This document shows, one piece after another, positions 1-64,000 of a stretch of 64,000 nt of DNA (its first letter is position 1; each line of letters begins with the position of its first letter). The notes below the pieces were generated by a model, which saw only the letters and a list, made by a program, of their open reading frames with translations, had not been told where the DNA came from and did no database searches. Made by a program: the position numbers and the translations under genes. The DNA is from Afipia massiliensis (lineage in GTDB: Bacteria; Pseudomonadota; Alphaproteobacteria; Rhizobiales; Xanthobacteraceae). The stretch spans positions 993,501-1,057,500 of the forward strand of contig NZ_LBIA02000001.1 of NCBI RefSeq assembly GCF_001006325.2. The letters run 5' to 3'.

Positions 1-854
1 GGCTTCTTGGTCAGGGCGCTGTCGTCCTGGCCTTCCGGAGCCATCACCGGACCGGCGGCCATGATGACGCCTTCCGCCGACGGACCGGCGATGCGGATGA
101 AGTCCATCGCCGCCGCTCCGTGGGTCTGGTAGATCAGGCCCTTGTAGCCGCGCTCGCGCAGCGCCGACTGCGGCAGCGCCGCGCCGGTGCCCGATGCGCC
201 GATCAGGATGGCGTCGGGATTGGCCGCGACCAGCTTCAGCACCTGACCCGCCACCGAGGTGTCAGGACGCGCGTAGCGCTCTTCAGCCACGACCGTGATG
301 CCGCCCATGGCACCGGTCTGGGTCTTCAGGTCGTTCAGCCACAGATCGCCGTAGGAATCCGAGAAGCCGATATAGCCGACGGTCTTGATGTTGTTCTTCT
401 TCATGTGCTCGTAGAGCACCTTGCCCATGATCGGAACCGGCTGCGGCAACACGGCAGTCCACTTCTCGCGGGCCGGGGTGATCGGAATCGGCGCGAGGCT
501 GAACTGCACCACGCCGACTTCGTTGGCGACGGTCGAGATCGCGATCGACGGTGGTGTGGTCGACGAGCCGATGATGATGTCGGCGTTGGATTCGGTCACG
601 AACCGGCGCGCATTGGTGGTGGCCGCGGTCGGATCGCCGGCGTCGTCCAGAACGATGGTCTTGATCTTGGCGCCGCCGATCTCGGCCGGCACGAACTCCA
701 GCGCGTTCTTCTCGGGAATGCCGAGCGCGGCCGCGGGGCCGGTGGTGCTGATGCTGATGCCGATGGTGATGTCCTGCGCAGCAGCAAGGGTCACGGCGCC
801 CGGCAGCGTCACGGAAGCCGCCAATACCACGGCGGTCCAGGTTAGCTTTGTCAT
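1..854 (-). CDS. ABC transporter substrate-binding protein, LivK/Leu-Ile-Val family (C-terminus cut off)
   Basis: Periplasmic binding protein of the branched-chain amino acid (LivK-like, periplasmic_BP type 6) family. The reverse-strand ATG at 854 follows a GAGGGAGGA ribosome site. The first 26 residues or so are a signal peptide ending in LAAAQ, and the mature part opens ITIGISISTTGPAAALG, typical of the family. Later VGYIGFSDSYGD and the stretch ending PDAILIGASG fit the two-lobed fold. The gene runs off the left edge, so about 284 codons are visible and the C-terminal lobe is missing. It is divergent from pobA; in this bacterial group such proteins often bind aromatic acids, so an aromatic ligand is plausible but is only inferred from position. 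Confidence 0.85.
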   Translation of the reverse strand, partial: MTKLTWTAVVLAASVTLPGAVTLAAAQDITIGISISTTGPAAALGIPEKNALEFVPAEIGGAKIKTIVLDDAGDPTAATTNARRFVTESNADIIIGSSTTPPSIAISTVANEVGVVQFSLAPIPITPAREKWTAVLPQPVPIMGKVLYEHMKKNNIKTVGYIGFSDSYGDLWLNDLKTQTGAMGGITVVAEERYARPDTSVAGQVLKLVAANPDAILIGASGTGAALPQSALRERGYKGLIYQTHGAAAMDFIRIAGPSAEGVIMAAGPVMAPEGQDDSALTKK

Positions 855-1087
855 CAAGTCCTCCCTCAAAATACTCTTTTCAAGTTTCATTCAGTGACCG
901 GCAAACGCGGCGGCACATTCTTTGCGGTGCACCATCGCGGCCGGAATTGCCGTCATTCAGATAGAAGTTGCCGGTCATTTGCAATGCCTGCCGCCCCTGC
1001 CATTGGTATGACAGTTAAGGCACTGGCGTTGAGCCGGGCCATTCAGCGAACCGCGGTTGCGGGCAGCTTTCGGCCCATGATCGACAG

Positions 1088-1116
1088 CCTTTTCGTATAT
1101 TGTTATCTGGTATAAT
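1088..1116 (+). promoter_or_regulatory. candidate pobA promoter
   Basis: A perfect TATAAT hexamer lies at 1111-1116, about 53 bases before the pobA TTG start. The matching -35 region (near 1088) is poor, which would fit an activator-dependent promoter. An ATTG...CAAT partial dyad spans the -10 region (about 1099-1120). No pobR-like regulator gene lies in the window. This is a visual call only. Confidence 0.3.
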
Positions 1117-1162
1117 CAATTTTCGGCGACGGGCAAAACCCTATTCGCAAGGCCGGGAGTGA

Positions 1163-2329
<1,167 letters not shown>

Positions 2330-2343
2330 CTTCGATCTCTCAT

Positions 2344-2428
2344 CGTCATGCCCGCGCTTGTCGCGGGCATCCACGTCTTCCTTTGATAATTCAAGACGTG
2401 GATGGCCGGGACAAGCCCGGCCATGACG
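2344..2428. repeat. palindromic intergenic repeat, family A copy 1
   Basis: Two facing arms of the type CGTCATGCCCG...GGCATCCACG and CGTGGATGGCCGGGAC...CATGACG form a long imperfect hairpin between pobA and the next gene. Four other copies occur (3064, 26762, 45708, 48157). Confidence 0.85.
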
Positions 2429-2587
2429 CGTATTCTTGCGGGGAGAGGTGAAGCACAGATGACGTCGCTGCCGTTTCAAACATCCATCGGCATTACGTTT
2501 CAAACTTGATTTCGAATGATCGCTGTTGTTGCGTGCTCTATGGTGATGAGCGCACACAACATACGGCGCATGATCTGAAAGACAGCA

Positions 2588-3031
2588 ATGGCAACGACCG
2601 ATACTCCCGTCAGCATTCCAGCCGTTATCCCCGACGGCTTCGCGCGCCACCCGCGGCGCAGTCCGCTCACCGAGCCCTGGGAGCCGATCTATTTCAAAGC
2701 GACGCCGGATGCCTACATTCTAGGACTGCGTCTCGCCGAAGCACACACCAATTCGCGCGGGTTGATTCATGGCGGGCTGATCGCTGCGCTGGCCGACAAT
2801 GCGATGGGATTGAGTTGCGGCCTCAAGGCGGGCAACCTTCTCGGACTTGTCACCGTGAACCTCTCGGTCGATTTTCTTGGTTCGGCGAATATCGGACAGT
2901 GGCTTCAGATCGACACTAACTTTATGAAAATCGGCGGGTCGATCTGCTTCGCACAATGCCTCGTCACCGCCGACGGTGAACCTAGCGCGCGGGCCAACGC
3001 GACTTTCAAGATCGCCCGGAAGAAATCTTAG
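2588..3031 (+). CDS. PaaI-family hotdog thioesterase
   Basis: Single hotdog-fold domain of 147 residues, the usual size for PaaI/YdiI-type acyl-CoA thioesterases. The diagnostic motif is RGLIHGGLIAALADNAMG at about residues 57-74, where the HGG loop and the Asp/Asn of the central helix make the active site; VTVNLSVDFLG is the following strand. It probably hydrolyses an aryl- or acyl-CoA in the cytoplasm. The substrate is unknown; pobA upstream is in the same direction but is separated by a palindromic repeat and 258 bases, so co-transcription is doubtful. Confidence 0.85.
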   Translation: MATTDTPVSIPAVIPDGFARHPRRSPLTEPWEPIYFKATPDAYILGLRLAEAHTNSRGLIHGGLIAALADNAMGLSCGLKAGNLLGLVTVNLSVDFLGSANIGQWLQIDTNFMKIGGSICFAQCLVTADGEPSARANATFKIARKKS

Positions 3032-3063
3032 GGCGATGAACGGATTCCCGCCACACGTGAGAT

Positions 3064-3151
3064 CGTCATCACCGGGCTTGTCCCGGTGATCCACGTCTTT
3101 CTTGCCGGCGTAAACAAGTCGTGGATGGCCGGGACAAGCCCGGCCATGACG
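3064..3151. repeat. palindromic intergenic repeat, family A copy 2
   Basis: The same arms as the copy at 2344 (CGTCATCACCGGGC...GATCCACG / GTGGATGGCCGGGAC...CATGACG), between the convergent ends of the thioesterase gene and the LysR gene. It may act as a bidirectional terminator or mRNA 3'-end stabiliser. Confidence 0.85.
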
Positions 3152-3191
3152 ACCCGTAATGTTGCGCCCTATGCGTGCAATAATTCAACAG

Positions 3192-4091
3192 CTACGCCGT
3201 CCCGAAACGCCAGTTCGCCTGCGCGATCACGAGATCGGCGAAGGCCCTGACTTTCGCCGACAGCAGCCGTGAGGTCGGGTACACCAGATGGATCGGCATC
3301 GGCGGCAGTTCATACTTCGCCAGCACGATCTTCAGCCGGCCCGCTTTGAGCGACTCCGCCACCTGATAGGCCAGCACGCTGATCAACCCGCCGCCCTGCT
3401 CGGCGTGAAGCACCGCGGCATCGGTGCTGTTGGTGGCGAAGCGCGACGTGTTCGGCACGCGAAACTCACGGCCATTCTCGGTGAAACGCCACTCGGACAG
3501 GGACGTCGCGCCGGAGAATTGAATGACCTCATGGCTGGCAAGATCGGATGGCTTCGACGGCGTGCCGTGAACTTTAAGATAACGCGGCGAAGCAACCACG
3601 ATCCGCCGCATATCGCCCACGGTGCGCGCGACCACGCTGGAATCCGCCAGATGCCCGATGCGCACGGCAAGATCGACGCCTTCATCCACCAGATTGACCA
3701 TCCGGTCCGACAGGCGGAGTTCGGCGCTCACCTCCGGATATTTTTTCAAGTAAGCCGACATGATCGGGCCGACATGGAGTCGTCCGAACATCAGCGGCGC
3801 GGAAACCACGAGCCTGCCCGATGGCTGGGTGCGTTCGGCCTGTGCCGATGCCTCGGCTTCCTCGACGTCGCCGAGAATCCGCCGCGCCCGTTCGAGATAG
3901 CGCGCACCGACATCGGTCAGTGTCACCGATCGCGTGGTGCGCTGAAGCAGCCGCGCGCCGAGATGATTTTCAAGACTGGCGATCAGCCGCGTCACGGCCG
4001 AGGCCGACAGCCCGAGTTTGCGGGCGGCAGGCGCGAATCCTTCGAGATCCGCCACGGAAACAAAGGCGCGCATGGCATCGATACGGTCCAT
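3192..4091 (-). CDS. LysR-family transcriptional regulator
   Basis: A 299-residue LTTR. The N-terminal winged helix-turn-helix (MDRIDAMRAFVSVADLEGFAPAARKLGLSASAVTR split over residues 1-35) is of the DsdC/PgrR/YafC subtype that begins with MDR-x-D. The effector domain contains SGRLVVSAPLMFGRLHV and DLAVRIGHL, typical of that group. It is divergent from the FMN-protein gene at 4200, with 108 bases between starts, so it most likely controls that gene and itself. The inducer is unknown. Confidence 0.9.
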   Translation of the reverse strand: MDRIDAMRAFVSVADLEGFAPAARKLGLSASAVTRLIASLENHLGARLLQRTTRSVTLTDVGARYLERARRILGDVEEAEASAQAERTQPSGRLVVSAPLMFGRLHVGPIMSAYLKKYPEVSAELRLSDRMVNLVDEGVDLAVRIGHLADSSVVARTVGDMRRIVVASPRYLKVHGTPSKPSDLASHEVIQFSGATSLSEWRFTENGREFRVPNTSRFATNSTDAAVLHAEQGGGLISVLAYQVAESLKAGRLKIVLAKYELPPMPIHLVYPTSRLLSAKVRAFADLVIAQANWRFGTA

Positions 4092-4199
4092 GGCATTATT
4101 TCATATCCTGCAATGATGAACTGTCAACGTCGGTGATTATGTCAGCGCTCCACTGGCCTAAATGAGGGCTATCCTGCCGACCGGACACGGAGGTCCGCC

Positions 4200-4829
4200 A
4201 TGACAACCGCCCCCACCTATTCCAGCGACGTCGCCTTTACACCCGCCGTGAAAGCCATTCAGGCCCGCAAGGGTTCACGCGGTGGCTATGCTCACATGGA
4301 AGAAGACCGTGGCGGCTTTCGCACCGAAATCGACGGGTCCCTTGCCGCTTTCATCGGCGAGCAGACCAGTTTCTTCCTGGCAACCGCGAACGCCGACGGA
4401 CAGCCCTATATCCAGCACCGCGGCGGGCCGGCGGGCTTCATCAAGATTCTCGACAAGACCACACTGGCCTTCGCGGACTACAAGGGAAACCGGCAATACG
4501 TCACGCAAGGCAATCTCAGCGAGAATCCGAAGGCATACATTTTCCTGATCGACTATGTGAACCGGCGCCGGATCAAGATCTGGGGTGAAGCGCGGGTGGT
4601 CGAGGACGATCCGGCGCTGACCGACGCGCTGATGCCGAAGGATTACAAGGCCAAGCCTGAACAGGCGATCCTGTTCAAGATTGCCGCGTGGGACAGCAAT
4701 TGCCCGCAGCACATCCCGATGAAGTTCGACGCCGCCGATGTCGCGGCTGCGGTAGCCGCACGCGACGAGCGCATCGCCGAGCTTGAGGCGGAAGTGGCGC
4801 AGTTGAAGCAGCGGACGACAACGGGTTGA
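4200..4829 (+). CDS. pyridoxamine 5'-phosphate oxidase-related FMN-binding protein
   Basis: Split-barrel FMN-binding protein of the PNPOx-like family, 209 residues. The core runs from about residue 45 (FFLATANADGQPYIQHRGGPAGFIK, residues 53-77) through the beta-barrel strand LAFADYKGNRQY. A short coiled-coil tail, rich in E/A/L, occupies residues 180-205. The ATG at 4200 has a good GGAGG site. These proteins are usually flavin reductases or oxidases of unknown substrate rather than true PdxH, and the PdxH C-terminal signature is absent. It is divergently paired with the LysR gene. Confidence 0.85.
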   Translation: MTTAPTYSSDVAFTPAVKAIQARKGSRGGYAHMEEDRGGFRTEIDGSLAAFIGEQTSFFLATANADGQPYIQHRGGPAGFIKILDKTTLAFADYKGNRQYVTQGNLSENPKAYIFLIDYVNRRRIKIWGEARVVEDDPALTDALMPKDYKAKPEQAILFKIAAWDSNCPQHIPMKFDAADVAAAVAARDERIAELEAEVAQLKQRTTTG

Positions 4830-4833
4830 AACC

Positions 4834-4926
4834 CGTCATTGCGAGCGAAGCGAAGCAATCCAGGCCTTTAAGCAGCGATACAGAAGGAACTGGATTGCTT
4901 CGTCGCAAGTGCTCCTCGCAATGACG
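4834..4926. repeat. palindromic intergenic repeat, family B copy 1
   Basis: Arms CGTCATTGCGAGCGAAG...CAATCCAG and CTGGATTGCTTCG...CTCGCAATGACG face each other between two convergent genes. Related copies lie at 22289, 39989, 52690 and 55258. Confidence 0.85.
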
Positions 4927-4946
4927 GCGAACATTGCATCATGTTG

Positions 4947-5678
4947 CTACGCTGCCACCGCTTCCTCGCGCTGCCACGCATGCTCCGGATAGTAGCGCGC
5001 CATCATGCGATCGACGTAAGCAACGAGATTGGAGAACTCCAGTGCGTGCTGACGCAGCGGTGAATCGAAGAACGGCGTCAGCAGGCCGGCCAGCGCGGCG
5101 AAAGCCGTCGCGTCCACGCCGCTGGGACGTTCGCCCATCAGATAGGGCTTCCAGCCGAGCAGCATCGACAGTGCGGACAGCGAGCGCACGCCGAGCTCGG
5201 TGATTTCCTCCGGCGTATGGCGGGCCAGCCCCGCGATCCGCATGGTGTCCGCGACCCGGCCGCGGACATCCTCGCGCAATGCATCGCGAATATTCTCGGG
5301 CGCTCCGTCGAAGAAATGTGCCGGTCCCTTCGCGAAATTCTCAGGGATCAACCAGCGCGCATAGCCTGACGCCCAGTTGAAATGATTTTCGATCATCCGC
5401 TCGATCGCCCAGGCTTCCGCCCGCTGACGCTCGTCGAGCGCGGCATCGAGATCGAAGCCATGAGTCTTTTCGAGATGCAGGCGGATGAAGGTGGAATCGG
5501 CCACCCGCGCGTCGCCGTCGTCGATATAGGGCAACTGCCCCTTCGGCGAATGGTCCGGCATCGCTTGCTGCTTGACATAGGCGAGGCCCGCCATCTTGAG
5601 CTGAACCTCGGTCTTGGTGACGTAAGCGCTGATTTCGGGGAGGCCGAAGCCGGGGCCAAAGCCGTACAGGGTGATCAT
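4947..5678 (-). CDS. glutathione S-transferase family protein (Fax/metaxin-like)
   Basis: A 243-residue GST. The thioredoxin-like N-terminal domain begins MITLYGFGPGFGLPEISAYVTK and has GQLPYIDDGD (the cis-Pro region near residue 54) and ADSTFI for glutathione gamma-Glu contact. The all-helical C-terminal domain ends in the GSTC-like segment with YLMGERPSGVDATAFAAL. The start at 5678 is chosen over upstream in-frame starts because AAGGATG precedes it and the family begins at MITLYG. It is divergent from the WYL regulator at 5785 (106 bases apart), which is its likely regulator. The substrate is not predictable. Confidence 0.88.
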   Translation of the reverse strand: MITLYGFGPGFGLPEISAYVTKTEVQLKMAGLAYVKQQAMPDHSPKGQLPYIDDGDARVADSTFIRLHLEKTHGFDLDAALDERQRAEAWAIERMIENHFNWASGYARWLIPENFAKGPAHFFDGAPENIRDALREDVRGRVADTMRIAGLARHTPEEITELGVRSLSALSMLLGWKPYLMGERPSGVDATAFAALAGLLTPFFDSPLRQHALEFSNLVAYVDRMMARYYPEHAWQREEAVAA

Positions 5679-5784
5679 GGGAGCATCCTTTGCGCGTTGA
5701 AAAGATGCGTGTTTGTAGATACCCCCTGCTGCCACCATACTGTCAGCAGCAAACCGGCCCCTGGCCAAGGCTAAGAGACCGCGA

Positions 5785-6483
5785 ATGAGGCGCGCCGACC
5801 GGCTGTTCCAGATTATCCAGGTGCTCCGGCGCACCCGCAAGCCGCTGACCGCCGAGGCCATCGCCAGGGAGCTGGAAACCTCCAAGCGCACAATTTACCG
5901 CGACATCGCTACCCTGATCGGCCAGCGCGTCCCGATCCGGGGCGAGGCCGGCACCGGCTATGTGCTGGAAAAGGGTTTCGACATGCCGCCCCTGATGCTG
6001 ACGCCCGACGAGATCGAGGCGGCGGTGCTGGGCGCGCAGTGGGTGGCGGGCCGGGCCGACCCGGTGCTGGCGAAGGCGGCACAGGACCTGATCGCCAAGA
6101 TCGTCGACACCGTCCCGGAACGGTTGCAGCCGCTGGCGCTCGAACCCGCCAGTGGGACGCCGCCGAAATGGGACCTGCCGCCGGAGAGCATCGATATGAC
6201 GCAATTGCGCGCGCATATCTATGCCAGCAAGAAAATCCTGCTGCACTACCGCGACGAACAGGGCCGCGACACTGAACGCACGGTCTGGCCGATCGCGGTC
6301 GGCTATCTCGAAACCGTCCGGATGCTGGCGGCGTGGTGCGAGCTGCGAAAGGACTTTCGCAGCTTCCGGATCGACCGCATGACAGAAGCCCTGTTCCTCG
6401 ACGAGAAATACCCCGAGCGGCGGGCCGCGTTGCGGGCAAAGTGGATGCAGAGCTTTTCGCTCAACAACGTGCGCGAGCGCTGA
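5785..6483 (+). CDS. YafY-type HTH/WYL-domain transcriptional regulator
   Basis: A 232-residue DeoR-like winged HTH (residues 1-55: MRRADRLFQIIQVLRR and LETSKRTIYRDI recognition helix) followed by a WYL-type effector domain (about 130-215, with ILLHYRDEQGRDTERTVWP and RSFRIDRM). The tryptophan-tyrosine-leucine motif itself is degenerate (AAWCELR). Such regulators sense small ligands or nucleotides. The position suggests control of the divergent GST gene. The YkgJ-like gene follows after only four bases and is probably co-transcribed. Confidence 0.88.
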   Translation: MRRADRLFQIIQVLRRTRKPLTAEAIARELETSKRTIYRDIATLIGQRVPIRGEAGTGYVLEKGFDMPPLMLTPDEIEAAVLGAQWVAGRADPVLAKAAQDLIAKIVDTVPERLQPLALEPASGTPPKWDLPPESIDMTQLRAHIYASKKILLHYRDEQGRDTERTVWPIAVGYLETVRMLAAWCELRKDFRSFRIDRMTEALFLDEKYPERRAALRAKWMQSFSLNNVRER

Positions 6484-6487
6484 TGTC

Positions 6488-6811
6488 ATGATCGCAACCG
6501 ATAATCCCTGCCAAAGCTGCGGCGCCTGCTGCTCTTATTCGAGCAACTGGCCGCGCTTCACGGTGGAAGACGACGACGCGCTCGATCTCATTCCCGAAAA
6601 GTTCGTCAATGACCGGCTGTCCGGGATGCGCTGCGACGGCGACCGCTGCACGGCGCTCACCGGCAAGGTCGGGATCTCGACCGCCTGCGGGGTTTACGCG
6701 GTGCGGCCCGAGGTGTGCCGCACCTGCATGCCGGGCGATCCGGAATGCGGGATGGCCCGGCGGCGGTTCGGGCTGCCGGAACTCGCGGCGGGTTCGGCTG
6801 GCCCTGAATAG
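6488..6811 (+). CDS. YkgJ-family cysteine cluster protein
   Basis: A 107-residue protein with the Zn/Fe-chelating CxxC-x2-C arrangement of the family: CQSCGACC (residues 8-15), then CDGDRC, TACGVYAVRPEVCRTC and PECG. The YAVRPEVCR segment is the family signature. The role of the family is poorly defined (metal or oxidation sensing has been suggested). It starts four bases after the WYL regulator and so is probably translated from the same message. Confidence 0.85.
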   Translation: MIATDNPCQSCGACCSYSSNWPRFTVEDDDALDLIPEKFVNDRLSGMRCDGDRCTALTGKVGISTACGVYAVRPEVCRTCMPGDPECGMARRRFGLPELAAGSAGPE

Positions 6812-6876
6812 TCGGGAACTAATGTTCCCTTCAGGCGTCAATCCGTTCAGCCCCTGAGCAAGAGGAGCATGACGCC

Positions 6877-7059
6877 ATGCGAGAAATCGAAATCCACAAC
6901 TATGCGCGGCAACTAATGGAGGCGCATGGTCCGCGGGCGATTGCGGAGGCCGCGCAAAGGGCAACCGAGTGCGAGGCGGAAGGCAAGCTTGAGCTGGCAA
7001 AGGACTGGCGGCATGTCGAGGACGCGCTGAAAATGATGCGCGGGCCGCACCAGAGCTGA
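6877..7059 (+). CDS. small conserved-looking protein of unknown function
   Basis: A 60-residue, mostly helical and charged protein with no signal peptide or membrane segment. The ATG has a strong AGAGGAG site nine bases upstream, and codon use matches neighbouring genes, so I regard it as real. The N-terminus (EIHNYARQLMEAHG) and C-terminus (AKDWRHVEDALKMM) look like a small all-alpha domain seen in alphaproteobacterial proteins of unknown role. It may be the last gene of the WYL-ykgJ transcript. Confidence 0.7.
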   Translation: MREIEIHNYARQLMEAHGPRAIAEAAQRATECEAEGKLELAKDWRHVEDALKMMRGPHQS

Positions 7060-7235
7060 AGCTGTCGGCTCGCAGGTAACGGATTTTCTGAACGCAGACT
7101 TTGCGACGCCGGATCGAAGTCAGCGCGGCGGAGCGTGTCGCGAAGCATCCTGCATGGATCACGGTCGCGCGGTCGTCCAACAGCGGACGGCAGCGTGATT
7201 TACAAGGAATCACTCTCAGCTGCAGGAGTGAAGCC

Positions 7236-8666
7236 ATGGTTCCGAAACGCGCAACAGCTGAAGATACCCTCAAGACGATCAAGGACCAGAAGGTCCAGAT
7301 GATCGATCTGCGGTTCACTGATTTGCCGGGGGTCTGGCAGCATTTTTCCATCCCGCCGAGCGCGGTGAGTGCCGATGCCCTCAGTGAGGGCATCGGATTC
7401 GATGGCTCATCGATCCGCGGCTTCCAGGAGATTCAGGAAAGCGACATGCTGGTCGTGCCCGACCCGACGACCGCCTTCATCGACCCTTTCACTCCGGCAA
7501 CGACGCTCGTCCTGATCTGCAACATCCGGGACCCGGTAACCGGTCAATCCTATAGTCGCGACCCGCGCTATATCGCCCAGAAGGCCGAGATATACCTGAA
7601 GGGTAGCGGCACCGCCGACACGAGCTATTTCGGCCCGGAGGCGGAGTTCTTCGTCTTCAACGACGTGCGTTATGGACAAGGCATCAACTACGCCTTCCAC
7701 GAAATCGATTCCAGCGAAGGCAGCTGGAACACCGGCAAGAAGGAAGCGCCGAATCTGGGCCACAAGCCACGCCCGAAAGAGGGATACTTTCCGGTTCCGC
7801 CGACCGACAGCATGCAGGCTCTCCGCACCGAAATGGTGCTGACGATGGAGTCGCTGGGGATCGCGATCGAAGCCCATCACCATGAAGTTGCGACCGGCGG
7901 CCAAAACGAAATCGACATGCGCTTCACGACGCTCACCCGCATGGCCGACAACCTGATGATCTACAAGTACGTGGTCAAGAACACCGCGCACCAGCACGGC
8001 ATGACGGCGACGTTCATGCCCAAACCGCTGTTCGAGGACAACGCCTCCGGAATGCATGTGCATCAAAGTTTGTGGAAGGGCGAGACCAATCTGTTTTACG
8101 GCAAGGCGGACTACGCCGAGTTGAGCGAGCTTGGCCGCTACTACATCGGCGGGCTTCTGACGCACGCCTGGGCTTTATGCGGACTTTGCGCCCCGACCAC
8201 GAATTCCTACCGGCGCCTGGTGCCGGGGTACGAAGCGCCCATCAACCTGGTCTACTCCCAGCGTAACCGCTCGGCGTGCTGCCGAATTCCGATGTATTCG
8301 CCGAACCCGCGGGCGAAACGCGTCGAGTTCCGTTCGCCGGACCCCTCGTGCAATCCCTATCTCGCCTTCGCCGCGATGCTGATGGCCGGCCTCGACGGCG
8401 TTGAGAAGCGCATCGATCCGGGCAGACCGATCGACAAGAATCTTTATGATCTGCCGCCTGCCGAAGCAAAGGAGGTGAAATCGACGCCCGGATCGCTGGA
8501 TCAGGCGCTTGATGCACTCGAACGCGATCACGCGTTCCTGCTGCGCGGCGATGTATTTACCCGCGACGTGATCGAAACCTGGCTCGATTACAAACGAAAG
8601 AAAGAGGTCGATGCCATCCGGCTTCGCCCCCATCCGCACGAGTTTCATCTCTACTATGATATCTAG
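7236..8666 (+). CDS. glnA: type I glutamine synthetase (GSI), adenylylatable
   Basis: A 476-residue GSI that makes glutamine from glutamate, ammonia and ATP in the cytoplasm. It has the beta-grasp domain ([22 protein letters not shown]), the glutamate/metal segment [25 protein letters not shown], the ATP loop [25 protein letters not shown] and [26 protein letters not shown] carries Tyr404, the adenylylation site of GSI-beta. The start at 7236 has AGGAG upstream; an in-frame extension to 7101 is rejected. Unlike the usual rhizobial glnA it is not preceded by glnB. Its motifs ([26 protein letters not shown]) look closer to cyanobacterial GSI than to rhizobial GlnA, so it may be a second, transferred copy. 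Confidence 0.93.
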
Positions 8667-8693
8667 CGCACGTTCCGGCAAAATCGCGGCGGC

Positions 8694-9185
8694 TTATGCC
8701 GGCATCGCCGCGAGTTCGCTGTCGTCGTCGAGGTCATCGGCGATCGGGGCGAACGTGCTGAGCGGCTTGGTCGACAGGGTGATGTTGCGGCGGCTGCCGT
8801 AGGCAGATGCGGAGGGTGTCGCTGACGGCGCTTCCCGCGACATCGCGAACAGCGTCGACCCGACGATGCCGCCCTGCTCCACCAGATCGCGCTCTGTGCA
8901 GGTCGCGGCGATCGCGAGGCTCATGCCGTGCAGATGCGCGCGCTTGTAGCAGAACAGCGCCAGCATGGCTCTGACGTCCGACGATACCGATTCCACAAGC
9001 TGAGGAAGGCCATGTTCGCTCGCTCGGTACAGGCTTCCGAGCATTTCGTCGCCCACCGGGCAGACATCGTTCTCAAAGGCTTCGCGGCTGGACAACATTG
9101 GATATCTCCCCAGCACATGATCCGCCAGTATGGACGGCTTGGCGGAAAAATCATGCGCCATTCGTTTTTGGAAGATGCAATGCAA
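8694..9185 (-). CDS. hypothetical protein, 163 aa
   Basis: I do not recognise this protein. It is soluble, with no signal peptide; the middle (YKRAHLHGMSLAIAATCTERDLVEQGGIVGSTLFAMSRE) looks like helical packing, and the C-terminus is acidic (DDLDDDSELAAMPA). The ATG at 9185 is preferred over an internal ATG at 9161 because AGGA lies seven bases upstream of the former and nothing like a ribosome site precedes the latter. It converges with glnA with only 27 bases between stops. Confidence 0.6.
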   Translation of the reverse strand: MHCIFQKRMAHDFSAKPSILADHVLGRYPMLSSREAFENDVCPVGDEMLGSLYRASEHGLPQLVESVSSDVRAMLALFCYKRAHLHGMSLAIAATCTERDLVEQGGIVGSTLFAMSREAPSATPSASAYGSRRNITLSTKPLSTFAPIADDLDDDSELAAMPA

Positions 9186-9323
9186 ATTCCTAACGCAAGG
9201 TTAACCACGCGCCCCGGTTCGTCCGCGGTGTTCATTGAATGTTAGAGAGATGGAACCGGGCAGACGACGCGCGAATCAACCGATGATTCGGCAAAGGCAG
9301 ACAGGGAGGCATCGTTCGAAGCC

Positions 9324-10205
9324 CTAGACGCGCTTGTCCTTGATCCAGCCTGCGATGGCGCGGCCGATGGCCGGCCCGGAATCTTCCTGAACGAAATGGC
9401 TGCCGGGAACGGTCACCTCGGTCTGGTTGTTCCAGCCGCGGCAGAACTCACGCACCTGGCCGATCAGGATCGCGCCGGGCTCGGCGTTGACGAACAACTT
9501 CGGGATATCGTTCTGCGCCATCCACTTGGCGTAAGCATCGACGATGGCGACCACATCGGCGGGTTCACCGCCAATGGGAATCTGGCGCGGCCAGGTCAGC
9601 GTCGGCCAGCGGTCCTCGCGATTGAGGAACGGCTTGCGATATTCCGTCATCTCGGCGTCCGACAGCTTGCGCAGCACCGATCCCGGCAGCACCCGCTCAA
9701 TGAACAGGTTGCGGTCGAGGATCATCTGCTCGCCCTTGTCGGAGCGGAAGCCCAGGAACACCGGCGTCGCCGCCTCGCTCCACTCGTCCCAGCCGGCGAC
9801 CGGACGGACGATGCCTTCCATGTAGACGATGCCGCGCGCACGGTCGCGGTGCTGGTTGGCCCAGTCGAAACCGAGCGCCGAGCCCCAGTCGTGAATCACC
9901 AGCAGGACTTTTTCGTTCGGTCCGATCACGGCATCGATGAAAGCCCACAGATGATCGCGGTGGGTGGTGAAGCGATAGGTGTCGGGCTTCACATCCGGCA
10001 GCTTGCCGGAATCGCCCATGCCGATCAGATCGGGCGCGATCAGGCGGCCCTGACCTTCAAGTTCGGGAATGACATCGCGCCAGAGGTAGGACGAGGTCGG
10101 ATTGCCGTGCAGGAACAAGATCGGCGCGCCCTCGCCGCGCTCGTGATAGGCCATGCGGTGGCCGAACACATCGACGAACTTCTTTGCGAGCGCCTGTTCG
10201 GTCAT
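9324..10205 (-). CDS. dhaA: haloalkane dehalogenase (HLD-II type)
   Basis: An alpha/beta hydrolase of 293 residues that hydrolyses carbon-halogen bonds of haloalkanes to alcohol and halide. The whole HLD-II catalytic set is visible: nucleophile Asp106 and halide-binding Trp107 in IHDWGSALGF, Asn35 in HGNPTSSYLW, acid Glu130 in VYMEGIVRP and base His270 in VPGSHFVQED. Positions 106, 107 and 130 coincide with those of Rhodococcus DhaA. RVLPG and IPIGGEPADV match the Bradyrhizobium DbjA group. The start at 10205 (AAGGAGCGCC site) overlaps the stop of the upstream SnoaL-like gene by four bases, so translation is coupled. It is the last gene of a fatty/aryl-CoA operon, an unusual setting. Confidence 0.9.
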   Translation of the reverse strand: MTEQALAKKFVDVFGHRMAYHERGEGAPILFLHGNPTSSYLWRDVIPELEGQGRLIAPDLIGMGDSGKLPDVKPDTYRFTTHRDHLWAFIDAVIGPNEKVLLVIHDWGSALGFDWANQHRDRARGIVYMEGIVRPVAGWDEWSEAATPVFLGFRSDKGEQMILDRNLFIERVLPGSVLRKLSDAEMTEYRKPFLNREDRWPTLTWPRQIPIGGEPADVVAIVDAYAKWMAQNDIPKLFVNAEPGAILIGQVREFCRGWNNQTEVTVPGSHFVQEDSGPAIGRAIAGWIKDKRV

Positions 10206-10633
10206 GGCGCTCCTTGCGACAGCAATTGATCGATCAGGGCCTGATCCTGATCGTAGACCCAGCACTCATGCAGCCGGTCCTCGCGGATCGTATACACAAG
10301 CAGCCGCTGCACGTCCGTGGTCTTGCCGTCATGGCTGAATTGCTCGCTGGCCAAAACCGCACCGCGCTCCGGACCGGCCATGATGTGATCGACACTGATC
10401 AGCTTGCGGCGGGTGCGCTTGCGGAATTCTTCCAGCACGGCGAGGCATGCAGCCTTGCCCCTGTGCACGCCCGACAGTGGATTGTTGCCTGCATAATAGA
10501 GCGTGAATTGCTCGTGGTAGCAGTCACGGATCGTCGGAAAATCACCCGCGGCCCAGGCCGTCGCGTAACGTGTGACGACGCGGCGGACCTGCTCGGCCGC
10601 CGCCGCGTCTTCGGTCGCCTTCATGTCGGCCAT
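10202..10633 (-). CDS. SnoaL-like / NTF2-fold protein
   Basis: A 143-residue cone-shaped alpha+beta barrel protein. Recognisable features are the N-terminal helix with VRRVVTRYATAWAAGDFPTIRDCYHEQFTLYYAGNNPLSG and the later strands TTDVQRLLVYTIREDRLHECWVYDQDQALIDQLL. Family members include ketosteroid isomerases, polyketide cyclases and small ester- or epoxide-handling enzymes, so an isomerase or hydratase role on a pathway intermediate is possible. It has a GAAGGAAG ribosome site and is coupled to the dehalogenase downstream. Confidence 0.8.
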   Translation of the reverse strand: MADMKATEDAAAAEQVRRVVTRYATAWAAGDFPTIRDCYHEQFTLYYAGNNPLSGVHRGKAACLAVLEEFRKRTRRKLISVDHIMAGPERGAVLASEQFSHDGKTTDVQRLLVYTIREDRLHECWVYDQDQALIDQLLSQGAP

Positions 10634-10654
10634 CGCAACTTCCTTCTAGCGAAC

Positions 10655-11350
10655 TTATTCGCCGATAAAGGTCACCGCCTCCGGAATGCTCGCGCGGTTG
10701 GTGCGATAGCTGTTGGCGAGATGCGCCGTATCGGGATAGCCGAACGAAATGCCGCAAACCACGCGGCGGTCCTCGCCGACGCCGAGATGCTTGCGCACCA
10801 CGTCGGCGTGTCCGGCCAGCGCCGCCTGCGGAATGGTCGCAAGACCCGCAGCCTGCGCCGCGAGCATGAAGTTGCCGACATAGCCGCCGCAATCGATCGC
10901 GCCGTAGATGCCAAGCGCCTCATCACTGGTGATGATCGCCACATGCGGCGCGCCGAAGAAGCGGAAGTTCTCCAGCATCTGCTTGTTGTATGCCGCCTTG
11001 TCGCCGCGCTGGATGCCGAGCGCGTTGTAGAGCTGGAAACCGCTTTCGCGGCGGCGATCGAGATAGACGCCCTGGTATTCGCGCGGAAACGGAAAATCCG
11101 TCACCGGCGGCGCGCGTTCGCTCGCCGCCCTGTACATCGCCTCGCCGAAAGCCCTCACCGCATCGCCGGAGAAGATCGTCACCTGCCACGGCTGGCTGTT
11201 GCACCATGACGCGGTTTTCTGTGCAGCAGCCAGCACGCGTTCGATGGTCGCGCGCGGCACAGCCTCCGGTTTGAACGCGCGGCAGGAATACCGCGCGGCC
11301 AGGAGCTTCTCCACGACGTCGATGTCGCGGCTGTCGGGTTGGGCAAGCAT
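10655..11350 (-). CDS. nitroreductase family protein
   Basis: A 231-residue FMN-dependent NAD(P)H oxidoreductase. The FMN-binding signature RYSCRAFKPEAVPR near residues 20-33, the helix IERVLAAAQKTASWCNSQPWQ (phosphate and ring contacts) and the C-terminal CGISFGYPD are typical of NfsB/BluB-like nitroreductases. It starts five bases after the acyl-CoA dehydrogenase stop, so it belongs to the same operon. In such operons members reduce quinones, nitro compounds or enones; the actual substrate is unknown. Confidence 0.88.
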   Translation of the reverse strand: MLAQPDSRDIDVVEKLLAARYSCRAFKPEAVPRATIERVLAAAQKTASWCNSQPWQVTIFSGDAVRAFGEAMYRAASERAPPVTDFPFPREYQGVYLDRRRESGFQLYNALGIQRGDKAAYNKQMLENFRFFGAPHVAIITSDEALGIYGAIDCGGYVGNFMLAAQAAGLATIPQAALAGHADVVRKHLGVGEDRRVVCGISFGYPDTAHLANSYRTNRASIPEAVTFIGE

Positions 11351-11355
11351 GGCTC

Positions 11356-12600
11356 TCAGCGCCCTTTGGTCGGAATCGCGTTGAAGGGGACATCCTTGTC
11401 GACGCGGATGTCACCCGGCAAGCCTAGCACGCGCTCCGCGATGATGTTGCGCAGGATTTCGTCGGTACCACCTGCTATGCGATCCGACGGCGAGCGCAGC
11501 AGGATCGACTGGAACTGGCCGGCGATCGACGGGCTGTCCGCATCGGTCAGCGCGCCGGACGCGCCCTGAAGATCCATCGCGAACATCGCAATGTCCTGCA
11601 GCATCGTGCCGGCCACGAGCTTGCCGATGGAATTTTCCGGACCCGGCCGCTCGCCGCGCGACAGCGCCGAGATCGAACGATAGCTGGTGTACTTGAGACC
11701 GCTGGCCTTGACCGCCCAGCCTGCGAGCTTCGAGCGCACGTTCTTGTCGTCGATAGCCGGACCGTCTTCGAGCATCAGGTCGTTGCAGAATGCGAACAGC
11801 TCCGGGAAGCCGGTCGATTGCCGCGCGCCGATCGACATGCGCTCGTTCATCAGCGTGGTGAGCGACACGTTCCAGCCGTCACCGACCTTGCCGAGGCGCT
11901 GCGAGTCCGGAATCTTCACGTCGGTGAAATACACCTCGTTGAACTCCGACTGGCCGTTGGCCTGCTTGATCGGCTTGACCACGACGCCCGGCGATTTCAT
12001 GTCGAGCCAGAACATCGTCAGGCCCTTGTGCTTGGGCTGGGTCGGATCGGTGCGCGTGATGACGATGCCGTAATCGGAGAAATGCGCGCCGGTGGTCCAG
12101 ACCTTCTGGCCGTTGATGATCCAGTCGTCGCCCTTCTTTTCCGCGCGGGTGCGCAGGCCGGCGACGTCGGAGCCTGCTGACGGCTCGGAGAACAGCTGGC
12201 ACCAGACGTGTTCACCGGAGGCGAGCGGCGGCAGATATTTCTTTTTATCGGCATCACTGCCGAACGCCATCATGGTCGGCCCGCACATGCCCTGCCCGAT
12301 CAGAAAGACGCCCTCAAGCTTGCCGTAGAAACCTTCCTCCTGCTGCCAGATCACGCGTTCGATCGGCGTCGCGCCGCGGCCGCCGAATTCCTTCGGCCAG
12401 TGCAGACAGGCCCAGCCGGCGGCAGCCTTCTTCGTTTGCCACTTCTTGGATTCTTCCAGGATGTCACGATTTTTCAGCTTGATGCGGCCGACGGTCGGCT
12501 GCGACAACTCAGCTTCGAATTCCTTCGGCGCGTTGGCCTGAATCCAGGCACGGGCTTCAGCGCGGAACGCGGCTTCCTGCGGGGTGTCATCGAAATTCAT
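11356..12600 (-). CDS. acyl-CoA dehydrogenase (large, 414 aa)
   Basis: FAD-dependent acyl-CoA dehydrogenase. The N-terminal helical domain (WACLHWPKEFGG), FAD/substrate motif CQLFSEPSAGSDVAGLRTRA, the central beta-domain KVWTTGAHFSDYGIVITRTDP and the C-terminal segment RSPSDRIAGGTDEILRNIIAERVLGLPGD place it in the FadE-type group used for unusual substrates (aryl-propanoyl, steroid-side-chain and branched CoAs). The following gene on the operon is a second dehydrogenase of 375 residues; such pairs often act as alpha2beta2 heterotetramers. The start at 12600 begins MNFDDTPQEAAF, standard for the family. Confidence 0.9.
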   Translation of the reverse strand: MNFDDTPQEAAFRAEARAWIQANAPKEFEAELSQPTVGRIKLKNRDILEESKKWQTKKAAAGWACLHWPKEFGGRGATPIERVIWQQEEGFYGKLEGVFLIGQGMCGPTMMAFGSDADKKKYLPPLASGEHVWCQLFSEPSAGSDVAGLRTRAEKKGDDWIINGQKVWTTGAHFSDYGIVITRTDPTQPKHKGLTMFWLDMKSPGVVVKPIKQANGQSEFNEVYFTDVKIPDSQRLGKVGDGWNVSLTTLMNERMSIGARQSTGFPELFAFCNDLMLEDGPAIDDKNVRSKLAGWAVKASGLKYTSYRSISALSRGERPGPENSIGKLVAGTMLQDIAMFAMDLQGASGALTDADSPSIAGQFQSILLRSPSDRIAGGTDEILRNIIAERVLGLPGDIRVDKDVPFNAIPTKGR

Positions 12601-12614
12601 GTGAATGATCCTTC

Positions 12615-13742
12615 TTAAGAAGCGTTGCGGAAGCGCATGCGGTCGATCAACTGGTTTTCCCAGTAGGTCAGGCTTCCGAGCGACAGCGCGAGCACGTTGG
12701 CGCGCCGGTAATACAGATGGCAGTCGAACTCCCAGGTGAAGCCCATGCCGCCATGCACCTGAATGTTGTTCTTCGAACAATGCTGGAACGCCTGCGTCGC
12801 GCTGATGCGGGCGGTCGCCGCCGCTTCCGGCAATTCGCCGGCATCGGTCGAAAGCGCCCACGCGCCGTAGTAGCAATTGGAGCGCGCCAGCGTTGCCGAG
12901 ACGTACATGTCGGCGAGAATATGCTTCACCGCCTGGAACGACCCGATCGGCCGGCCGAACGCGACGCGGTCGAGCGCGTAGTCGCGGCCCATCTCCAACG
13001 CGCGATCGGCACCGCCGACCTGCTCGAACGCCATCAGCACCGCTGCGCGGTCGAGCACGCGGGTCAGAATGTTCCAGCCTTCGGCAGTGTTACCGAGCGG
13101 CTCCGCCTTGGCGCGATCGAACGTGATCTCAGCCTGGCCGTGCGCCTGATCGAGGTTGGCGAGAGGCTTGCGCGTCACGCCATCTCCGGTCAGATCGACG
13201 ATGAACAGACCGATGTCGGCTTCGCGTCCGGTCGAGCCAGTGCGCGCCGCGACGATGGCGAAATTCGCAATCGCGCCGTCCGCCACCGGCGTCTTGGTGC
13301 CGGACACCGCGCCCTGCGACGCGCTGACCTTGATTGCCTTGTGCGACGGATTGCCGACGCCCTCGAACAGCGCCAGTGTGCCAATGGCTTCGCCCGAGGC
13401 GATCTTCGGCAGCCACTTCGCTTTCTGCGCATCGCTGCCGGCGAGCATGATCGCTTCCGCCGCGAGATAGATCGTCGACGAGAACGGCACCGGCGCCAGC
13501 GCGCGGCCGATTTCCTCGGCGATCACGCACAGTTCGAGATGTCCCGCGCCCGCGCCCCCGAATTCCTCCGGGATCGCAACGCCGAGGAAGCCCATCTCTG
13601 CGAGACCCTTCCACAGCGCCTTGTCGTAGGGCGCGTTTCCTTCCAGCACGGCGCGTACCGCTTTCGGCGGCGATTGCTCAGTGAGGTAGCGCCGCGCCTG
13701 ATCGCGCAATTGCTTCTGGTCTTCCGAGAATTCAAAGTTCAT
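12615..13742 (-). CDS. acyl-CoA dehydrogenase (small, 375 aa)
   Basis: Second acyl-CoA dehydrogenase of the operon, 14 bases upstream of the first. It begins MNFEFSEDQKQLRDQARRYL and has EFGGAGAGHLELCVIAEEIGRALAP, FDRAKAEPLG and the C-terminal NIQVHGGMGFTWEFDCHLYYRRA flavin-binding segment. The usual SEPxxGSD motif of the FAD pocket is replaced by a divergent ALFEGVGN. That is typical of the non-catalytic or FAD-sharing partner in heteromeric FadE pairs, so I infer a complex with the neighbouring 414-residue subunit. Confidence 0.88.
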   Translation of the reverse strand: MNFEFSEDQKQLRDQARRYLTEQSPPKAVRAVLEGNAPYDKALWKGLAEMGFLGVAIPEEFGGAGAGHLELCVIAEEIGRALAPVPFSSTIYLAAEAIMLAGSDAQKAKWLPKIASGEAIGTLALFEGVGNPSHKAIKVSASQGAVSGTKTPVADGAIANFAIVAARTGSTGREADIGLFIVDLTGDGVTRKPLANLDQAHGQAEITFDRAKAEPLGNTAEGWNILTRVLDRAAVLMAFEQVGGADRALEMGRDYALDRVAFGRPIGSFQAVKHILADMYVSATLARSNCYYGAWALSTDAGELPEAAATARISATQAFQHCSKNNIQVHGGMGFTWEFDCHLYYRRANVLALSLGSLTYWENQLIDRMRFRNAS

Positions 13743-13773
13743 CTGGTTTTGACTCGTGTTGTGAACGTGAAAG

Positions 13774-15648
13774 TTATCCGAGAACGATGACGTCCGGTCC
13801 CGGCTGGTCTGCATAAAGCTGTTCGACAAGCGCGGCGCGGCGCTCAAGCCCCGCCCGCTGGTTGATGTAGCCCTTGTCGGTGAGTTCATTGCCGTCGATG
13901 GACGGCGGCTCCGTCATCAGCATCGCGCGCGCAATTCTGAGGCTGCTCGATCCGCCGCTGGCCTTGTTGTGGGCCAGCAGACCGTCGCGCAGATGCGCGC
14001 AAACCTTGGGATGATTCACCACCGTGTCCATCGATGCGTCCATGTCGCCGATCAGGCGGCGGCAGGCGTCGAGATTGGGCCACACCAAGAGACCGATAAA
14101 CGGACGGTCTTGTCCTGCAACCAGTGCATCCTGCACCACCGGCGATGCCGCGGCGATCGCATCGGTGCGCAGCGAGCCGACCTGAACAAAGGTGCCGGTC
14201 GTCAGCTTGAAGTCCTCAACCACGCGGCCGGAGAAGATCAGGCCCTGCTTGGGGTCTTCCGGATCGACGAATACACCGGCATCGCCGATGCAATAGAAAC
14301 CTTCGTCATCGAATGCGGCTTCGGTGAGATCGGGGCGCCCAAAATAGCCGGGCGTGACATTGACGCCGCGCAGGCGCAGTTCGTATTTCGGCCCTGCCGG
14401 AACCAGCTTGAGCTCGACGCCGGGAAACGGCAATCCGATCAGGCCGACGCGCTCGGTGTCCCAATAAGTGCCGGTGGAGGTCGGCGCGGTCTCGGTCGAT
14501 CCCCAGCCGGTGTAAAACACAAAGCGCTCGCCGGTGGTGCGGATCGCCAGCGCCTGGATCCGGTCATAGAGATCGTCCGGCAACCGCGCGCCGCCGTAAG
14601 CGACCAGTCCAAGGTTCTTGAAGAACGAGCGGCACAGCGCATCGTCCTTTTCCATCACCGCCGCCAGCGCCGCGTAGCCCGCCGGAACGTTGGCGTAATA
14701 GGTCGGCGAAATCTCGCGCAGGTTGCGCAGGGTTTCCTCGAACTGACCCGGCACCGGACGGCCGTCATCGATATAGAGCGTGCCGCCTTCGGTCAGCGCC
14801 ACATTGAACAGCGCATTGCCGCCCATGGTGTGATTCCACGGCATCCAGTCGAGATAGATTCCGTCCGGCGCGTCATCCGGGCGCGGCCGCACCTGCATCA
14901 TCATGCGGGCATTGGCGCACATCATCTTCTGGGTGTTGATAACGGCCTTGGGCATGCCGGTCGAGCCCGAGGTGAACAGCAGCTTGCCGACGGTATCCGG
15001 CGTGATCTGCGCAATCGACGCCGCGACCGCTGGCGTCACCGGCGTCGCCGCGAGATCGGCATAGGCCGCGCTCTTGATGCTGGCGGCCGCGCGATCGACA
15101 TGGATCACCGTGATGCCGGTGAGATCGAGTGCGGCGAGCGCTTTCTCGAACACCGCGCCATCCTGCACCATCACCACAGCCGGCTTCACCAGGCCGAACA
15201 GGAATTTCAGCTTGGCGTGATCCTGACTCATCAGCGAATACGCCGGCGACACCGGCGCCACCGGAACCCGCGCCTGCATCGCCGCCTGCGTCATCAGCGC
15301 ATGCTCGATGGAATTGCCGCTCAGGATCGCCACCGGACGCCCATCCGGGATATTCATGTTGAGTAGTGCCTGCGTCAGCGCATCGACGGTGCGCTTCGCC
15401 GCGCCGTAAGACACCTTGAACCACTGCCGCTCGGGACCACGGCGCTGCGCCAGCCAGATATGATCGGGGCGCTCCGCCGCCCATTTCGCCAGCGAGGCCG
15501 GAATGTGGGGTTCATACGGATCGAGCGGAATGCGGGACTTCAGAACGATCACGCCATCGGCCCGACGCTCCACCGCGATGTCACGCGGCAGCCAGTCGAT
15601 CTTCCGGAATGCGGGCTTCGTTAGCACTGCTGCCGTCTCCGCGTTCAC
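13774..15648 (-). CDS. feruloyl-CoA synthase-like acid:CoA ligase
   Basis: A 624-residue adenylate-forming ligase that would activate a (hydroxycinnamic- or aryl-)carboxylic acid to its CoA thioester with ATP. The A3 motif is LLFTSGSTGMPKAV, A5 is YTGWGSTETAPT, and the C-terminal hinge is DEGFYCIGDAG...FSGRVVEDFKLTTGTFVQVG. This VVEDFKL hinge and the N-terminal segment with VERRADG are diagnostic of the long feruloyl-CoA synthase subfamily (about 615-625 residues). The GTG start at 15648 follows GGGAGAAG; longer forms are rejected. The neighbouring methylacyl-CoA racemase raises doubt that ferulate is the real substrate. Confidence 0.85.
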   Translation of the reverse strand: MNAETAAVLTKPAFRKIDWLPRDIAVERRADGVIVLKSRIPLDPYEPHIPASLAKWAAERPDHIWLAQRRGPERQWFKVSYGAAKRTVDALTQALLNMNIPDGRPVAILSGNSIEHALMTQAAMQARVPVAPVSPAYSLMSQDHAKLKFLFGLVKPAVVMVQDGAVFEKALAALDLTGITVIHVDRAAASIKSAAYADLAATPVTPAVAASIAQITPDTVGKLLFTSGSTGMPKAVINTQKMMCANARMMMQVRPRPDDAPDGIYLDWMPWNHTMGGNALFNVALTEGGTLYIDDGRPVPGQFEETLRNLREISPTYYANVPAGYAALAAVMEKDDALCRSFFKNLGLVAYGGARLPDDLYDRIQALAIRTTGERFVFYTGWGSTETAPTSTGTYWDTERVGLIGLPFPGVELKLVPAGPKYELRLRGVNVTPGYFGRPDLTEAAFDDEGFYCIGDAGVFVDPEDPKQGLIFSGRVVEDFKLTTGTFVQVGSLRTDAIAAASPVVQDALVAGQDRPFIGLLVWPNLDACRRLIGDMDASMDTVVNHPKVCAHLRDGLLAHNKASGGSSSLRIARAMLMTEPPSIDGNELTDKGYINQRAGLERRAALVEQLYADQPGPDVIVLG

Positions 15649-15704
15649 TTCGCTTCTCCCTTGAACGTGGCCTCTTGTGAGGCCTTCTGTTTGTTCGTTC
15701 GCAA

Positions 15705-16514
15705 CTACATATTGCGATAAATCGGCTTCCTCTTCTCCAGAAAGGCGCGCACGCCTTCCTTGAAATCCTCGGACCGCGACGTCAGCACCTGATTGCGGTC
15801 TTCCATCGCGATCACGGCCTCGATGGACGACGCATCGACGCTCATGTTGAGGCACCCCTTGGAGAGCCGCAGGCCGAGCGGCGACGCCGCCAGCATGGAT
15901 TCAATGTAGGGCGCAGCCGCCGCATCAAGCTCGCTGTCGTCGACGACTTCGGACACAAGGCCAACGGCATGCGCACGATCCGCATGGATGAAGCGTCCGG
16001 TCAGAATCAGTTCCGACGCCACCGACACGCCGACAAGGCGCGGCAGGAAATAGCTGGTGCCGATATCGCAGCCGCCAAGACCCAGACGAATGAATGCGCA
16101 GTTCATCCGCGCCGACTTCGCAGCGATGCGGATGTCGGCCGCAAGCGCCAACGCGAAACCGCCGCCCGACGCCGCGCCCTGCACCAACGCTATGATCGGC
16201 TGCGGACAACGCCGCATCAGCATCACGATGTCGGCGATCGAGCGCTGGTGATCGAGCGCATCGGCGACGCTGGCCGGCGGCGCACCGGGCGGACGCCGGC
16301 TCATCGCCTCCTTGAGATCGAGGCCGGCGCAGAACGCCCGGCCCGCGCCTTTCAGCACGACGATCCGGGTGCGCTTGCTGCGCGCCAGATCGCCGAAGTA
16401 CTGACTCAGTGCATCGACCAACTGATCGTCGAGCGCGTTCAGGCTGTCCGGGCGATTGAGGGTCACCCAGTCCACACCGTCGGCATGCTCGACAAGCAGA
16501 GGCGTTGCAGTCAT
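15705..16514 (-). CDS. enoyl-CoA hydratase/isomerase family protein
   Basis: A 269-residue crotonase-fold protein. The first oxyanion-hole motif is AFCAGLDLKEAM (near residue 72) and the second ALVQGAASGGGFALALAADIRIA (near 118). A typical C-terminal trimerisation helix ends FKEGVRAFLEKRKPIYRNM. The two catalytic Glu positions of true hydratases are not obvious: ARMNCAFIRLGLGGCDIGTSYFLPR has Gly-Gly-Cys-Asp where mitochondrial hydratase has Glu, as in many crotonase paralogs. It most likely hydrates the enoyl-CoA made by the two dehydrogenases. It lies 56 bases upstream of the ligase and four bases after the SDR. Confidence 0.88.
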   Translation of the reverse strand: MTATPLLVEHADGVDWVTLNRPDSLNALDDQLVDALSQYFGDLARSKRTRIVVLKGAGRAFCAGLDLKEAMSRRPPGAPPASVADALDHQRSIADIVMLMRRCPQPIIALVQGAASGGGFALALAADIRIAAKSARMNCAFIRLGLGGCDIGTSYFLPRLVGVSVASELILTGRFIHADRAHAVGLVSEVVDDSELDAAAAPYIESMLAASPLGLRLSKGCLNMSVDASSIEAVIAMEDRNQVLTSRSEDFKEGVRAFLEKRKPIYRNM

Positions 16515-16518
16515 GGCG

Positions 16519-17277
16519 CTACCGGGGCGCCATGCGGATCGCGCCATCGAGGCGGATCGTTTCGCCGTTCAGCATCGGGTTCTCGACAATTGCAACCGCC
16601 AGCTGGGCATACTCGCTCGGATCGCCGAGACGCGCCGGATGCGGCACCTGCGCGCCGAGGCTCTTCTGCGCTTCTTCCGACAGGCCCATCAGAAGCGGCG
16701 TCAGGAACAGGCCGGGCGCGATGGTCATGACGCGGATGTTGAGCGAAGCAAGATCGCGCGCCACCGGCAGCGTCAGTCCGACGATGCCACCCTTCGACGC
16801 CGAATACGCCGCCTGGCCGATCTGGCCGTCAAAGGCAGCGACGCTGGCGGTGTTGATGCACACGCCGCGCTCTTCGCCAATCGGTGGTGCGGTCTGCATG
16901 CGCTCGGCGACGAGCCGGATGCAGTTGAACGAGCCGATCAGGTTGACCTTGATGATGCGCGAGAAATGATCGAGCGGATAGGCACCGTTCTTGCCGACGG
17001 TCTTCACCGCACCGCCGATGCCGGCGCAGTTCACCAGCACGCGGATGGTGCCGTGCGCGGCTTCAGCCTTCGCGATGGCTTCCTTGACCGGTGCTTCTTC
17101 CGACACGTCGCCGACCAGCGCGAGCCCCTTGATTTCGGCGGCGACCTTCTCGGCGCCTTCCTTGTTCATGTCGATGACGGCGACCTTCGCGCCCTTCGCG
17201 GCCATCGCGCGTGCGGTTGCCGCGCCCAAGCCTGAGCCGCCGCCGGTGATGAGTACTGAAACATCCTTGAGCTGCAT
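16519..17277 (-). CDS. SDR-family 3-hydroxyacyl-CoA dehydrogenase (HSD10-like)
   Basis: A 252-residue short-chain dehydrogenase. It has the NAD-binding [17 protein letters not shown] (residues 11-27), VNCAGIGG, the catalytic Ser in NTASVAAF and YSASK near residue 158. PGLFLTPLL and the C-terminal [20 protein letters not shown] are hallmarks of type II 3-hydroxyacyl-CoA dehydrogenase/HSD10, which oxidises 3-hydroxy-2-methylbutyryl-CoA and related branched substrates with NAD. It supplies the third beta-oxidation step of the operon. Confidence 0.9.
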
Positions 17278-17320
17278 AAGTCGTTTTCCTTAGATGACGG
17301 ATTGTTAAGTCGTAAAGACT

Positions 17321-18445
17321 TCAGGACGCTTTCGCGGTGGCCGTCTGCGACCACTGCGAAAGGATTTCGGCGGCATCGACCGGCGGCACGGCCGGCGATC
17401 CCTGAATGTTCGATGGCGTGCGCGAGAAGCGCGGCGCGGGCGCCGGCTGCACATGGCCATCGACATTGAGGAAGGTCTGACGCGCGGCGAGATGCGGATG
17501 TGACGGCGCATCGAACAGTCCGCGCACGGCGGCGGCACAGGCATCCGATCCTTCCAGAATCGCCGCCCATTCATCGCGCGTCTTGCTCTTGAACAGCGCG
17601 GTCATTTTCTCATGCAGGTGCGGCCAGCCCTTGCGATCCATCTGCGCGTCGTAACAATCCTCATCGAGCCCGGCGAGCTTGCGCAACTCCGCATAGAACT
17701 GCGGCTCCAGCGCGCCGATCGCCATGAAGCCACCGTCCTTGCACTCGTAGGTGCGATAGAACGGCGCGCCGCCATCGAGCAGATTGGTGCGCGGCTGATC
17801 GGTCCAGCGCCCGGTCGCCTTCATGCTGTGGAACATGGTCAGCATGCTCGAGACGCCGTCGCACATCGCGGCATCCACCACCTGACCCTTGCCCGAGGCG
17901 CGCGCCTCGATCACGCCGGCGAGGACGCCAACGACGAGATACAGCGCGCCGCCGCCGTAATCCCCCACAAGATTCAGCGGCGAGACGGTTTCACCGTTGG
18001 CGGCGCGGAATGAATCCAGCGCGCCGGTGATGGCGATGTAGTTGATGTCGTGGCCCGCCGCCTGCGCCAGCGGACCTTCCTGACCCCAGCCGGTCATGCG
18101 GCCATAGACCAGTTTCGGATTGCGCTTGAGCACGACGTCCGGCCCGAGGCCGAGGCGCTCCATCACCTGCGGCCGGAAACCTTCGATCAGCACGTCCGCC
18201 GCGCCAATCAGATCGAGCGCTTGAGTAATGTGAGCCGGATTCTTCAGATCGAGCTCGATGACGCGGCGGCCGCGATTGACGAAATCCCGCACATCGCGCT
18301 TGCCCTGTCCGGGCCGCGCGATCGACACAACGTCCGCACCCATGTCGGATAGCAGCATCGAGGCGAACGGCCCCGGTCCGATGCCAGCGAATTCAACCAC
18401 GCGCACGCCACGCAGCGGACCTGTTGCCGCCGAACGATCCTTCAT
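17321..18445 (-). CDS. alpha-methylacyl-CoA racemase (CaiB/BaiF family III)
   Basis: A 374-residue CoA-transferase-fold protein resembling alpha-methylacyl-CoA racemase, which interconverts 2R- and 2S-methylacyl-CoA. The catalytic residues of the mycobacterial enzyme have counterparts: His132 in AAGHDINYI, Asp162 in NLVGDYGGG and Glu248 in GALEPQFYAEL. N-terminal VVEFAGIGPGPFASMLLSDMGADVV binds CoA. This predicts that the operon handles 2-methyl-branched acyl-CoAs (isoprenoid or steroid-side-chain type), which complicates the aromatic reading suggested by the ligase. It begins 96 bases after the TetR gene. Confidence 0.88.
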   Translation of the reverse strand: MKDRSAATGPLRGVRVVEFAGIGPGPFASMLLSDMGADVVSIARPGQGKRDVRDFVNRGRRVIELDLKNPAHITQALDLIGAADVLIEGFRPQVMERLGLGPDVVLKRNPKLVYGRMTGWGQEGPLAQAAGHDINYIAITGALDSFRAANGETVSPLNLVGDYGGGALYLVVGVLAGVIEARASGKGQVVDAAMCDGVSSMLTMFHSMKATGRWTDQPRTNLLDGGAPFYRTYECKDGGFMAIGALEPQFYAELRKLAGLDEDCYDAQMDRKGWPHLHEKMTALFKSKTRDEWAAILEGSDACAAAVRGLFDAPSHPHLAARQTFLNVDGHVQPAPAPRFSRTPSNIQGSPAVPPVDAAEILSQWSQTATAKAS

Positions 18446-18541
18446 TGTGTTTCTCTCCCGAACTCAAGTCTTCTTGTTGCGCGCCGGATCCGGCTTGGCA
18501 GAAATTCAGACGCGCTGCTTATTTGATGTGGCCTTGTCTTA

Positions 18542-19282
18542 TCATGTCTTGGCGGTGGACGGTCTCTCCGTGTCCGACGGCATGGCAGCCTTGTCGGTCA
18601 GCAATCCGCCGAGAAACAGCGTCGTCATGTGGCCGATATACTGGCGCCGCACCTCGTCGGTAATGCCTTTCGATCCGAGGAACCGCGCATTCATCTGGCG
18701 GCCGTAGAACAGGTTGTCGCACGCGCCGTTGAGGCTGATGTAGAACAGCGCCGGATCGACCTTGCGGAATTCACCCGCCTCAACGCCCTGTTCGAGCAGC
18801 CCGCGCACGAAATCGAACAGCGGGTTGATGAAAAAGCGATGGACTTCCTTCGACGTCTCCTCGCTGCCCTGATGCAGCAGCAGATGAATCAGCCGGCTCA
18901 GATACGGCACGCGGTAATAGGCGTTGATGATGCCGGCGATATGCCGCCGCATCTTTTCCGTCGGCGAAATCGGCTGATCGAGCACGAAGGCCAGATTGGC
19001 CATTTCCGAAGCGGCATCGCGCGCCAGCAGCGCCAGCAGCAGACCATCCTTGTTGCCGAAGTGATACTTCACCAGCGCGGCGTTCACGCCTGACTTCTGC
19101 GCGATTTCGCTCAGCGACACCTCGGTCGAGTTCCGCTCGATCATGAGATCGCCCGCGGCCACCAGCAATTTCGCAGCGGTCGCGTTCATCGGCGCGGTGT
19201 CCTTGTCGGGAACCTGCTTCGATGGCGGCCGGCGCGGCGCTTTGGCGGTCAAGGTCGGTGACATGCGCGGTCTCGAGGACAT
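18542..19282 (-). CDS. TetR-family transcriptional regulator
   Basis: A 246-residue repressor-type protein. The first 35 residues are a basic, Pro-rich tail (KAPRRPPSKQV). The HTH follows (LLVAAGDLMIERNSTEVSLSEIAQKSGVNAALVKYHFGNKDGLL, about residues 40-83), with the YHFGNKDGL recognition region typical of TetR. The C-terminal helices form the ligand pocket. ATG 19282 has a GGAGG site. It heads the leftward operon and is divergent from the thiolase, so it probably regulates both arms with an acyl-CoA or free acid as inducer. Confidence 0.9.
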   Translation of the reverse strand: MSSRPRMSPTLTAKAPRRPPSKQVPDKDTAPMNATAAKLLVAAGDLMIERNSTEVSLSEIAQKSGVNAALVKYHFGNKDGLLLALLARDAASEMANLAFVLDQPISPTEKMRRHIAGIINAYYRVPYLSRLIHLLLHQGSEETSKEVHRFFINPLFDFVRGLLEQGVEAGEFRKVDPALFYISLNGACDNLFYGRQMNARFLGSKGITDEVRRQYIGHMTTLFLGGLLTDKAAMPSDTERPSTAKT

Positions 19283-19328
19283 TGTGAGCCTCCAGCTAAC
19301 CTGATGATCGGGCCGCGCTCAAGAGTTA

Positions 19329-19365
19329 ATTGACCGATTGACTAAATCTCGCGTCGTGCTTTTAT
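19329..19365 (+). promoter_or_regulatory. candidate thiolase promoter with tandem TTGAC operator
   Basis: Tandem 8-base repeats ATTGACCG (19329-19336) and ATTGACTA (19337-19344) overlap a possible -35 TTGACT (19338-19343). A TTTTAT -10 lies at 19360-19365 after a 16-base spacer, and the thiolase ATG is at 19404. The repeat sits between the TetR gene and the thiolase gene, where a TetR operator would be expected. Confidence 0.4.
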
Positions 19366-19403
19366 CGCGCCCAACTGAAAACAAGCCAACAGGGAGCACC
19401 GCC

Positions 19404-20576
<1,173 letters not shown>

Positions 20577-20590
20577 CAAAAGGCTTTTGA

Positions 20591-20619
20591 AAGGGCGGGT
20601 TCATCACCCGCCCTTTTTT
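20591..20619 (+). terminator. Rho-independent terminator after thiolase
   Basis: AAGGGCGGGT and ACCCGCCCTT form a 10-bp stem around TCATC, followed by a run of T. It comes right after the thiolase stop and suggests that the ligase gene at 20726 has its own promoter or depends on read-through. Confidence 0.85.
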
Positions 20620-20725
20620 GTGCCGGCGGTCCATCAACCGCCGCGCCGGACTTTTCAAAGCTCACCCAACGAGCGGCACAAGCCGCCGGAGCATCGCAAC
20701 ACCGAGGAAACGCCCAGGGAGTTCT

Positions 20726-22279
20726 ATGTCTCATCCTTCGATTCACGCCCAGTCGACACCCGACAAGATCGCCTACCAGATGGCCGGCAACGGCGACGCC
20801 ATCACCTACCGCGATCTCGACCGCCGCTCCAATCAGGGCGCGCATCTGTTCCGTTCGCTCGGCCTGAAGCAGGGCGATCACATCGCGCTGCTGATGGAAA
20901 ACACCATCGCCTTCATGGAGATCTGCTGGGCGGCGCAGCGCAGCGGACTCTATTACACGGCCATCAGCCGCTATCTCACCGCCGACGAGATCGCCTACAT
21001 CGTCAAGGATTGCGGCGCGCAGGTCGTGATCACCTCGCCGAAATGCATCGATTCGATCGCGCCGCTGCTCAGCGACGCACCGGGCGCGCCGCATTTCTTC
21101 ATCACCGGCGCGGCTCAGGGCGGGTTCAAGTCATGGGACGACGCGCTCGCGGCGCAGCCCGCGACGCCCATCGCCGACGAATCCGCCGGCTACGACATGC
21201 TGTATTCATCCGGGACCACCGGGCGACCCAAAGGCATCAAGCGCCCGCTCACCGAACCGTCCATCCTGGTGCCTAATCCGCTGCTCAAACTGCTCTGCTC
21301 GACCATGTGCGGCATGAACGAGACCAGCGTGTATCTGTCGCCCGCGCCGCTCTATCACGCGGCTCCGTTAAGATTCAACATGATGTGCGGCGCGCTCGGC
21401 GGCACCTCGATCGTCATGGAGTCGTTCGACGCCGAGGAATTCTTAGCGCTGGTCGAAAAGCACAAGGTGACACAATCGCAACTGGTGCCCACCATGTTCG
21501 TGCGCATGCTCAAGCTGCCGGACGATGTGCGCACCAAATACGACACTTCGACGCTGAAAGGCGCGGTGCATGCCGCCGCGCCCTGCCCCGCCGACGTCAA
21601 GGCGAAGATGATCGACTGGTGGGGGCCAGTGCTGATCGAGTATTACGCAGGCTCTGAGGGCAACGGCGTCACCGTCTCCACCTCGAAAGACTGGCTCGCA
21701 CATCGCGGCACCGTCGGTCGCGCCGTCGTCGGCGAACTCAAGATTCTCGACGACGATGGACACGAACTGCCAGTCGGCGAAACCGGCACAGTGTATTTCG
21801 CCGGCGGCCCTCAATTCGCTTATCACAACGACACCGACAAGACGCAGCGTGCCTACAACGACCGCGGCTGGTCGACCCTCGGCGATGTCGGTTATCTCGA
21901 CAACGACGGCTTTCTCTATCTCACCGACCGCAAGGCCTACATGATCATTTCCGGCGGGGTGAATATCTACCCGCAGGAAACCGAGGACGTGATGATTTCG
22001 CATCCTGCGGTGGCGGACGTCGCGGTGTTCGGCGTTCCGAACGAGGAAATGGGCGAAGAGGTCAAGGCTGTCGTCCAGCCACACGATATGTCACGCGCCG
22101 GCAAGGAACTTGAAGCCGAACTGATTTTGTTCTGCCGCAAGCATCTGTCGCCGATCAAATGCCCGAAGAGCGTGGATTTCGAAGCCGAACTGCCGCGCAC
22201 GCCCACCGGCAAGTTGGTGAAGCGTCATCTGCGCGACAAGTACTGGGCGAAGGTGAAGAAGACACCCGCGCAGGCGTGA
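20726..22279 (+). CDS. acyl-CoA synthetase (AMP-forming, FadD/CaiC type)
   Basis: A 517-residue adenylate-forming ligase. The ATP motif is LYSSGTTGRPKGIKRP (near residue 158), A5 is EYYAGSEGNGVT, the hinge lies in WSTLGDVGYLDNDGFLYLTDRKAYMIISGGVNIYP and the catalytic Lys in PRTPTGKLVKR near the C-terminus. It is of the FadD3/crotonobetaine-ligase size class, unlike the long feruloyl-CoA-synthase type at 13774. The ATG at 20726 has CAGGGAG five bases upstream. It follows the thiolase in the same direction and probably activates the starting acid or a later intermediate of the same pathway. Confidence 0.9.
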   Translation: MSHPSIHAQSTPDKIAYQMAGNGDAITYRDLDRRSNQGAHLFRSLGLKQGDHIALLMENTIAFMEICWAAQRSGLYYTAISRYLTADEIAYIVKDCGAQVVITSPKCIDSIAPLLSDAPGAPHFFITGAAQGGFKSWDDALAAQPATPIADESAGYDMLYSSGTTGRPKGIKRPLTEPSILVPNPLLKLLCSTMCGMNETSVYLSPAPLYHAAPLRFNMMCGALGGTSIVMESFDAEEFLALVEKHKVTQSQLVPTMFVRMLKLPDDVRTKYDTSTLKGAVHAAAPCPADVKAKMIDWWGPVLIEYYAGSEGNGVTVSTSKDWLAHRGTVGRAVVGELKILDDDGHELPVGETGTVYFAGGPQFAYHNDTDKTQRAYNDRGWSTLGDVGYLDNDGFLYLTDRKAYMIISGGVNIYPQETEDVMISHPAVADVAVFGVPNEEMGEEVKAVVQPHDMSRAGKELEAELILFCRKHLSPIKCPKSVDFEAELPRTPTGKLVKRHLRDKYWAKVKKTPAQA

Positions 22280-22288
22280 ACTCTCACT

Positions 22289-22369
22289 CGTCATTGCGAG
22301 CGAAGCGAAGCAATCCAGAGCTACACAAAAGGACTGGATTGCTTCGTCGCTGCGCTCCTCGCAATGACG
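22289..22369. repeat. palindromic intergenic repeat, family B copy 2
   Basis: Arms CGTCATTGCGAGCGAAG and TTCG...CTCGCAATGACG flank a short centre, between convergent genes. It is a clean full-length copy of the family. Confidence 0.85.
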
Positions 22370-22412
22370 GCAAGAGATTCCCGTCGGAGCAAGCAGGCCC
22401 CATAGACGAGCC

Positions 22413-23135
22413 TCACTCTTCCTTCAGCCACTGCTCCACGAGCATGACATCGGGCGGCTGGAGGTAGCGTGTCGTCCACATGTCGACGGCCCACTCCATC
22501 CGGCTTTGCTTTTCAACAATCACCGCGGTGTTGTGTGGCAGTTGCATCGCCAGGATGTTGCCGCGATAGCGCGGATTGCCGACGGTGTGGTGCTTCAGCA
22601 GGCCCCATTCCTGCAGCACCAGCAGCAGGCTCGACACGTTGCGGGTCGAATCCCAGCAATCGAAATTCTTCGCATCCGCTCCGCTGCGGATATCGGCGCG
22701 GGCGATGCGCGTGGTGGTACCGAGGGTCGGGCCCACCTTGCGGTCGAACCACATCACCGCCTTCTGGATCGCGGCGCGCTCGGCGATCGCGGAGGCCTTG
22801 CCCGCCACGATGATCTGGACCAGCGCCTTGCGGTCTGCCGCGGTGAAATCAAGCTCGATGCGGCGACGGCACACAAAGCCGTAGCAGACCGTCATGGTCT
22901 GCGCCGTAGGCGGACTGGTCGACACCGATGTGTAGAGTTCGCTCTGCTGCGGCGTAAGCTGCATGGCGGATGCGGGCTGCGCCGCAAGCGCAACTCCGAA
23001 CGCAACCGCCGCTGTTGCAACGCTGCGGAACCTGAAAGGGAGATGGAACAACGCGCGATCCTGAAAAGCCAGCTTCGCAGAACTATGGCGGATTTCGCGC
23101 ACGATCAACAGCCCGCCAAGCTGGCCGCTCAACAT
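22413..23135 (-). CDS. conserved-looking exported protein of unknown function
   Basis: I do not recognise a domain. A hydrophobic segment ending AAQPASA (about residues 36-57) looks like a secretion signal, so the true start may lie downstream of the ATG used here (no clear ribosome site precedes it). The mature part has four Cys-containing motifs including TVCYGFVCRRR and NFDCWDSTRNVSSLL. The His/Asn-rich segment LLKHHTVGNPRYRG is also notable, and the protein ends in an acidic tail. A periplasmic role is likely; nothing else is supported. It is convergent with the acyl-CoA synthetase gene. Confidence 0.65.
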   Translation of the reverse strand: MLSGQLGGLLIVREIRHSSAKLAFQDRALFHLPFRFRSVATAAVAFGVALAAQPASAMQLTPQQSELYTSVSTSPPTAQTMTVCYGFVCRRRIELDFTAADRKALVQIIVAGKASAIAERAAIQKAVMWFDRKVGPTLGTTTRIARADIRSGADAKNFDCWDSTRNVSSLLLVLQEWGLLKHHTVGNPRYRGNILAMQLPHNTAVIVEKQSRMEWAVDMWTTRYLQPPDVMLVEQWLKEE

Positions 23136-23151
23136 TCATGTGAACAGCCGA

Positions 23152-23613
23152 TCACACCGGCAACGGCGCGTCGCGCTTGACTTCCTCCATGACGGCATAG
23201 GTTCGCGTCTCACGCACACCCGGTAGGGCCAGCAATGTCTCGCCGAGGAACCGGCGATACGCCGTCATGTCGGCGACACGCGCCTTGACGAGATAATCGA
23301 AACCGCCGGCCACCATGTGACATTCCAGCACTTCCGGCGCGAGCCTCACCGCTTCGGCAAAACGCTCAAAGACGTCCGCTGTGGTCTTGTCGAGCAGCAC
23401 CTCCACGAACACCAGAAGGCCCAAACCCAGCCGGTGCGGATTGAGCCGTGCGCCGTAGCCCTCGATGAAACCGTCGCGCTGCAGCCGTTTCAGGCGCTCG
23501 CCGATGGATGTCGGCGACAGGCCGATGCGCTCCGCCAGTTCGACATTGGCGATCCGGCCGTCGGCCTGAAGAATATCGAGTATTTTCCGGTCAATTTTGT
23601 CTATTTCGCTCAT
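23152..23613 (-). CDS. putR: Lrp/AsnC-family regulator of proline catabolism
   Basis: A 153-residue Lrp/AsnC protein with the N-terminal HTH (IDRKILDILQADGRIANVELAERIGLSPTSIGERLKRLQ) and a C-terminal RAM/AsnC ligand domain (VLLDKTTADVFERFAEAV, ECHMVAGGFDYLVKARV). The start at 23613 (MSEIDKIDRKI) fits the family; longer in-frame forms reach into the putA promoter. It is divergent from putA. In Rhizobiales and Rhodobacter this arrangement encodes PutR, the proline-responsive activator of putA. That replaces the DNA-binding domain absent from the short PutA here. Confidence 0.88.
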   Translation of the reverse strand: MSEIDKIDRKILDILQADGRIANVELAERIGLSPTSIGERLKRLQRDGFIEGYGARLNPHRLGLGLLVFVEVLLDKTTADVFERFAEAVRLAPEVLECHMVAGGFDYLVKARVADMTAYRRFLGETLLALPGVRETRTYAVMEEVKRDAPLPV

Positions 23614-23618
23614 TTTTC

Positions 23619-23647
23619 CATAATTCTTCACTTTATACCGAATTATG
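23619..23647. promoter_or_regulatory. candidate PutR operator
   Basis: A perfect 8-bp inverted repeat, CATAATTC (23619-23626) and GAATTATG (23640-23647), with a 13-base AT-rich centre, lies between the divergent putR and putA genes. Its size and symmetry fit Lrp/AsnC-family binding. The function is inferred from position. Confidence 0.5.
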
Positions 23648-23724
23648 TAAGGCAAAATCGCGAATTTGTCTATCGATCCACGGCAGGCATCGGATGTAGA
23701 ATTTGGCAACCCCAAGAGGACGCC

Positions 23725-26700
23725 ATGCTCGACCGCTCCGCCCCCGGCCAACCCTTCTCAGCGCCCTTTGCGGCCGATGACAGTGAGATCGCCGCGCGCC
23801 TGCTGGCGATGCGTTCGCTGTCCGCCGAACAGAATGCCCGTATCGACACCATGGCGACGCGGCTGATCGAGGCGGTGCGTGGCCACGATGGCGGCTTCGG
23901 CGGCGTCGAGGACATGTTGCGCGAGTTCGCGCTCTCGACCAAGGAAGGCCTCGCCCTGATGGTGATGGCCGAAGCGCTGCTGCGCGTGCCCGACGCAGCT
24001 ACGGCGGATCGCTTCATCGAGGACAAACTCGGCCAGGGCGATTTCGCGCATCACAAGACGCGATCCCATGCGCTGCTGGTCAATGCCTCGGCGTGGGCGC
24101 TCGGCCTCTCCGCGCGCGTGATCCAGCCGGGCGAAACCCCGCAGGGCACCATCGGCCTGATCGCCAAGCGGATCGGACTTCCCGCTGTGCGCGCCGCGAC
24201 CCGGCAGGCGATGCGCCTGATGGGCAACCATTTCGTGCTCGGCGAAACCATCGAAGCGGCGCTCGCGCGTGCAGCGAATGACGACCGCCCGCATCATCAC
24301 CATCGCTATTCGTTCGACATGCTCGGCGAGGGCGCACGCAGCGCCGCTGATGCCGCGCGCTATTTTGAGTCCTATGCCGCGGCGATCGAGGCCATTGGTG
24401 CTGCCGCGGGCGACAAGGCGCTGCCGGACCGGCCGGGAATCTCCGTCAAACTGTCCGCACTACATCCGCGCTACGAACCATTGAGCCGGTCGCGGGTGAT
24501 GACCGAACTCGTGCCGTTGACGCTCGATCTGGCCCGTCGCGCCAAAGCACATGACATGAACTTCACCATTGACGCCGAGGAAGCGGATCGCCTCGAACTG
24601 TCGCTCGACGTCATCGATGCGGTGTTCGCCGACCCCTCACTGGATGGCTGGGACGGATTCGGGCTCGCGGTACAGGCCTATCAAAAGCGCGCCGAGGCCG
24701 TGATCGACCACGTCCACGCCCTCGCGGAGCACGCCAACCGCCGCATCACCGTGCGCCTGGTGAAAGGCGCCTATTGGGACACCGAAATCAAGCGCGCGCA
24801 GGAGCGCGGGCTTGACGGCTATCCGGTCTTCACCCGCAAGGCGATGACGGACCTCAATTACATCGCCTGCGCGCGAAAGCTGCTCGCATTGCGCCCGCGC
24901 ATTTTCCCGCAATTCGCCACCCACAACGCGCTGTCGGTGGCGACCATCGCCGAGCTGGCAGGCGGCGATGACGGCTTCGAATTTCAGCGCCTGCATGGCA
25001 TGGGCGACGCGCTTTACGCGCAGCTTCATGCGGACCGACCGGGACTCGCCTGCCGCACCTACGCGCCGGTCGGCAGTCACCGCGATCTGCTCGCCTATCT
25101 GGTCCGGCGGCTTTTGGAGAACGGCGCCAACTCGTCCTTTGTTGCTTTGGCCGCGGACGACAGTGTCCCCGTCGCTACGCTGCTGGAACGCCCGGAGCAA
25201 ATGATCCGGGCACCGGATCAGGCCCGCAATTCCCGCCTGCCGCTGCCCGGCGAGCTGTACCTGCCACGCATCAATTCACGCGGCATCGAATTCGGAGATC
25301 GCATGGCGCTGGACAGCCTGCTCCAAGCCGTTGGCAGCGAGGTCTTGCCAACTGCCGCAGTGACCAACGCGACCGAAAAAGACGCTGCGATTGCCGTCGC
25401 CTTGGCCCGCACCGGTTTTACGTTCTGGAGCCGGACGTCCGCAGACACCCGCGCCACGGCGCTGGAGCGCGCAGCGGAGCTGCTGGAACAGCGGATGCCG
25501 CGCTTCATCGCGTTGCTACAAACCGAAGGCGGCAAGACCATCGACGATGCCGTGTCGGAAGTCCGCGAGGCGGTCGACTTCTGCCGTTACTACGCCATCG
25601 AAGGCCGCAAGCAGTTCGGCGATGGTCTCTCTCTCCCCGGCCCGACCGGCGAGAGCAACACGCTGCGATTACGCGGGCGCGGCGTGATGGTGGCGATCTC
25701 GCCGTGGAATTTTCCGCTGGCGATTTTCGTTGGTCAGGTGGCTGCGTGCCTGATGGCCGGGAACGCCGTAGTTGCCAAGCCCGCCGAACAAACCCCGCGC
25801 ATCGCTGCGGAGGCCGTGGCGCTGCTGCATGAAGCAGGTATTCCGGACACGGCGCTTCATCTCGTGCAGGGCGACGGCAAGATCGGCGCAGCTTTGGTGG
25901 CAGACGAACATATCGCCGGCGTGGTATTCACCGGCTCCACCGACGTCGCACGATCTATCAACCGTACCCTCGCCGCAAAGGACGGCCCGATCGTGCCGCT
26001 GATCGCCGAGACCGGCGGCATCAACGCCATGATCGTCGATGCGACGGCGCTGCCCGAGCAGGTCGCCGACGATGTGGTGACATCGGCCTTCAGGTCGGCC
26101 GGACAACGCTGCTCGGCGTTGCGGCTGCTGTTCGTGCAGGACGATGTCGCGGACCGCATGATCGAAATGATCGCAGGCGCGGCGCGCGAACTGACCGTCG
26201 GCGAGCCGCGCGATCCGGCGACGCAGGTCGGCCCCGTGATCGACGCCGAGGCGAAAGCGCGACTCGACGCGCATATCGCTCGGATGAAAAGCACGGCGCG
26301 CGTGCATTTCGCCGGAGAAGCGCCCGCATCAGGTAACTTCGTCGCGCCGCATATCTTCGAGTTGCAGAGCGCGGATGAACTGACCGAGGAAGTGTTCGGC
26401 CCGATCCTGCATGTGGTGCGCTACAAGGCTGCGGATTTCGCGCACGTGCTGCAATCCATCGCGTCAAGCGGCTACGGCCTGACGCTCGGCGTGCATTCGC
26501 GGATCGACGACACCGTGGAAACCGTGGTGGAGCGGCTGGCGGTGGGCAATGTCTACGTCAACCGCAACATGATTGGCGCGGTGGTCGGCGTGCAGCCGTT
26601 CGGCGGGCACGGACTGTCAGGCACCGGACCTAAGGCGGGCGGCCCGCATTATCTGCCCCGCCTCGCCACCGAGCAGACGGTGACCATCAACACCGCGGCC

Positions 26701-26736
26701 GCAGGCGGCAATGTCGGATTGATGACGAAGGAGTAA
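23725..26736 (+). CDS. putA: bifunctional proline dehydrogenase / P5C dehydrogenase
   Basis: A 1003-residue PutA that oxidises proline to glutamate in two steps with channelling of the intermediate. The FAD-dependent PRODH barrel spans about residues 130-440 (ISVKLSALHPRYEP, FTIDAEEADRLELSLD, RLVKGAYWDTEIK, FATHNA). The aldehyde dehydrogenase half has ISPWNFPLAIF, VVFTGSTDVARSIN and catalytic Cys796 in AGQRCSALR. There is no N-terminal ribbon-helix-helix, so this is the short Bradyrhizobium-type enzyme, regulated in trans by PutR. ATG 23725 follows AAGAGGA; longer in-frame forms overlap putR. The product is a peripheral membrane enzyme that delivers electrons to quinone. Confidence 0.96.
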   Translation: MLDRSAPGQPFSAPFAADDSEIAARLLAMRSLSAEQNARIDTMATRLIEAVRGHDGGFGGVEDMLREFALSTKEGLALMVMAEALLRVPDAATADRFIEDKLGQGDFAHHKTRSHALLVNASAWALGLSARVIQPGETPQGTIGLIAKRIGLPAVRAATRQAMRLMGNHFVLGETIEAALARAANDDRPHHHHRYSFDMLGEGARSAADAARYFESYAAAIEAIGAAAGDKALPDRPGISVKLSALHPRYEPLSRSRVMTELVPLTLDLARRAKAHDMNFTIDAEEADRLELSLDVIDAVFADPSLDGWDGFGLAVQAYQKRAEAVIDHVHALAEHANRRITVRLVKGAYWDTEIKRAQERGLDGYPVFTRKAMTDLNYIACARKLLALRPRIFPQFATHNALSVATIAELAGGDDGFEFQRLHGMGDALYAQLHADRPGLACRTYAPVGSHRDLLAYLVRRLLENGANSSFVALAADDSVPVATLLERPEQMIRAPDQARNSRLPLPGELYLPRINSRGIEFGDRMALDSLLQAVGSEVLPTAAVTNATEKDAAIAVALARTGFTFWSRTSADTRATALERAAELLEQRMPRFIALLQTEGGKTIDDAVSEVREAVDFCRYYAIEGRKQFGDGLSLPGPTGESNTLRLRGRGVMVAISPWNFPLAIFVGQVAACLMAGNAVVAKPAEQTPRIAAEAVALLHEAGIPDTALHLVQGDGKIGAALVADEHIAGVVFTGSTDVARSINRTLAAKDGPIVPLIAETGGINAMIVDATALPEQVADDVVTSAFRSAGQRCSALRLLFVQDDVADRMIEMIAGAARELTVGEPRDPATQVGPVIDAEAKARLDAHIARMKSTARVHFAGEAPASGNFVAPHIFELQSADELTEEVFGPILHVVRYKAADFAHVLQSIASSGYGLTLGVHSRIDDTVETVVERLAVGNVYVNRNMIGAVVGVQPFGGHGLSGTGPKAGGPHYLPRLATEQTVTINTAAAGGNVGLMTKE

Positions 26737-26761
26737 GAATAAAGCTCGCGAGTCTCTCGTT

Positions 26762-26852
26762 CGTCATGCCCGGCCCTGTGCCGGGCATCCACGTCTTCTT
26801 CCTTCTGACAGCAACAAAGACGTAGATGGCCGGGACAAGCCCGGCCATGACG
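26762..26852. repeat. palindromic intergenic repeat, family A copy 3
   Basis: CGTCATGCCCGGCC...GCATCCACGTC and GACGTAGATGGCCGGG...CATGACG form facing arms directly after putA, between convergent gene ends. Confidence 0.85.
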
Positions 26853-26887
26853 ATCAGGGGTTAAAGCGCTCGTTCACAACAATTCCC

Positions 26888-27385
26888 CTACATCACCACC
26901 GGCTTGTCCGGCAGTTCATTGCGCGGCGCGCCGCTGGCCGGAAAATGTTTCGCGAGCAGCCTGGTGACGGCAGCAACACCCGTCAGCACCCCGCCCTCAA
27001 AATTTCCGGCACGGAATTCCGTTTCCATCAGGCGGCAGATGGCCTCCCACTCCGCCTGCTGGACCTTCTCGTTGATGCCCCGGTCGGCGACGATCTCGAC
27101 ATCGCGGTCGGCGAGCAGCAGATAGATCAGAACGCCGTTGCTGTTCTCGGTGTCCCACACCCGCAGATTCGCGAACACATCGATGGAGCGCGCACGCGCC
27201 GACTGGTCCTTGAACAGCGGCACACCGTCGAGTGCGCCTTCCACTGCGAAGCGGATCTGGCCGGTATGAAGCGCCTCGCTGGCCTTGATGGCTTTCTCGA
27301 TGTTGGTGAGTGCCTGGCGCGGAAATGCGCGCCGGACCCGCCAACGGTTGAGAAGAAGATGCCTGCCGATGCGCTTGATACCCAT
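26888..27385 (-). CDS. TPM-domain protein (second of the lemA cluster)
   Basis: A 165-residue protein with one TPM domain (formerly DUF477). After a basic amphipathic N-terminus (MGIKRIGRHLLLNRWRVRRAF) it has TGQIRFAVEGAL, RVWDTENSNGVLIYLLLADRDVEIVADRGI and FRAGNFEGGVLTGVAAV. This is the canonical TPM phosphatase-like or assembly-factor fold, but with no signal peptide or Gly-rich tail. Start ATG 27385 is preferred to a TTG at 27406 that would overlap the upstream gene. It is the third member of a lemA-TPM-TPM cluster linked to the cell envelope; the exact role is not established. Confidence 0.82.
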   Translation of the reverse strand: MGIKRIGRHLLLNRWRVRRAFPRQALTNIEKAIKASEALHTGQIRFAVEGALDGVPLFKDQSARARSIDVFANLRVWDTENSNGVLIYLLLADRDVEIVADRGINEKVQQAEWEAICRLMETEFRAGNFEGGVLTGVAAVTRLLAKHFPASGAPRNELPDKPVVM

Positions 27386-27399
27386 TGTTGTGCTCTCGG

Positions 27400-27969
27400 C
27401 TACCAACTGCCCGATGCGCCGCCGCCGCCGAAGCTGCCGCCGCCTCCGCTGAACCCGCCGCCCGAACTGCTCGATCCGCCCGAGCTAAATCCGCCGCCGT
27501 AACCGCCGCGGCCACCGCCGCCGGATGATACGATACTGTCACCAATCATCGTAACAACGAAGGCGATCAATCCGCCGATAGCGGCGATCGACAAGGCACC
27601 CAGGAAGAACCAGATAAAGAACGCGACCCCGCCGCCGGCGACAAGCGACCCGAGCAAACGCCCAAAGATCGCCCTGAAAATGCCGCCGCCAACCAGCACG
27701 ACGATCAGGAGAAATGGAAAGTACTCGCCGATCAAGCCGAGATCGGGCAGTTCGCCCTCGGGCTTTGGCGCGGGCAGCGGCTCGCCGTCGATCACCTTGA
27801 GGATGCGATCCGCGCCGTCCGAAATGCCGCCGGCGAAATCGCCGCTCCTGAATTTCGGCGTGATGATCTCGTCAATGATCCGTTTCGAGGTGGCGTCGTT
27901 CAGCGCGCCTTCGAGGCCATAGCCGACTTCGATGCGCAGCTTGCGGTCGTTCTTGGCGATCAGCAGCAA
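27400..27969 (-). pseudogene. TPM-domain membrane protein, N-terminal half deleted
   Basis: The frame encodes the second half of a TPM domain (LLLIAKNDRKLRIEVGYGLEGALNDA), two membrane segments and a long Gly/Ser-rich tail (GGGRGGYGGG and similar). Intact YgcG-like relatives have a signal peptide and about 80-100 TPM residues before the LLLIAKND motif. Here the frame opens inside the 3' end of lemA with only a TTG as possible start and no ribosome site, so the signal peptide and half of the domain are missing. I read this as a deletion that joined the end of lemA to the middle of this gene. A short product by coupling to lemA cannot be excluded. Confidence 0.75.
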
Positions 27970-28592
27970 CGCGGCGCTGGCGCGGCTGGAGCGGCGGGCG
28001 GCGGCGCGTTGAAATCGACCTTTGGCGCGGTAGAAATCGACTTCTCGTTTTCCACGGTGAAGTTGGCCTTTTCCTTGTAGCCGAACACCATCGCCGTCAA
28101 GTTGTTCGGGAAGGTCCGGATGCCGACGTTATAATCCTGCACCGCCTTGATGTAGCGGTTGCGCGCCACCGCGATTCGGTTCTCGGTGCCCTCAAGCTGC
28201 GCCACCAGATCGCGGAACAGCTGATCGGATTTCAGCTGCGGATAGTTTTCCGTCACCACCAGCAGGCGGGAAAGCGCGCTGGTCAGTTCGCTTTGGGCCG
28301 CCTGGAATTTCTGCAGCGCCGCCGGATCGTTCAGCACTTCGGGCGTCACCTGCACGCTGCCGACCTTGGCGCGCGCATTGGTCACGCCGAGCAGCACGTC
28401 CTTTTCCTGCTGCGCGAAGCCTTTGACGGAGTTGACGAGGTTCGGCACCAGATCGGCGCGGCGCTGATACTGGTTGACGACTTCGGACCAGCCCGACTTC
28501 ACCGATTCATCATTCTGCTGGATCGCATTGTATCCGCAATTGGTGAGGCTCAGCGACGCGAGCGCTGCGAGGACCGTCAAAATCTTGCGCAT
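27960..28592 (-). CDS. lemA: LemA family lipoprotein
   Basis: A 210-residue LemA-type protein: a lipoprotein signal with lipobox LTNC (Cys19), a short linker, then a long helical domain with the family signature SGWSEVVNQYQRRADLVPNLVNSVKGFAQQEKDVL and RNRYIKAVQDYNVGIRTFPNN. The last residues (PAAPAAPAPRCC) run into the frame of the truncated TPM gene, and the stop lies inside its LLLI codons. The real C-terminus has therefore probably been altered by a few residues. LemA proteins sit in the envelope and cluster with TPM proteins. Confidence 0.88.
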   Translation of the reverse strand: MRKILTVLAALASLSLTNCGYNAIQQNDESVKSGWSEVVNQYQRRADLVPNLVNSVKGFAQQEKDVLLGVTNARAKVGSVQVTPEVLNDPAALQKFQAAQSELTSALSRLLVVTENYPQLKSDQLFRDLVAQLEGTENRIAVARNRYIKAVQDYNVGIRTFPNNLTAMVFGYKEKANFTVENEKSISTAPKVDFNAPPPAAPAAPAPRCC

Positions 28593-28797
28593 GAATGATC
28601 TCCATTAAAACGCCGGGCGCCGGCAAATGAACGAACAGGCGGGTGACCTTACGATGGTCCTGTGACGACGAGCATACACACTCACACACTTCAGGTGAAC
28701 CTTGCGGAACATGACAGGGTTGCGCAAGGTTTCGCTGGCAACAGACCTTGCTTGCGTTCAAAGTTCTGTTTCGAAACCAACCATCGGAGCAGCGACC

Positions 28798-29655
28798 ATG
28801 ACCGCCATCGCCACGACCGGCTCCGAAACCGTGATCGACACCGGCACCGAGGAACTGCTTTGCGTGGTGCGCGAGCGCGTCGCGGTCATCACGCTCAATC
28901 GTCCGCATGCGCGCAACTCGCTCTCTGACAATCTGACCCCGGCGCTGCGCCGCATGATCAAGCTCTGCGGCGAGGACCCGAATGTCGGCGCACTGCTCAT
29001 CACAGGTGCGGGCGAGGCCTTCTGCGCCGGCGGCGACGTCAAGGGCATGGGCGGCAAGAGCGGCAGCAGCAACGCACCCGAACTGACCTTCGACGAAAAG
29101 GTTGCGCGGCTGCAGGAACGTCAGCGCACGCTGACCGGCGCGCTGGTCAATGTCCGCAAGCCCACCATCGCGGCGCTGCCCGGCCCCGCCGCCGGCGCCG
29201 GACTATCGCTGGCGCTGGCCTGCGACCTGCGCATCGCCGCAGAGTCAGCCTTCGTCACCACGGCCTATGTGAAGATCGGCCTCAGCGGCGATTACGGCAT
29301 GTCGTGGCTGCTGACACGCCTCGTCGGCACGTCGCGCGCGCGGGAGCTGATGTTCTTCGGCGAGAAGATCGACGCCAGGCGGTGCGAGGTTCTGGGCATC
29401 GTCAATCGCGTGGTGCCCGACGACAAGCTGCGTGAAAAAGCCTTCGCCATGGCGAAGCAGCTCGCCGAAGGCCCTGCGACCGCGTTGCGCTTTCTGAAGG
29501 ACAATCTCGACGAAGCGCTGATGAACGATTTTCTCACCTCGCTCGATCATGAGGCCGAGCGCATGGTGCGATCCGCTGGCACCGCGGATCACAAGGAGGC
29601 CGTGAAGGCCTTCGTCGAAAAGCGCAAGCCGGTGTTCAAGAACGCCAGCAACTAG
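28798..29655 (+). CDS. enoyl-CoA hydratase/isomerase family protein
   Basis: A 285-residue crotonase-fold protein. After a 20-residue lead it has VAVITLNRPHARNSLSDNL, oxyanion motifs AFCAGGDVKGMGG and ALPGPAAGAGLSLALACDLRIA, and ends FVEKRKPVFKN. The SAFVTTAYVKIGLSGDYGMSWLLTRLVG segment has Asp where hydratases have the second catalytic Glu, a substitution seen in many isomerase or paralog members. ATG 28798 has GGAGCAG upstream. It stands alone between the lemA cluster and the convergent ABC exporter, so the pathway is not indicated. Confidence 0.88.
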   Translation: MTAIATTGSETVIDTGTEELLCVVRERVAVITLNRPHARNSLSDNLTPALRRMIKLCGEDPNVGALLITGAGEAFCAGGDVKGMGGKSGSSNAPELTFDEKVARLQERQRTLTGALVNVRKPTIAALPGPAAGAGLSLALACDLRIAAESAFVTTAYVKIGLSGDYGMSWLLTRLVGTSRARELMFFGEKIDARRCEVLGIVNRVVPDDKLREKAFAMAKQLAEGPATALRFLKDNLDEALMNDFLTSLDHEAERMVRSAGTADHKEAVKAFVEKRKPVFKNASN

Positions 29656-29662
29656 CGTCCAG

Positions 29663-31543
29663 TCACACGCCTTCGAACTGCAACCGCGCGAGGCGCGCAT
29701 AGAGGCCGTTCGCCGCCACCAGCGACGCGTGGGTGCCCTGCTCGACGATGCGGCCGTTCTCTATCACCAGGATACGGTCGCAGGACAGGACAGTGGCGAG
29801 GCGATGCGCGATCACCAGCGTGGTGCGGTGGCTCATCAGCTCTTCCAGCGCGGTCTGCACCAGCGTCTCGCTTTCGGCGTCGAGCGACGACGTCGCCTCG
29901 TCCAGCAGCAGCAGCGGCGCATCGCGCAGGATGGCACGCGCAATCGCAATGCGCTGGCGCTGTCCGCCGGACAACGTGACGCCGCGCTCGCCAAGCTGCG
30001 TATCAAAGCCCAGCGGCAACCGCGTAATGAATTCGGTGGCGTGGGCCAGATCGGCAGCACGCGCGACCTCTTCATCGCTGGCGTCGGGACGTCCGAAACG
30101 GATGTTTTCGCGGGCGCTGGTAGCGAACACCGCCGAATCCTGCGGCACCAGCGCGATGCGTGACCGCACCGCGGACGGATCAGCCTCGCGGACCGGAACG
30201 CCATCGACCGAGATCATCCCGGAGGCAGGATCATAGAACCGCAGCAGCAGGTGGAATAGCGTGCTCTTGCCCGCGCCCGACGGTCCGACCACCGCAACCT
30301 TCTCGCCGGCCTTCACCGCGAACGACACGCCATCGACGGCAAGATGATCGGGCCGCGTCGGGTAGGAGAACCGCACATTGTCGAACACGACGTCGCCGCG
30401 CGGCGGCACCGGCAGCGCGCGAGGGTTCGCTGGCGCGGCGATGTCCGGCTTGATGCGCAGGATTTCGAACAGCCGCTCCGACGCGCCGGAGGCCTGAGAA
30501 ATCTCGCCCCATACCTGACTGAGCTCGCCGAGTGCGCCCGCCGCGAACGCAGCATAGAGAATGAACTGGCCCAGCGTTCCGGCGGTGATCTGACGGGTCA
30601 GCACATCGTGCGAGCCGATCCAGAGGATCGCCACCACGCTGGTAAAAATCAGGAAGATCACGGTCGCGGTGAGGAATGCGCGGGCGCGGGTCGAACTGCG
30701 CGCCGCGACATAGGCGCGATCGACTTCCTTGCCGAACCGCGCCTCGGCCAGCCGCTCGTTGGTGAAAGCCTGCAGCGTGCGGATCGCGCCGATCAGTTCG
30801 GAGGCATAGGATGATGCATCGGCCAGCGTGTCCTGCGCGCCGCGCGACAGTTTCTGCACGCGGCGGCCGAATGCGACCAGCGGCAGCACGATCAGCGGAA
30901 TCACCGCCAGCACGAAGCCGGACAGTTTGGGGCTGGTGATAACCATCATGGCGGACGCGCCGACGAACAGCACGAGGTTGCGCAGCGCGATCGAGACCGA
31001 GGCGCCGACCGCGGACTTGATCTGTGTGGTGTCGGCCGTCAGGCGCGAGACCAGCTCGCCGCTGTGCGCGGTGTCAAAGAACGACGGCGACAGCGATGTC
31101 AGATGTTTGAACACATCGCGACGCAGATCGGCGACGATCCGCTCGCCCAAGGTAATGACGAGGTAGTAACGCGCGGCACTGGCGCAGGCGAGCACGGCCA
31201 CGACCGCGATCATCACCGCGAAGTAACTGTTGATCAGCGCGATGCCTTCGGGGCTGAAACCGAAATCGATCATGCGGCGCACCGCAAGCGGCACCGCAAG
31301 CGTCGCCGCCGAGGCGACGATCAGCGCCACCAACGCGCCGAGTGCCTGTCCGCGATAGCGCGCCACGTAGGGCGCCAGCGCCATCAGGGGCCGCAGCTTC
31401 ACGCCGCGGGATTTCTTCCGCGATGTCTCCGGCGCATCAGGCGACGGCCCCGCAGCAGGCGTGGAGAGCCCTTTAACGGCCCCTGCCTCCCGCGCCAGCG
31501 CGGATGGCAGACCCGGGTCTTCTACGCGTTCCACTGCACTCAT
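29663..31543 (-). CDS. ABC exporter, fused permease and ATPase (MsbA/LmrA type)
   Basis: A 626-residue half transporter. After a 60-residue cytosolic tail, six membrane helices (about residues 75-350) precede the nucleotide-binding domain. The latter has Walker A GPSGAGKST, Q-loop LVPQDSAVF, signature LSGGQRQRIAIARA, Walker B LLLLDEATSSLD and the switch His in VIAHRLAT. It should homodimerise in the inner membrane. This subgroup is widespread in Bradyrhizobiaceae and is annotated as lipid A, peptide or drug exporter; the substrate cannot be told from sequence. The start at 31543 (MSAVERVEDPG) is the likeliest of several. Confidence 0.92.
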   Translation of the reverse strand: MSAVERVEDPGLPSALAREAGAVKGLSTPAAGPSPDAPETSRKKSRGVKLRPLMALAPYVARYRGQALGALVALIVASAATLAVPLAVRRMIDFGFSPEGIALINSYFAVMIAVVAVLACASAARYYLVITLGERIVADLRRDVFKHLTSLSPSFFDTAHSGELVSRLTADTTQIKSAVGASVSIALRNLVLFVGASAMMVITSPKLSGFVLAVIPLIVLPLVAFGRRVQKLSRGAQDTLADASSYASELIGAIRTLQAFTNERLAEARFGKEVDRAYVAARSSTRARAFLTATVIFLIFTSVVAILWIGSHDVLTRQITAGTLGQFILYAAFAAGALGELSQVWGEISQASGASERLFEILRIKPDIAAPANPRALPVPPRGDVVFDNVRFSYPTRPDHLAVDGVSFAVKAGEKVAVVGPSGAGKSTLFHLLLRFYDPASGMISVDGVPVREADPSAVRSRIALVPQDSAVFATSARENIRFGRPDASDEEVARAADLAHATEFITRLPLGFDTQLGERGVTLSGGQRQRIAIARAILRDAPLLLLDEATSSLDAESETLVQTALEELMSHRTTLVIAHRLATVLSCDRILVIENGRIVEQGTHASLVAANGLYARLARLQFEGV

Positions 31544-31708
31544 TTTGTATTGGCCGCCGTGTTGCTTTCTGGCCCTCAAATAGGCCCCATAGCAGGCGCT
31601 GGCAAATGACGTTCTCAGCTTGTTTCACGGCCTGTCCTGCGATATAGAGCGGCCAAATTCGTCCCGAACATTCCCGATCTGTGGGCGCACGGCGCCAGAG
31701 GATTTGCC

Positions 31709-31936
31709 ATGAAAGCCGAAATTCACCCGGATTATCATACAATTAAGGTCGTTATGACTGACGGGACCGAGTACCTGACACGCTCGACCTATGGCAAGGA
31801 AGGGGACACCCTGAACCTCGATATCGACTCCAAGTCGCATCCGGCCTGGACCGGCGGCACCCAGCAGTTGCTCGACCGCGGCGGCCGCGTTTCGCGCTTC
31901 CAGAAGAAATTTTCGGGTTTCCTCAAGAAGGACTGA
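31709..31936 (+). CDS. rpmE: 50S ribosomal protein bL31
   Basis: A 75-residue bL31 of the type lacking the CxxC zinc ribbon. It starts [22 protein letters not shown] and contains [24 protein letters not shown] and the C-terminal [13 protein letters not shown], all characteristic. It is monocistronic with a strong terminator downstream. It is divergent from the ABC exporter. Confidence 0.95.
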
Positions 31937-31974
31937 TCCTTCTCAAGGTTCGGACAGTCCGGCATTCGATACAA

Positions 31975-32003
31975 AACGCCCCCGCTTTCGCAGGGGCGTT
32001 TTT
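31975..32003 (+). terminator. Rho-independent terminator after rpmE
   Basis: AACGCCCC and GGGGCGTT pair around a 10-base loop and are followed by TTTCGTTTTT. It begins 38 bases after the rpmE stop. Confidence 0.85.
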
Positions 32004-32027
32004 CGTTTTTGGCTGCTCATACCTCAA

Positions 32028-32155
32028 CGTCGTCCCCGCGCAGGCGGGGACCCATAACCACCGAAGGCTCTGGTGATTGCAGGAAGAACTGCATCGCCAT
32101 CGCCACAAGATCGATGGCTTAGGGAGTATGGATCCCCGCCTTCGCGGGGACGACG
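32028..32155. repeat. palindromic intergenic repeat, family C copy 1
   Basis: CGTCGTCCCCGCGCAGGCGGGGACCCATA and the facing GTATGGATCCCCGCC...GGGGACGACG enclose about 70 bases. It lies between rpmE and the convergent rcdA gene. Other copies are at 37597, 43823 and 46129. Confidence 0.85.
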
Positions 32156-32167
32156 CATTAAGAATGC

Positions 32168-32674
32168 TTACCGCTCGAACGCGGCCTTCAGCATGTTCAT
32201 CTGCGGCACCAGCGGATTGCCGATCGAAAGGTGCTCGGACGCCGGCGTATGGATCGTCATATCGAGCCGGCGCACCTTGGATTGCAGCGCCATCGAGCGC
32301 GACACGAGTTCCTGCAATCGCTCCGGCAACTTTGCGAGCATGTCGTCCGGGCAGGGATCGGCCGCCGTCAGCTTGACCTTGGTCTTTTCGCGATTGGCCT
32401 GGTGCAGCGTCATCTCGCCTTCCTTGACCGCGCGATGCAGCAGCAGCCACGACGCCAGTTGCATCAGCCGCGTCGTCAGCCGCATGCTTTCGGTCGCATA
32501 GCTCAGGCTGACCGAGCGCTCGAGCGCCTTGGCCTCGGCGCGGCCCGGCCCGTCGAGATAGGCCGCGGTTTCTTCCACGAGATCCATGCCTTCCCGGAAC
32601 AAGGTCCCGAAGGCGGGTGAATTGGTGATCCGTTCACTGAGAAGAACGAGATCGGCTGCGCCCTGGTCGGACAT
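32168..32674 (-). CDS. rcdA: RcdA-like cell-cycle adaptor (DUF1465)
   Basis: A 168-residue all-helical protein of the DUF1465 family, whose characterised member is Caulobacter RcdA, the adaptor that helps ClpXP degrade CtrA and other substrates during the cell cycle. Family features include FGTLFREGMDLVEETAAYLDGPGR, the helix TESMRLTTRLMQLASWLLLHRAV and a C-terminal flexible tail. It may act at the cell pole with CpdR and PopA. It follows rpmE in convergent orientation. Confidence 0.82.
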   Translation of the reverse strand: MSDQGAADLVLLSERITNSPAFGTLFREGMDLVEETAAYLDGPGRAEAKALERSVSLSYATESMRLTTRLMQLASWLLLHRAVKEGEMTLHQANREKTKVKLTAADPCPDDMLAKLPERLQELVSRSMALQSKVRRLDMTIHTPASEHLSIGNPLVPQMNMLKAAFER

Positions 32675-32835
32675 GGTTAACGCCTCACGCGGTTACGCTG
32701 ATTTTTTTATGATGAACAAATGATTGCGCGCCCGCAGCCGGGAGTCCAGCCACTTGCGATAACAATGAGGAGATATGGTTTCCAACGGGATGCCGCACGC
32801 GGCAAAACGGGCCCGCAAAGATTAACGGAGCGGGC

Positions 32836-32861
32836 AAAAAAGAGCCGCCGTTTCCGGCGGC
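32836..32861 (-). terminator. strong intrinsic terminator with GAAA loop, reverse strand
   Basis: Read on the reverse strand, GCCGCCG-GAAA-CGGCGGC forms a 7-bp GC stem capped by a GAAA tetraloop and followed by TCTTTTTT. It ends a leftward transcript from beyond 32862. The nearest leftward gene upstream, DUF1192, stops 153 bases away. Confidence 0.75.
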
Positions 32862-32945
32862 TTTTGAAAGTTGATAACAGGGAGGCGTCAAACAGAGTGG
32901 ACAGGAGCCACTCGGTGTCCAAACAAGGACAATCAAAGTCATAAA
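32836..32945 (-). ncRNA. candidate small RNA with anti-Shine-Dalgarno loops
   Basis: Upstream of the strong terminator on the reverse strand, a hairpin GAGTGG-CTCCTGT-CCACTC (32895-32913) exposes CTCCT in its loop. It is followed by an unpaired GCCTCCCTG (32879-32886 region) and then the terminator. Two C-rich anti-ribosome-site motifs plus a terminator is the usual plan of alphaproteobacterial regulatory RNAs. I see no convincing promoter, so the 5' end is a guess. It could alternatively be just the 3' UTR of the DUF1192 message. Confidence 0.3.
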
Positions 32946-33014
32946 CCCGAAAGCTTAATACGCCGTAAATGAACGATTCCCTTTACGGTTCCTTTGCAAT
33001 TGCTCGGAACCTGC

Positions 33015-33206
33015 TCACGATTTGAAGAACGCGTTCGCAGCATCGCGGCTGGCGCGCTTCTTTGCGGCGTCGGCTTTCAGCCGTTCGATCTCAGCCGCCA
33101 GTGCTGCAATGCGGTCTTCGATATCCTCGACCGACAGCAGCGACAGATCCTGCCCCAGTTCGTGGGTGACTTTCTTCCGCGGCTTGTCGTCGTCATCGCC
33201 GGCCAT
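33015..33206 (-). CDS. DUF1192 family protein
   Basis: A 63-residue protein with the DUF1192 pattern: a charged N-terminus (DDDDKPRKK), then LLSVEDIEDRIAALAAEIERLKADAAKK, a short coiled coil. The family is common and syntenic in Alphaproteobacteria; the function is unknown. It is divergent from the quinone oxidoreductase, with repetitive DNA in between. Confidence 0.85.
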   Translation of the reverse strand: MAGDDDDKPRKKVTHELGQDLSLLSVEDIEDRIAALAAEIERLKADAAKKRASRDAANAFFKS

Positions 33207-33244
33207 GCTTCCCTCCCGTCGTTCGCCCGATTATAGCTGCTGGC

Positions 33245-33321
33245 CTAGTGGAGTGGATTTGACATTCGCCCTCAGCTGGCAGCAGCTCGGCGAAGCGAAT
33301 GTCAAATCCAACCTCCACTAG
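33245..33321. repeat. long inverted repeat, family D copy 1
   Basis: CTAGTGGAG-TGGATTTGACATTCGC and its facing complement GCGAATGTCAAATCCAACCTCCACTAG (bulged by two bases) form a stem of about 25 bp around a loop of about 25 bases. It lies in the gap before the quinone oxidoreductase gene. Confidence 0.85.
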
Positions 33322-33335
33322 AAACTTATAATTCT

Positions 33336-33408
33336 CAGTGGTCTATCGATTCTAACATTCGCAAAATTCCTGCTGAAATGGGATGCGAATGTTAGAATCG
33401 GACCACTG
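33336..33408. repeat. long inverted repeat, family D copy 2
   Basis: A second palindrome 15 bases from the first: CAGTGGTC...GATTCTAACATTCGCA faces TGCGAATGTTAGAATCGGACCACTG. The arms share the ACATTCGC core with copy 1 but differ elsewhere, and the compensating changes keep the stem paired. Confidence 0.85.
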
Positions 33409-33449
33409 GTGATATTTCATTTCCCGCCCCACCGCCGCAAGGACACATC

Positions 33450-34448
33450 ATGGACAAGCTGCCCGCACAAATGACCGCGATCGCGATTTCGAAGCCCGGC
33501 GGCCCCGAGGTGCTGGTGCCCGAACAGCGTCCGGTGCCGAAGCCGGGACCGAATGAAATCCTCATCAAGGTTGCGGCCGCCGGCGTGAACCGTCCCGACG
33601 TGTTGCAGCGCCTGGGACTCTATCCGGTGCCTCCCGGCGCGAGCGATCTTCCCGGTCTCGAAATCTCCGGCGAAGTGGTCGCGCTCGGCGACGGCGTCAC
33701 CAAGCGCAAGATCGGCGACAAGGTGATGTCGCTGGTCGCGGGCGGCGGCTACGCCGAATACTGCATCACCCACGAGACTCACGCGATGTCGGTGCCCAAG
33801 GGACTTTCGATGACGGAAGCCGGCGCGATCGCCGAAACGCTGATGACCGTCTGGCACAATGTGTTCGAACGCGGCGGATTGAAACCGAATGAGACGCTTC
33901 TGATTCACGGCGGCTCCTCCGGCATCGGCACCATGGCCATTCAGATGGCGAAGGCGCATGGCGCCAAGGTGTTCGTCACCGTCGGCGGACAGGACAAGGT
34001 CGATGCGTGTCTCAAGCTCGGCGCGGACGCGGCGATCAACTACAAGACCGAGGACTTCGTCGAAAGGATCAAGGCCCTCACCGATGGCGCAGGCGTCAAC
34101 GTCATCCTCGACATGGTCGGCGGCGACTACATCGATCGCAACTACGAGGCCGCCGCAGTCGAGGGCCGTATCGTCCAGATCGCGTTCCTCGGTGGCTCGA
34201 AGGCGACGCCGAATTTCGCCAAGCTGATGATGAAGCGGCTCCACCATACCGGCTCAACGCTGCGCCCGCGCTCGGTCGCCGACAAGGCGGCCATGGTCAG
34301 CGCAATTGAGGCCAAGGCCATGCCCTGGTTTGCCGATGGCCGCGTCAAACCCCTGATGGACAGCTCGTTCCCGCTGAAAGATGCCTCAAAAGCCCATGCG
34401 CGGATGGAATCCAGCCAACATATTGGCAAAATTGTGCTGACGCTTTAG
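33450..34448 (+). CDS. NAD(P)H quinone oxidoreductase, PIG3 family
   Basis: A 332-residue zinc-independent medium-chain reductase. The N-terminal GroES-like domain has VAAAGVNRPDVLQRLGLYPVPPGASDLPGLEISGEVV (residues 45-82, split), and the Rossmann domain LLIHGGSSGIGTMAIQMAKAHGAKV binds NADPH. The NRPD-Q-R-G-Y motif is diagnostic of PIG3/QOR members that reduce quinones. The start gives MDKLPAQMTAIAISKPGGPEVL. A conserved neighbour of DUF1192 in this bacterial group. Confidence 0.9.
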   Translation: MDKLPAQMTAIAISKPGGPEVLVPEQRPVPKPGPNEILIKVAAAGVNRPDVLQRLGLYPVPPGASDLPGLEISGEVVALGDGVTKRKIGDKVMSLVAGGGYAEYCITHETHAMSVPKGLSMTEAGAIAETLMTVWHNVFERGGLKPNETLLIHGGSSGIGTMAIQMAKAHGAKVFVTVGGQDKVDACLKLGADAAINYKTEDFVERIKALTDGAGVNVILDMVGGDYIDRNYEAAAVEGRIVQIAFLGGSKATPNFAKLMMKRLHHTGSTLRPRSVADKAAMVSAIEAKAMPWFADGRVKPLMDSSFPLKDASKAHARMESSQHIGKIVLTL

Positions 34449-34558
34449 GGCTGGGGAACCCATCGAAACCCTTTGATTTGCTTCATATTCGTGGCATTTA
34501 TCGCGTTTCCACCAGTTGGCCGTTCGCGGCCAGCTGTGTCTAACGCGGAGAGCTGACT

Positions 34559-37500
34559 TTGCGCTCGATCAGAGGCTTCGCGCTGCAAGTGTTCCACATC
34601 CGAAGTTCGCTTCGTGTCGCAGCGCTTTCTTTTCTGCTGAGCTTGACGCTCTTCGCCGCCGCGCAGCCGGCACATGCGCTCGACGCGATCAGCGTCCGCA
34701 GCGACGCGCCTGCGATCGATCTCACCGGCGTGCTCGAGTTCCAGCGCAGCGACACTGACCGTATCCAGGTGTCCACAGCGCCCGGCACCGACGGCATCGT
34801 CCGCCGCATCGAAGTGCGCGCGCGCGAAGGCGGCCAGAACTGGATCGTGTTCGCGCTGACCAACAACACCGACGACCAGCTCGACCGCCTGATCGTCGTA
34901 CCGCATTACCGCATCGTGTCATCAGGATTGCTGTGGCCCGATCTCGGCCTGTCGCGCATCGCCTCGATCACGCCCTCGACCGGCGACCGCCCCGAGCGGC
35001 AGGACAACGCCACCGCCGACGTGTTCCGCATCACGCTCGATCCCGGCGCGGTGATCACGTTCGTCGCCGAACTGCGCACCGACAAGATTCCGCAGCTCTA
35101 TCTCTGGGAGCCGGAAGCCTACAAGGACAAGGTCAATTCGTTCACGCTCTACCAGGGCATCGTTATCGGCATTTCCGGATTGCTGGCGCTGGTGCTGACC
35201 ATCCTGTTCGTGGTCAAGGGCAGCATCATGTTCCCGGCCGCCGCTGCTCTGGCGTGGGCGGTTCTGGTTTACATCGGCGTCGACTTCGGATTCTGGGGCA
35301 AGGTGTTCGACATGTCGGCCGGCGCGGAGCGCGTGTGGCGCGCGTCCGGCGAGGCGATGCTGGCGGCGACGCTGCTGGTGTTTCTGTTCGCCTATCTCAA
35401 CCTGTCGCGATGGCATGTGCGTTACTCGCACATCACCATGGGCTGGCTGGTGTTCCTCGGCGCGCTGGTCGCGCTCGCTTTGTTCGATCCTGCTGTCGCG
35501 TCCGGTATCGCGCGCATCTCGCTGGCGCTGATCGCGGTGTTTGGCTTCGCGCTGATCGTCTATTTGTCGACCCACGGCTTCGACCGCGCTGTACTGCTGA
35601 TCCCGACCTGGTTTCTGCTGGTCGTGTGGGTCATCGCCGCCGGCATGACCATCGCAGGCGGCGTCACCAACGATATCGTCGGACCGGCGCTGCTCGGCGG
35701 CCTCGTGCTGATCGTGATGCTGATCGGATTCACGGTGATGCAGCACGCCTTCGCGGGCGGCGGCGCCACCAACGGCGTCGTCTCCGACGTCGAGCGCCGC
35801 GCGCTGGCGCTGACCGGCTCCGGCGACCTGATCTGGGACTGGGACGTCTCGGCGGACAAGGTGTTCACCAGCCCCGAAACCGAAGTTCTGCTCGGGCTGA
35901 AGCGCGGCACGCTCGAAGGGCCTGCCGCGAAGTGGCTCGAGGTGTTGCACCCGCTCGATCAGGACCGCTTCCGTGCGGCGCTCGACAGCGTGCTCGATCA
36001 GCGCCGCGGACGTCTGGTTCAGGACTTCCGGCTGCGGACGCCCGACGGCCATTTCATGTGGTTCGCGCTGAAAGCCCGTCCGGTGGTCGGCTCCGATGGC
36101 GAAGTATCGCGCGTAGTCGGCACGCTGACCGACGTCACCGAAAACAAGAATTCCGAAGAACGCCTGCTGCACGATTCGGTGCACGACAATCTCACCGGTC
36201 TGCCGAACCGTCAGCTTTTCATCGATCGCCTCGGCTCCGTTGCGATGTTCGCCAAGACGACGCCGAACCTGCGCCCCACCGTGATGGTGATCGATCTCGA
36301 CCGCTTCAAGCAGGTCAACGATTCCGTCGGCATCGCGGTCGGCGACTCGATCCTGCTGACGCTGGCACGGCGGCTCGCGCGCATCCTTAAACCCCAGGAT
36401 ACGCTGGCGCGTCTGGCCGGCGACCAGTTCGGCCTGATCCTGACCTCGGAACACGAGCCCGCGCGCATCACGGCGTTCGCCGAAACCATCCGCAAGACCA
36501 TCCGCGCGCCGATCGCGTTCGACGGGCGCGAGATCTTCCTGACCGCATCGATTGGCCTTGCCCTGAGCGATCCGCAGATCCCGCTGACCGAAGAGATCAT
36601 CAAGGACGCCGAACTGGCGATGTATCATTCCAAGCGCATCGGCGGCGACCGCATCGACGTCTACAAGCCGGCGATGCGCGCGCGCAAGACCGACCGCCTC
36701 GCGCTGGAAGCCGAACTGCGCCGCGCCATCGAGCGCGAAGAAATCACGATTCTCTACCAGCCCATCGTGCGGCTGGAAGATCGCACCATCGCGGGCTTCG
36801 AGGCACTGGCGCGCTGGGATCACCCCAAGCTCGGCCGCATGTCGCCGTCGGAATTCATTTCGATCGCGGAAGAAATCGGCCTGATCGTCGAACTCGGCCT
36901 GTTCGTGATGGACACCACCGCCAAGCAGCTTGCGATCTGGCAACGAACAGTGCGGTCGCGCGAGCCGATTTTCGCCAGCGTCAATGTCTCTTCGCGGCAA
37001 TTGCTGCGCCACGATCTCATCCACGACGTGCGCGGCGTGCTGTCGCGTTCCGCCGTGGCGCGCGGATCGCTCAAGCTCGAGCTGACCGAGTCGCTGGTGA
37101 TGGAAAACCCCGAACACGCCTCCCAGATGCTGCACCGGATCAAGGAGCTTGGTGTCGGCCTGTCGCTGGACGATTTCGGCACCGGCCACTCCTCGCTTGC
37201 GTATCTGCAGCGCTTCCCGTTCGACACCATCAAGATCGATCAGTCGTTCGTGCGCACCTCCAGCCGCGGCGCGCGGCCGGTGCTGCTGAAATCGATTGTC
37301 GCGCTGGCGCACGACCTCAACATGGAAGTGGTCGCCGAGGGCGCGGAGACGGACTCCGATGCGGTCGAGCTGTTCCAGCTCGGTTGCGAATATGCGCAGG
37401 GCTTCGCCTTCGGCGAGCCGATCGACGCCGACGCCACGGTCCGGCTGCTCACGGGCGAGAAGGTTCCGCAGCCGCGCAACCGCCGTCAAAGCATCCGCAA

Positions 37501-37570
37501 TATCACGACACCCGCTTCAACAACCGCCCCTGCACCCGCACCGGCCGTGCCCGGCCCCGGATCGGCGTAA
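34559..37570 (+). CDS. 7TM-PAS-GGDEF-EAL cyclic-di-GMP signalling protein
   Basis: A 1003-residue membrane protein. It has a signal peptide (1-41, ending AQPAHA), a periplasmic beta-type domain to about 195, seven membrane helices (about 199-400), a PAS domain (about 410-527) that ends DVTENKNSEER, then GGDEF (about 540-700) and EAL (about 705-965). The GGDEF signature is degenerate (LARLAGDQFG, near residue 615), so cyclase activity is doubtful. The EAL domain keeps GFEALARWDHP, NVSSRQL, DDFGTGHSSL and KIDQSF, so it is probably an active c-di-GMP phosphodiesterase, perhaps GTP-activated. The layout resembles 7TMR-DISM receptors. The start is TTG at 34559 with GGAGAG upstream. The last 40 residues are a Pro/Ala tail. 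Confidence 0.9.
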   Translation: MRSIRGFALQVFHIRSSLRVAALSFLLSLTLFAAAQPAHALDAISVRSDAPAIDLTGVLEFQRSDTDRIQVSTAPGTDGIVRRIEVRAREGGQNWIVFALTNNTDDQLDRLIVVPHYRIVSSGLLWPDLGLSRIASITPSTGDRPERQDNATADVFRITLDPGAVITFVAELRTDKIPQLYLWEPEAYKDKVNSFTLYQGIVIGISGLLALVLTILFVVKGSIMFPAAAALAWAVLVYIGVDFGFWGKVFDMSAGAERVWRASGEAMLAATLLVFLFAYLNLSRWHVRYSHITMGWLVFLGALVALALFDPAVASGIARISLALIAVFGFALIVYLSTHGFDRAVLLIPTWFLLVVWVIAAGMTIAGGVTNDIVGPALLGGLVLIVMLIGFTVMQHAFAGGGATNGVVSDVERRALALTGSGDLIWDWDVSADKVFTSPETEVLLGLKRGTLEGPAAKWLEVLHPLDQDRFRAALDSVLDQRRGRLVQDFRLRTPDGHFMWFALKARPVVGSDGEVSRVVGTLTDVTENKNSEERLLHDSVHDNLTGLPNRQLFIDRLGSVAMFAKTTPNLRPTVMVIDLDRFKQVNDSVGIAVGDSILLTLARRLARILKPQDTLARLAGDQFGLILTSEHEPARITAFAETIRKTIRAPIAFDGREIFLTASIGLALSDPQIPLTEEIIKDAELAMYHSKRIGGDRIDVYKPAMRARKTDRLALEAELRRAIEREEITILYQPIVRLEDRTIAGFEALARWDHPKLGRMSPSEFISIAEEIGLIVELGLFVMDTTAKQLAIWQRTVRSREPIFASVNVSSRQLLRHDLIHDVRGVLSRSAVARGSLKLELTESLVMENPEHASQMLHRIKELGVGLSLDDFGTGHSSLAYLQRFPFDTIKIDQSFVRTSSRGARPVLLKSIVALAHDLNMEVVAEGAETDSDAVELFQLGCEYAQGFAFGEPIDADATVRLLTGEKVPQPRNRRQSIRNITTPASTTAPAPAPAVPGPGSA

Positions 37571-37596
37571 GAAATCGGCGGAGTAAGGCACCCATT

Positions 37597-37669
37597 CCGC
37601 TCATTCCCGCGCAAGCGGGAATCCAGCACTGCAAAAGAGTGGGTCCCCGCTTTCGCGGGGACGAGCGGA
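37597..37669. repeat. palindromic intergenic repeat, family C copy 2
   Basis: CCGCTCATTCCCGCGCAAGCGGGAATCCA and GTGGGTCCCCGC...GGGGACGAGCGG face each other between convergent genes. Confidence 0.8.
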
Positions 37670-37694
37670 GATGGAATCTGACGCGGGTGTAACC

Positions 37695-38345
37695 CTAGGC
37701 GTGACCGGCTTCGTTCGACAGCATCGCCAGATCGATGCCGATCTTCTCCAGCGCGCGCTGATACTTGTCCTCGGCATCCAATCCGAAAATCAGATCCGCA
37801 TCGGCGGGACAATGCAGCCAGCCGTTGTGCTGGATCTCGTTCTCAAGCTGGCCAGGGGCCCAGCCGGCGTAGCCCAGCGCCAGGATGGCGTGCTTGGGGC
37901 CTGATCCGGCGGCAATGGCCTTGAGAATGTCCAGCGTCGCAGTGAGACAGATGCCGTCATCGATCGGCAGTGTCGCGTCCTTGATGAAGAAATCGCTCGA
38001 ATGAAGCACGAAGCCGCGGCTGGTATCGACCGGTCCGCCTTTCAGGACCTTCATGTCCTCGGCGCTGCCGCGCAGCTTGATCTGATCGGCTTTGTTGATG
38101 ATGTCGAGTTGCACCAGCAGTTGCGGGAAGTCGATGCTGCCGGCGGGACGGTTGACGATGATGCCCATCGCGCCTTCGGACGAATGGGCGCACAGATAGA
38201 TCACCGAGCGAGCAAAGCGCTCATCGTCCATCACAGGCATAGCAATCAGCAACTGACCGTCGAGATAACCAACGCCGGATGTCTCGCCTTCAGCCACGAT
38301 CTGACCACCAGCTGGCTTTTCGGTCTTCTTGCGCATGGCCTTCAT
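37695..38345 (-). CDS. YqgE/AlgH family protein (UPF0301)
   Basis: A 216-residue single-domain UPF0301/DUF179 protein. The family signature is [45 protein letters not shown], with [10 protein letters not shown] and [20 protein letters not shown] further on. Its molecular role is unknown. Several in-frame starts exist; I chose ATG 38345, because the most upstream TTG begins a TTGACA that looks like a -35 box and family members start close to here. The tail before the domain is Lys-rich. Confidence 0.85.
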
Positions 38346-38504
38346 TCGCAAACGACTCTCACGCTGTTCAACCATCCTGATATCGGGTGTCTGTTCTGTC
38401 AATCAAGCGCCGGCGCGGCGCGGTGAGCGACGTTTGGTCGCGAAAAAGACCGGATCACAGGCAATTCAATGGTTCACGGGGATACCACCCTGTAAGGAAG
38501 TGTG

Positions 38505-39365
38505 ATGACGCTTACGGTTCCCTTTCGCGCAGCTTCCAGCATCGCTCTGGCCGCACTCGCTTGCCTCGCTCCCCTGTGCGCGAGCGCGCAGGACGTTTCG
38601 CCGTGGATCAAGGACACGCACTCCTCGGTGCGGCTGATCGCCGGTTCGCGCAGCGGCGGCGTGCTGCTCGGCGGCATCGGTTTCCAGTTGCAGCCGGGCT
38701 GGAAAACCTACTGGCGCACGCCGGGAGATTCCGGTGTGCCGCCGCGGATCGATTTCGCGAAATCCGACAATGTCGAATCCGTCAAAATCCTCTGGCCGGT
38801 GCCGATGCAGTTCCCCGATGGCGCAGGCGGCATCTCGTTCGGCTACCAGAACCAGGTGCTGCTGCCGTTACGGATTATTGCAAAGAGTCCTGACAAGCCG
38901 GTGACGTTGCGCGCCGAGATCAACTACGCGGTGTGCGAAAAGCTCTGCATCCCCGTCGAAGCGCGGGCGGAGCTTGCCTTTGTCAGCGTCGCCAGCACCG
39001 AGGACAGCGCCATTGCCGCGGCTCTCGAAACCGTGCCGAAGCCGGCCAAAGTCGGCGACACAGGCCCGCTCGCCATTCGCGACGTCCGGCGCGAGGGCAA
39101 GCTGGTGCTGGTCGATGTCGCCGTGCAGGACGACAAGACCGCGAGCGGCAACAAGGACAAGGGCGTCCAGCTCTTTGCCGAAGGCCCGACACCGGATTGG
39201 GCCCTGCCCGTCCCCAAGCTTATCAAGCGTGAGGCCGCCGGCGTTCAGCGCTTCGAATTCGAACTCGACGGACTTCCCTCGGGCGCAAGCGCCGAACGCG
39301 CCACGCTGAAGCTGACGGTCGCCGGACCGGGCGGTGCCTATGAGGTCAACGCCACGCTGCCATAG
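38505..39365 (+). CDS. exported protein with DsbD N-terminal-like domain
   Basis: A 286-residue protein with a signal peptide ending CASAQ (near residue 29) and a domain resembling the periplasmic alpha domain of DsbD/ScsB. The pattern SSVRLIAGSRSG...GIGFQLQPGWKTYWRTPGDSGVPP is characteristic, and NYAVCEKLCIPVEA (near residues 146-159) holds the CxxxC pair used for thiol exchange. The membrane and thioredoxin parts of DsbD are absent, so it would need a partner such as a CcdA-like protein. ATG 38505 has AAGGAAG upstream; the GTG three bases earlier is an alternative. Confidence 0.85.
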   Translation: MTLTVPFRAASSIALAALACLAPLCASAQDVSPWIKDTHSSVRLIAGSRSGGVLLGGIGFQLQPGWKTYWRTPGDSGVPPRIDFAKSDNVESVKILWPVPMQFPDGAGGISFGYQNQVLLPLRIIAKSPDKPVTLRAEINYAVCEKLCIPVEARAELAFVSVASTEDSAIAAALETVPKPAKVGDTGPLAIRDVRREGKLVLVDVAVQDDKTASGNKDKGVQLFAEGPTPDWALPVPKLIKREAAGVQRFEFELDGLPSGASAERATLKLTVAGPGGAYEVNATLP

Positions 39366-39496
39366 CAAACGGCCTGAGATCGCACCGCAGCATGCGGCGG
39401 ACGGCCGGCGAATTGCGCATCTTCCATTCGCAGAACGTGTTCCCACTCTTGTGGAAACCGCGCTATGACACTGCATCGATCCCACGGAGAGTACCG

Positions 39497-39982
39497 ATGA
39501 CCATCAAAGTTGGCGACAAGCTGCCCGAGTCCAAGTTTCGCGTCATGACCGCGGAAGGCCCGCAGGTCAAAACCACCGATGATATTTTCAAGGGCAAGAA
39601 GGTCGCGCTGTTCGCCGTGCCCGGCGCCTACACCGGCACCTGCCACAAGATGCACATGCCGAGCATTTTCCTGAATGCCTATGCCCTCAAGGGCAAGGGC
39701 GTCGACACTATCGCCGTCGTGTCGGTCAACGATGCATTCGTCATGAATGCCTGGAAGCGCGACACCGACCAGCGCGACGAAGCGGTTTTCCTCGCCGACG
39801 GCAATGCCGAATTCGCCAAGGCGATCGGCATGGAACTGGATGCGTCCGGCAACGGCCTCGGCATCCGCTCCAAGCGTTACTCGATGCTGGTGGACGACGG
39901 CACGGTGAAGATCCTCAACCTCGAAGCTGTTCCGAGCAAGGTCGAGGTGTCCGGCGGCGACACGCTGCTGTCGCAGCTTTGA
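39497..39982 (+). CDS. peroxiredoxin, Prx5 (AhpC/TSA-like) type
   Basis: A 161-residue atypical two-cysteine or one-cysteine peroxiredoxin of the Prx5/AHP1 class, reducing hydrogen peroxide and alkyl hydroperoxides in the cytoplasm. The peroxidatic Cys49 lies in VPGAYTGTCHKMHMPS (family consensus PGAFTxxC) and the conserved Arg in GIRSKRYSML. No second Cys is present apart from Cys49, so it is a 1-Cys version needing glutathione/glutaredoxin or thioredoxin as reductant. Start ATG 39497 with GGAGAG upstream. Confidence 0.92.
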   Translation: MTIKVGDKLPESKFRVMTAEGPQVKTTDDIFKGKKVALFAVPGAYTGTCHKMHMPSIFLNAYALKGKGVDTIAVVSVNDAFVMNAWKRDTDQRDEAVFLADGNAEFAKAIGMELDASGNGLGIRSKRYSMLVDDGTVKILNLEAVPSKVEVSGGDTLLSQL

Positions 39983-39988
39983 GAATTA

Positions 39989-40060
39989 CGTCATTGCGAG
40001 CGTAGCGAAGCAATCCAGAAAGAACTGGATTGCTTCGTCGCTTCGCTCCTCGCAATGACG
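39989..40060. repeat. palindromic intergenic repeat, family B copy 3
   Basis: CGTCATTGCGAGCGTAGCG and CTTCGCTCCTCGCAATGACG face each other between the convergent peroxiredoxin and rnhA genes. A short, near-perfect copy. Confidence 0.85.
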
Positions 40061-40086
40061 ATTGTGGCGGAGCCGATAAGGCCGCC

Positions 40087-40551
40087 TTACCTGTTCTCCG
40101 CCAGCCCATCGCGCGCCAACTGATCGGCTCGTTCGTTCTCGGCGTGACCGGCATGGCCCTTGATCCAGTGCCAGCGCACAGCGTGCGGCTTCAGCGCTGC
40201 ATCGAGCCGCTGCCATAAGTCAGCGTTCTTCACCGGCTTCTTGTCGGCGGTGCGCCAGCCGTTGCGCTTCCAGTTGTGTATCCAGCTTGTGATACCTTGA
40301 CGGACGTACTGGCTGTCGGTGGTCAGATCGACCGACGCCGGCTTCTTCAAGGCTTCCAGCGCCGAAATCGCCGCCATCAACTCCATGCGGTTGTTGGTCG
40401 ACGGATTTTCACCGCCCTTCAGTTCCTTCTCGACATCGCCGAAACGAAGGATCGCGCCCCACCCGCCCGGACCCGGATTTCCGGAGCACGCGCCGTCGGT
40501 GAAGATCGTCACATGCGGCAGGTCTTTATGCAAAGGCTTTGCGTCGCTCAC
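40087..40551 (-). CDS. rnhA: ribonuclease HI
   Basis: A 154-residue RNase H1 that cleaves the RNA of RNA-DNA hybrids with Mg. Active-site carboxylates are Asp19 ([15 protein letters not shown]), Glu57 (NNRMELMA), Asp79 (TTDSQYV) and Asp143 (NERADQLA), with His133 in the mobile KGHAG loop. The start is GTG 40551, whose GTGA overlaps the thrB stop by four bases, indicating translational coupling. Longer in-frame versions run antisense through thrB and are rejected. Confidence 0.95.
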
Positions 40552-41528
40552 GCCACGAACCCGGACTGTTCGACGCCGTAGTCGTTCATGCTCTTCACGC
40601 CCTGATGGAAGCGCAGCTTGCGGACATATTCGAGCGGGTCCTTCGGCTTGACCATCGCGCCGGGCGGCACGTTGAGCCAGTCCACCAGCCGCGTCAGCAG
40701 GAAGCGCATCGAAGCCCCGCGCGCCAGCAGCGGCAGCGCGTCCTGCTCGGCCGCGGACAGCCCGCGCTCGCGCGTATAGGCGTTGAGGAAGGCGCGCGCC
40801 TTGGTGACATTGAAGGAATGATCGATCTCGAAACACCAGGCGTTGAGGCAGATCGCGACGTCGTAGGCGAGCATATCGTTGCAGGCGAAATAGAAGTCGA
40901 TCAGTCCCGACAGCTTGTCGCCGAGGAAAAACACGTTGTCCGGAAACAGATCGGCATGGATCACGCCTTTCGGCAGATCGCCGGGCCAATGCTGTTCGAG
41001 ATGATCGAGTTCGGCGCCGAGCAGTGCGCGCAAACCATGCTGCACGCCGTCCGCACGCGCTGCCGCCTGATCGAACAACGGGCGCCAGCCTTTCACCGAG
41101 AGCGCGTTGGCGCGCGACATTTTGAAATCCGCGCCGGCCAGATGCATCTTTGCGAGCGCCGCACCGACACCGGCGCAATGCGCCACGTTCGGACGGCGCG
41201 GCCACATTCCCTCGAGAAAGGTAATGATCGCGGCCGGGCGTCCGGCCAGCATGCCCAGCGCCTCGCCCTGCCTGTTCACGACAGGCTGCGGGCAGGTGAT
41301 GTTGTGGGATGCGAGATGACCCATCAGCCCGAGAAAAAACGGCAGATCGTTCTTGGCGACGCGCTTCTCGTACAGCGTCAGGATGAAAGAGCCCTGGCTG
41401 GTGTGCACAAGATAGTTGGAATTCTCCACGCCCTCGGCGATGCCCTTGTAGGACAACAGATCGCCGATCCCGTAAGGGGCGAGAAATTCGGTCAGTTCTT
41501 CGGCGGTGACGTCGGTGTAAACCGCCAT
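40548..41528 (-). CDS. thrB: homoserine kinase, type II (APH fold)
   Basis: A 326-residue ThrB of the ThrB/SrkA aminoglycoside-phosphotransferase-like family, phosphorylating homoserine in threonine synthesis. It starts [20 protein letters not shown], typical of alphaproteobacterial ThrB, and has GVENSNYLV, the catalytic loop [13 protein letters not shown] and the metal-binding [19 protein letters not shown]. Upstream lies ispH and downstream rnhA, a conserved ispH-thrB-rnhA order. Confidence 0.93.
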
Positions 41529-41545
41529 CTGGGGTCTCGATTCCG

Positions 41546-41568
41546 CTAGTGGTCTGATTTGAGATTTC
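41546..41568. repeat. partial family D repeat arm
   Basis: CTAGTGGTCTGATTTGAGATTTC matches a single arm of the family D palindrome (compare 33245). The opposite arm is absent, so this is a truncated copy between thrB and ispH. Confidence 0.55.
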
Positions 41569-41609
41569 TAGACGAATTCGCGACCAAGCGACAGACCCGT
41601 TGGCGCGGC

Positions 41610-42581
41610 TTACTCCGCTGCGTCGTGCCGCAGCGGGCGCGGCAGCGGGAAGAATTCGTTTTCCTGCGCGGCGGATACGGTTTCGACGCTCAGTTTGTAG
41701 TGAGCAGCGAACGCATCCATGATCTCCTCGACGATGACTTCCGGCGCGGACGCACCCGCCGTGATGCCGAGGGTCTTGATGCCTTCGAATTTCGACCAGT
41801 CGAGTTCGGACGCGCGCTGCACCAGCACCGAGACCTTGCAGCCCTCGCGCTCGGCGACCTCGCGCAGGCGCTGCGAATTCGACGAGTTCGGCGAACCAAC
41901 GACGATCATGGCTTCGACCTGCGGCGCGACCTTCTTCACCGCAAGCTGGCGGTTGGTGGTGGCGTAGCAGATGTCTTCCTTGTGCGGTCCGTCGATGTCC
42001 GGGAAACGCTCCTTCAGCACGGCGACGATTTCCGCGGTGTCGTCGATCGACAGGGTGGTCTGCGTCACGAACGCCAGCTTCGACGCATCCTTCGGCTCGA
42101 AGGTCCGCGCCGCGTCCATGGTCTCGATCAGGACGACTGCGCCCTTCGGCAACTGGCCCAGGGTGCCGACCACTTCCGGATGACCGGCGTGGCCGATCAG
42201 GATGATTTCGCGGCCGCGCTTGAAATGGATCGCCGCTTCGCGGTGAACCTTGGTGACCAGCGGGCAGGTCGCGTCCAGCGTGAAGAAATTGCGCTTGACG
42301 GCCTCGTTGGGGATCGCCTTCGGCACGCCATGGGCGGAAAACACCACCGGAGCGTCGGTCTCGGGAATTTCGTTCAGTTCCGCGACGAAAATGGCCCCTT
42401 TTTCGCGCAGGCTCTCCACCACATAGCGGTTATGCACGATTTCGTGACGGACATAGACCGGCGCGCCGTAGAGCTTCAGGGCGCGTTCCACGGTGTCGAT
42501 AGCCCTCACGACGCCGGCACAGAACCCCCGGGGGGAACAAAGCACGACTGAAAGCTGCGGTTTTTGAGCGTCAGGGGTCAT
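41610..42581 (-). CDS. ispH: 4-hydroxy-3-methylbut-2-enyl diphosphate reductase
   Basis: A 323-residue IspH/LytB, the last enzyme of the MEP isoprenoid pathway, with a [4Fe-4S] cluster. Three Cys ligands are conserved: [14 protein letters not shown] (the second Cys of this pair, near residue 21), [12 protein letters not shown] and [12 protein letters not shown]. The His residues in [10 protein letters not shown] and GHAGHPEV and the Glu in the IVAVLKERF neighbourhood match the active site. The start at 42581 gives [23 protein letters not shown], close to relatives; ATG 42602 is an alternative, and neither has a strong ribosome site. Confidence 0.93.
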
Positions 42582-42665
42582 TTTTGAGCCGGAATCAAGC
42601 ATTTTGGGAGCTAAGGATGGGACTTGGGGCCGCAGTCCCCGTTCTGTCAAGGGCGATCAAAACCA

Positions 42666-42695
42666 TTGAACGGTCTGCCCTCCGCAGACTATATA
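42666..42695 (+). promoter_or_regulatory. candidate sigma-70 promoter for trcR
   Basis: TTGAAC (42666-42671) and TATATA (42690-42695) with an 18-base spacer lie 83 bases before the trcR start, in the gap divergent from ispH. Confidence 0.5.
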
Positions 42696-42778
42696 GGGAC
42701 GAATTCCCGTCATCACCGATGACCAGACGGCTTTACCCCCCAAAAAATCTGGCGGGCGAAGCGTAAAGGAGATTTGCC

Positions 42779-43480
42779 ATGAGCAACGCACCGCTGATGC
42801 CGAAGGCGACTGCCGTATGGCTGGTTGATAACACCGCGCTGACCTTCGACCAGGTCGCCGAGTTCACCAAGATGCACCCGCTGGAAATCCGCGCCATCGC
42901 GGACGGCGACGCGGCGCAGGGCATCAAGGGCATGGACCCGATCTCGACCGGCCAGCTCTCCCGCGAAGAAATCGAAAAGGGCGAAGCCGACCCGGACTAT
43001 CGCCTGAAACTCGGCGAATCCAAGGTGATCCTGCCGTCGCCGGCGAAGAAGAAGGGCCCGCGTTATACCCCGGTGTCGCGCCGCCACGAGCGGCCGAGCG
43101 CGATCCTGTGGCTGGTGCGCAGCCATCCCGAATTGAAAGACAGCCAGATCATGCGCCTCGTCGGCACCACCAAGACGACGATCGCCAGCGTGCGCGACCG
43201 CACCCACTGGAACGCCTCGACCCTGACGCCGATGGACCCGGTGACGCTCGGCCTGTGCTCGCAGATCGAACTCGATTTCGAAGTGCAGCGCGCGGCCAAG
43301 GAAAAGCCCGCGGCCACGCAGTACGGCGGCGCGACCCTGCTGCCGGCGTCCGAGACCACCCGCAAGGAAGCCGAGCACGAGATCGCCACGACCACCGAAA
43401 AACAGCGCGACGACATGAATGTCGATGCCGTGTTCGCCAAGCTGAAGACCATCGGCGGCAAGAAGGCCGAAGACGAATAG
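42779..43480 (+). CDS. trcR: cell-cycle transcriptional regulator TrcR (DUF1013)
   Basis: A 233-residue DUF1013 protein, universally conserved in Alphaproteobacteria and now called TrcR. Features: N-terminal AVWLVDNTALTFDQVAEFTKMHPLEIRAIADGD (an HTH-like unit), RYTPVSRRHERPSAILWLVRSHPELKDSQIMRLVGTTKTTIASVRDRTHWN (a second HTH-like unit, about residues 100-150), and a Lys/Glu-rich tail. It has been linked to RNA-polymerase-associated regulation of the cell cycle. ATG 42779 has AAAGGAG. Confidence 0.88.
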   Translation: MSNAPLMPKATAVWLVDNTALTFDQVAEFTKMHPLEIRAIADGDAAQGIKGMDPISTGQLSREEIEKGEADPDYRLKLGESKVILPSPAKKKGPRYTPVSRRHERPSAILWLVRSHPELKDSQIMRLVGTTKTTIASVRDRTHWNASTLTPMDPVTLGLCSQIELDFEVQRAAKEKPAATQYGGATLLPASETTRKEAEHEIATTTEKQRDDMNVDAVFAKLKTIGGKKAEDE

Positions 43481-43535
43481 CTTTCGCCCCAAACGGGGTA
43501 TGACGTCACCGCTCAAGGAGTGGTACAGGAGTGTG

Positions 43536-43778
43536 ATGCGCCACCGCGTCACGCTCCTTTTTGTTGCTGCGACCCTAACCGGCCTTGCGGCCGCGACCGT
43601 CCCGGCGCGCGCCCAAAAGATCGTGGACCCCAAGACGGTCGCGCCCGAATTTCGCGAGGCTGCCGAAAAGCGCCAGGCCGAACAGCTCAAGCTCAACGAA
43701 TGCAACAACGCCGCGAAGGTCGCAAAAATTCAGAAGCGCGACATGGCGCAGTACGTGGCGGAATGTTTCGATAAGTAG
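43536..43778 (+). CDS. small exported protein of unknown function
   Basis: An 80-residue secreted protein. Signal peptide MRHRVTLLFVAATLTGLAAATVPARAQ (residues 1-27, split) is followed by a charged helical mature domain with two Cys (NECNNAAK and AECFDK) that could form one disulfide. The ATG 43536 has AGGAGTGTG directly upstream and is preferred over 43500. It lies 55 bases after trcR in the same direction and might be co-transcribed. I do not recognise the family. Confidence 0.75.
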   Translation: MRHRVTLLFVAATLTGLAAATVPARAQKIVDPKTVAPEFREAAEKRQAEQLKLNECNNAAKVAKIQKRDMAQYVAECFDK

Positions 43779-43822
43779 GCTGAGAAACTGCAGTAATCGC
43801 TCCCAACAAGCTACATTCACAT

Positions 43823-43947
43823 CGTCGTCCCCGCGAAAGCGGGGACCCATACTCCCTACGCCGTCGATCCTGACGAAGACTTCGTCACTACATCCTACCG
43901 ACCCAGAACATTCAGAGGTTATGGGTCCCCGCTTTCGCGGGGACGAC
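43823..43947. repeat. palindromic intergenic repeat, family C copy 3
   Basis: CGTCGTCCCCGCGAAAGCGGGGACCCATA faces TATGGGTCCCCGCTTTCGCGGGGACGAC across about 65 bases. Confidence 0.88.
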
Positions 43948-43989
43948 ACTAAGGTTGTATCTGGGGCGTGTGCTCACGCCGAAACCATC

Positions 43990-44230
43990 TCGCGGCGCGA
44001 TTGAACGCGTCCGAGTTGTGATGGGCTCCGCGCCGATGCGCGAAGGCGATGGAGCCTCGGGAGGCGCCGGGGTGTTGGCGAGACACCCGTAAGGCGAGCC
44101 TTGCGATCGGCCCGCCTGCGCGATCTTGCGAGGACCGCGCGCGCCAAATGACTTTGGCGCTGCACCTCCCGGCGCTCCACCGTCGTCACTTCGCGTGTCA
44201 TTCCCGCCGTTCATGAGACGGCGGGAGACA
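43990..44230. other. hairpin-rich non-coding block
   Basis: This gene-free stretch (gap 43948-44322) carries at least four clear inverted repeats: GGCTCC/GGAGCC (44023-44056), GGGTGT/ACACCC (44070-44088), the perfect GCGCCAAA-TGAC-TTTGGCGC (44141-44160) and CCCGCCGT/ACGGCGGG (44203-44225). A long frame on the reverse strand has no ribosome site and an odd composition, so I do not call it coding. It may be a larger dispersed repeat or a structured RNA. Confidence 0.45.
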
Positions 44231-44322
44231 ACGAAAACGACAATAGGAATATAGTCCAGATCGGATTTTGTCAAGCGACCCGCAAGCCGACGCTCACGGT
44301 GGCCGGCGCCAGATGCAGAGAA

Positions 44323-44994
44323 TTACTTCCCCTTCGCGCCACCCTGTTTCGCCGCCTTGCGCGCATCCGCAATCGCCAGCTTGAACTGCTCCGCGGTCAG
44401 CCCGCCCGGCACGCGGAAGGTGCCGACCACGAACGCGGGCGTGCCGCGAAAACCGAACTCTTCCGCTTGCGCGTTGTTGCGCTTGAGCAGACCATCGATC
44501 GCGGGCTTGTTGGCCGCAAGATCGGCCTTGGCCTTGGCAAGGTCGACACCGGCCGTCGTCAGGGCTTCATCGATGACAGCTTCGGTCAGGCGGCCGACCT
44601 TTGCCATCAGCGCACGGTGGGCGGCCTCATACTTGTTCTGATATTTCGCGGCCAGCACCAGCCGCGCAGCATATCCCGACGGTTCGCCGAGGATCGGCCA
44701 GTCCTTAAATATCAGCCTGATCTTCTTGTCCTCGTTCACCACCTGATCGAGCACCGGCGAGATCTTCTTGCAGTACGGACACTGGTAATCGAAATACTCG
44801 ACAATGGTGATGTCGCCCTGCGGGTTGCCCAGCACCGGATTTTCAGGGTCGCGCAGCACCGCGTCCTTGCTCAGCACATCGGAGGCAGCGCCCTGCTCCT
44901 GCGCCGGCGCGGTTTGCGCGGACTCGAAAGCCAGCAGCATCACCGCAAGCGCCATGACGGCGAAGCTAAGGGCATGTCGTGCGACAAGTTTCAT
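44323..44994 (-). CDS. DsbA-family thiol:disulfide oxidoreductase
   Basis: A 223-residue periplasmic thioredoxin-fold protein with a signal peptide (about 1-32, ending APAQ), an active site CPYC (Cys72, Cys75) in EYFDYQCPYCKKISP and the cis-Pro loop GFRGTPAFVVGTFRVPGGL. Between them is the helical insertion. It resembles the BdbD/Com1-like DsbA_2 group common in Alphaproteobacteria. It would introduce or isomerise disulfides of exported proteins. Not in an operon with other redox genes here. Confidence 0.92.
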   Translation of the reverse strand: MKLVARHALSFAVMALAVMLLAFESAQTAPAQEQGAASDVLSKDAVLRDPENPVLGNPQGDITIVEYFDYQCPYCKKISPVLDQVVNEDKKIRLIFKDWPILGEPSGYAARLVLAAKYQNKYEAAHRALMAKVGRLTEAVIDEALTTAGVDLAKAKADLAANKPAIDGLLKRNNAQAEEFGFRGTPAFVVGTFRVPGGLTAEQFKLAIADARKAAKQGGAKGK

Positions 44995-45028
44995 CAGGAT
45001 CAGCTTTCAAAGTTCAAAGCGCGGGACG

Positions 45029-45241
45029 TTACGCCTTCTTGAGGAATTCCGTGCGCAACACGAGGCCCTTGATCTTGTCGGTGCGGCCCTCGATCTCGTC
45101 TTCATTGTCCGTGAGGTGAATGTTCTTCACTACCGTGCCGCGCTTGAGACCGCTGGATGAGCCCTTCACCTTCAGATCCTTGATGACCGTGACGGTGTCG
45201 CCCTCTTTCAGCTCGGTGCCGTTGCTGTCCCTGACCGCCAT
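45029..45241 (-). CDS. PhnA-like protein, C-terminal (SH3-like) domain only
   Basis: A 70-residue protein matching the second half of the PhnA/YjdM family (VRDSNGTELKEGDTVTVIKDLKVKGSSSGLKRGTVVKNIHLTDNEDEIEGR, split over residues 3-53). The N-terminal zinc ribbon of the 110-residue E. coli protein is lacking. This is a common short form in Alphaproteobacteria and not evidence for phosphonate use. ATG 45241 has GGGAGA. Confidence 0.85.
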   Translation of the reverse strand: MAVRDSNGTELKEGDTVTVIKDLKVKGSSSGLKRGTVVKNIHLTDNEDEIEGRTDKIKGLVLRTEFLKKA

Positions 45242-45277
45242 GATGTCTCCCTTGATAGGCGCGGCATCAGTGCGGCG

Positions 45278-45352
45278 CTGGTGTCCCGTATCCGACGTTC
45301 GCTTGCCTCCGCAGCGCCTTCCGAGCGAACGTCGGATACGGAAGGACACCAG
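45278..45352. repeat. long inverted repeat, family D copy 3
   Basis: CTGGTGTCC-CGTATCCGACGTTCGCT faces AGCGAACGTCGGATACGGAAGGACACCAG. The arms are diverged from the 33 kb copies, but base pairing is kept on both sides, so the structure is conserved rather than the sequence. Confidence 0.8.
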
Positions 45353-45365
45353 CAAACTATAATTC

Positions 45366-45402
45366 CAGTGATCCTTTGCGAATGTCAGAACCGGATCACT
45401 AG
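45366..45402. repeat. partial family D repeat, second unit
   Basis: CAGTGATCC and GCGAATGTCAGAACCGGATCACTAG remain of a second palindrome beside the one at 45278, repeating the two-unit arrangement at 33245-33408. One arm is shortened. Confidence 0.65.
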
Positions 45403-45408
45403 CCAGCC

Positions 45409-45678
45409 TTATCGCGGATTGTTGAGCATGTCTTCCGCGAGATTGCGGTGAGCGCGCTCGATCCGCGAACCGCCTCCGGACGCCCGGCTGCTCTGGACAT
45501 CGCGGTCTTTCCGGCACGCCGCATAGGCGGATGAGCCGGGCTCGCCGCTGTTGGCGCGGCAATACGCATCGTCATCCACGGTTGCCTGTGGCGACGTGTT
45601 TCGTTCAAATTGTGCGCAGGCCGAGAGCAGCAGGGCCACGGTGGCGAAAGCCATCATCATACGGAATTTTGTCTGCAT
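45409..45678 (-). CDS. small predicted lipoprotein
   Basis: An 89-residue protein with a lipoprotein signal (MQTKFRMMMAFATVALLLSAC, lipobox LSAC with Cys21; two motif halves) and a hydrophilic mature part with two further Cys (AYCRANSGEP, AACRKDRDV). That pair may form a disulfide. I do not recognise the family. A role in the outer membrane or periplasm is likely from the lipobox only. Confidence 0.72.
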   Translation of the reverse strand: MQTKFRMMMAFATVALLLSACAQFERNTSPQATVDDDAYCRANSGEPGSSAYAACRKDRDVQSSRASGGGSRIERAHRNLAEDMLNNPR

Positions 45679-45707
45679 CAGGCGACCACGAACAGGTTTT
45701 CAGGTTT

Positions 45708-45802
45708 CGTCATGGCCGGGCTTGTCCCGGCCATCCACGTCTTTGACCGCCACAACCGGCAAAAGCAAGGCGTGGATCACCGGGTCAAGCCCGGTGATGA
45801 CG
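45708..45802. repeat. palindromic intergenic repeat, family A copy 4
   Basis: CGTCATGGCCGGGCTTGTCCCGG and CCGGGTCAAGCCCGGTGATGACG face each other upstream of the lipoprotein gene and downstream of DUF6494. Confidence 0.85.
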
Positions 45803-45877
45803 ATTGTGATTGCCTCACGCTCTGAGGCCCATCTCGCAACAATCGTCCAAAATTCCGAAGAAACTGCGTCCGGTCGC

Positions 45878-46084
45878 CTACGCGAGTTCAAGGTCACCGT
45901 CGACAGTGAACGTCAGATCGACGCCGCCGACCGTGAGCACCATCTTCGCAGGCAGCTTTTCGCTGCCCTTGAGACGGCCGGAAGCGACCGCATCGCGGAC
46001 CGCCTTCTCGATCTCGCGCTGCGAGGTGACGCCGACCTGCTTGAGAAACTTTCGCACGCTGGTGTTGAAGACATCCTCGTTCAT
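45878..46084 (-). CDS. DUF6494 family protein
   Basis: A 68-residue cytoplasmic protein beginning MNEDVFNTSVRKFLKQVGVTSQREIEKAV and continuing LKGSEKLPAKMVLTVGGVDLTF, the pattern of the small conserved DUF6494 family. Function unknown. ATG 46084 has a strong CAGGAGATCACC context. A longer in-frame version only adds translated repeat sequence and is rejected. Confidence 0.82.
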   Translation of the reverse strand: MNEDVFNTSVRKFLKQVGVTSQREIEKAVRDAVASGRLKGSEKLPAKMVLTVGGVDLTFTVDGDLELA

Positions 46085-46128
46085 GGTGATCTCCTGGTGT
46101 GGTTCATCTCGCGAAACGATTCCATTTC

Positions 46129-46198
46129 CGCTCGTCCCCGCGAAAGCGGGGACCCATGCTCTAAAATTCTGGATTCCCGCTTTCGCGGGAATGAGCGG
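46129..46198. repeat. palindromic intergenic repeat, family C copy 4
   Basis: CCGCTCGTCCCCGCGAAAGCGGGGACCCATG faces GGATTCCCGCTTTCGCGGGAATGAGCGG between prpE and DUF6494. Confidence 0.85.
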
Positions 46199-46219
46199 AG
46201 AGAGCATTGAACCTGATTG

Positions 46220-48130
46220 CTAGGTTCGGCCCTGCAGCGCCGTTGTGATTTCATCCAGTACCGCGGGGTCTTCGATGGTCGCGGGCATGCTCCACGGTTC
46301 GTGGTCGGCGATCTTCTTGATGGTGCCGCGCAGGATCTTGCCCGAGCGCGTCTTCGGCAGCCGCGCCACGGTGATCGCAAGCTTGAACGCGGCCACCGGG
46401 CCGATCTTCTCGCGCACCAGCGCGACGATCTCCTTCTCGATTTCCGCCACCGGGCGCGTCACGCCGGCCTTCAGCACGAGCAGGCCGCACGGCACTTCGC
46501 CCTTCACCGCGTCTTTAATTCCAAGCACGGCGCATTCGGCGACATCCGGATGCGACGCCAGCACCTCCTCCATGCCGCCGGTGGAGAGCCGGTGCCCCGC
46601 GACATTGATGATGTCGTCGGTGCGGCCCATGACGAAGATGTAGCCGTCCTCATCCTTGTATCCGGCGTCGGAGGTTTTGTAGTAGCCGGGGAATTCGTTG
46701 AAGTAGGCTTCCTTGCAGCGCTCGTCCTGCTGCCACAGCGTCGGCAGGTTGCCGGGCGGCAGCGGCAGCTTGATGACGATCGAGCCCATGGTGTTCGGTG
46801 GCAGCGGCTTCGCCGCTTCATCGACAACGTCGACCTGATAGCCAGGCATCGGCACCGTCGGCGAGCCGTGCTTCACCGGCAAAGCGCCGAGGCCGACAGG
46901 ATTGCCGGCGATGCACCAGCCGGTTTCGGTCTGCCACCAGTGATCGATCACCGGCACCTTCAATTGTTTCTCGGCCCAGTCCACCGTCGGCGGATCGGCG
47001 CGCTCGCCGGCGAGAAACAGCGTGCGGAATTTCGACAGATCGTATTTGCGGATGAACTCGCCGTTCGGATCTTCCTTCTTGATGGCGCGGAAGGCGGTCG
47101 GCGCCGTGAAGAACGCGACGGCGTTGTGCTGCGAGATCACGCGCCAGAACGCGCCCGCATCCGGCGTGCCGATCGGTTTGCCCTCGTACATGATCGAGGT
47201 CGCGCCATGAAACAGTGGGCCGTAGATGATGTAACTGTGGCCAACCACCCACCCGATGTCGGAGCCGCACCACCACACCTCGCCGGGCTTGACGCCGTAG
47301 AGATTGAACATCGACCATTTCAGCGCGACCAGATGACCGCCGTTGTCGCGCACCACGCCCTTGGGCTTTCCGGTCGTGCCAGACGTGTAGAGAATGTACA
47401 GCGGATCGGTCGCCAGCACGGGCACGCAGGCGGCGGTTTTCTTCGCCTTGACGGCCGCGTCGCGCAGTTCGTTCCAGTCGTGATCGCGGCCCTTGACCAG
47501 ATCGCAGGTTTCTTGCGGGCGTTGCAGGATGATGCAGGCCTGCGGCTTCATGCTGGAAAGATTGATCGCCTCATCCAGCAGCGGCTTGTACTTGACGATG
47601 CGGCCGGGCTCCAGGCCGCAGCTTGCGGACATAATGAGTTTCGGCTCGGCGTCCTCGATGCGGGTTGCAAGTTCTTTCGCCGCGAACCCGCCGAACACCA
47701 CGGAGTGAACCGCGCCGATCCGCGCGCAGGCCAGCATCGCCACCATCGCCTGCGGCACCATCGGCATATAAAGAATGACGCGATCGCCCTTCACCACGCC
47801 GAAATCCTGCATCACGGCACTGAGCGTCTGCACCTCATGCAAGAGTTCAGCGTAGGTGAACCTGGTGACGGTGTTGGTCAGCGGCGAGTCGTGAATCAGC
47901 GCGGTCTGGTTAGCCCGCCCGCCTGCAACGTGACGGTCCAGCGCGTTGTAACAGGTGTTGACCACGGCGCCCGCAAACCAGCGGCCATAGAGACCTTGCG
48001 ATGGATCAAAAACCTTCTTCGCCGGTTCGATCCAGTCGATCTCGCGCGCCGCTTCAGCCCAAAATCCTTCCGGATCGCGCAGCGAACGCGCATGGGCTTC
48101 GGCGTAACGGCTATTGGAAATAGTGGTCAT
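46220..48130 (-). CDS. prpE: propionyl-CoA synthetase (acetyl-CoA synthetase-like)
   Basis: A 636-residue Acs-family ligase. N-terminal RDPEGFWAEAAREIDW and FAGAVVNTCYNALDRHV, ATP motif ILYTSGTTGKPKGVVRDNGGH, acyl-pocket WWCGSDIGWVVGHSYIIYGPL, WWQTETGW, GYYKTSDAGYKDEDGY and the C-terminal PKTRSGKILR with the acetylatable Lys are all as in PrpE. The GVVRDNGGH form (rather than GVxHTxGG of AcsA) supports propionate over acetate. It makes propionyl-CoA from propionate, CoA and ATP. Start ATG 48130; a longer frame only adds repeat sequence. Confidence 0.92.
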   Translation of the reverse strand: MTTISNSRYAEAHARSLRDPEGFWAEAAREIDWIEPAKKVFDPSQGLYGRWFAGAVVNTCYNALDRHVAGGRANQTALIHDSPLTNTVTRFTYAELLHEVQTLSAVMQDFGVVKGDRVILYMPMVPQAMVAMLACARIGAVHSVVFGGFAAKELATRIEDAEPKLIMSASCGLEPGRIVKYKPLLDEAINLSSMKPQACIILQRPQETCDLVKGRDHDWNELRDAAVKAKKTAACVPVLATDPLYILYTSGTTGKPKGVVRDNGGHLVALKWSMFNLYGVKPGEVWWCGSDIGWVVGHSYIIYGPLFHGATSIMYEGKPIGTPDAGAFWRVISQHNAVAFFTAPTAFRAIKKEDPNGEFIRKYDLSKFRTLFLAGERADPPTVDWAEKQLKVPVIDHWWQTETGWCIAGNPVGLGALPVKHGSPTVPMPGYQVDVVDEAAKPLPPNTMGSIVIKLPLPPGNLPTLWQQDERCKEAYFNEFPGYYKTSDAGYKDEDGYIFVMGRTDDIINVAGHRLSTGGMEEVLASHPDVAECAVLGIKDAVKGEVPCGLLVLKAGVTRPVAEIEKEIVALVREKIGPVAAFKLAITVARLPKTRSGKILRGTIKKIADHEPWSMPATIEDPAVLDEITTALQGRT

Positions 48131-48156
48131 TGAACGGTCTCCGGGCGCGACACCTT

Positions 48157-48244
48157 CGTCATGGCCGGGCTCGTCCCGGCCATCCACGCCTTGTTTTCGT
48201 CAACGTAGAAGACGTGGATGCCCGGAACAAGTCCGGGCATGACG
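48157..48244. repeat. palindromic intergenic repeat, family A copy 5
   Basis: CGTCATGGCCGGGCTCGTCCCGGCCATCCACG and GTGGATGCCCGGAACAAGTCCGGGCATGACG face each other between prpE and the DUF1850-TPR gene. Confidence 0.88.
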
Positions 48245-48269
48245 AACTTTGATCGTTCGTTCGCCGCAC

Positions 48270-48962
48270 CTATTTGGCGGCGTCTTTCCCCTTCAGCGGC
48301 ATCTGTGCACCGGCGCGTTCGATCTCGCTGAAAAGGTTCTTGCGATTGGCGCGCGCGACCTCATAGTCCGGCTTCAGCTTGAGCGCGGCGTCGAAATCCG
48401 CCAGCGCCCGGCGGCGGTCGCCCTTGGCGCGCCAGGCCATACCGCGGCCGTTGAGCGCCTCCACCAATGCCGGCTCGACCTTCAACGCCGCATCGTAATC
48501 GGCGATGGCGCGGTCGAGTTCGCCCTTGACGTTGAAATCGTCGCCGCGCGCCAGCAGCGTTTTCGCGTCCACCGCCTTCGCGGCCTGGTCCGGCTTGCAC
48601 ACGCTCATCGTCGCGACGCTCACGCCGACAGGCCGTCCGAGAACCGCAGACAACTCCCGGCACGTCCCATCGATACAAAGCCGCCGCTCGCCTGCGAGCC
48701 CGGATTTTCCCAGCGCGACCTCCGGCAACATCGGCAATTGCGGCTTCCAGCGAAACCAGCCGTCAACCAGCCGCGCGTCGGGCGGCGGCTCCATGCCCGT
48801 GCCTGCCCCGTTGACGCGCACCTCGACGATTTCGAGACCCTGCGGCGTCACGCGCCAGTCCTCCTGCCATTCGATCTTCTCGACCGAATGGGTCCATGTC
48901 AGCATGAACGACGCCATCGCCAGCGATTTGACGACGCCCGCGGTGGCGAGACACAGGCTCAC
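48270..48962 (-). CDS. DUF1850 domain protein with C-terminal TPR repeats
   Basis: A 230-residue protein. Residues 1-20 are hydrophobic. Residues 20-100 match DUF1850 (LTWTHSVEKIEWQEDWRV, VNGAGTGMEPPPDARLVDGWFRW, RRLCIDGTC). From about 132 there are TPR units (LDRAIADYDAALKVEPALVEALNGRG, RRALADFDAALKLKPDYEVARAN). DUF1850 usually stands alone next to TAXI/TRAP transporter genes; fusion to TPRs is unusual. Start GTG 48962 has GAGGTGA. It is divergent from an orphan Bug-type binding protein, so a transport-related role is conceivable but not shown. Confidence 0.75.
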   Translation of the reverse strand: MSLCLATAGVVKSLAMASFMLTWTHSVEKIEWQEDWRVTPQGLEIVEVRVNGAGTGMEPPPDARLVDGWFRWKPQLPMLPEVALGKSGLAGERRLCIDGTCRELSAVLGRPVGVSVATMSVCKPDQAAKAVDAKTLLARGDDFNVKGELDRAIADYDAALKVEPALVEALNGRGMAWRAKGDRRRALADFDAALKLKPDYEVARANRKNLFSEIERAGAQMPLKGKDAAK

Positions 48963-49323
48963 ATCATCACCTCAGAGCTCACTTTTCCTTTTTGAATTTT
49001 GCGGGAAATTGGACGGATGAGCGGGCCCGGTCAATCCGAAGCACGCGAAAGAAAGAACGACGAATGCGTCACCGGGACATAGACGTTCGTCTAGGGGAAG
49101 GCCGCTCGGAGAAATGCTTTGCTGCACCGCGATGGGGAACCCCGTCATGCGGCCACAACACCGTACCCCGGGAATAAGGTTGCCATAAGGTTGCGGCCGA
49201 TCTGTCATCATCGCTCGCATGGTCAAGGTGACCGGCTTGCTCTAGAAAGCAGATAGCGTCGAAACATATGGCGCAACAAGCAAGGCCCGTACGACAGACG
49301 GGCGGGATGGAGACTCAAAGAAT
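48963..49323. other. intergenic region with tandem 10-base repeat
   Basis: A 361-base gap between divergent genes. At 49174-49194 the decamer ATAAGGTTGC occurs twice with an 11-base period, the usual spacing of response-regulator or LysR-type sites on one helix face. I see no convincing gene or terminator. The repeat could regulate either neighbour. Confidence 0.4.
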
Positions 49324-50346
49324 ATGACTAAGCGACCGACTTCCGTACTTTCTCATTCAGCATCGCGTATCACCCGCCGCTCCGTTCTCGCAGGCGGTGC
49401 CGCAGCACTCGCCGCGACGCCCTTCCTCAGCAGTACGTCAAAGGCCGCCGCGTGGCCGGAACGCCCGGTGAAATTCGTTGTGCCTTTCGCCGCAGGCGGC
49501 ACCACCGACATTCTCGGACGGCTTGTGGCACAGAAGCTGTCGGAAGAGTACGGCCAGCAGTTCATCATCGAGAACAAGACCGGCGCGGGCGGCAACATCG
49601 CCGCCGACTTCGTGGCGAAGTCCGAACCCGACGGATACACCTTCATCGTGGGCACGCCCGGCACTCATTCGATCAACAAGTTTGTTCAGAAGAACATGCC
49701 TTACGATCAGCTCAAAGACATCCAGCCGGTCACCATCATCGCGCGTGTCCCGAACCTGATGTCGGTCAATCCCGAAGTCCCGGCGAAATCGGTTGCCGAA
49801 TTCATCGCGCTGGCGAAATCGAAGCCCGGCCAGTTGTTCTACGGCACGCCGGGGCTCGGCAGCACCGCGCATCTGTCGACCGAGCTGTTCAAGTCGATGA
49901 CCGGCATCGACATCGTGCATGTTCCCTACAAGGGCAGTGCGCCGGCGCTCACCGATCTCGTGGCAGGCCGCGTGCATGTCATGATCGACAACCTGCCGGC
50001 GGTGCTTCCCTTCGCCGAGAACAACAACGTGCGCCCGCTGGCGGTGAGCACCGCGGAGCGCTGGCCGCTGCTGCCGAACATTCCGCCCATCGGCGAAACC
50101 GTGAAGGGCTATGACGCCTCCTCGTGGTTCACCGTCGCGGCGCCAGCCAAGGTGTCGAAGGACATCGTGATGAAGCTCAACGCGAGCATCATCAAGTACA
50201 TCAAGTCGCCCGAAGGAATCGAGCGCATCCGCAAGCTCGGCGGCGAGCCGATCGGCAACACGCCCGAGGAAATGCAGGCATTTTGCATCTCGGAAATGGA
50301 AAAGTGGGGCAAGGTCGCCCAGTTCGCGAAGATCGAGCCTCAGTAA
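49324..50346 (+). CDS. tripartite tricarboxylate transporter (Bug/TctC) substrate-binding protein
   Basis: A 340-residue periplasmic binding protein of the Bug family. It has a twin-arginine signal (SRITRRSVLAGGAAALA, residues 14-30), then WPERPVKFVVPFAAGGTTDILGRLVAQKL, GAGGNIAADFVAKSEPDGYTFIVGTPGTHSIN and VPYKGSAPALTDLVAGRVHVM, all family signatures. No tctAB membrane genes are nearby, so it is one of the many orphan Bug proteins and the ligand (a carboxylate) is unknown. Confidence 0.92.
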   Translation: MTKRPTSVLSHSASRITRRSVLAGGAAALAATPFLSSTSKAAAWPERPVKFVVPFAAGGTTDILGRLVAQKLSEEYGQQFIIENKTGAGGNIAADFVAKSEPDGYTFIVGTPGTHSINKFVQKNMPYDQLKDIQPVTIIARVPNLMSVNPEVPAKSVAEFIALAKSKPGQLFYGTPGLGSTAHLSTELFKSMTGIDIVHVPYKGSAPALTDLVAGRVHVMIDNLPAVLPFAENNNVRPLAVSTAERWPLLPNIPPIGETVKGYDASSWFTVAAPAKVSKDIVMKLNASIIKYIKSPEGIERIRKLGGEPIGNTPEEMQAFCISEMEKWGKVAQFAKIEPQ

Positions 50347-50449
50347 CGCCCCGGTTCCGGGCGCCGCGGCGGTCATTGTCCGCCGCGGCGTCGGAACATT
50401 CTTGCCGGCAGTGCGTATCACAACCTTCGCAGGCACCCGCGCCGAGTTC

Positions 50450-50884
50450 ATGTCGCAACCGGACCGAGCAGAAGCTGTTACGCTGACCCGGCTTATCTGG
50501 CCGGTTCTGAGCAGCGTTGTCCTTGTCGCGCTGATCGCGGCGGCGGCGATCCTGATGTCCTATAAAATCGAAACGCCGCCCGACCATGCGCGCGTCATCG
50601 CCGACGAGCAGCGGCTGACCTATGCAAGCACACCGTGCGTGCTGTTCAACAAGCTGGACCGCGAAGTGATCGCCAACCGCACCGAGATCAGCGATCCGTC
50701 GAAACCGCTTCAGCTCTTTTCCTACGCCAGCGAGAAAACCATCGCCGACGTCAAGGCCGACAAGAAATGGTCGCGCGACACGGCCTGCGACTACGTTACC
50801 GGCTTCGACCAGATCGTCACGGTGTGGATGCGCCTGATCGGTTACCGCTCCCGCTGGGCCGACGACGGACAATGGCGCTGGTAG
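50450..50884 (+). CDS. single-pass membrane protein of unknown function
   Basis: A 144-residue protein with one N-terminal membrane anchor (LIWPVLSSVVLVALIAAAAIL, residues 14-34, two parts) and a soluble domain with two Cys (TPCVLFN and TACDYV) and C-terminal RSRWADDGQWRW. I do not recognise it. ATG 50450 is preferred over a TTG at 50402, although its ribosome site is weak. It lies between the Bug gene and the MFS gene in the same direction. Confidence 0.6.
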   Translation: MSQPDRAEAVTLTRLIWPVLSSVVLVALIAAAAILMSYKIETPPDHARVIADEQRLTYASTPCVLFNKLDREVIANRTEISDPSKPLQLFSYASEKTIADVKADKKWSRDTACDYVTGFDQIVTVWMRLIGYRSRWADDGQWRW

Positions 50885-50981
50885 CAAATCTCTTTCCAAC
50901 ACGCTCCGATTGGAACACATTCGTGTTTCATATCGCGATTCAGCCAGCCCGTTTTCAGATGATGCCCATCAAAGGACCCCT

Positions 50982-52682
50982 GTGAGCACGACGACCGACA
51001 AACACGCCAAGCGATCGCTGCTGTCGGCCGACGGGATCACCGCGCCGCTGCGTCATGCGGTGTTCCGGCGAATCTGGCTGGCAAGTCTGCTCACCAATCT
51101 CGGCCTGATGATCAATGGCGTGGGTGCGGCCTGGGCGATGACCCAGATGACGTCGTCAGCCAGCATGGTGGCGCTGGTCCAGACCGCCCTGATGCTGCCG
51201 ATCATGCTGCTGTCGCTGGCCGCGGGCGCCATCGCGGACATGTACGACCGGCGCCTCGTCGGCCTGATCGCGCTGCTGCTCGGACTCGTCGGCGCAGTGA
51301 CGCTGGCCGTCCTCGCCTATTTCAACGCCATCACCCCCAACAGCCTGCTGCTGTTCTGTTTCATGATCGGCAGCGGCATGGCGCTGTTCGGCCCGGCATG
51401 GCAGGCCTCGGTCAGCGAGCAGGTGCCCGCCGAAACGCTGCCCGCCGCGGTCGCGCTCAACGGCATCAGCTACAACATCGCGCGCAGCTTCGGCCCGGCG
51501 CTGGGCGGCATCATCGTGGCGGCGGCCGGCGCGGTGGCGGCCTTCGTCTGCAACGTGCTGCTGTATATTCCGCTGATCGTCGTGCTTTATCTCTGGCAGC
51601 GGACGCTGGAGCCCTCGCGGCTGCCGCCGGAGCGATTGCGCCGCGCTGTCGTGTCCGGCGTGCGCTACATCGTCCACTCCCCGCCGATCCGCATCGTGCT
51701 GTACCGAACATTGGTGACCGGAATCGCCGGCGGCTCCGTGCTGGCGTTGTTGCCGCTGGTGGCGCGCGACATCCTGCATGGCGGCGCCCAGACCTACGGC
51801 ATCATGCTCGGCTGTTTCGGCATGGGCGGTGTTCTGGGCGCGCTCAACATTTCCAGTGTGCGCACCCATCTGAGCGGCGAGCATGCCGTCCGGTTGTGCG
51901 CGCTGACCATGGGTCTGGCGATCGGCGTTCTTGCGCTCAGCCGCTGGCCGGCGCTGACCGGCGCAGCGCTGGTCGTGGCCGGCGCGTCATGGATGATCGC
52001 GGTGACGCTGTTCAACATCGGGGTGCAGCTCTCGACGCCGCGCTGGGTCGCCGGCCGCGCGCTGGCGGCGTATCAGGCGGCGATTGCCGGCGGCGTCGCG
52101 ATCGGAAGCTGGCTCTGGGGATATGTCGCCAACGGCGTCGGCATCGGCAACGCGCTGCTGATCGCGGGCGCGGTCATGTTCGTTTCGCCCGTGCTGGCGA
52201 TCTGGCTGCGCATGCCGTCAACCGAAGGCGCCAACAACGACGCGGTCGATGCGCTTGAAGAGCCCGAGGTGAACCTTTCCATCTCGCAGCGAAGCGGGCC
52301 GATCGTTGTCGAGATCGAATACCGTGTGAGCCAGCAGAAAGCCCGCGCGTTCTACACGACGATGCTGCAGCTCCAGGCGATCCGTCAGCGCAATGGCGCC
52401 TATGACTGGTCGATCGCACGCGACATCGCCGATCCCGAACTGTGGATCGAGCGCTATCACTGCCCGACATGGCTGGACTATCTGCGCCAGCGCAACCGCT
52501 CGACCCAGTCCGAGCGCGAGATCCAGCTCAGGGCCATCGGATTTCATCTGGGACCGGAGCCGATCAAGGTTCATCGCATGCTGGAGCGGCCGCTCGGATC
52601 GGTGCGCTGGAAAGACGAGACGCCGGACCGCACCAAGACAAGCGACGTTCCGATTGAGACGCCAGCCAGCAGCGGCGTTTGA
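50982..52682 (+). CDS. MFS exporter (EntS/MFS_3 family) with C-terminal ABM-like extension
   Basis: A 566-residue protein. Residues 20-430 carry the twelve helices of an MFS_3 (EntS-like) exporter: FRRIWLASLLTNLGLMING, ADMYDRRLVG (motif A-like) and GPAWQASVSEQVPAETLPAAVALNG. The last 110 residues are soluble (VVEIEYRVSQQKARAFYTTMLQLQAIRQRNGAYDWSIARDIADPELWIERYHCPTWLDYLRQ region) and resemble an antibiotic-biosynthesis-monooxygenase/Dabb barrel. The start is GTG 50982 with AAAGGA. The substrate is unknown; siderophore or antibiotic export is the usual activity of the transporter part. Confidence 0.87.
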   Translation: MSTTTDKHAKRSLLSADGITAPLRHAVFRRIWLASLLTNLGLMINGVGAAWAMTQMTSSASMVALVQTALMLPIMLLSLAAGAIADMYDRRLVGLIALLLGLVGAVTLAVLAYFNAITPNSLLLFCFMIGSGMALFGPAWQASVSEQVPAETLPAAVALNGISYNIARSFGPALGGIIVAAAGAVAAFVCNVLLYIPLIVVLYLWQRTLEPSRLPPERLRRAVVSGVRYIVHSPPIRIVLYRTLVTGIAGGSVLALLPLVARDILHGGAQTYGIMLGCFGMGGVLGALNISSVRTHLSGEHAVRLCALTMGLAIGVLALSRWPALTGAALVVAGASWMIAVTLFNIGVQLSTPRWVAGRALAAYQAAIAGGVAIGSWLWGYVANGVGIGNALLIAGAVMFVSPVLAIWLRMPSTEGANNDAVDALEEPEVNLSISQRSGPIVVEIEYRVSQQKARAFYTTMLQLQAIRQRNGAYDWSIARDIADPELWIERYHCPTWLDYLRQRNRSTQSEREIQLRAIGFHLGPEPIKVHRMLERPLGSVRWKDETPDRTKTSDVPIETPASSGV

Positions 52683-52689
52683 GCGTCTC

Positions 52690-52757
52690 CGCGAAGCAAT
52701 CTAGCTTTTTTTGAAAGCAAGGACTGGGTTGCTTCGTCGCTTCGCTCCTCGCAACGA
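52690..52757. repeat. palindromic intergenic repeat, family B copy 4 (decayed)
   Basis: GCGAAGCAATCTAG and CTGGGTTGCTTCGTCGCTTCGCTCCTCGCAACGAC are recognisable, but the outer left arm is missing and both arms carry changes. Confidence 0.7.
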
Positions 52758-52785
52758 CGAGTTGAACGTCAGTCGTCCGAGAGCG

Positions 52786-53007
52786 TCAGTCGTTCGACGA
52801 AGACGACTGGCTTTCGTGCCAGCGGTTCGCGCGCTCGAACATGCGCCAGTGGATCGCCTCGGTCTCCGCGAACTTCTCCGGGCTCAACCACGGCTTCAGC
52901 GCCTTGAGTGTCTTTTCCCATTCGGCGCGGTCCGGCTTCGGAACATCGCCGAACAACTTCGACAACTCACTCGAAACGATACCTTTCGGCGAAACAATTT
53001 TGTTCAT
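52786..53007 (-). CDS. small hypothetical protein, 73 aa
   Basis: A 73-residue, charged and helical protein (PDRAEWEKTLKALKPWLSPEKFAETEAIHWRMFERANRW) with no signal peptide or membrane part. The frame continues upstream, but ATG 53007 (MNKIVSPKGIVSSEL) is the most plausible start. Codon use is like neighbours. I do not recognise a family; a poly-Ser/Asp tail ends the protein. Confidence 0.6.
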   Translation of the reverse strand: MNKIVSPKGIVSSELSKLFGDVPKPDRAEWEKTLKALKPWLSPEKFAETEAIHWRMFERANRWHESQSSSSND

Positions 53008-53292
53008 GATCGTCGCCCCGCACGCGAACGCCACAGTCACGCAAGCTTCACATTTGAAACGATCTCGTAGCGTGAAGCGAGAATGATTCGAAAGTGCCTA
53101 TCAAACGCCTGTTGATAACTCGATTCGGTCAGCTTTACTGACGGATTGAGTCCGCGGTGAGTCAAAGAAAATCAGCGCGCGGTCCGCAGTGTGATGCGCA
53201 CGCGAGTCTGGCATCATGGGAGCCATGACTAGGACGCCAGTGACTTGCGCGGGTATACCTCGTCAGCAAATTTCGGGAACGGGTCCAATACG

Positions 53293-54081
53293 ATGATTGA
53301 TTTCACTGCACTGATGGCAAGCATGAGCGCCGACGGCGAGACCAGCTCCGTCACGGCGACGGAGGACTGGCTTCAAGGCCGCACCATCTACGGCGGCCTC
53401 ACCGCCGCCTTCTGCCTCGAAAGCGTGGCGCAGCATCTCGGCGACCTGCCGCCGTTGCGCTCTGCACAATTCAGCTTCGTCGGACCGGCCGCCGGCACGG
53501 TCATGATCCGCCCGACCGTGCTGCGCAGAGGCAAATCGACGGTGTTCGTTGGCGTCGATCTGTTCGGCGAAGCCGGTCTGGCGACGCGAGCCACGCTTTG
53601 CTACGGCACGGCCCGCGCCTCCTCTGTCGGATACGGCAGCCTGGCCGCGCCGACGGTGCCGGAGCCGGAGACCTGTCCGCCATTCTTCCGCAAAATCCCC
53701 GGACTGAATTTCATCCAGCACTTCGAAGGCCGGTTCGCCGGCGGCAATCCGCCCTTCAGCCAGGGCCAGCATCCGAACTTTTCGATCTGGCTGCGCCATC
53801 AGGATCCCGCGAAACCGGCATCGACCGCGGCACTGGTGGCGCTCACCGATGCGCCGCCACCCGCGGCGCTGGTGCTGTTCGAGCGGCCGGGGCCGATCAG
53901 CACCATGACCTGGGCGATCGACCTCCTGACCGACAGGCTGGAAACCAACGACGGCTGGTGGCTTCTGCAGACCAAAGCCGAGAACGTCGTGGGCGGCTAT
54001 TCCAGTCAGGCGACGACCCTGTGGAATGCCGATAGACAGCCGGTGCTGGTCAGCCGGCAAAACGTCGCGGTGTTCATGTGA
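53293..54081 (+). CDS. TesB-like acyl-CoA thioesterase family protein
   Basis: A 262-residue double-hotdog protein. N-terminal hotdog: DWLQGRTIYGGLTAAFCLESVAQHL and LRSAQFSFVGPAAGTVMIRPTVLRRGKS. The second hotdog ends with MTWAIDLLTDRLETNDGWWLLQTKAENVVGGYSSQATTLWNADRQPVLVSRQNVAVFM, the TesB-type C-terminus. It probably releases acyl chains from CoA; the substrate is unknown. The stop overlaps the next gene's GTG start by four bases. Confidence 0.87.
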   Translation: MIDFTALMASMSADGETSSVTATEDWLQGRTIYGGLTAAFCLESVAQHLGDLPPLRSAQFSFVGPAAGTVMIRPTVLRRGKSTVFVGVDLFGEAGLATRATLCYGTARASSVGYGSLAAPTVPEPETCPPFFRKIPGLNFIQHFEGRFAGGNPPFSQGQHPNFSIWLRHQDPAKPASTAALVALTDAPPPAALVLFERPGPISTMTWAIDLLTDRLETNDGWWLLQTKAENVVGGYSSQATTLWNADRQPVLVSRQNVAVFM

Positions 54082-55223
54082 GATGTCTGCGCTGGACGAT
54101 GTCATGCATGACGGCCGCCGCGATCGCGGCAACGCTGTCGTCCGTAGCCCTCGCCCAGACACCGCAGCAGATCGCGGAATATCGCCGCAAACTTGCCGAG
54201 TACAATGCCGTCCGCCAGCCGTTCGATGAGGCCGCCTCAAGCTACTGGACCGCGATCGGCGACAAACGACGCGCGCGCAACGCCAAGCGCCGCAACGGCG
54301 AGGCCATCATTGCCGAGGACTATGTCCTGACCCAGCCGCCGGTCTATACCGGCCCGCCGAAGCCGGTCGATCCTTCGCCGCCGGAGAAGCCGCCGAAACC
54401 CCGCGCGCCGTTGCCGGTGGTGGCGGATTTCCTCAGCCAGGCGCAGGAGCATTTTCACTTCACGCCGCGCAAGCCCGCGACCGAGATCGACTACAAGCGC
54501 GCTTACGCGCGCGTTGCATCGAGTTACGGCCTGACCCGGGACCAGGCCGTGCGAATCTACAGCTTCGAATCCGGCGGCAACGGCAAATACGACGTGCAGG
54601 CGGGGCTTGAGGGCAACCGGCCCGGCGCCCGCGCGATCTCCACCGCGCTCGGCTACAACCAGCTTCTGACCACCAACACCATCGGTCTTCTCACCGAACA
54701 TGGCGGCATCATCCTCAAGGCGCTGCACGAGAAGACCCATCAGGCCAGCGGCGCGCAGAAGGCCGAACTGCAGCGCAAGGCCGCCGTCGTCCAGCAGATG
54801 GTCGCGTTCTGCAAGACCGTGCCCAATCAGTGGAGCGCGCATGAAAAGCTCGGCGTCACGCCGCGCGGCATCGCGGTTCATGCGCTGAATCTCGACATCG
54901 ATGTCGGGCCGCTGCTGCAGACGCTGAAACTGATGGACTCGGTGAACTTCGCCAAACGCAAGGGCTACCATGCGCCGCTCACCGCCGCCGAGTTGGAGAT
55001 GATGAACCTGACCGGCGACGGCAACGGATTCGACATGGTATCGATGCCGCAGGCGATGCGCGCCGTGGTGCCGACGTCGAATTTCTTCCAGCGCAACGGC
55101 TATGAGCGCAATCCGGTGGCGATCCGCAACAACACCGTCGCGAAGCTGCTGGCGGCGACGGATGCCCGGATGGACAACCAGATCAATCTTCAAGGCGCGA
55201 AGGATCTGGCCGCGGCGTTTTAG
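54078..55223 (+). CDS. exported protein with lysozyme-like (transglycosylase-type) segment
   Basis: A 381-residue secreted protein with a signal peptide ending SVALAQ (near residue 27) and a Pro-rich linker (PPVYTGPPKPVDPSPPEKPPKP, residues 89-110, two parts). The central domain has YGLTRDQAVRIYSFESGGNGKYDVQAGL, where Glu in SFESGG followed by AISTALGYNQLL looks like the catalytic Glu and downstream Gly/Gln motifs of lytic transglycosylases. I therefore suggest a peptidoglycan-cleaving role, without a family match. Start GTG 54078 overlaps the upstream stop (GTGA). Confidence 0.7.
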   Translation: MRCLRWTMSCMTAAAIAATLSSVALAQTPQQIAEYRRKLAEYNAVRQPFDEAASSYWTAIGDKRRARNAKRRNGEAIIAEDYVLTQPPVYTGPPKPVDPSPPEKPPKPRAPLPVVADFLSQAQEHFHFTPRKPATEIDYKRAYARVASSYGLTRDQAVRIYSFESGGNGKYDVQAGLEGNRPGARAISTALGYNQLLTTNTIGLLTEHGGIILKALHEKTHQASGAQKAELQRKAAVVQQMVAFCKTVPNQWSAHEKLGVTPRGIAVHALNLDIDVGPLLQTLKLMDSVNFAKRKGYHAPLTAAELEMMNLTGDGNGFDMVSMPQAMRAVVPTSNFFQRNGYERNPVAIRNNTVAKLLAATDARMDNQINLQGAKDLAAAF

Positions 55224-55257
55224 GTTTGTCTGCGCTTGAGCAGCGACAAATCCCAAT

Positions 55258-55337
55258 CGTCATTGCGAGCGAAGCGAAGCAATCCAGAGCCACAACAAAG
55301 ACTGGATTGCTTCGTCGCTTTGCTCCTCGCAATGACG
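55258..55337. repeat. palindromic intergenic repeat, family B copy 5
   Basis: CGTCATTGCGAGCGAAGCGAAGCAATCCAG faces CTGGATTGCTTCG...CTCGCAATGACG, between convergent genes. Confidence 0.85.
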
Positions 55338-55373
55338 AGATGGACCCCGCCGTCATGAACCTCGCCAGGCGGG

Positions 55374-56201
55374 TCACACACCATCCAGAACAATCACCGT
55401 CGGCTTCTTCGGCAGCGTGTCGCGTGAGATCGTGAAAGATCGTTCGGGACGGATATCCATCTCGAACTGGCCGTTCATGCGCGCGATGAAATCGCTCAGC
55501 GGTGTCGCGAACCGATGCATCGGCAGCACGATCGAAGATCGCAGCCGCCGCGTGATTTCCGACATGCCGTCCAGCGACAGCGTGAACGTGCCGTCGATCG
55601 GCACCATGACGATATCGAGGCGGCCGATCGCGGCGTAGTGCGTCTCATCCAGCGGATGATGCAGGTGGCCGAGATGTCCGATGCACAGGCCAGCGACTTC
55701 GAAAATGAAGATCGAGTTGCCGTCCTTCTGCAGAGCTTCGGAGTCGAAACGGTAAGCGCGGATGTCCGTGGTGACGTTCCGGATCAGCACGTCCCCGATC
55801 ATCCTTGCGTGCCGGGCCGGCTGACCGCCCTCGCCCCAGCCGTGCAGGACGTGAGCGATGCGCGGATCGGGATTGAGTGTGTAGTGCGTGGAATGCGCCC
55901 GGTTCATGGTCACGACATTGGGCGACTTCCCGGCGGTGTAGGCGCCGCTGAAATCGGTGGCGATGGTGACGTTGCGGGGCGTCTCGAGGATGTAGGTCGA
56001 GTGGCCGGCATAGGTGATGGTCACCTCGCTCTTTTCCGCCGCCACGCGCGACAGGCTGGCGAACATGACGCGCGGTATCGACTGCGCGATCGCCAGACAT
56101 TCACTCGGCGGCGGTTTGTCCTGCGCTGCGCCGAAACCGGCCGACAGCATGACGCCGGCGCATGCAACACCCAGCCCGACGACAAGGCGCAACCGAGACA
56201 T
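55374..56201 (-). CDS. exported MBL-fold metal-dependent hydrolase-like protein
   Basis: A 275-residue protein with a signal peptide (ending GFGAAQ, near residue 27) and a beta-lactamase-superfamily II core of the UlaG type. The first metal-loop equivalent is TYAGHSTYILETPRNVTIATDF; later come NRAHSTHYTLNPD, LCIGHLGHLHHPLDETH, DIVMVPIDGTFTLSL and IVLPMHRF. The canonical HxHxDH is replaced by MNRAHSTHYT, so the metal site is reduced or altered. Hydrolase activity is therefore uncertain. Confidence 0.82.
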   Translation of the reverse strand: MSRLRLVVGLGVACAGVMLSAGFGAAQDKPPPSECLAIAQSIPRVMFASLSRVAAEKSEVTITYAGHSTYILETPRNVTIATDFSGAYTAGKSPNVVTMNRAHSTHYTLNPDPRIAHVLHGWGEGGQPARHARMIGDVLIRNVTTDIRAYRFDSEALQKDGNSIFIFEVAGLCIGHLGHLHHPLDETHYAAIGRLDIVMVPIDGTFTLSLDGMSEITRRLRSSIVLPMHRFATPLSDFIARMNGQFEMDIRPERSFTISRDTLPKKPTVIVLDGV

Positions 56202-56613
56202 CGAAAGCTCCCGCGAAATGACACGGCGGCGTGCCCGCTGACCGCCGGCTCCGCACCGATTGTCTCAGGGCATGCGCGTCGCGGCAATGACCAACGCGCC
56301 CGCGGCGGGATGGCCTTCCGAATGTTGGATTTCGCATACGTCATTGAAACTGCTGCGAATTATTCCGCGCGCGAATGCGCGACCCGTCATGAATGATGGA
56401 CGCCCCGGCACAGATGCAGCGAGGACGGCCCGCGCGCGAGCGTTTGCGATCAATTCGACTTGACGCGGAGCTGGCGAGCAATCCTTCCTGCGACACAGCG
56501 ACACGGACTGCGATATAGATGCCGACAGTGAGGGCCGGCGCTAGGGGCGCCGGAAGTGATGACTATCTTTGAATGATGGAAAGGAGTTTGCGCAGCGAGA
56601 GGAGGTGAGCATC
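56202..56613. other. intergenic region before the accessory block
   Basis: A 412-base gap without a convincing gene. It contains a perfect 7-bp hairpin CCGGCGC-TAGGG-GCGCCGG (56535-56553) and the direct-repeat copy at 56224-56270. The strong AGAGGAGG ribosome site of the next gene ends it. Confidence 0.5.
56224..56270. repeat. imperfect direct repeat, left copy
   Basis: CGGCGGCGTGCC, GCTGAC and GATTGTCTCAGGG occur here in this order and again at 59247-59281 with a shorter spacer. The two copies lie in the same orientation at either side of the SPW-ybaK-atpB-sugE block. Confidence 0.55.
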
Positions 56614-56976
56614 ATGCGTATTCGTCATTGGCAAGATATCGCAAGCCTGACGCTGGGCGTGTGGCTGGTTGTGTCGCCGTTCGTCCTGGGCTTCTCCGGG
56701 GCGGCGACATGGATAACCATCGCGCTTGGGTTCTTCGTCATTCTGTTTGCTGTCGAAGGGCTCATCATTCCGTCCTATCTGGAGGAATGGGGAGAGATTC
56801 TCCTCGGTCTGGCGCTGCTGGCTGCCCCTTGGACAGTCGGTTACGATTCGGCGCCGGCCACGGTCAGCAGCGTGGCGTCGGGTCTGTTGGTGATCCTGTT
56901 TGCGATCTGGGAACTGATGACCGATCGCGATTTCACCACCTGGTGGCACGATCGATGGCATCATCCGGTCACCTGA
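56614..56976 (+). CDS. SPW-repeat membrane protein
   Basis: A 120-residue membrane protein with four predicted helices in two SPW-type repeats: WQDIASLTLGVWLVVSPFVLGF (residues 6-27, with SPF in place of SPW) and the second with LLGLALLAAPWTVGY. C-terminal DFTTWWHDRWHH is cytoplasmic. The family is widespread and uncharacterised. ATG 56614 has AGAGGAGGTGAG, a very strong site. Confidence 0.85.
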   Translation: MRIRHWQDIASLTLGVWLVVSPFVLGFSGAATWITIALGFFVILFAVEGLIIPSYLEEWGEILLGLALLAAPWTVGYDSAPATVSSVASGLLVILFAIWELMTDRDFTTWWHDRWHHPVT

Positions 56977-57253
56977 TGACCTGATGGCGAGAGTCGTAAA
57001 CCGGCCTTGTCAGCGCCGTTGACGGAGGCGGGATGCCGTGTGCCTCGACAGCATGCGGCGTCTCTCTCCCGGCCCATCGTGTTTGGGAGCGCGAGCAGGG
57101 TTGTGGCTATCGCGCGATTAAATCGGCTGCGCACGAATTGCAGCGAGCGAACTGAAGACCTATGTCGGCGTTGTAACCACGCGGCCGCCCATCGTGCGGC
57201 AAGGCCTACAGGCATCCCTTACGATGGATGGTTGCATATCGGGAGGTCACGTC

Positions 57254-57727
57254 ATGTCCATTGCTCCCACACTCCGGCAATATCTGATTGCTGAAAACAT
57301 CCAGTACGACGAGATTCCGCACGAACTCACCATGTCGTCCACGCGCACGGCCGAGGCATGCCACGTCTCCGGCGATCGCTTGGCCAAGGGCATCGTGTTG
57401 CGGCGCGACGGCGGCTATATGCTGGCTGTCATGCCCGCATCGCATCATCTCCACCTGTTGGAACTGAGAAAAAAACTCGGTGAAGACGTCGATATGGCCG
57501 ATGAAACCGAGATCGGTCAGCTGTTTCGCGACTGCGCGCACGGTGCGGTTCCGGCCGTTGGCAAATGCTACGGACTGGATCTCATCGTCGATGACAGCAT
57601 CGAGGCGCAGCCGGAGATCTATATGGAAGCTGGCGATCACGAGACGCTGCTTCATCTCAGTGGTGCACAGTTTGCGCGCCTGACGGCCAACGCCATGCAC
57701 GGGCGTTTCAGTTCGCATGATGCATGA
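57254..57727 (+). CDS. YbaK/EbsC-type aminoacyl-tRNA deacylase domain protein
   Basis: A 157-residue single-domain protein of the YbaK/ProRS-editing superfamily. Features: YDEIPHELTMSSTRTAEACHVSGDRLAKGIVLRRDGGYMLAVMPASHHL (residues 18-66, split), with Lys in RLAKGIVL corresponding to the catalytic Lys of YbaK, then GAVPAVGKCYGLDLIVDDSI. It may clear misacylated tRNA or other aminoacyl esters. ATG 57254 has GGGAGG eight bases upstream. It starts a rightward series with atpB and sugE, but separate promoters are likely. Confidence 0.87.
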   Translation: MSIAPTLRQYLIAENIQYDEIPHELTMSSTRTAEACHVSGDRLAKGIVLRRDGGYMLAVMPASHHLHLLELRKKLGEDVDMADETEIGQLFRDCAHGAVPAVGKCYGLDLIVDDSIEAQPEIYMEAGDHETLLHLSGAQFARLTANAMHGRFSSHDA

Positions 57728-57864
57728 CTGAGGATTTGTCGTTCTGTACCTGCGGGTAAACCCGCCCGCATCCGGAACCGCTCATGGCGTACCCGGCGCC
57801 GGAGGCGCCTGCGCGATCGCACGGCTTGAAAATCCCATCATAGACGTTTAAGTACAAACCTGCG

Positions 57865-57909
57865 TACGGGACGACTCGTATTGCTTCAGCTTTCGTCGGG
57901 GACGGCCCC
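57865..57909 (+). promoter_or_regulatory. candidate guanidine-II (mini-ykkC) riboswitch, first copy
   Basis: Two short hairpins capped by ACGR tetraloops, the whole definition of the mini-ykkC motif: TACGGG-ACGA-CTCGTA (57865-57880, six pairs, one of them G-U) and GGGG-ACGG-CCCC (57898-57909), 17 bases apart. A further stable hairpin ACATCTCT/AGAGATGT (57910-57928) follows and contains GGAGAG, which could be a masked ribosome site. The next gene is a solitary atpB (start 58031), which is not a known guanidine gene. Both loops and both stems are textbook, but the motif is short. Confidence 0.6.
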
Positions 57910-58030
57910 ACATCTCTTGGAGAGATGTCGGGACGGCAGCTCCGGGTAGGAAGCCTCCCCCTCATCATGCTCCGTTCAGGATCGCTCCGTGCCATCGGAT
58001 GCGATTGCTTTGGCATGTGACAGGGGCATC

Positions 58031-58780
58031 ATGGCCGGACCGATTGAACAGTTCGAAATCAAGCCGATTCTGCAGCTCGGCGGGATCGCCGGACAGCAGA
58101 TAAGCATCACCAATTCGACCGTGTATATGTTCGTGACGGTCGGCATCATCGGCCTTTTCATGCTGCTTTCGACGCGGCGAAGCGCGCTCGTGCCGGGACG
58201 ATGGCAGTCGGCTTCGGAGCTGCTGTTCGAGTTCGTCGCAAAAACAGTGCGCGAAAACGCGGGCGACGAGGGAATGCGGTTTTTCCCGCTGGTCTTTTCA
58301 CTGTTCACCTTCATTCTGGTGGCGAACCTGCTCGGCATGCTGCCCTACGCTTTCACCGTCACCAGCCATCTCAGTGTGACCTTTGCGATGGCGATGATGG
58401 TGTTTCTAACCGTCACCATCTACGGCGTGATGCGCAACGGCTTCGGCTTCCTGCGGCTGTTCCTGCCGTCGGGCGTTCCGCCGTACATCGCGGTGTTCAT
58501 CGTCCCGATTGAAGTGATTTCCTACCTGTCGCGACCTGTGAGCCATTCCGTGCGCCTGTTCGCGGTGATGCTCGCGGGGCATATCACGCTGAAGGTTTTC
58601 GCGAGTTTCGTCGTCGGTCTCGGCGGTCTCGGGACACTGGGCATTCTCGGGGCGGCGATGCCGTTTCTGATGGTCCTGGCCCTGACCGCGCTGGAACTCC
58701 TGATGTCCGTCATTCAGGCCTACGTCTTCACCATGCTGACCTGCATGTACCTCAACGACGCGCTGCACCCGGGACACTAG
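58031..58780 (+). CDS. atpB: F0F1 ATP synthase subunit a, solitary copy
   Basis: A 249-residue subunit a of alphaproteobacterial type: [79 protein letters not shown] and [26 protein letters not shown] with the essential Arg175. Val179 takes the place of the usual Asn (RLFANMLAGH). It ends [20 protein letters not shown] like true alphaproteobacterial AtpB. No atpI, E, F or other subunits are near; the genome presumably has a full atpIBEF operon elsewhere, so this is a second copy. ATG 58031 has AGGGG; a GTG at 57989 would extend it but overlaps the upstream RNA element. Confidence 0.9.
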
Positions 58781-58813
58781 GCGGACTGCAGGCTCGCACC
58801 GTATTCAAGTCCA

Positions 58814-58859
58814 GAGGAACGACCTCCCCATTTTGGGCGCAATGACCGGGACGGCCCGG
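58814..58859 (+). promoter_or_regulatory. guanidine-II (mini-ykkC) riboswitch candidate before sugE
   Basis: GAGG-AACGA-CCTC (58814-58826) and CCGGG-ACGG-CCCGG (58846-58859) lie just upstream of sugE. The second has a perfect ACGG tetraloop on a 5-bp stem. The first has one extra A in the loop (AACGA), so it is slightly off-consensus. The ribosome site GGAGAG follows at 58866, within reach of masking. SugE/Gdx guanidinium exporters are the classic target, which strengthens the call. Confidence 0.75.
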
Positions 58860-58877
58860 CCCAATGGAGAGTTGAAA

Positions 58878-59198
58878 ATGGCCTGGATCTATCTCGCGGC
58901 GGCCGGCATTCTTGAAATCGTCTGGGCCTATTCGATGAAGCAGTCGGAAGGCTTCACGAAGCTCGTTCCGAGCACGATCACCATCGTCATGATGATTGGC
59001 AGCTTTGCGTTGCTGTCCGTCGCCATGCGGACGCTTCCCCTCGGGACCGCCTATACGATCTGGACAGGCATCGGGGCCGTCGGCGCATTCCTTGTCGGGA
59101 TCATCGTCCTTGGCGAAGCGGTGACGGTCATGCGTCTCGCGGCGGCGGCCCTGATCGTTTCCGGTCTCGTCATGATGAAGCTCTCGACATCGGCCTGA
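58878..59198 (+). CDS. sugE: SMR-family guanidinium exporter SugE (Gdx)
   Basis: A 106-residue four-helix small multidrug resistance protein. The signatures are MAWIYLAAAGILEIVWAYSMKQSEGFTKL (Glu13 is the essential coupling residue), PLGTAYTIWTGIGAVGAFLVGIIVLGEA and MRLAAAALIVSGLVMMKL. WTGIGAVG is typical of the SugE/Gdx branch that exports guanidinium by proton antiport in the inner membrane. It is downstream of a guanidine-II riboswitch candidate, consistent with that substrate. ATG 58878 has GGAGAG. Confidence 0.93.
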   Translation: MAWIYLAAAGILEIVWAYSMKQSEGFTKLVPSTITIVMMIGSFALLSVAMRTLPLGTAYTIWTGIGAVGAFLVGIIVLGEAVTVMRLAAAALIVSGLVMMKLSTSA

Positions 59199-59246
59199 GT
59201 CAGGAGCGCACGCGGGCGATCGAACAGCTTTGTGCAAGACATCGCT

Positions 59247-59281
59247 CGGCGGCGTGCCGCTGACGCGAGATTGTCTCAGGG
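59247..59281. repeat. imperfect direct repeat, right copy
   Basis: CGGCGGCGTGCC-GCTGAC-GATTGTCTCAGGG, matching 56224-56270 apart from a shorter spacer. It lies right after sugE. Confidence 0.55.
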
Positions 59282-59400
59282 TCAGGCGGCCCGATGCAGT
59301 TTGATGCCCCTTCGATCGCGCAACTCTGCTCATCCCTATCAAGGGGCGCATTCGTGCTTTAAGAGTTTCGTCGAGGAAACACCCATCGGAGAAACTTTGT

Positions 59401-60675
59401 ATGAAACAGGCTTACGTACCGCGAACGACCAGTTACGGACTCAATCCGGGCGATGAACTGAACGATCTGCGCATGTCGGATCAGGTCCGGCCGCTTTTTG
59501 AGCACGTCAAGAAATTCATCCGGGAAACCGTCGATCCCATGCAGCTCGAATACGTTCGGCATGGTGAGGGCAAGAAGGATCGCTGGAGCTTCACGCCGGG
59601 CCAGCTCGATGTCCTGGGGAAAGCCAAGGCAAAAGCCAAGGAAGAAGGCCTGTGGAACTTCTTTCTGCCCGACGGTGAAACCGGCGAAGGTCTCAAGAAC
59701 CTCGACTACGCCTACATCGCGGTCGAGCTCGCGAAAAATCCGCTGGCATCTGAAACCATGAACTGCTCTGCGCCGGACACCGGCAATATGGAAGTGCTGG
59801 AGCGCGTCGGCACGAAAGAGCAAAAGGAAAAATGGCTGAAGCCGCTGCTGAACGGTGAAATCCGCTCGGCCTACGCCATGACCGAACCGAACGTTGCGTC
59901 CTCGGATGCCAAGAACATTTCGACCACCGCGAAACTCGTCGGCGATGAGTGGGTGATCAACGGCGAAAAGTATTACATCTCCGGTCTTGGCGATCCCCGC
60001 TGCAAGATCATGATCGTCATGGTGCAAACCAATCCCGACGCACCGCGGGGCAAGCAGCAGTCCCAGATTCTCGTGCCGGTTGACGCGCCCGGCGTTGAAG
60101 TCATCGGCCCGATGCATGTATTCGGGGCCGACCACGCGCCTCGCGGACACATGCATATGCGCTTCAACAATGTCCGTGTGCCGAAGGAGAATATCCTGCT
60201 CGGCGAAGGCCGCGGCTTCGAAATCTCGCAGGTCCGCCTTGGACCGGGCCGCATCCATCACTGCATGCGCACGATCGGAAAAGCGGAAAAGGCGCTCGAC
60301 CTGATGGTGTCACGCGGCCTGACGCGGGAAGCCTTTGGCAAGCAGATCGCGCATCTCGGCGGCAACCTCCAGATCATCGCGCAGGCACGCTGTGAGATCG
60401 AGGCGATGCGACTGATGGTGCTGAAGGCTGCCAAGGCCATGGATGTGCTGGGCAACAAGGAAGCTCGCGTCTGGGTCAGCATGGTCAAGGCCATGGTGCC
60501 CGAGCGCACCTGCAAGATCATCGACCAGGCGATTCAGATGCACGGCGCGACCGGCATTTCCGAATGGACGCCGCTCGCCGACATGTACGCTGACGTCCGG
60601 CATCTGCGCTTCGCCGACGGCCCCGACGAAGTGCACTGGATGGTCGTTGGCCGCCACGAACTGAGCATGGCGTAA
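59401..60675 (+). CDS. acyl-CoA dehydrogenase, ACAD10/11-like
   Basis: A 424-residue acyl-CoA dehydrogenase. FAD/substrate motifs are YAMTEPNVASSDAKNIST (near residue 158), INGEKYYISGLGDPRCKIMIVM and the C-terminal MHGATGISEWTPLADMYADVRHLRFADGPDEVHWMVVGRHEL. The N-terminus (LRMSDQVRPLFEHVKKFIRETVDPM) and this SEWTPLA tail are typical of ACAD10/11-type members, which act on 4-hydroxy or branched substrates. ATG 59401 has GGAG ten bases upstream. It stands alone, so no pathway is indicated. Confidence 0.9.
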   Translation: MKQAYVPRTTSYGLNPGDELNDLRMSDQVRPLFEHVKKFIRETVDPMQLEYVRHGEGKKDRWSFTPGQLDVLGKAKAKAKEEGLWNFFLPDGETGEGLKNLDYAYIAVELAKNPLASETMNCSAPDTGNMEVLERVGTKEQKEKWLKPLLNGEIRSAYAMTEPNVASSDAKNISTTAKLVGDEWVINGEKYYISGLGDPRCKIMIVMVQTNPDAPRGKQQSQILVPVDAPGVEVIGPMHVFGADHAPRGHMHMRFNNVRVPKENILLGEGRGFEISQVRLGPGRIHHCMRTIGKAEKALDLMVSRGLTREAFGKQIAHLGGNLQIIAQARCEIEAMRLMVLKAAKAMDVLGNKEARVWVSMVKAMVPERTCKIIDQAIQMHGATGISEWTPLADMYADVRHLRFADGPDEVHWMVVGRHELSMA

Positions 60676-60799
60676 TTCTGCATTGGAGCGCGATGATGTC
60701 TTTATAATCGCGCTCCGATGTCGCCCAGAATCCAAGCGAGCCTTGGGCTGGACGACATTGCCCTCCCCGACGGGCCGACAATAACTTTCCTGTGATGCC

Positions 60800-60825
60800 G
60801 TAACAAACCGCATTCTTGCTCCGAA
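60800..60825 (+). promoter_or_regulatory. candidate ECF-type promoter of the bufferin operon
   Basis: GTAACA (60800-60805) and CGAA (60822-60825) with exactly 16 bases between resemble the GTAACC-N16-CGAA promoters I recall for Caulobacter SigF, which drives its bufferin-type operons under metal stress. It would give a leader of about 70 bases. No sigF or nrsF-like gene is in the window. Nothing else promoter-like lies in the gap 60676-60903. Confidence 0.5.
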
Positions 60826-60903
60826 TTGAGTGGATGGCGGGTGCCGTACTCGCTGCCGGCATCAGACGCCAGGAATGCTTCAGTCGGATCAGAGGATCAT
60901 CCA

Positions 60904-61197
60904 ATGACTAAATCTGCCTTCACTGCCGCAACGCTCGCCGGCTCGCTCGCCACCGCCCTGACATTGATCGCCTCGCAGGCGACAGCGCAACCTGCCCCGG
61001 CGCAGGCCAACGCCGAGAAGTGCTATGGTGTATCGCTCGCAGGAAAGAACGACTGCGCCGCCGGCCCAGGCACCACCTGCGCCGGAACGTCCAAGGCCGA
61101 CTATCAAGGCAATGCCTGGAAGTATGTTCCCAAGGGCACCTGCGTTTCGATGAAGACACCCAAGGGCACGGGCTCGCTCTCGGTGATCAAGTCCTGA
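60904..61197 (+). CDS. bufA: bufferin precursor BufA1-type (DUF2282)
   Basis: A 97-residue DUF2282 protein, now known as the precursor of bufferins, copper-binding RiPPs. It has a signal peptide (1-29, ending TATAQ-like SQATAQ) and four core cysteines: Cys40 ([15 protein letters not shown]), Cys51, Cys59 ([22 protein letters not shown]) and Cys80 ([17 protein letters not shown]). The invariant [21 protein letters not shown] and QGNAW words match other members. Cys modified by the DUF692 enzyme would bind copper in the periplasm. ATG 60904 has AGAGGAT upstream. Overall base composition is lower in GC than the surrounding genes. Confidence 0.93.
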
Positions 61198-61205
61198 TTG
61201 TCCTG

Positions 61206-61231
61206 GGGGTGCGCCTTGAAGGCGCATCCCC
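61206..61231 (+). promoter_or_regulatory. intercistronic hairpin between precursor and enzyme genes
   Basis: GGGGTGCGCC (61206-61215) pairs with GGCGCATCCCC (61221-61231, one bulged T) around a TTGAA loop, starting eight bases after the bufA stop. It is followed by ATTCTCCTT, too few T for full termination. It probably stabilises or partly terminates the message so that precursor exceeds enzymes. Confidence 0.65.
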
Positions 61232-61254
61232 ATTCTCCTTGAGGGGCGTCTGTC

Positions 61255-62112
61255 ATGTCAGTTCTCACCCGGCTTCCCATCTCTTCAGGCATTGCGTTCA
61301 AACCGCAACATTTCCCTGCGATCATGGCTTCTGATCAGCCGGTCGGATTCTTTGAGATTCACGCAGAGAACTATATGGGTGACGGCGGCGCTCCGCATGC
61401 ACAGCTTCACGCGCTGCGCGAGCGATATGCTCTTTCGCTTCATGGCGTCGGCCTCTCGATCGGCTCTATGGGATCACTTGACCGCGATCATCTTGCGCGT
61501 CTCAAGCACCTTTGCGAGCATTACCAGCCGCACAGCTTCTCGGAGCATCTCGCATGGTCGTCGCACGGCGACGTTTACCTCAACGACCTGCTGCCCTTGC
61601 CCTATACGGAAGAGACGCTTGAGCGCGTCGTGGAGCATGTCGATCTCGTTCAATCCACACTTGGACGGCGAATGCTATTGGAGAATCCATCGGCCTATCT
61701 GGTATTTGCCGAAAGCGTTATTCCTGAGACGGAGTTTCTCGACACGGTCGCACGCCGCACCGATTGTGGCCTGCTGCTCGACGTCAACAATGTTTTCGTA
61801 TCGGCACGTAATCACAGCACGGATCCTCTCGCCTACCTCGCGCAGTTTCCGCTGCATCGCGTCGGCGAGATCCATCTTGGCGGCCACGATGAGCAGGCCG
61901 ACGAACATGGCGATCCACTACTGATCGATGCGCACGGCACACCAATAGCGGAGCCGGTCTGGCGCTTGTACGAGTATGTGATCGAGAAGATCGGCCCTCT
62001 GCCTACGTTGATCGAGTGGGACAACGAAGTGCCGGAATGGCATGTCCTCGCCGCGGAGGCGCAGCGCGTGAATGCAATCCTCACCCGCCAGCGTTTGGCA
62101 GTCGCAATCTGA
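61255..62112 (+). CDS. bufB: MbnB-like multinuclear iron oxidase BufB1-type (DUF692)
   Basis: A 285-residue TIM-barrel enzyme of the DUF692/MbnB family that uses two or three Fe ions and O2 to modify precursor Cys. Likely metal ligands are visible in [14 protein letters not shown] (near residue 33), [54 protein letters not shown] and [10 protein letters not shown]. The next gene is its obligatory DUF2063 partner, only eight bases away. It would act in the cytoplasm on the precursor before export. Confidence 0.93.
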
Positions 62113-62120
62113 GAGCGGAT

Positions 62121-62912
62121 ATGTTTGCGGATATGCAAGCCATTTTTATCCAGGCGCTGCTCGATCCCGACAAGCCGGTCCCCGCTTCGGTTACGTCCTA
62201 TCGGACTGGCGTGCCCGTGAAGCGCTTTGCGGTTTACCGCAACAACGTCATTGCAGGCCTTGTCGAAGCCATGCGCGCGGGCTTTCCGATCGTAGAGCGC
62301 ATCGTCGGCGCAGATTTTTTTGCGGCGACGGCACGGCTCTATGCGATCAACCGCCCGCCGCGCTCACCATTGATGCTGCGCTATGGCGACGATTTTCCGG
62401 AATTCCTGTCGCACTTTCCGCCGGCAGCGGAACTTCCCTACCTCGCTGACGTGGCGCGGCTGGAACTGGCGCGTCGACTTGCCTATCACGCAGCTGACGC
62501 AGAACCGCTGCGCATAGAACTTATAACGACACTTACCCCGGATGCGCTCGCCGAATCCCGGCTAACGATTCACCCCTCCGTATCAATCGTCAGATCACGG
62601 CACCCGATTTTCACTATCTGGGCGATGAACAGCGGCGATATAGAACTCACGCCGATCGATGAAGACGCCGCCGAAGACGCGCTCGTCACACGCGCCAATC
62701 TCGAAGTCACTGTTCACAGGATGTTTTCTGGCGGCGCTGCGTTTCTTCAATGTCTTATGGCCGGCAATACATTCGGCGCAGCAGCCAGCACGGCTCTCAA
62801 GGATAACGCCGACTTCGACTTAACTGCCAATCTCGCAATGCTGATCGGCTCCGGCGCAATCATCGATGTTCAGCGCACGGCGGAAGGAGTTCCGAATGAC
62901 CAGTGCATTTAA
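62121..62912 (+). CDS. bufC: DUF2063 partner protein BufC1-type (HvfC/BufC)
   Basis: A 263-residue protein. The N-terminal DUF2063 domain is clear: FIQALLDPDKPVPASVTSYRTGVPVKRFAVYRNNVIAGLVEAMRAGFPIVERIVGADFFAATARLY (residues 9-73, split). The C-terminal part resembles the MbnC-like fold (AADAEPLRIELI..., LEVTVHRMFSGGAAFLQCLMAG). It should form a complex with the DUF692 oxidase and deliver the precursor. ATG 62121 is nine bases after the bufB stop. Its 3' end overlaps the DoxX gene by 17 bases, so translation is coupled. Confidence 0.9.
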   Translation: MFADMQAIFIQALLDPDKPVPASVTSYRTGVPVKRFAVYRNNVIAGLVEAMRAGFPIVERIVGADFFAATARLYAINRPPRSPLMLRYGDDFPEFLSHFPPAAELPYLADVARLELARRLAYHAADAEPLRIELITTLTPDALAESRLTIHPSVSIVRSRHPIFTIWAMNSGDIELTPIDEDAAEDALVTRANLEVTVHRMFSGGAAFLQCLMAGNTFGAAASTALKDNADFDLTANLAMLIGSGAIIDVQRTAEGVPNDQCI

Positions 62913-63372
62913 TGATCAAACTCTCCGTGCCCGTTCTTCGGATTTAGTGGAAAAGTTCGTCGGATTGCTGGATCAGATTCCCCACTGGCTCATCGCACTG
63001 ATTGCGCGACTGTCAATCGCCGGCGTGTTCTGGCGGTCAGGGGCGACAAAAATCGAAGGGTTTCGCGTTACGGAAGGCGCGATCGAACTGTTTCGCAGTG
63101 AATATCGACTGCCGCTGATTGATCCAACACTTGCGGCTCATCTCGCCGCGATCAGCGAGCACCTTTTTCCGATCTTGCTGGTCATCGGCTTCGCGACGCG
63201 ACTGTCGGCACTGGCTCTCCTCGGCATGACACTCGTGATTCAGATTTTTGTTTACCCCGACGCTTGGCCAACGCACGGGACATGGGCGGCGTGCCTGCTG
63301 ATTTTAGTTGCTCGCGGCGCCGGATACCTTTCACTGGATCACCTGATCTCTCGCGGTCAACGGGCGGCGTAG
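62896..63372 (+). CDS. DoxX family membrane protein of the bufferin operon
   Basis: A 158-residue, four-helix DoxX protein. Features: LIALIARLSIAGVFWRSGATKIEGF (helix 1 plus the DoxX motif), LAAISEHLFPILLVIGFATRLSALALLGMTLVIQIFVYPDAWPTHG and a final helix LLILVARGAGYLSLDHLI. DoxX proteins commonly close DUF2282-DUF692-DUF2063 operons; a redox or quinone-linked membrane role is suspected. ATG 62896 lies inside bufC with a strong GGAAGGAG site. Confidence 0.92.
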   Translation: MTSAFNDQTLRARSSDLVEKFVGLLDQIPHWLIALIARLSIAGVFWRSGATKIEGFRVTEGAIELFRSEYRLPLIDPTLAAHLAAISEHLFPILLVIGFATRLSALALLGMTLVIQIFVYPDAWPTHGTWAACLLILVARGAGYLSLDHLISRGQRAA

Positions 63373-63775
63373 ACGACAACCGGAAAGCCGACGCGTCTCG
63401 GTCAGGGGCATGGGGTAGAGACTCTGGACACCAACCCCCGAGCATACCCAAGACGGGGGATGCAACGCGTTCCCGCGAGTCTCGGCAGCGCTGCTGCAAC
63501 CGTCTTTTCAGACTTTAAAACAGTCACTTAGGAGATATCAGGCGATGAGGTGAGTAGGCCTGATGGTGCCCAGGGGCGGGTTGTCAGATTCCCCAAGAAA
63601 CACAAGCAAAATCAACGGACTACGGCCACCAATTTTCCGTCGTTTGTACCAACAAGATGTACCGGCCCGAAACGCCTTTGGCCACCGAAACCTGCATGAC
63701 AAGAACGCTTAAACCGTAAACCAGCGTTTATGTTTGACGGACAACCCGTGAAGGGCGAAGGCTCACGCCCGCAAA
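63373..63775. other. gene-free region between DoxX and the GreA-like gene
   Basis: About 400 bases of lower GC content. A 49-codon frame (63563-63712, ATG to TAA) has no good ribosome site, and an AGGAG site at 63531 leads only to ATG-AGG-stop. Neither is a convincing gene. A weak hairpin GGGCG/CGCCC (63753-63770) may terminate the leftward greA-like message. I see no RNA gene or insertion element. Confidence 0.45.
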
Positions 63776-64000
63776 CTAAGAGATGCGAAGAATTTCAATT
63801 TCCTTGTCTCCCGTCCCAACAACGTCGCCCACCGATTTGCCCATTAGCATCCTTGCAATAGGAGACACGAACGAAATCGATCCTGCCTTCGGGTCAGCTT
63901 CGTCCTCTCCAACAATGCGATAGTCCTGCACGCGGCCGTCACTCCGATTAAACGTAACAGTGCTCCCAAAAGCCACAATGTCCACCCTTGTCGGGTCCGG
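63776..64000 (-). CDS. GreA/GreB-family transcription elongation factor (N-terminus cut off)
   Basis: The visible C-terminal 74 residues have the FKBP-like domain of Gre factors: VAFGSTVTFNRSDGRVQDYRIVGEDEADPKAGSISFVSPIARMLMGKSVGDVV (split), close to the consensus VxFGAxVxxxD...YxIVGxxEADxxxGxISxxSPIARALxGKxxGD. The coiled-coil N-terminal domain lies beyond the right edge. It might be GreA or one of the Gre-like paralogs; the canonical greA/greB assignment cannot be made from this part. Confidence 0.9.
   Translation of the reverse strand, partial: PDPTRVDIVAFGSTVTFNRSDGRVQDYRIVGEDEADPKAGSISFVSPIARMLMGKSVGDVVGTGDKEIEILRIS

Follow-up and report, generated by a model that had tools for sequence, protein, structure and literature searches.

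Bufferins and related RiPPs are very common in Pseudomonadota. Buf1 is reported to bind copper and to improve growth in copper (PMC12452194). In Caulobacter, the sigma-F regulon is described as upregulated with copper in every tested condition, and growth in copper is poor for a sigF::Tn5 strain (PMC8224329). Chromate and cadmium are further inducers of this regulon, and deletions of sigF, CC2906 or CC3255 are reported to be irrelevant to chromium and cadmium survival (PMC3511200). The homologous cluster of Cupriavidus metallidurans responds to gold, silver, and copper, and according to the same account has no effect on copper resistance (PMC8224329). Of interest for bufferins are the action of DoxX, the control of operons without linked sigF-nrsF, and the amount of precursor made per enzyme.

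A 64,000-nucleotide stretch of the Afipia massiliensis genome, here called the window, was analyzed. Judged by their sequences, the four genes at 60904–63372 are a Buf1 (DUF2282) bufferin operon, an ordinary member of the published class, whose chemistry and copper effect would follow by analogy.

60904–61197, + strand: bufA, DUF2282 bufferin precursor, 97 aa (Pfam DUF2282, 88.5 bits; Cys40, Cys51, Cys59, and Cys80 conserved)
61255–62112, + strand: bufB, MNIO (DUF692) bufferin maturase, 285 aa (NF050167 MNIO_BufB, 385.1 bits, cut-off 310; MbnB_TglH_ChrH, 354.7 bits)
62121–62912, + strand: bufC, DUF2063 partner with an RRE-type domain (PME-type 1), 263 aa (DUF2063, 86.7 bits)
62896–63372, + strand: doxX, DoxX membrane protein, 158 aa when read from its likelier start (DoxX, 67.2 bits; HvfX, 53.9 bits, below the cut-off of 80)

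All four Pfam scores are far above their cut-offs (DUF2282 22.4, MbnB_TglH_ChrH 25, DUF2063 27.2, and DoxX 23.6 bits), all four reading frames are intact, and the order of the genes, read from ORFs and Pfam, is the standard bufferin order (bufABC), to which doxX is often added. At E ≤ 0.001, the genome holds one DUF2282 match and one MNIO match, both in this operon. The preliminary description had placed a DUF2282-DUF692-DUF2063-DoxX set here and had read it as a bufferin-type RiPP operon. The set is present, and the Pfam matches, the MNIO_BufB model, the conserved residues, and the fold match of BufC all support that reading. The overlap claimed for doxX is also confirmed: the likelier start, the ATG at 62896 preceded by GGAAGGAG, lies 17 nt inside bufC, and the longest doxX ORF begins at 62866. 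The role of DoxX had been called undescribed, which agrees with the DoxX partner of the related hvf operon still being termed uncharacterized (PMC13419390). The class had been presented as only recently described; it is already in print, and by 2025 collections of Buf1 and Buf2 bufferins at <90% redundancy ran to thousands (PMC12452194).

The four Cys of the precursor follow the bufferin pattern, as first proposed, and are kept in 120 of 121 aligned precursors, a set in which the window's own precursor is counted twice. By eye, the N-terminus is hydrophobic and signal-like, with A-T-A before Q29, and the N-termini of relatives are similar. A Sec-type signal would be cleaved after A26-T27-A28. 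The 97 residues given earlier for the product are those of the precursor, and putative removal of the signal would leave about 69. Four modified Cys are not expected, because in Buf1 the central Cys are modified and the first and last form a disulphide, according to the legend of Figure 3 of PMC12452194. For BufA and BufC, sequence searches of the PDB gave no relative at a meaningful E-value. An AF2 model of BufA was set aside (pLDDT 53.6). The AF2 model of BufC was confident (pLDDT 94.1), and Foldseek returned TglI (8hci and 8hi7) and NGO1945 (3dee) as the only three PDB matches at E ≤ 0.001. The predicted fold of BufC corresponds to that of solved MNIO partner proteins.

BufB had been called an MbnB-like DUF692 oxidase. 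The family, MNIO, is right, but the BufB and HvfB models (385.1 and 243.4 bits) far outscore the MbnB model (45.8 bits). Residues E34, H63, H98, E143, D176, N179, H207, D225, H227, E254, and D256 are invariant across 112 BufB sequences. The closest solved structure is 3bww, through which the iron-site and base residues were matched by motif to published ones, with numbering possibly off by one. In a tree of 60 of the 112 sequences, this BufB groups apart from the BufB sequences of its genus.

Two further features lie outside the coding regions.

60800–60825, + strand: sigma-F-type promoter motif GTAAC-N17-CGAA, exact match, 78 nt upstream of the bufA ATG
61204–61232, + strand: hairpin between bufA and bufB with a 13-bp stem and a 3-nt loop, recurring in related operons

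The exact motif occurs once in the window, against 0.12 expected from shuffles, and for a chance site on this strand of the 228-nt gap p would be ~0.0004. It also lies upstream of bufA in 41 of 115 related loci, and the reversed pattern in none of the 115; these counts include duplicate loci (e.g., L022 and L117) and, where one mismatch was allowed, some sites at unusual distances. Genome-wide, neither spacer form was in excess over its reversed pattern (N17, 16 versus 16; N16, 14 versus 62), and therefore no regulon is claimed. Five of the 16 N17 sites fall outside long ORFs, and by eye, only the site at 60800 is close upstream of a convincing gene. A single sigma-70-like site was found in 60600–63700, on the minus strand. 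At three Oxidored_molyb loci, kin of the Caulobacter msrP target, no CGAA motif was found. One CGTA variant of the motif was seen in L212. Separately, two intergenic N16 sites in the genome, each a single match, lie upstream of genes encoding a DsbD_TM protein and a member of the carboxymuconolactone decarboxylase family.

The hairpin was compared across 78 related bufA-bufB gaps, leaving out L077 and L089, where bufA was not found, and L085, whose gap is 226 nt. A stem of at least 10 bp was present in 56 of these gaps, compared with 4 in one control and 9 in another, each out of 78. We found no hairpin described for bufferin operons in the portions of the literature available, which is no proof of its being unpublished.

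No regulator gene adjoining the operon was found. The sole NrsF match of the genome lies at 4420496–4421104 of the contig and is, with its sigma gene, unlinked to the operon. A sigF-nrsF pair is present in part of the Buf1 clusters and is not a requirement of the class. Among 62 same-family genomes with DUF2282, at least 34 carry nrsF divergently beside bufA. For the NrsF tree, 81 of 89 sequences were used; six loci were left out (five duplicates and one truncated), and two identical sequences were dropped. The resident NrsF falls in a clade apart from the bufA-linked ones. This clade includes five genomes without a DUF2282 match, and the old task of the resident NrsF is therefore a different one. 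The promoter of the resident nrsF has an N16 spacer and that of bufA N17, and at several linked loci (e.g., L031, L038, L045, and L118) both spacers are mixed between sigF and bufA. The operon is perhaps switched on by a regulator encoded elsewhere in the genome.

The surroundings of the operon were compared with two closely related genomes of the same genus, G197 and G214.

59401–60675, + strand: acyl-CoA dehydrogenase-like gene (identified by eye), outside the operon and forming its conserved left flank, matched at 95–96% identity across 900 bases by G214 and G197
60764–63561, no strand: 2.8-kb operon-bearing segment, absent at the same site in both relatives, where similarity ends at 60758 and 60763
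63562–63580, + strand: exact 19-bp match to the tRNA-Phe 3′ end, marking the left border of a putative 80.8-kb island, outside the operon

In both relatives, tRNA-Phe stands close behind the dehydrogenase gene, and the window from 50000 onwards has no match in their next 17–18 kb beyond the shared flank. The G+C of the segment (0.583) is below the lowest value among sampled 2.8-kb stretches of 1–60675 (0.586). The copy of the tRNA-Phe 3′ end would be expected 0.04 times in shuffles at up to three mismatches, and L207 has the second 19-bp copy, at its tRNA-Phe. These repeats and the place of tRNA-Phe in the two relatives fit a tRNA-integrated island. In G214, however, the tRNA 3′ end is followed by about 45 nt that here sit at the right end of the island, not the left, and the integrase-like ORF of this neighboring island is a weak match (23 bits versus 27.1 for Pfam). 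The operon was probably acquired from another bacterium, and the simplest reading is that it came without its regulator. In the literature we found no paper joining a bufferin with a genomic island and, in the portions available, nothing on the mobility of bufferin operons, again no proof of its being unpublished; the main text of PMC12452194 does not contain the words horizontal, mobile, or promoter. A broader hypothesis is possible but somewhat doubtful: bufferin operons may move among Alphaproteobacteria without their regulator, the conserved sigma-F-type promoter joining them to the recipient's NrsF-ECF metal/thiol-stress regulon and the hairpin setting the precursor-to-enzyme ratio. The relatives compared were the best 80, a set that leans to close relatives and whose loci are not independent of one another.

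We regard as likely an overall explanation in which this Buf1 operon is under sigma-F control and makes a thiooxazole-bearing peptide that sequesters periplasmic copper. Excess copper or another thiophilic metal would disturb the membrane anti-sigma factor NrsF and so free the resident ECF sigma factor, whose gene lies at another place on the chromosome. This factor would read the promoter at 60800–60825. Transcription would run through bufA-bufB-bufC-doxX, and the hairpin after bufA would probably yield more precursor than enzyme. In the cytoplasm, BufC would use its RRE-type domain to present the precursor to the iron enzyme BufB. BufB would convert the central C51 and C59 to 5-thiooxazoles (each about −4 Da), and a disulphide would link C40 with C80. 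Sec would export the peptide, with trimming near residue 28, and the peptide would sequester copper in the periplasm. DoxX would act in the membrane. For the thiooxazole chemistry and the copper role, we infer from the Caulobacter bufferin, fontiphorin, oxazolin, and gonophorin (PMC12452194, PMC12668002). Weighing against the overall explanation are the motif counts without genome-wide excess, the clade and N16 spacer of the resident NrsF, the poor BufA model, and the reports of deletions in Caulobacter being irrelevant to chromium and cadmium survival and of the C. metallidurans cluster having no effect on copper resistance.

Another MNIO product would share the superfamily common to all these systems, and is extremely improbable here. 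The methanobactin-like reading, which implies copper uptake, was rejected at 45.8 bits with the MbnB model TIGR04159 (cut-off 325). Buf2 was rejected as well, since the BufA2 model NF050166 gave 20 bits (cut-off 60) and the precursor has four Cys versus 6 or 12 in Buf2. The EGKCG repeat of an oxazolin or EGKCG captophorin was not found in the precursor, and the HvfX and HvfC models fell below their cut-offs (53.9 versus 80 and 37.3 versus 142 bits). The DUF2063 partner also speaks against another MNIO product. It appears rather unlikely that a working bufferin here serves mainly against a different stress (gold, silver, chromate, cadmium, or thiol/oxidant) and binds copper as a side effect. 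The chromate and cadmium induction of the Caulobacter regulon and the gold and silver response in C. metallidurans (PMC8224329) point that way, and the N16 sites before the DsbD_TM and carboxymuconolactone decarboxylase-family genes would fit a thiol-stress regulon. However, each of those sites is a lone match of a motif without excess, and copper binding with better growth in copper are the effects reported for Buf1 (PMC12452194).

Control is where the remaining alternatives lie. That the operon obeys another promoter and regulator, with the motif at 60800 arising by chance, is unlikely: genome-wide counts are at chance level, but the low probability of a site in the 228-nt gap, its recurrence upstream of bufA in relatives, its standing as the sole N17 site close upstream of a convincing gene by eye, and the minus-strand position of the only sigma-70-like site all argue against it. 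It is also quite unlikely that the operon, having arrived without sigF-nrsF, is silent or poorly expressed cargo whose promoter the resident sigma factor ignores. The missing neighboring regulator, the unlinked nrsF of another clade, the differing spacers, and the adjoining 80.8-kb island would suit such cargo, yet the four frames are intact, BufB retains its active-site residues, the promoter motif is exact, and linked loci mix both spacers.

Sigma-F control of a working bufferin operon remains our preferred reading. The locus is a clear-cut natural example in which a bufferin operon stands away from its regulator, and its promoter and hairpin lend themselves to simple reporter assays. The Buf1 operon of Caulobacter vibrioides (CC3254-CC3257; CCNA_03363-03366) shares with this locus its four families and their order, and, as here, a sigma-F-type motif is reported upstream of its precursor gene (PMC3511200). 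Its sigF-nrsF pair (CC3253-CC3252) adjoins the operon, whereas the pair is unlinked here, and Caulobacter has a second DUF2282 locus (CC2907), whereas this genome has one DUF2282 match. The gig operons of C. metallidurans and Legionella pneumophila, likened by description, are metal-induced bufferin clusters under another name (PMC12452194, PMC8224329). Oxazolin (hvf) and fontiphorin (fon) also pair an MNIO with a PME-type 1 partner to form 5-thiooxazoles (PMC12668002), but on precursors with EGKCG repeats instead of DUF2282. Among the matches listed, the Pseudolabrys/Pseudorhodoplanes bins L022–L026, from the same family, carry BufB proteins 70–72% identical over the best segment. The bufA promoter motif is present in all five, as here, and L022, L023, L025, and L026 share the bufA-bufB-bufC-doxX order. 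Unlike the operon described here, those of the bins have nrsF and its sigma gene divergently beside bufA.

The region at 60800-63372 contains four intact genes, all on the + strand, listed here with their accompanying sequence elements.

60800-60825, + strand: GTAAC-N17-CGAA promoter-like motif, the sole exact match in the window
60904-61197, + strand: bufA, precursor (DUF2282, 88.5 bits)
61204-61232: hairpin with a 13-bp stem, between bufA and bufB
61255-62112, + strand: bufB (MNIO, 354.7 bits; NCBI equivalog MNIO_BufB, 385.1 bits, cut-off 310)
62121-62912, + strand: bufC (DUF2063, 86.7 bits)
62896-63372, + strand: doxX (DoxX, 67.2 bits; 62896 is the likelier start, 62866 the alternative)

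The genome search returned a single DUF2282 match, and MNIO likewise matched once in the window's genome. Gene content, gene order and family models all agree with Buf1, which bears out the bufferin-type operon of the preliminary description. On this basis, we assign the region with good support to the Buf1 bufferin operons described in the available portion of PMC12452194, and therewith to an already known class.

BufA carries Cys at positions 40, 51, 59 and 80. Across 121 aligned precursors (the window's own, counted twice, and those from retrieved loci), Cys40 was kept in 121/121, and Cys51, Cys59 and Cys80 in 120/121 each. Four Cys fell within the compared stretch in 120 of the 121 and two in the remaining one, in agreement with the four-Cys precursor proposed earlier. 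The BufA structure model was poor. In Buf1, modification falls on the central Cys, with a disulfide joining the first and last (PMC12452194, Fig. 3 legend), and MNIO chemistry yields 5-thiooxazole, with a loss of 4 Da per site and absorbance at ~305 nm (available sections of PMC12668002). Based on what that legend says of central and outer Cys, BufA would be expected to lose ~8 Da and gain a disulfide, with a mature peptide of ~69 residues. Of the Cys-modified, 97-residue product first suggested, modification is thus expected by Buf1 analogy, but not at four Cys and not on 97 residues. Two DUF2282-type precursor genes occurred within a single locus in L030, L034, L037, L042, L057, L082, L083 and L108, and the extra precursors in some of these had a shortened middle, CAAGK-HDCAG.

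In 112 BufB sequences, E34, H63, H98, E143, D176, N179, H207, D225, H227, E254 and D256 were invariant. The closest solved structure by sequence was 3bww (E 2.2e-41), which contains a diiron cluster according to the accessible text of PMC13419390. Mapped by motif through 3bww, with numbering possibly off by one, D225 and H227 align with the motif of HvfB D242 and H244, and D256 with that of FonB D249. Within the same partial sources, loss of HvfB D242 and H244 abolished activity (PMC13419390), and FonB D249 is the proposed catalytic base (PMC12668002). The predicted BufC model had a pLDDT of 94.1; its three PDB matches at E ≤ 0.001 were TglI (8hci_A, 8hi7_A) and NGO1945 (3dee), all MNIO partner proteins.

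Stems of 10 bp or longer occurred in 56/78 bufA-bufB gaps (own included), compared with 4/78 upstream segments and, where up to three coding segments per locus were taken, 9/78 loci with such a stem in at least one of them; these loci are related and not independent of each other. Folding z-scores were below -2 in 42/78 gaps. Only 20/78 stems had a T-rich tail, so that the hairpin may be either a stabilizer or a leaky terminator.

The promoter-like motif lies 78 nt upstream of the bufA ATG. At the genome's rate and with random placement, its chance in the 228-nt gap on this strand was p ~0.0004. Ahead of 115 bufA genes in 107 relatives' loci (spacer 16-18), the motif was exact in 41 and within one mismatch in 65, with 0 and 7, respectively, for the reversed pattern. 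The 30 bufA genes of same-family loci L102-L130 gave 20 exact motifs and 7 with one mismatch, while 3 lacked the motif, and it was not found ahead of bufA in many rhodobacterial loci. With spacer 15-18, up to one mismatch and a few loci counted twice, it preceded bufA-divergent sigma genes in 50/50 rows (38 exact; reversed control 7/50), unlinked sigma genes in 26/34 (reversed 7/34) and sigma genes downstream on the operon's strand in 0/5.

The window's genome has one match to the anti-sigma factor NrsF, at contig 4420496-4421104, adjoining an ECF sigma gene with an exact N16 motif. It lies 3.4 Mb from the operon in contig numbering or, should the chromosome be circular, ~1.1 Mb by the shorter route. 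DUF2282 was present in 62/198 same-family genomes, and at least 34 of these 62 had a divergent NrsF match at 847-1214 bp. In the genus-mates G106 and G197 (L161:4887-9138 and L163:2846-6735), doxX is instead followed on the same strand by a sigma gene and an NrsF-like gene that has diverged strongly, and no GTAAC-N-CGAA was found ahead of that sigma gene. The resident NrsF groups with other unlinked NrsF in a clade of nine rows (support 99/100); for five of these rows, the source genome had no DUF2282 match. This placement and the lack of a genome-wide excess of the motif in the window's genome argue against a simple regulation story. Intergenic GTAAC-N16-CGAA also precedes two further genes (L214, L225), one for a DsbD_TM protein and the other for a carboxymuconolactone decarboxylase-family protein; both are candidates for control by the resident sigma factor.

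Similarity to G197 and G214, the genus-mates with the best match to the acyl-CoA dehydrogenase-like gene left of the operon, stops at 60758 and 60763, and tRNA-Phe lies ~120 nt past that end in both. At the matching site, no part of the window's following 17-18 kb turned up in either genome. The relatives' sequence picks up again ~83.6 kb onward in the window's genome, at contig 1137852. The 3' end of tRNA-Phe is repeated over 19 bp at 63562-63580, with the second copy at the tRNA-Phe gene (contig 1137896-1137971), and the operon sits immediately outside the left repeat. MNIO matched in 13/29 genus genomes, above cut-off in 11; G214 had no match, and G197 has a different MNIO elsewhere, to which BufB is 58.5% identical. 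In a 60-row tree, a 100/98 branch parts the window's BufB from the 10 other genus rows and places it among Pseudolabrys and other same-family rows, its exact place weakly supported. The G+C content of the operon's 2.8 kb is 0.583; among the 2.8-kb stretches sampled from window 1-60675, the lowest value was 0.586. The simplest reading is that the operon was transferred into this lineage without sigF-nrsF; differential loss of old operon copies has still to be reckoned with. The ~45 nt next to the tRNA 3' end in G214 occur here at the island's right end, so the junction likely reflects more than one event and not a single clean integration.

The two repeats enclose 80.8 kb, from window 63562-64000 on to contig 1137912 (L004, L198, L208, L209, L207). 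A GreA/GreB-type gene (70.4 bits) lies at the left end and a tyrosine-integrase-like ORF (23 bits, under Pfam's 27.1) at the tRNA (right) end, and the cargo, named by eye, includes ABC-transport and catabolic genes.

L207:5671-7631: C5 cytosine methylase (513 bits, DruM2 model; 327, MTase_II), then type II restriction enzyme (442 bits)

Judging by these models, this is a restriction-modification pair on the island. Two adjoining genes at L207:352-2541 gave weak matches to the MotA/MotB-like ZorA (16.4 bits) and ZorB (17.7 bits).

With its unlinked regulator, its place at an island border and its hairpin, the locus is somewhat more useful than an average match. In the available parts of PMC8224329, the Caulobacter operon rises with copper in every condition tested, and growth of a sigF::Tn5 strain in copper is poor. 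However, the same source reports the C. metallidurans cluster to be without effect on copper resistance, and a section heading of PMC3511200 gives sigF, CC2906 and CC3255 as non-essential for resistance to that study's metal stress. According to the portion of PMC3511200 at hand, the Caulobacter counterpart of our operon belongs to the sigma-F regulon, with the motif GTAACC-N16-CGAA, from which the window's motif differs by one base.
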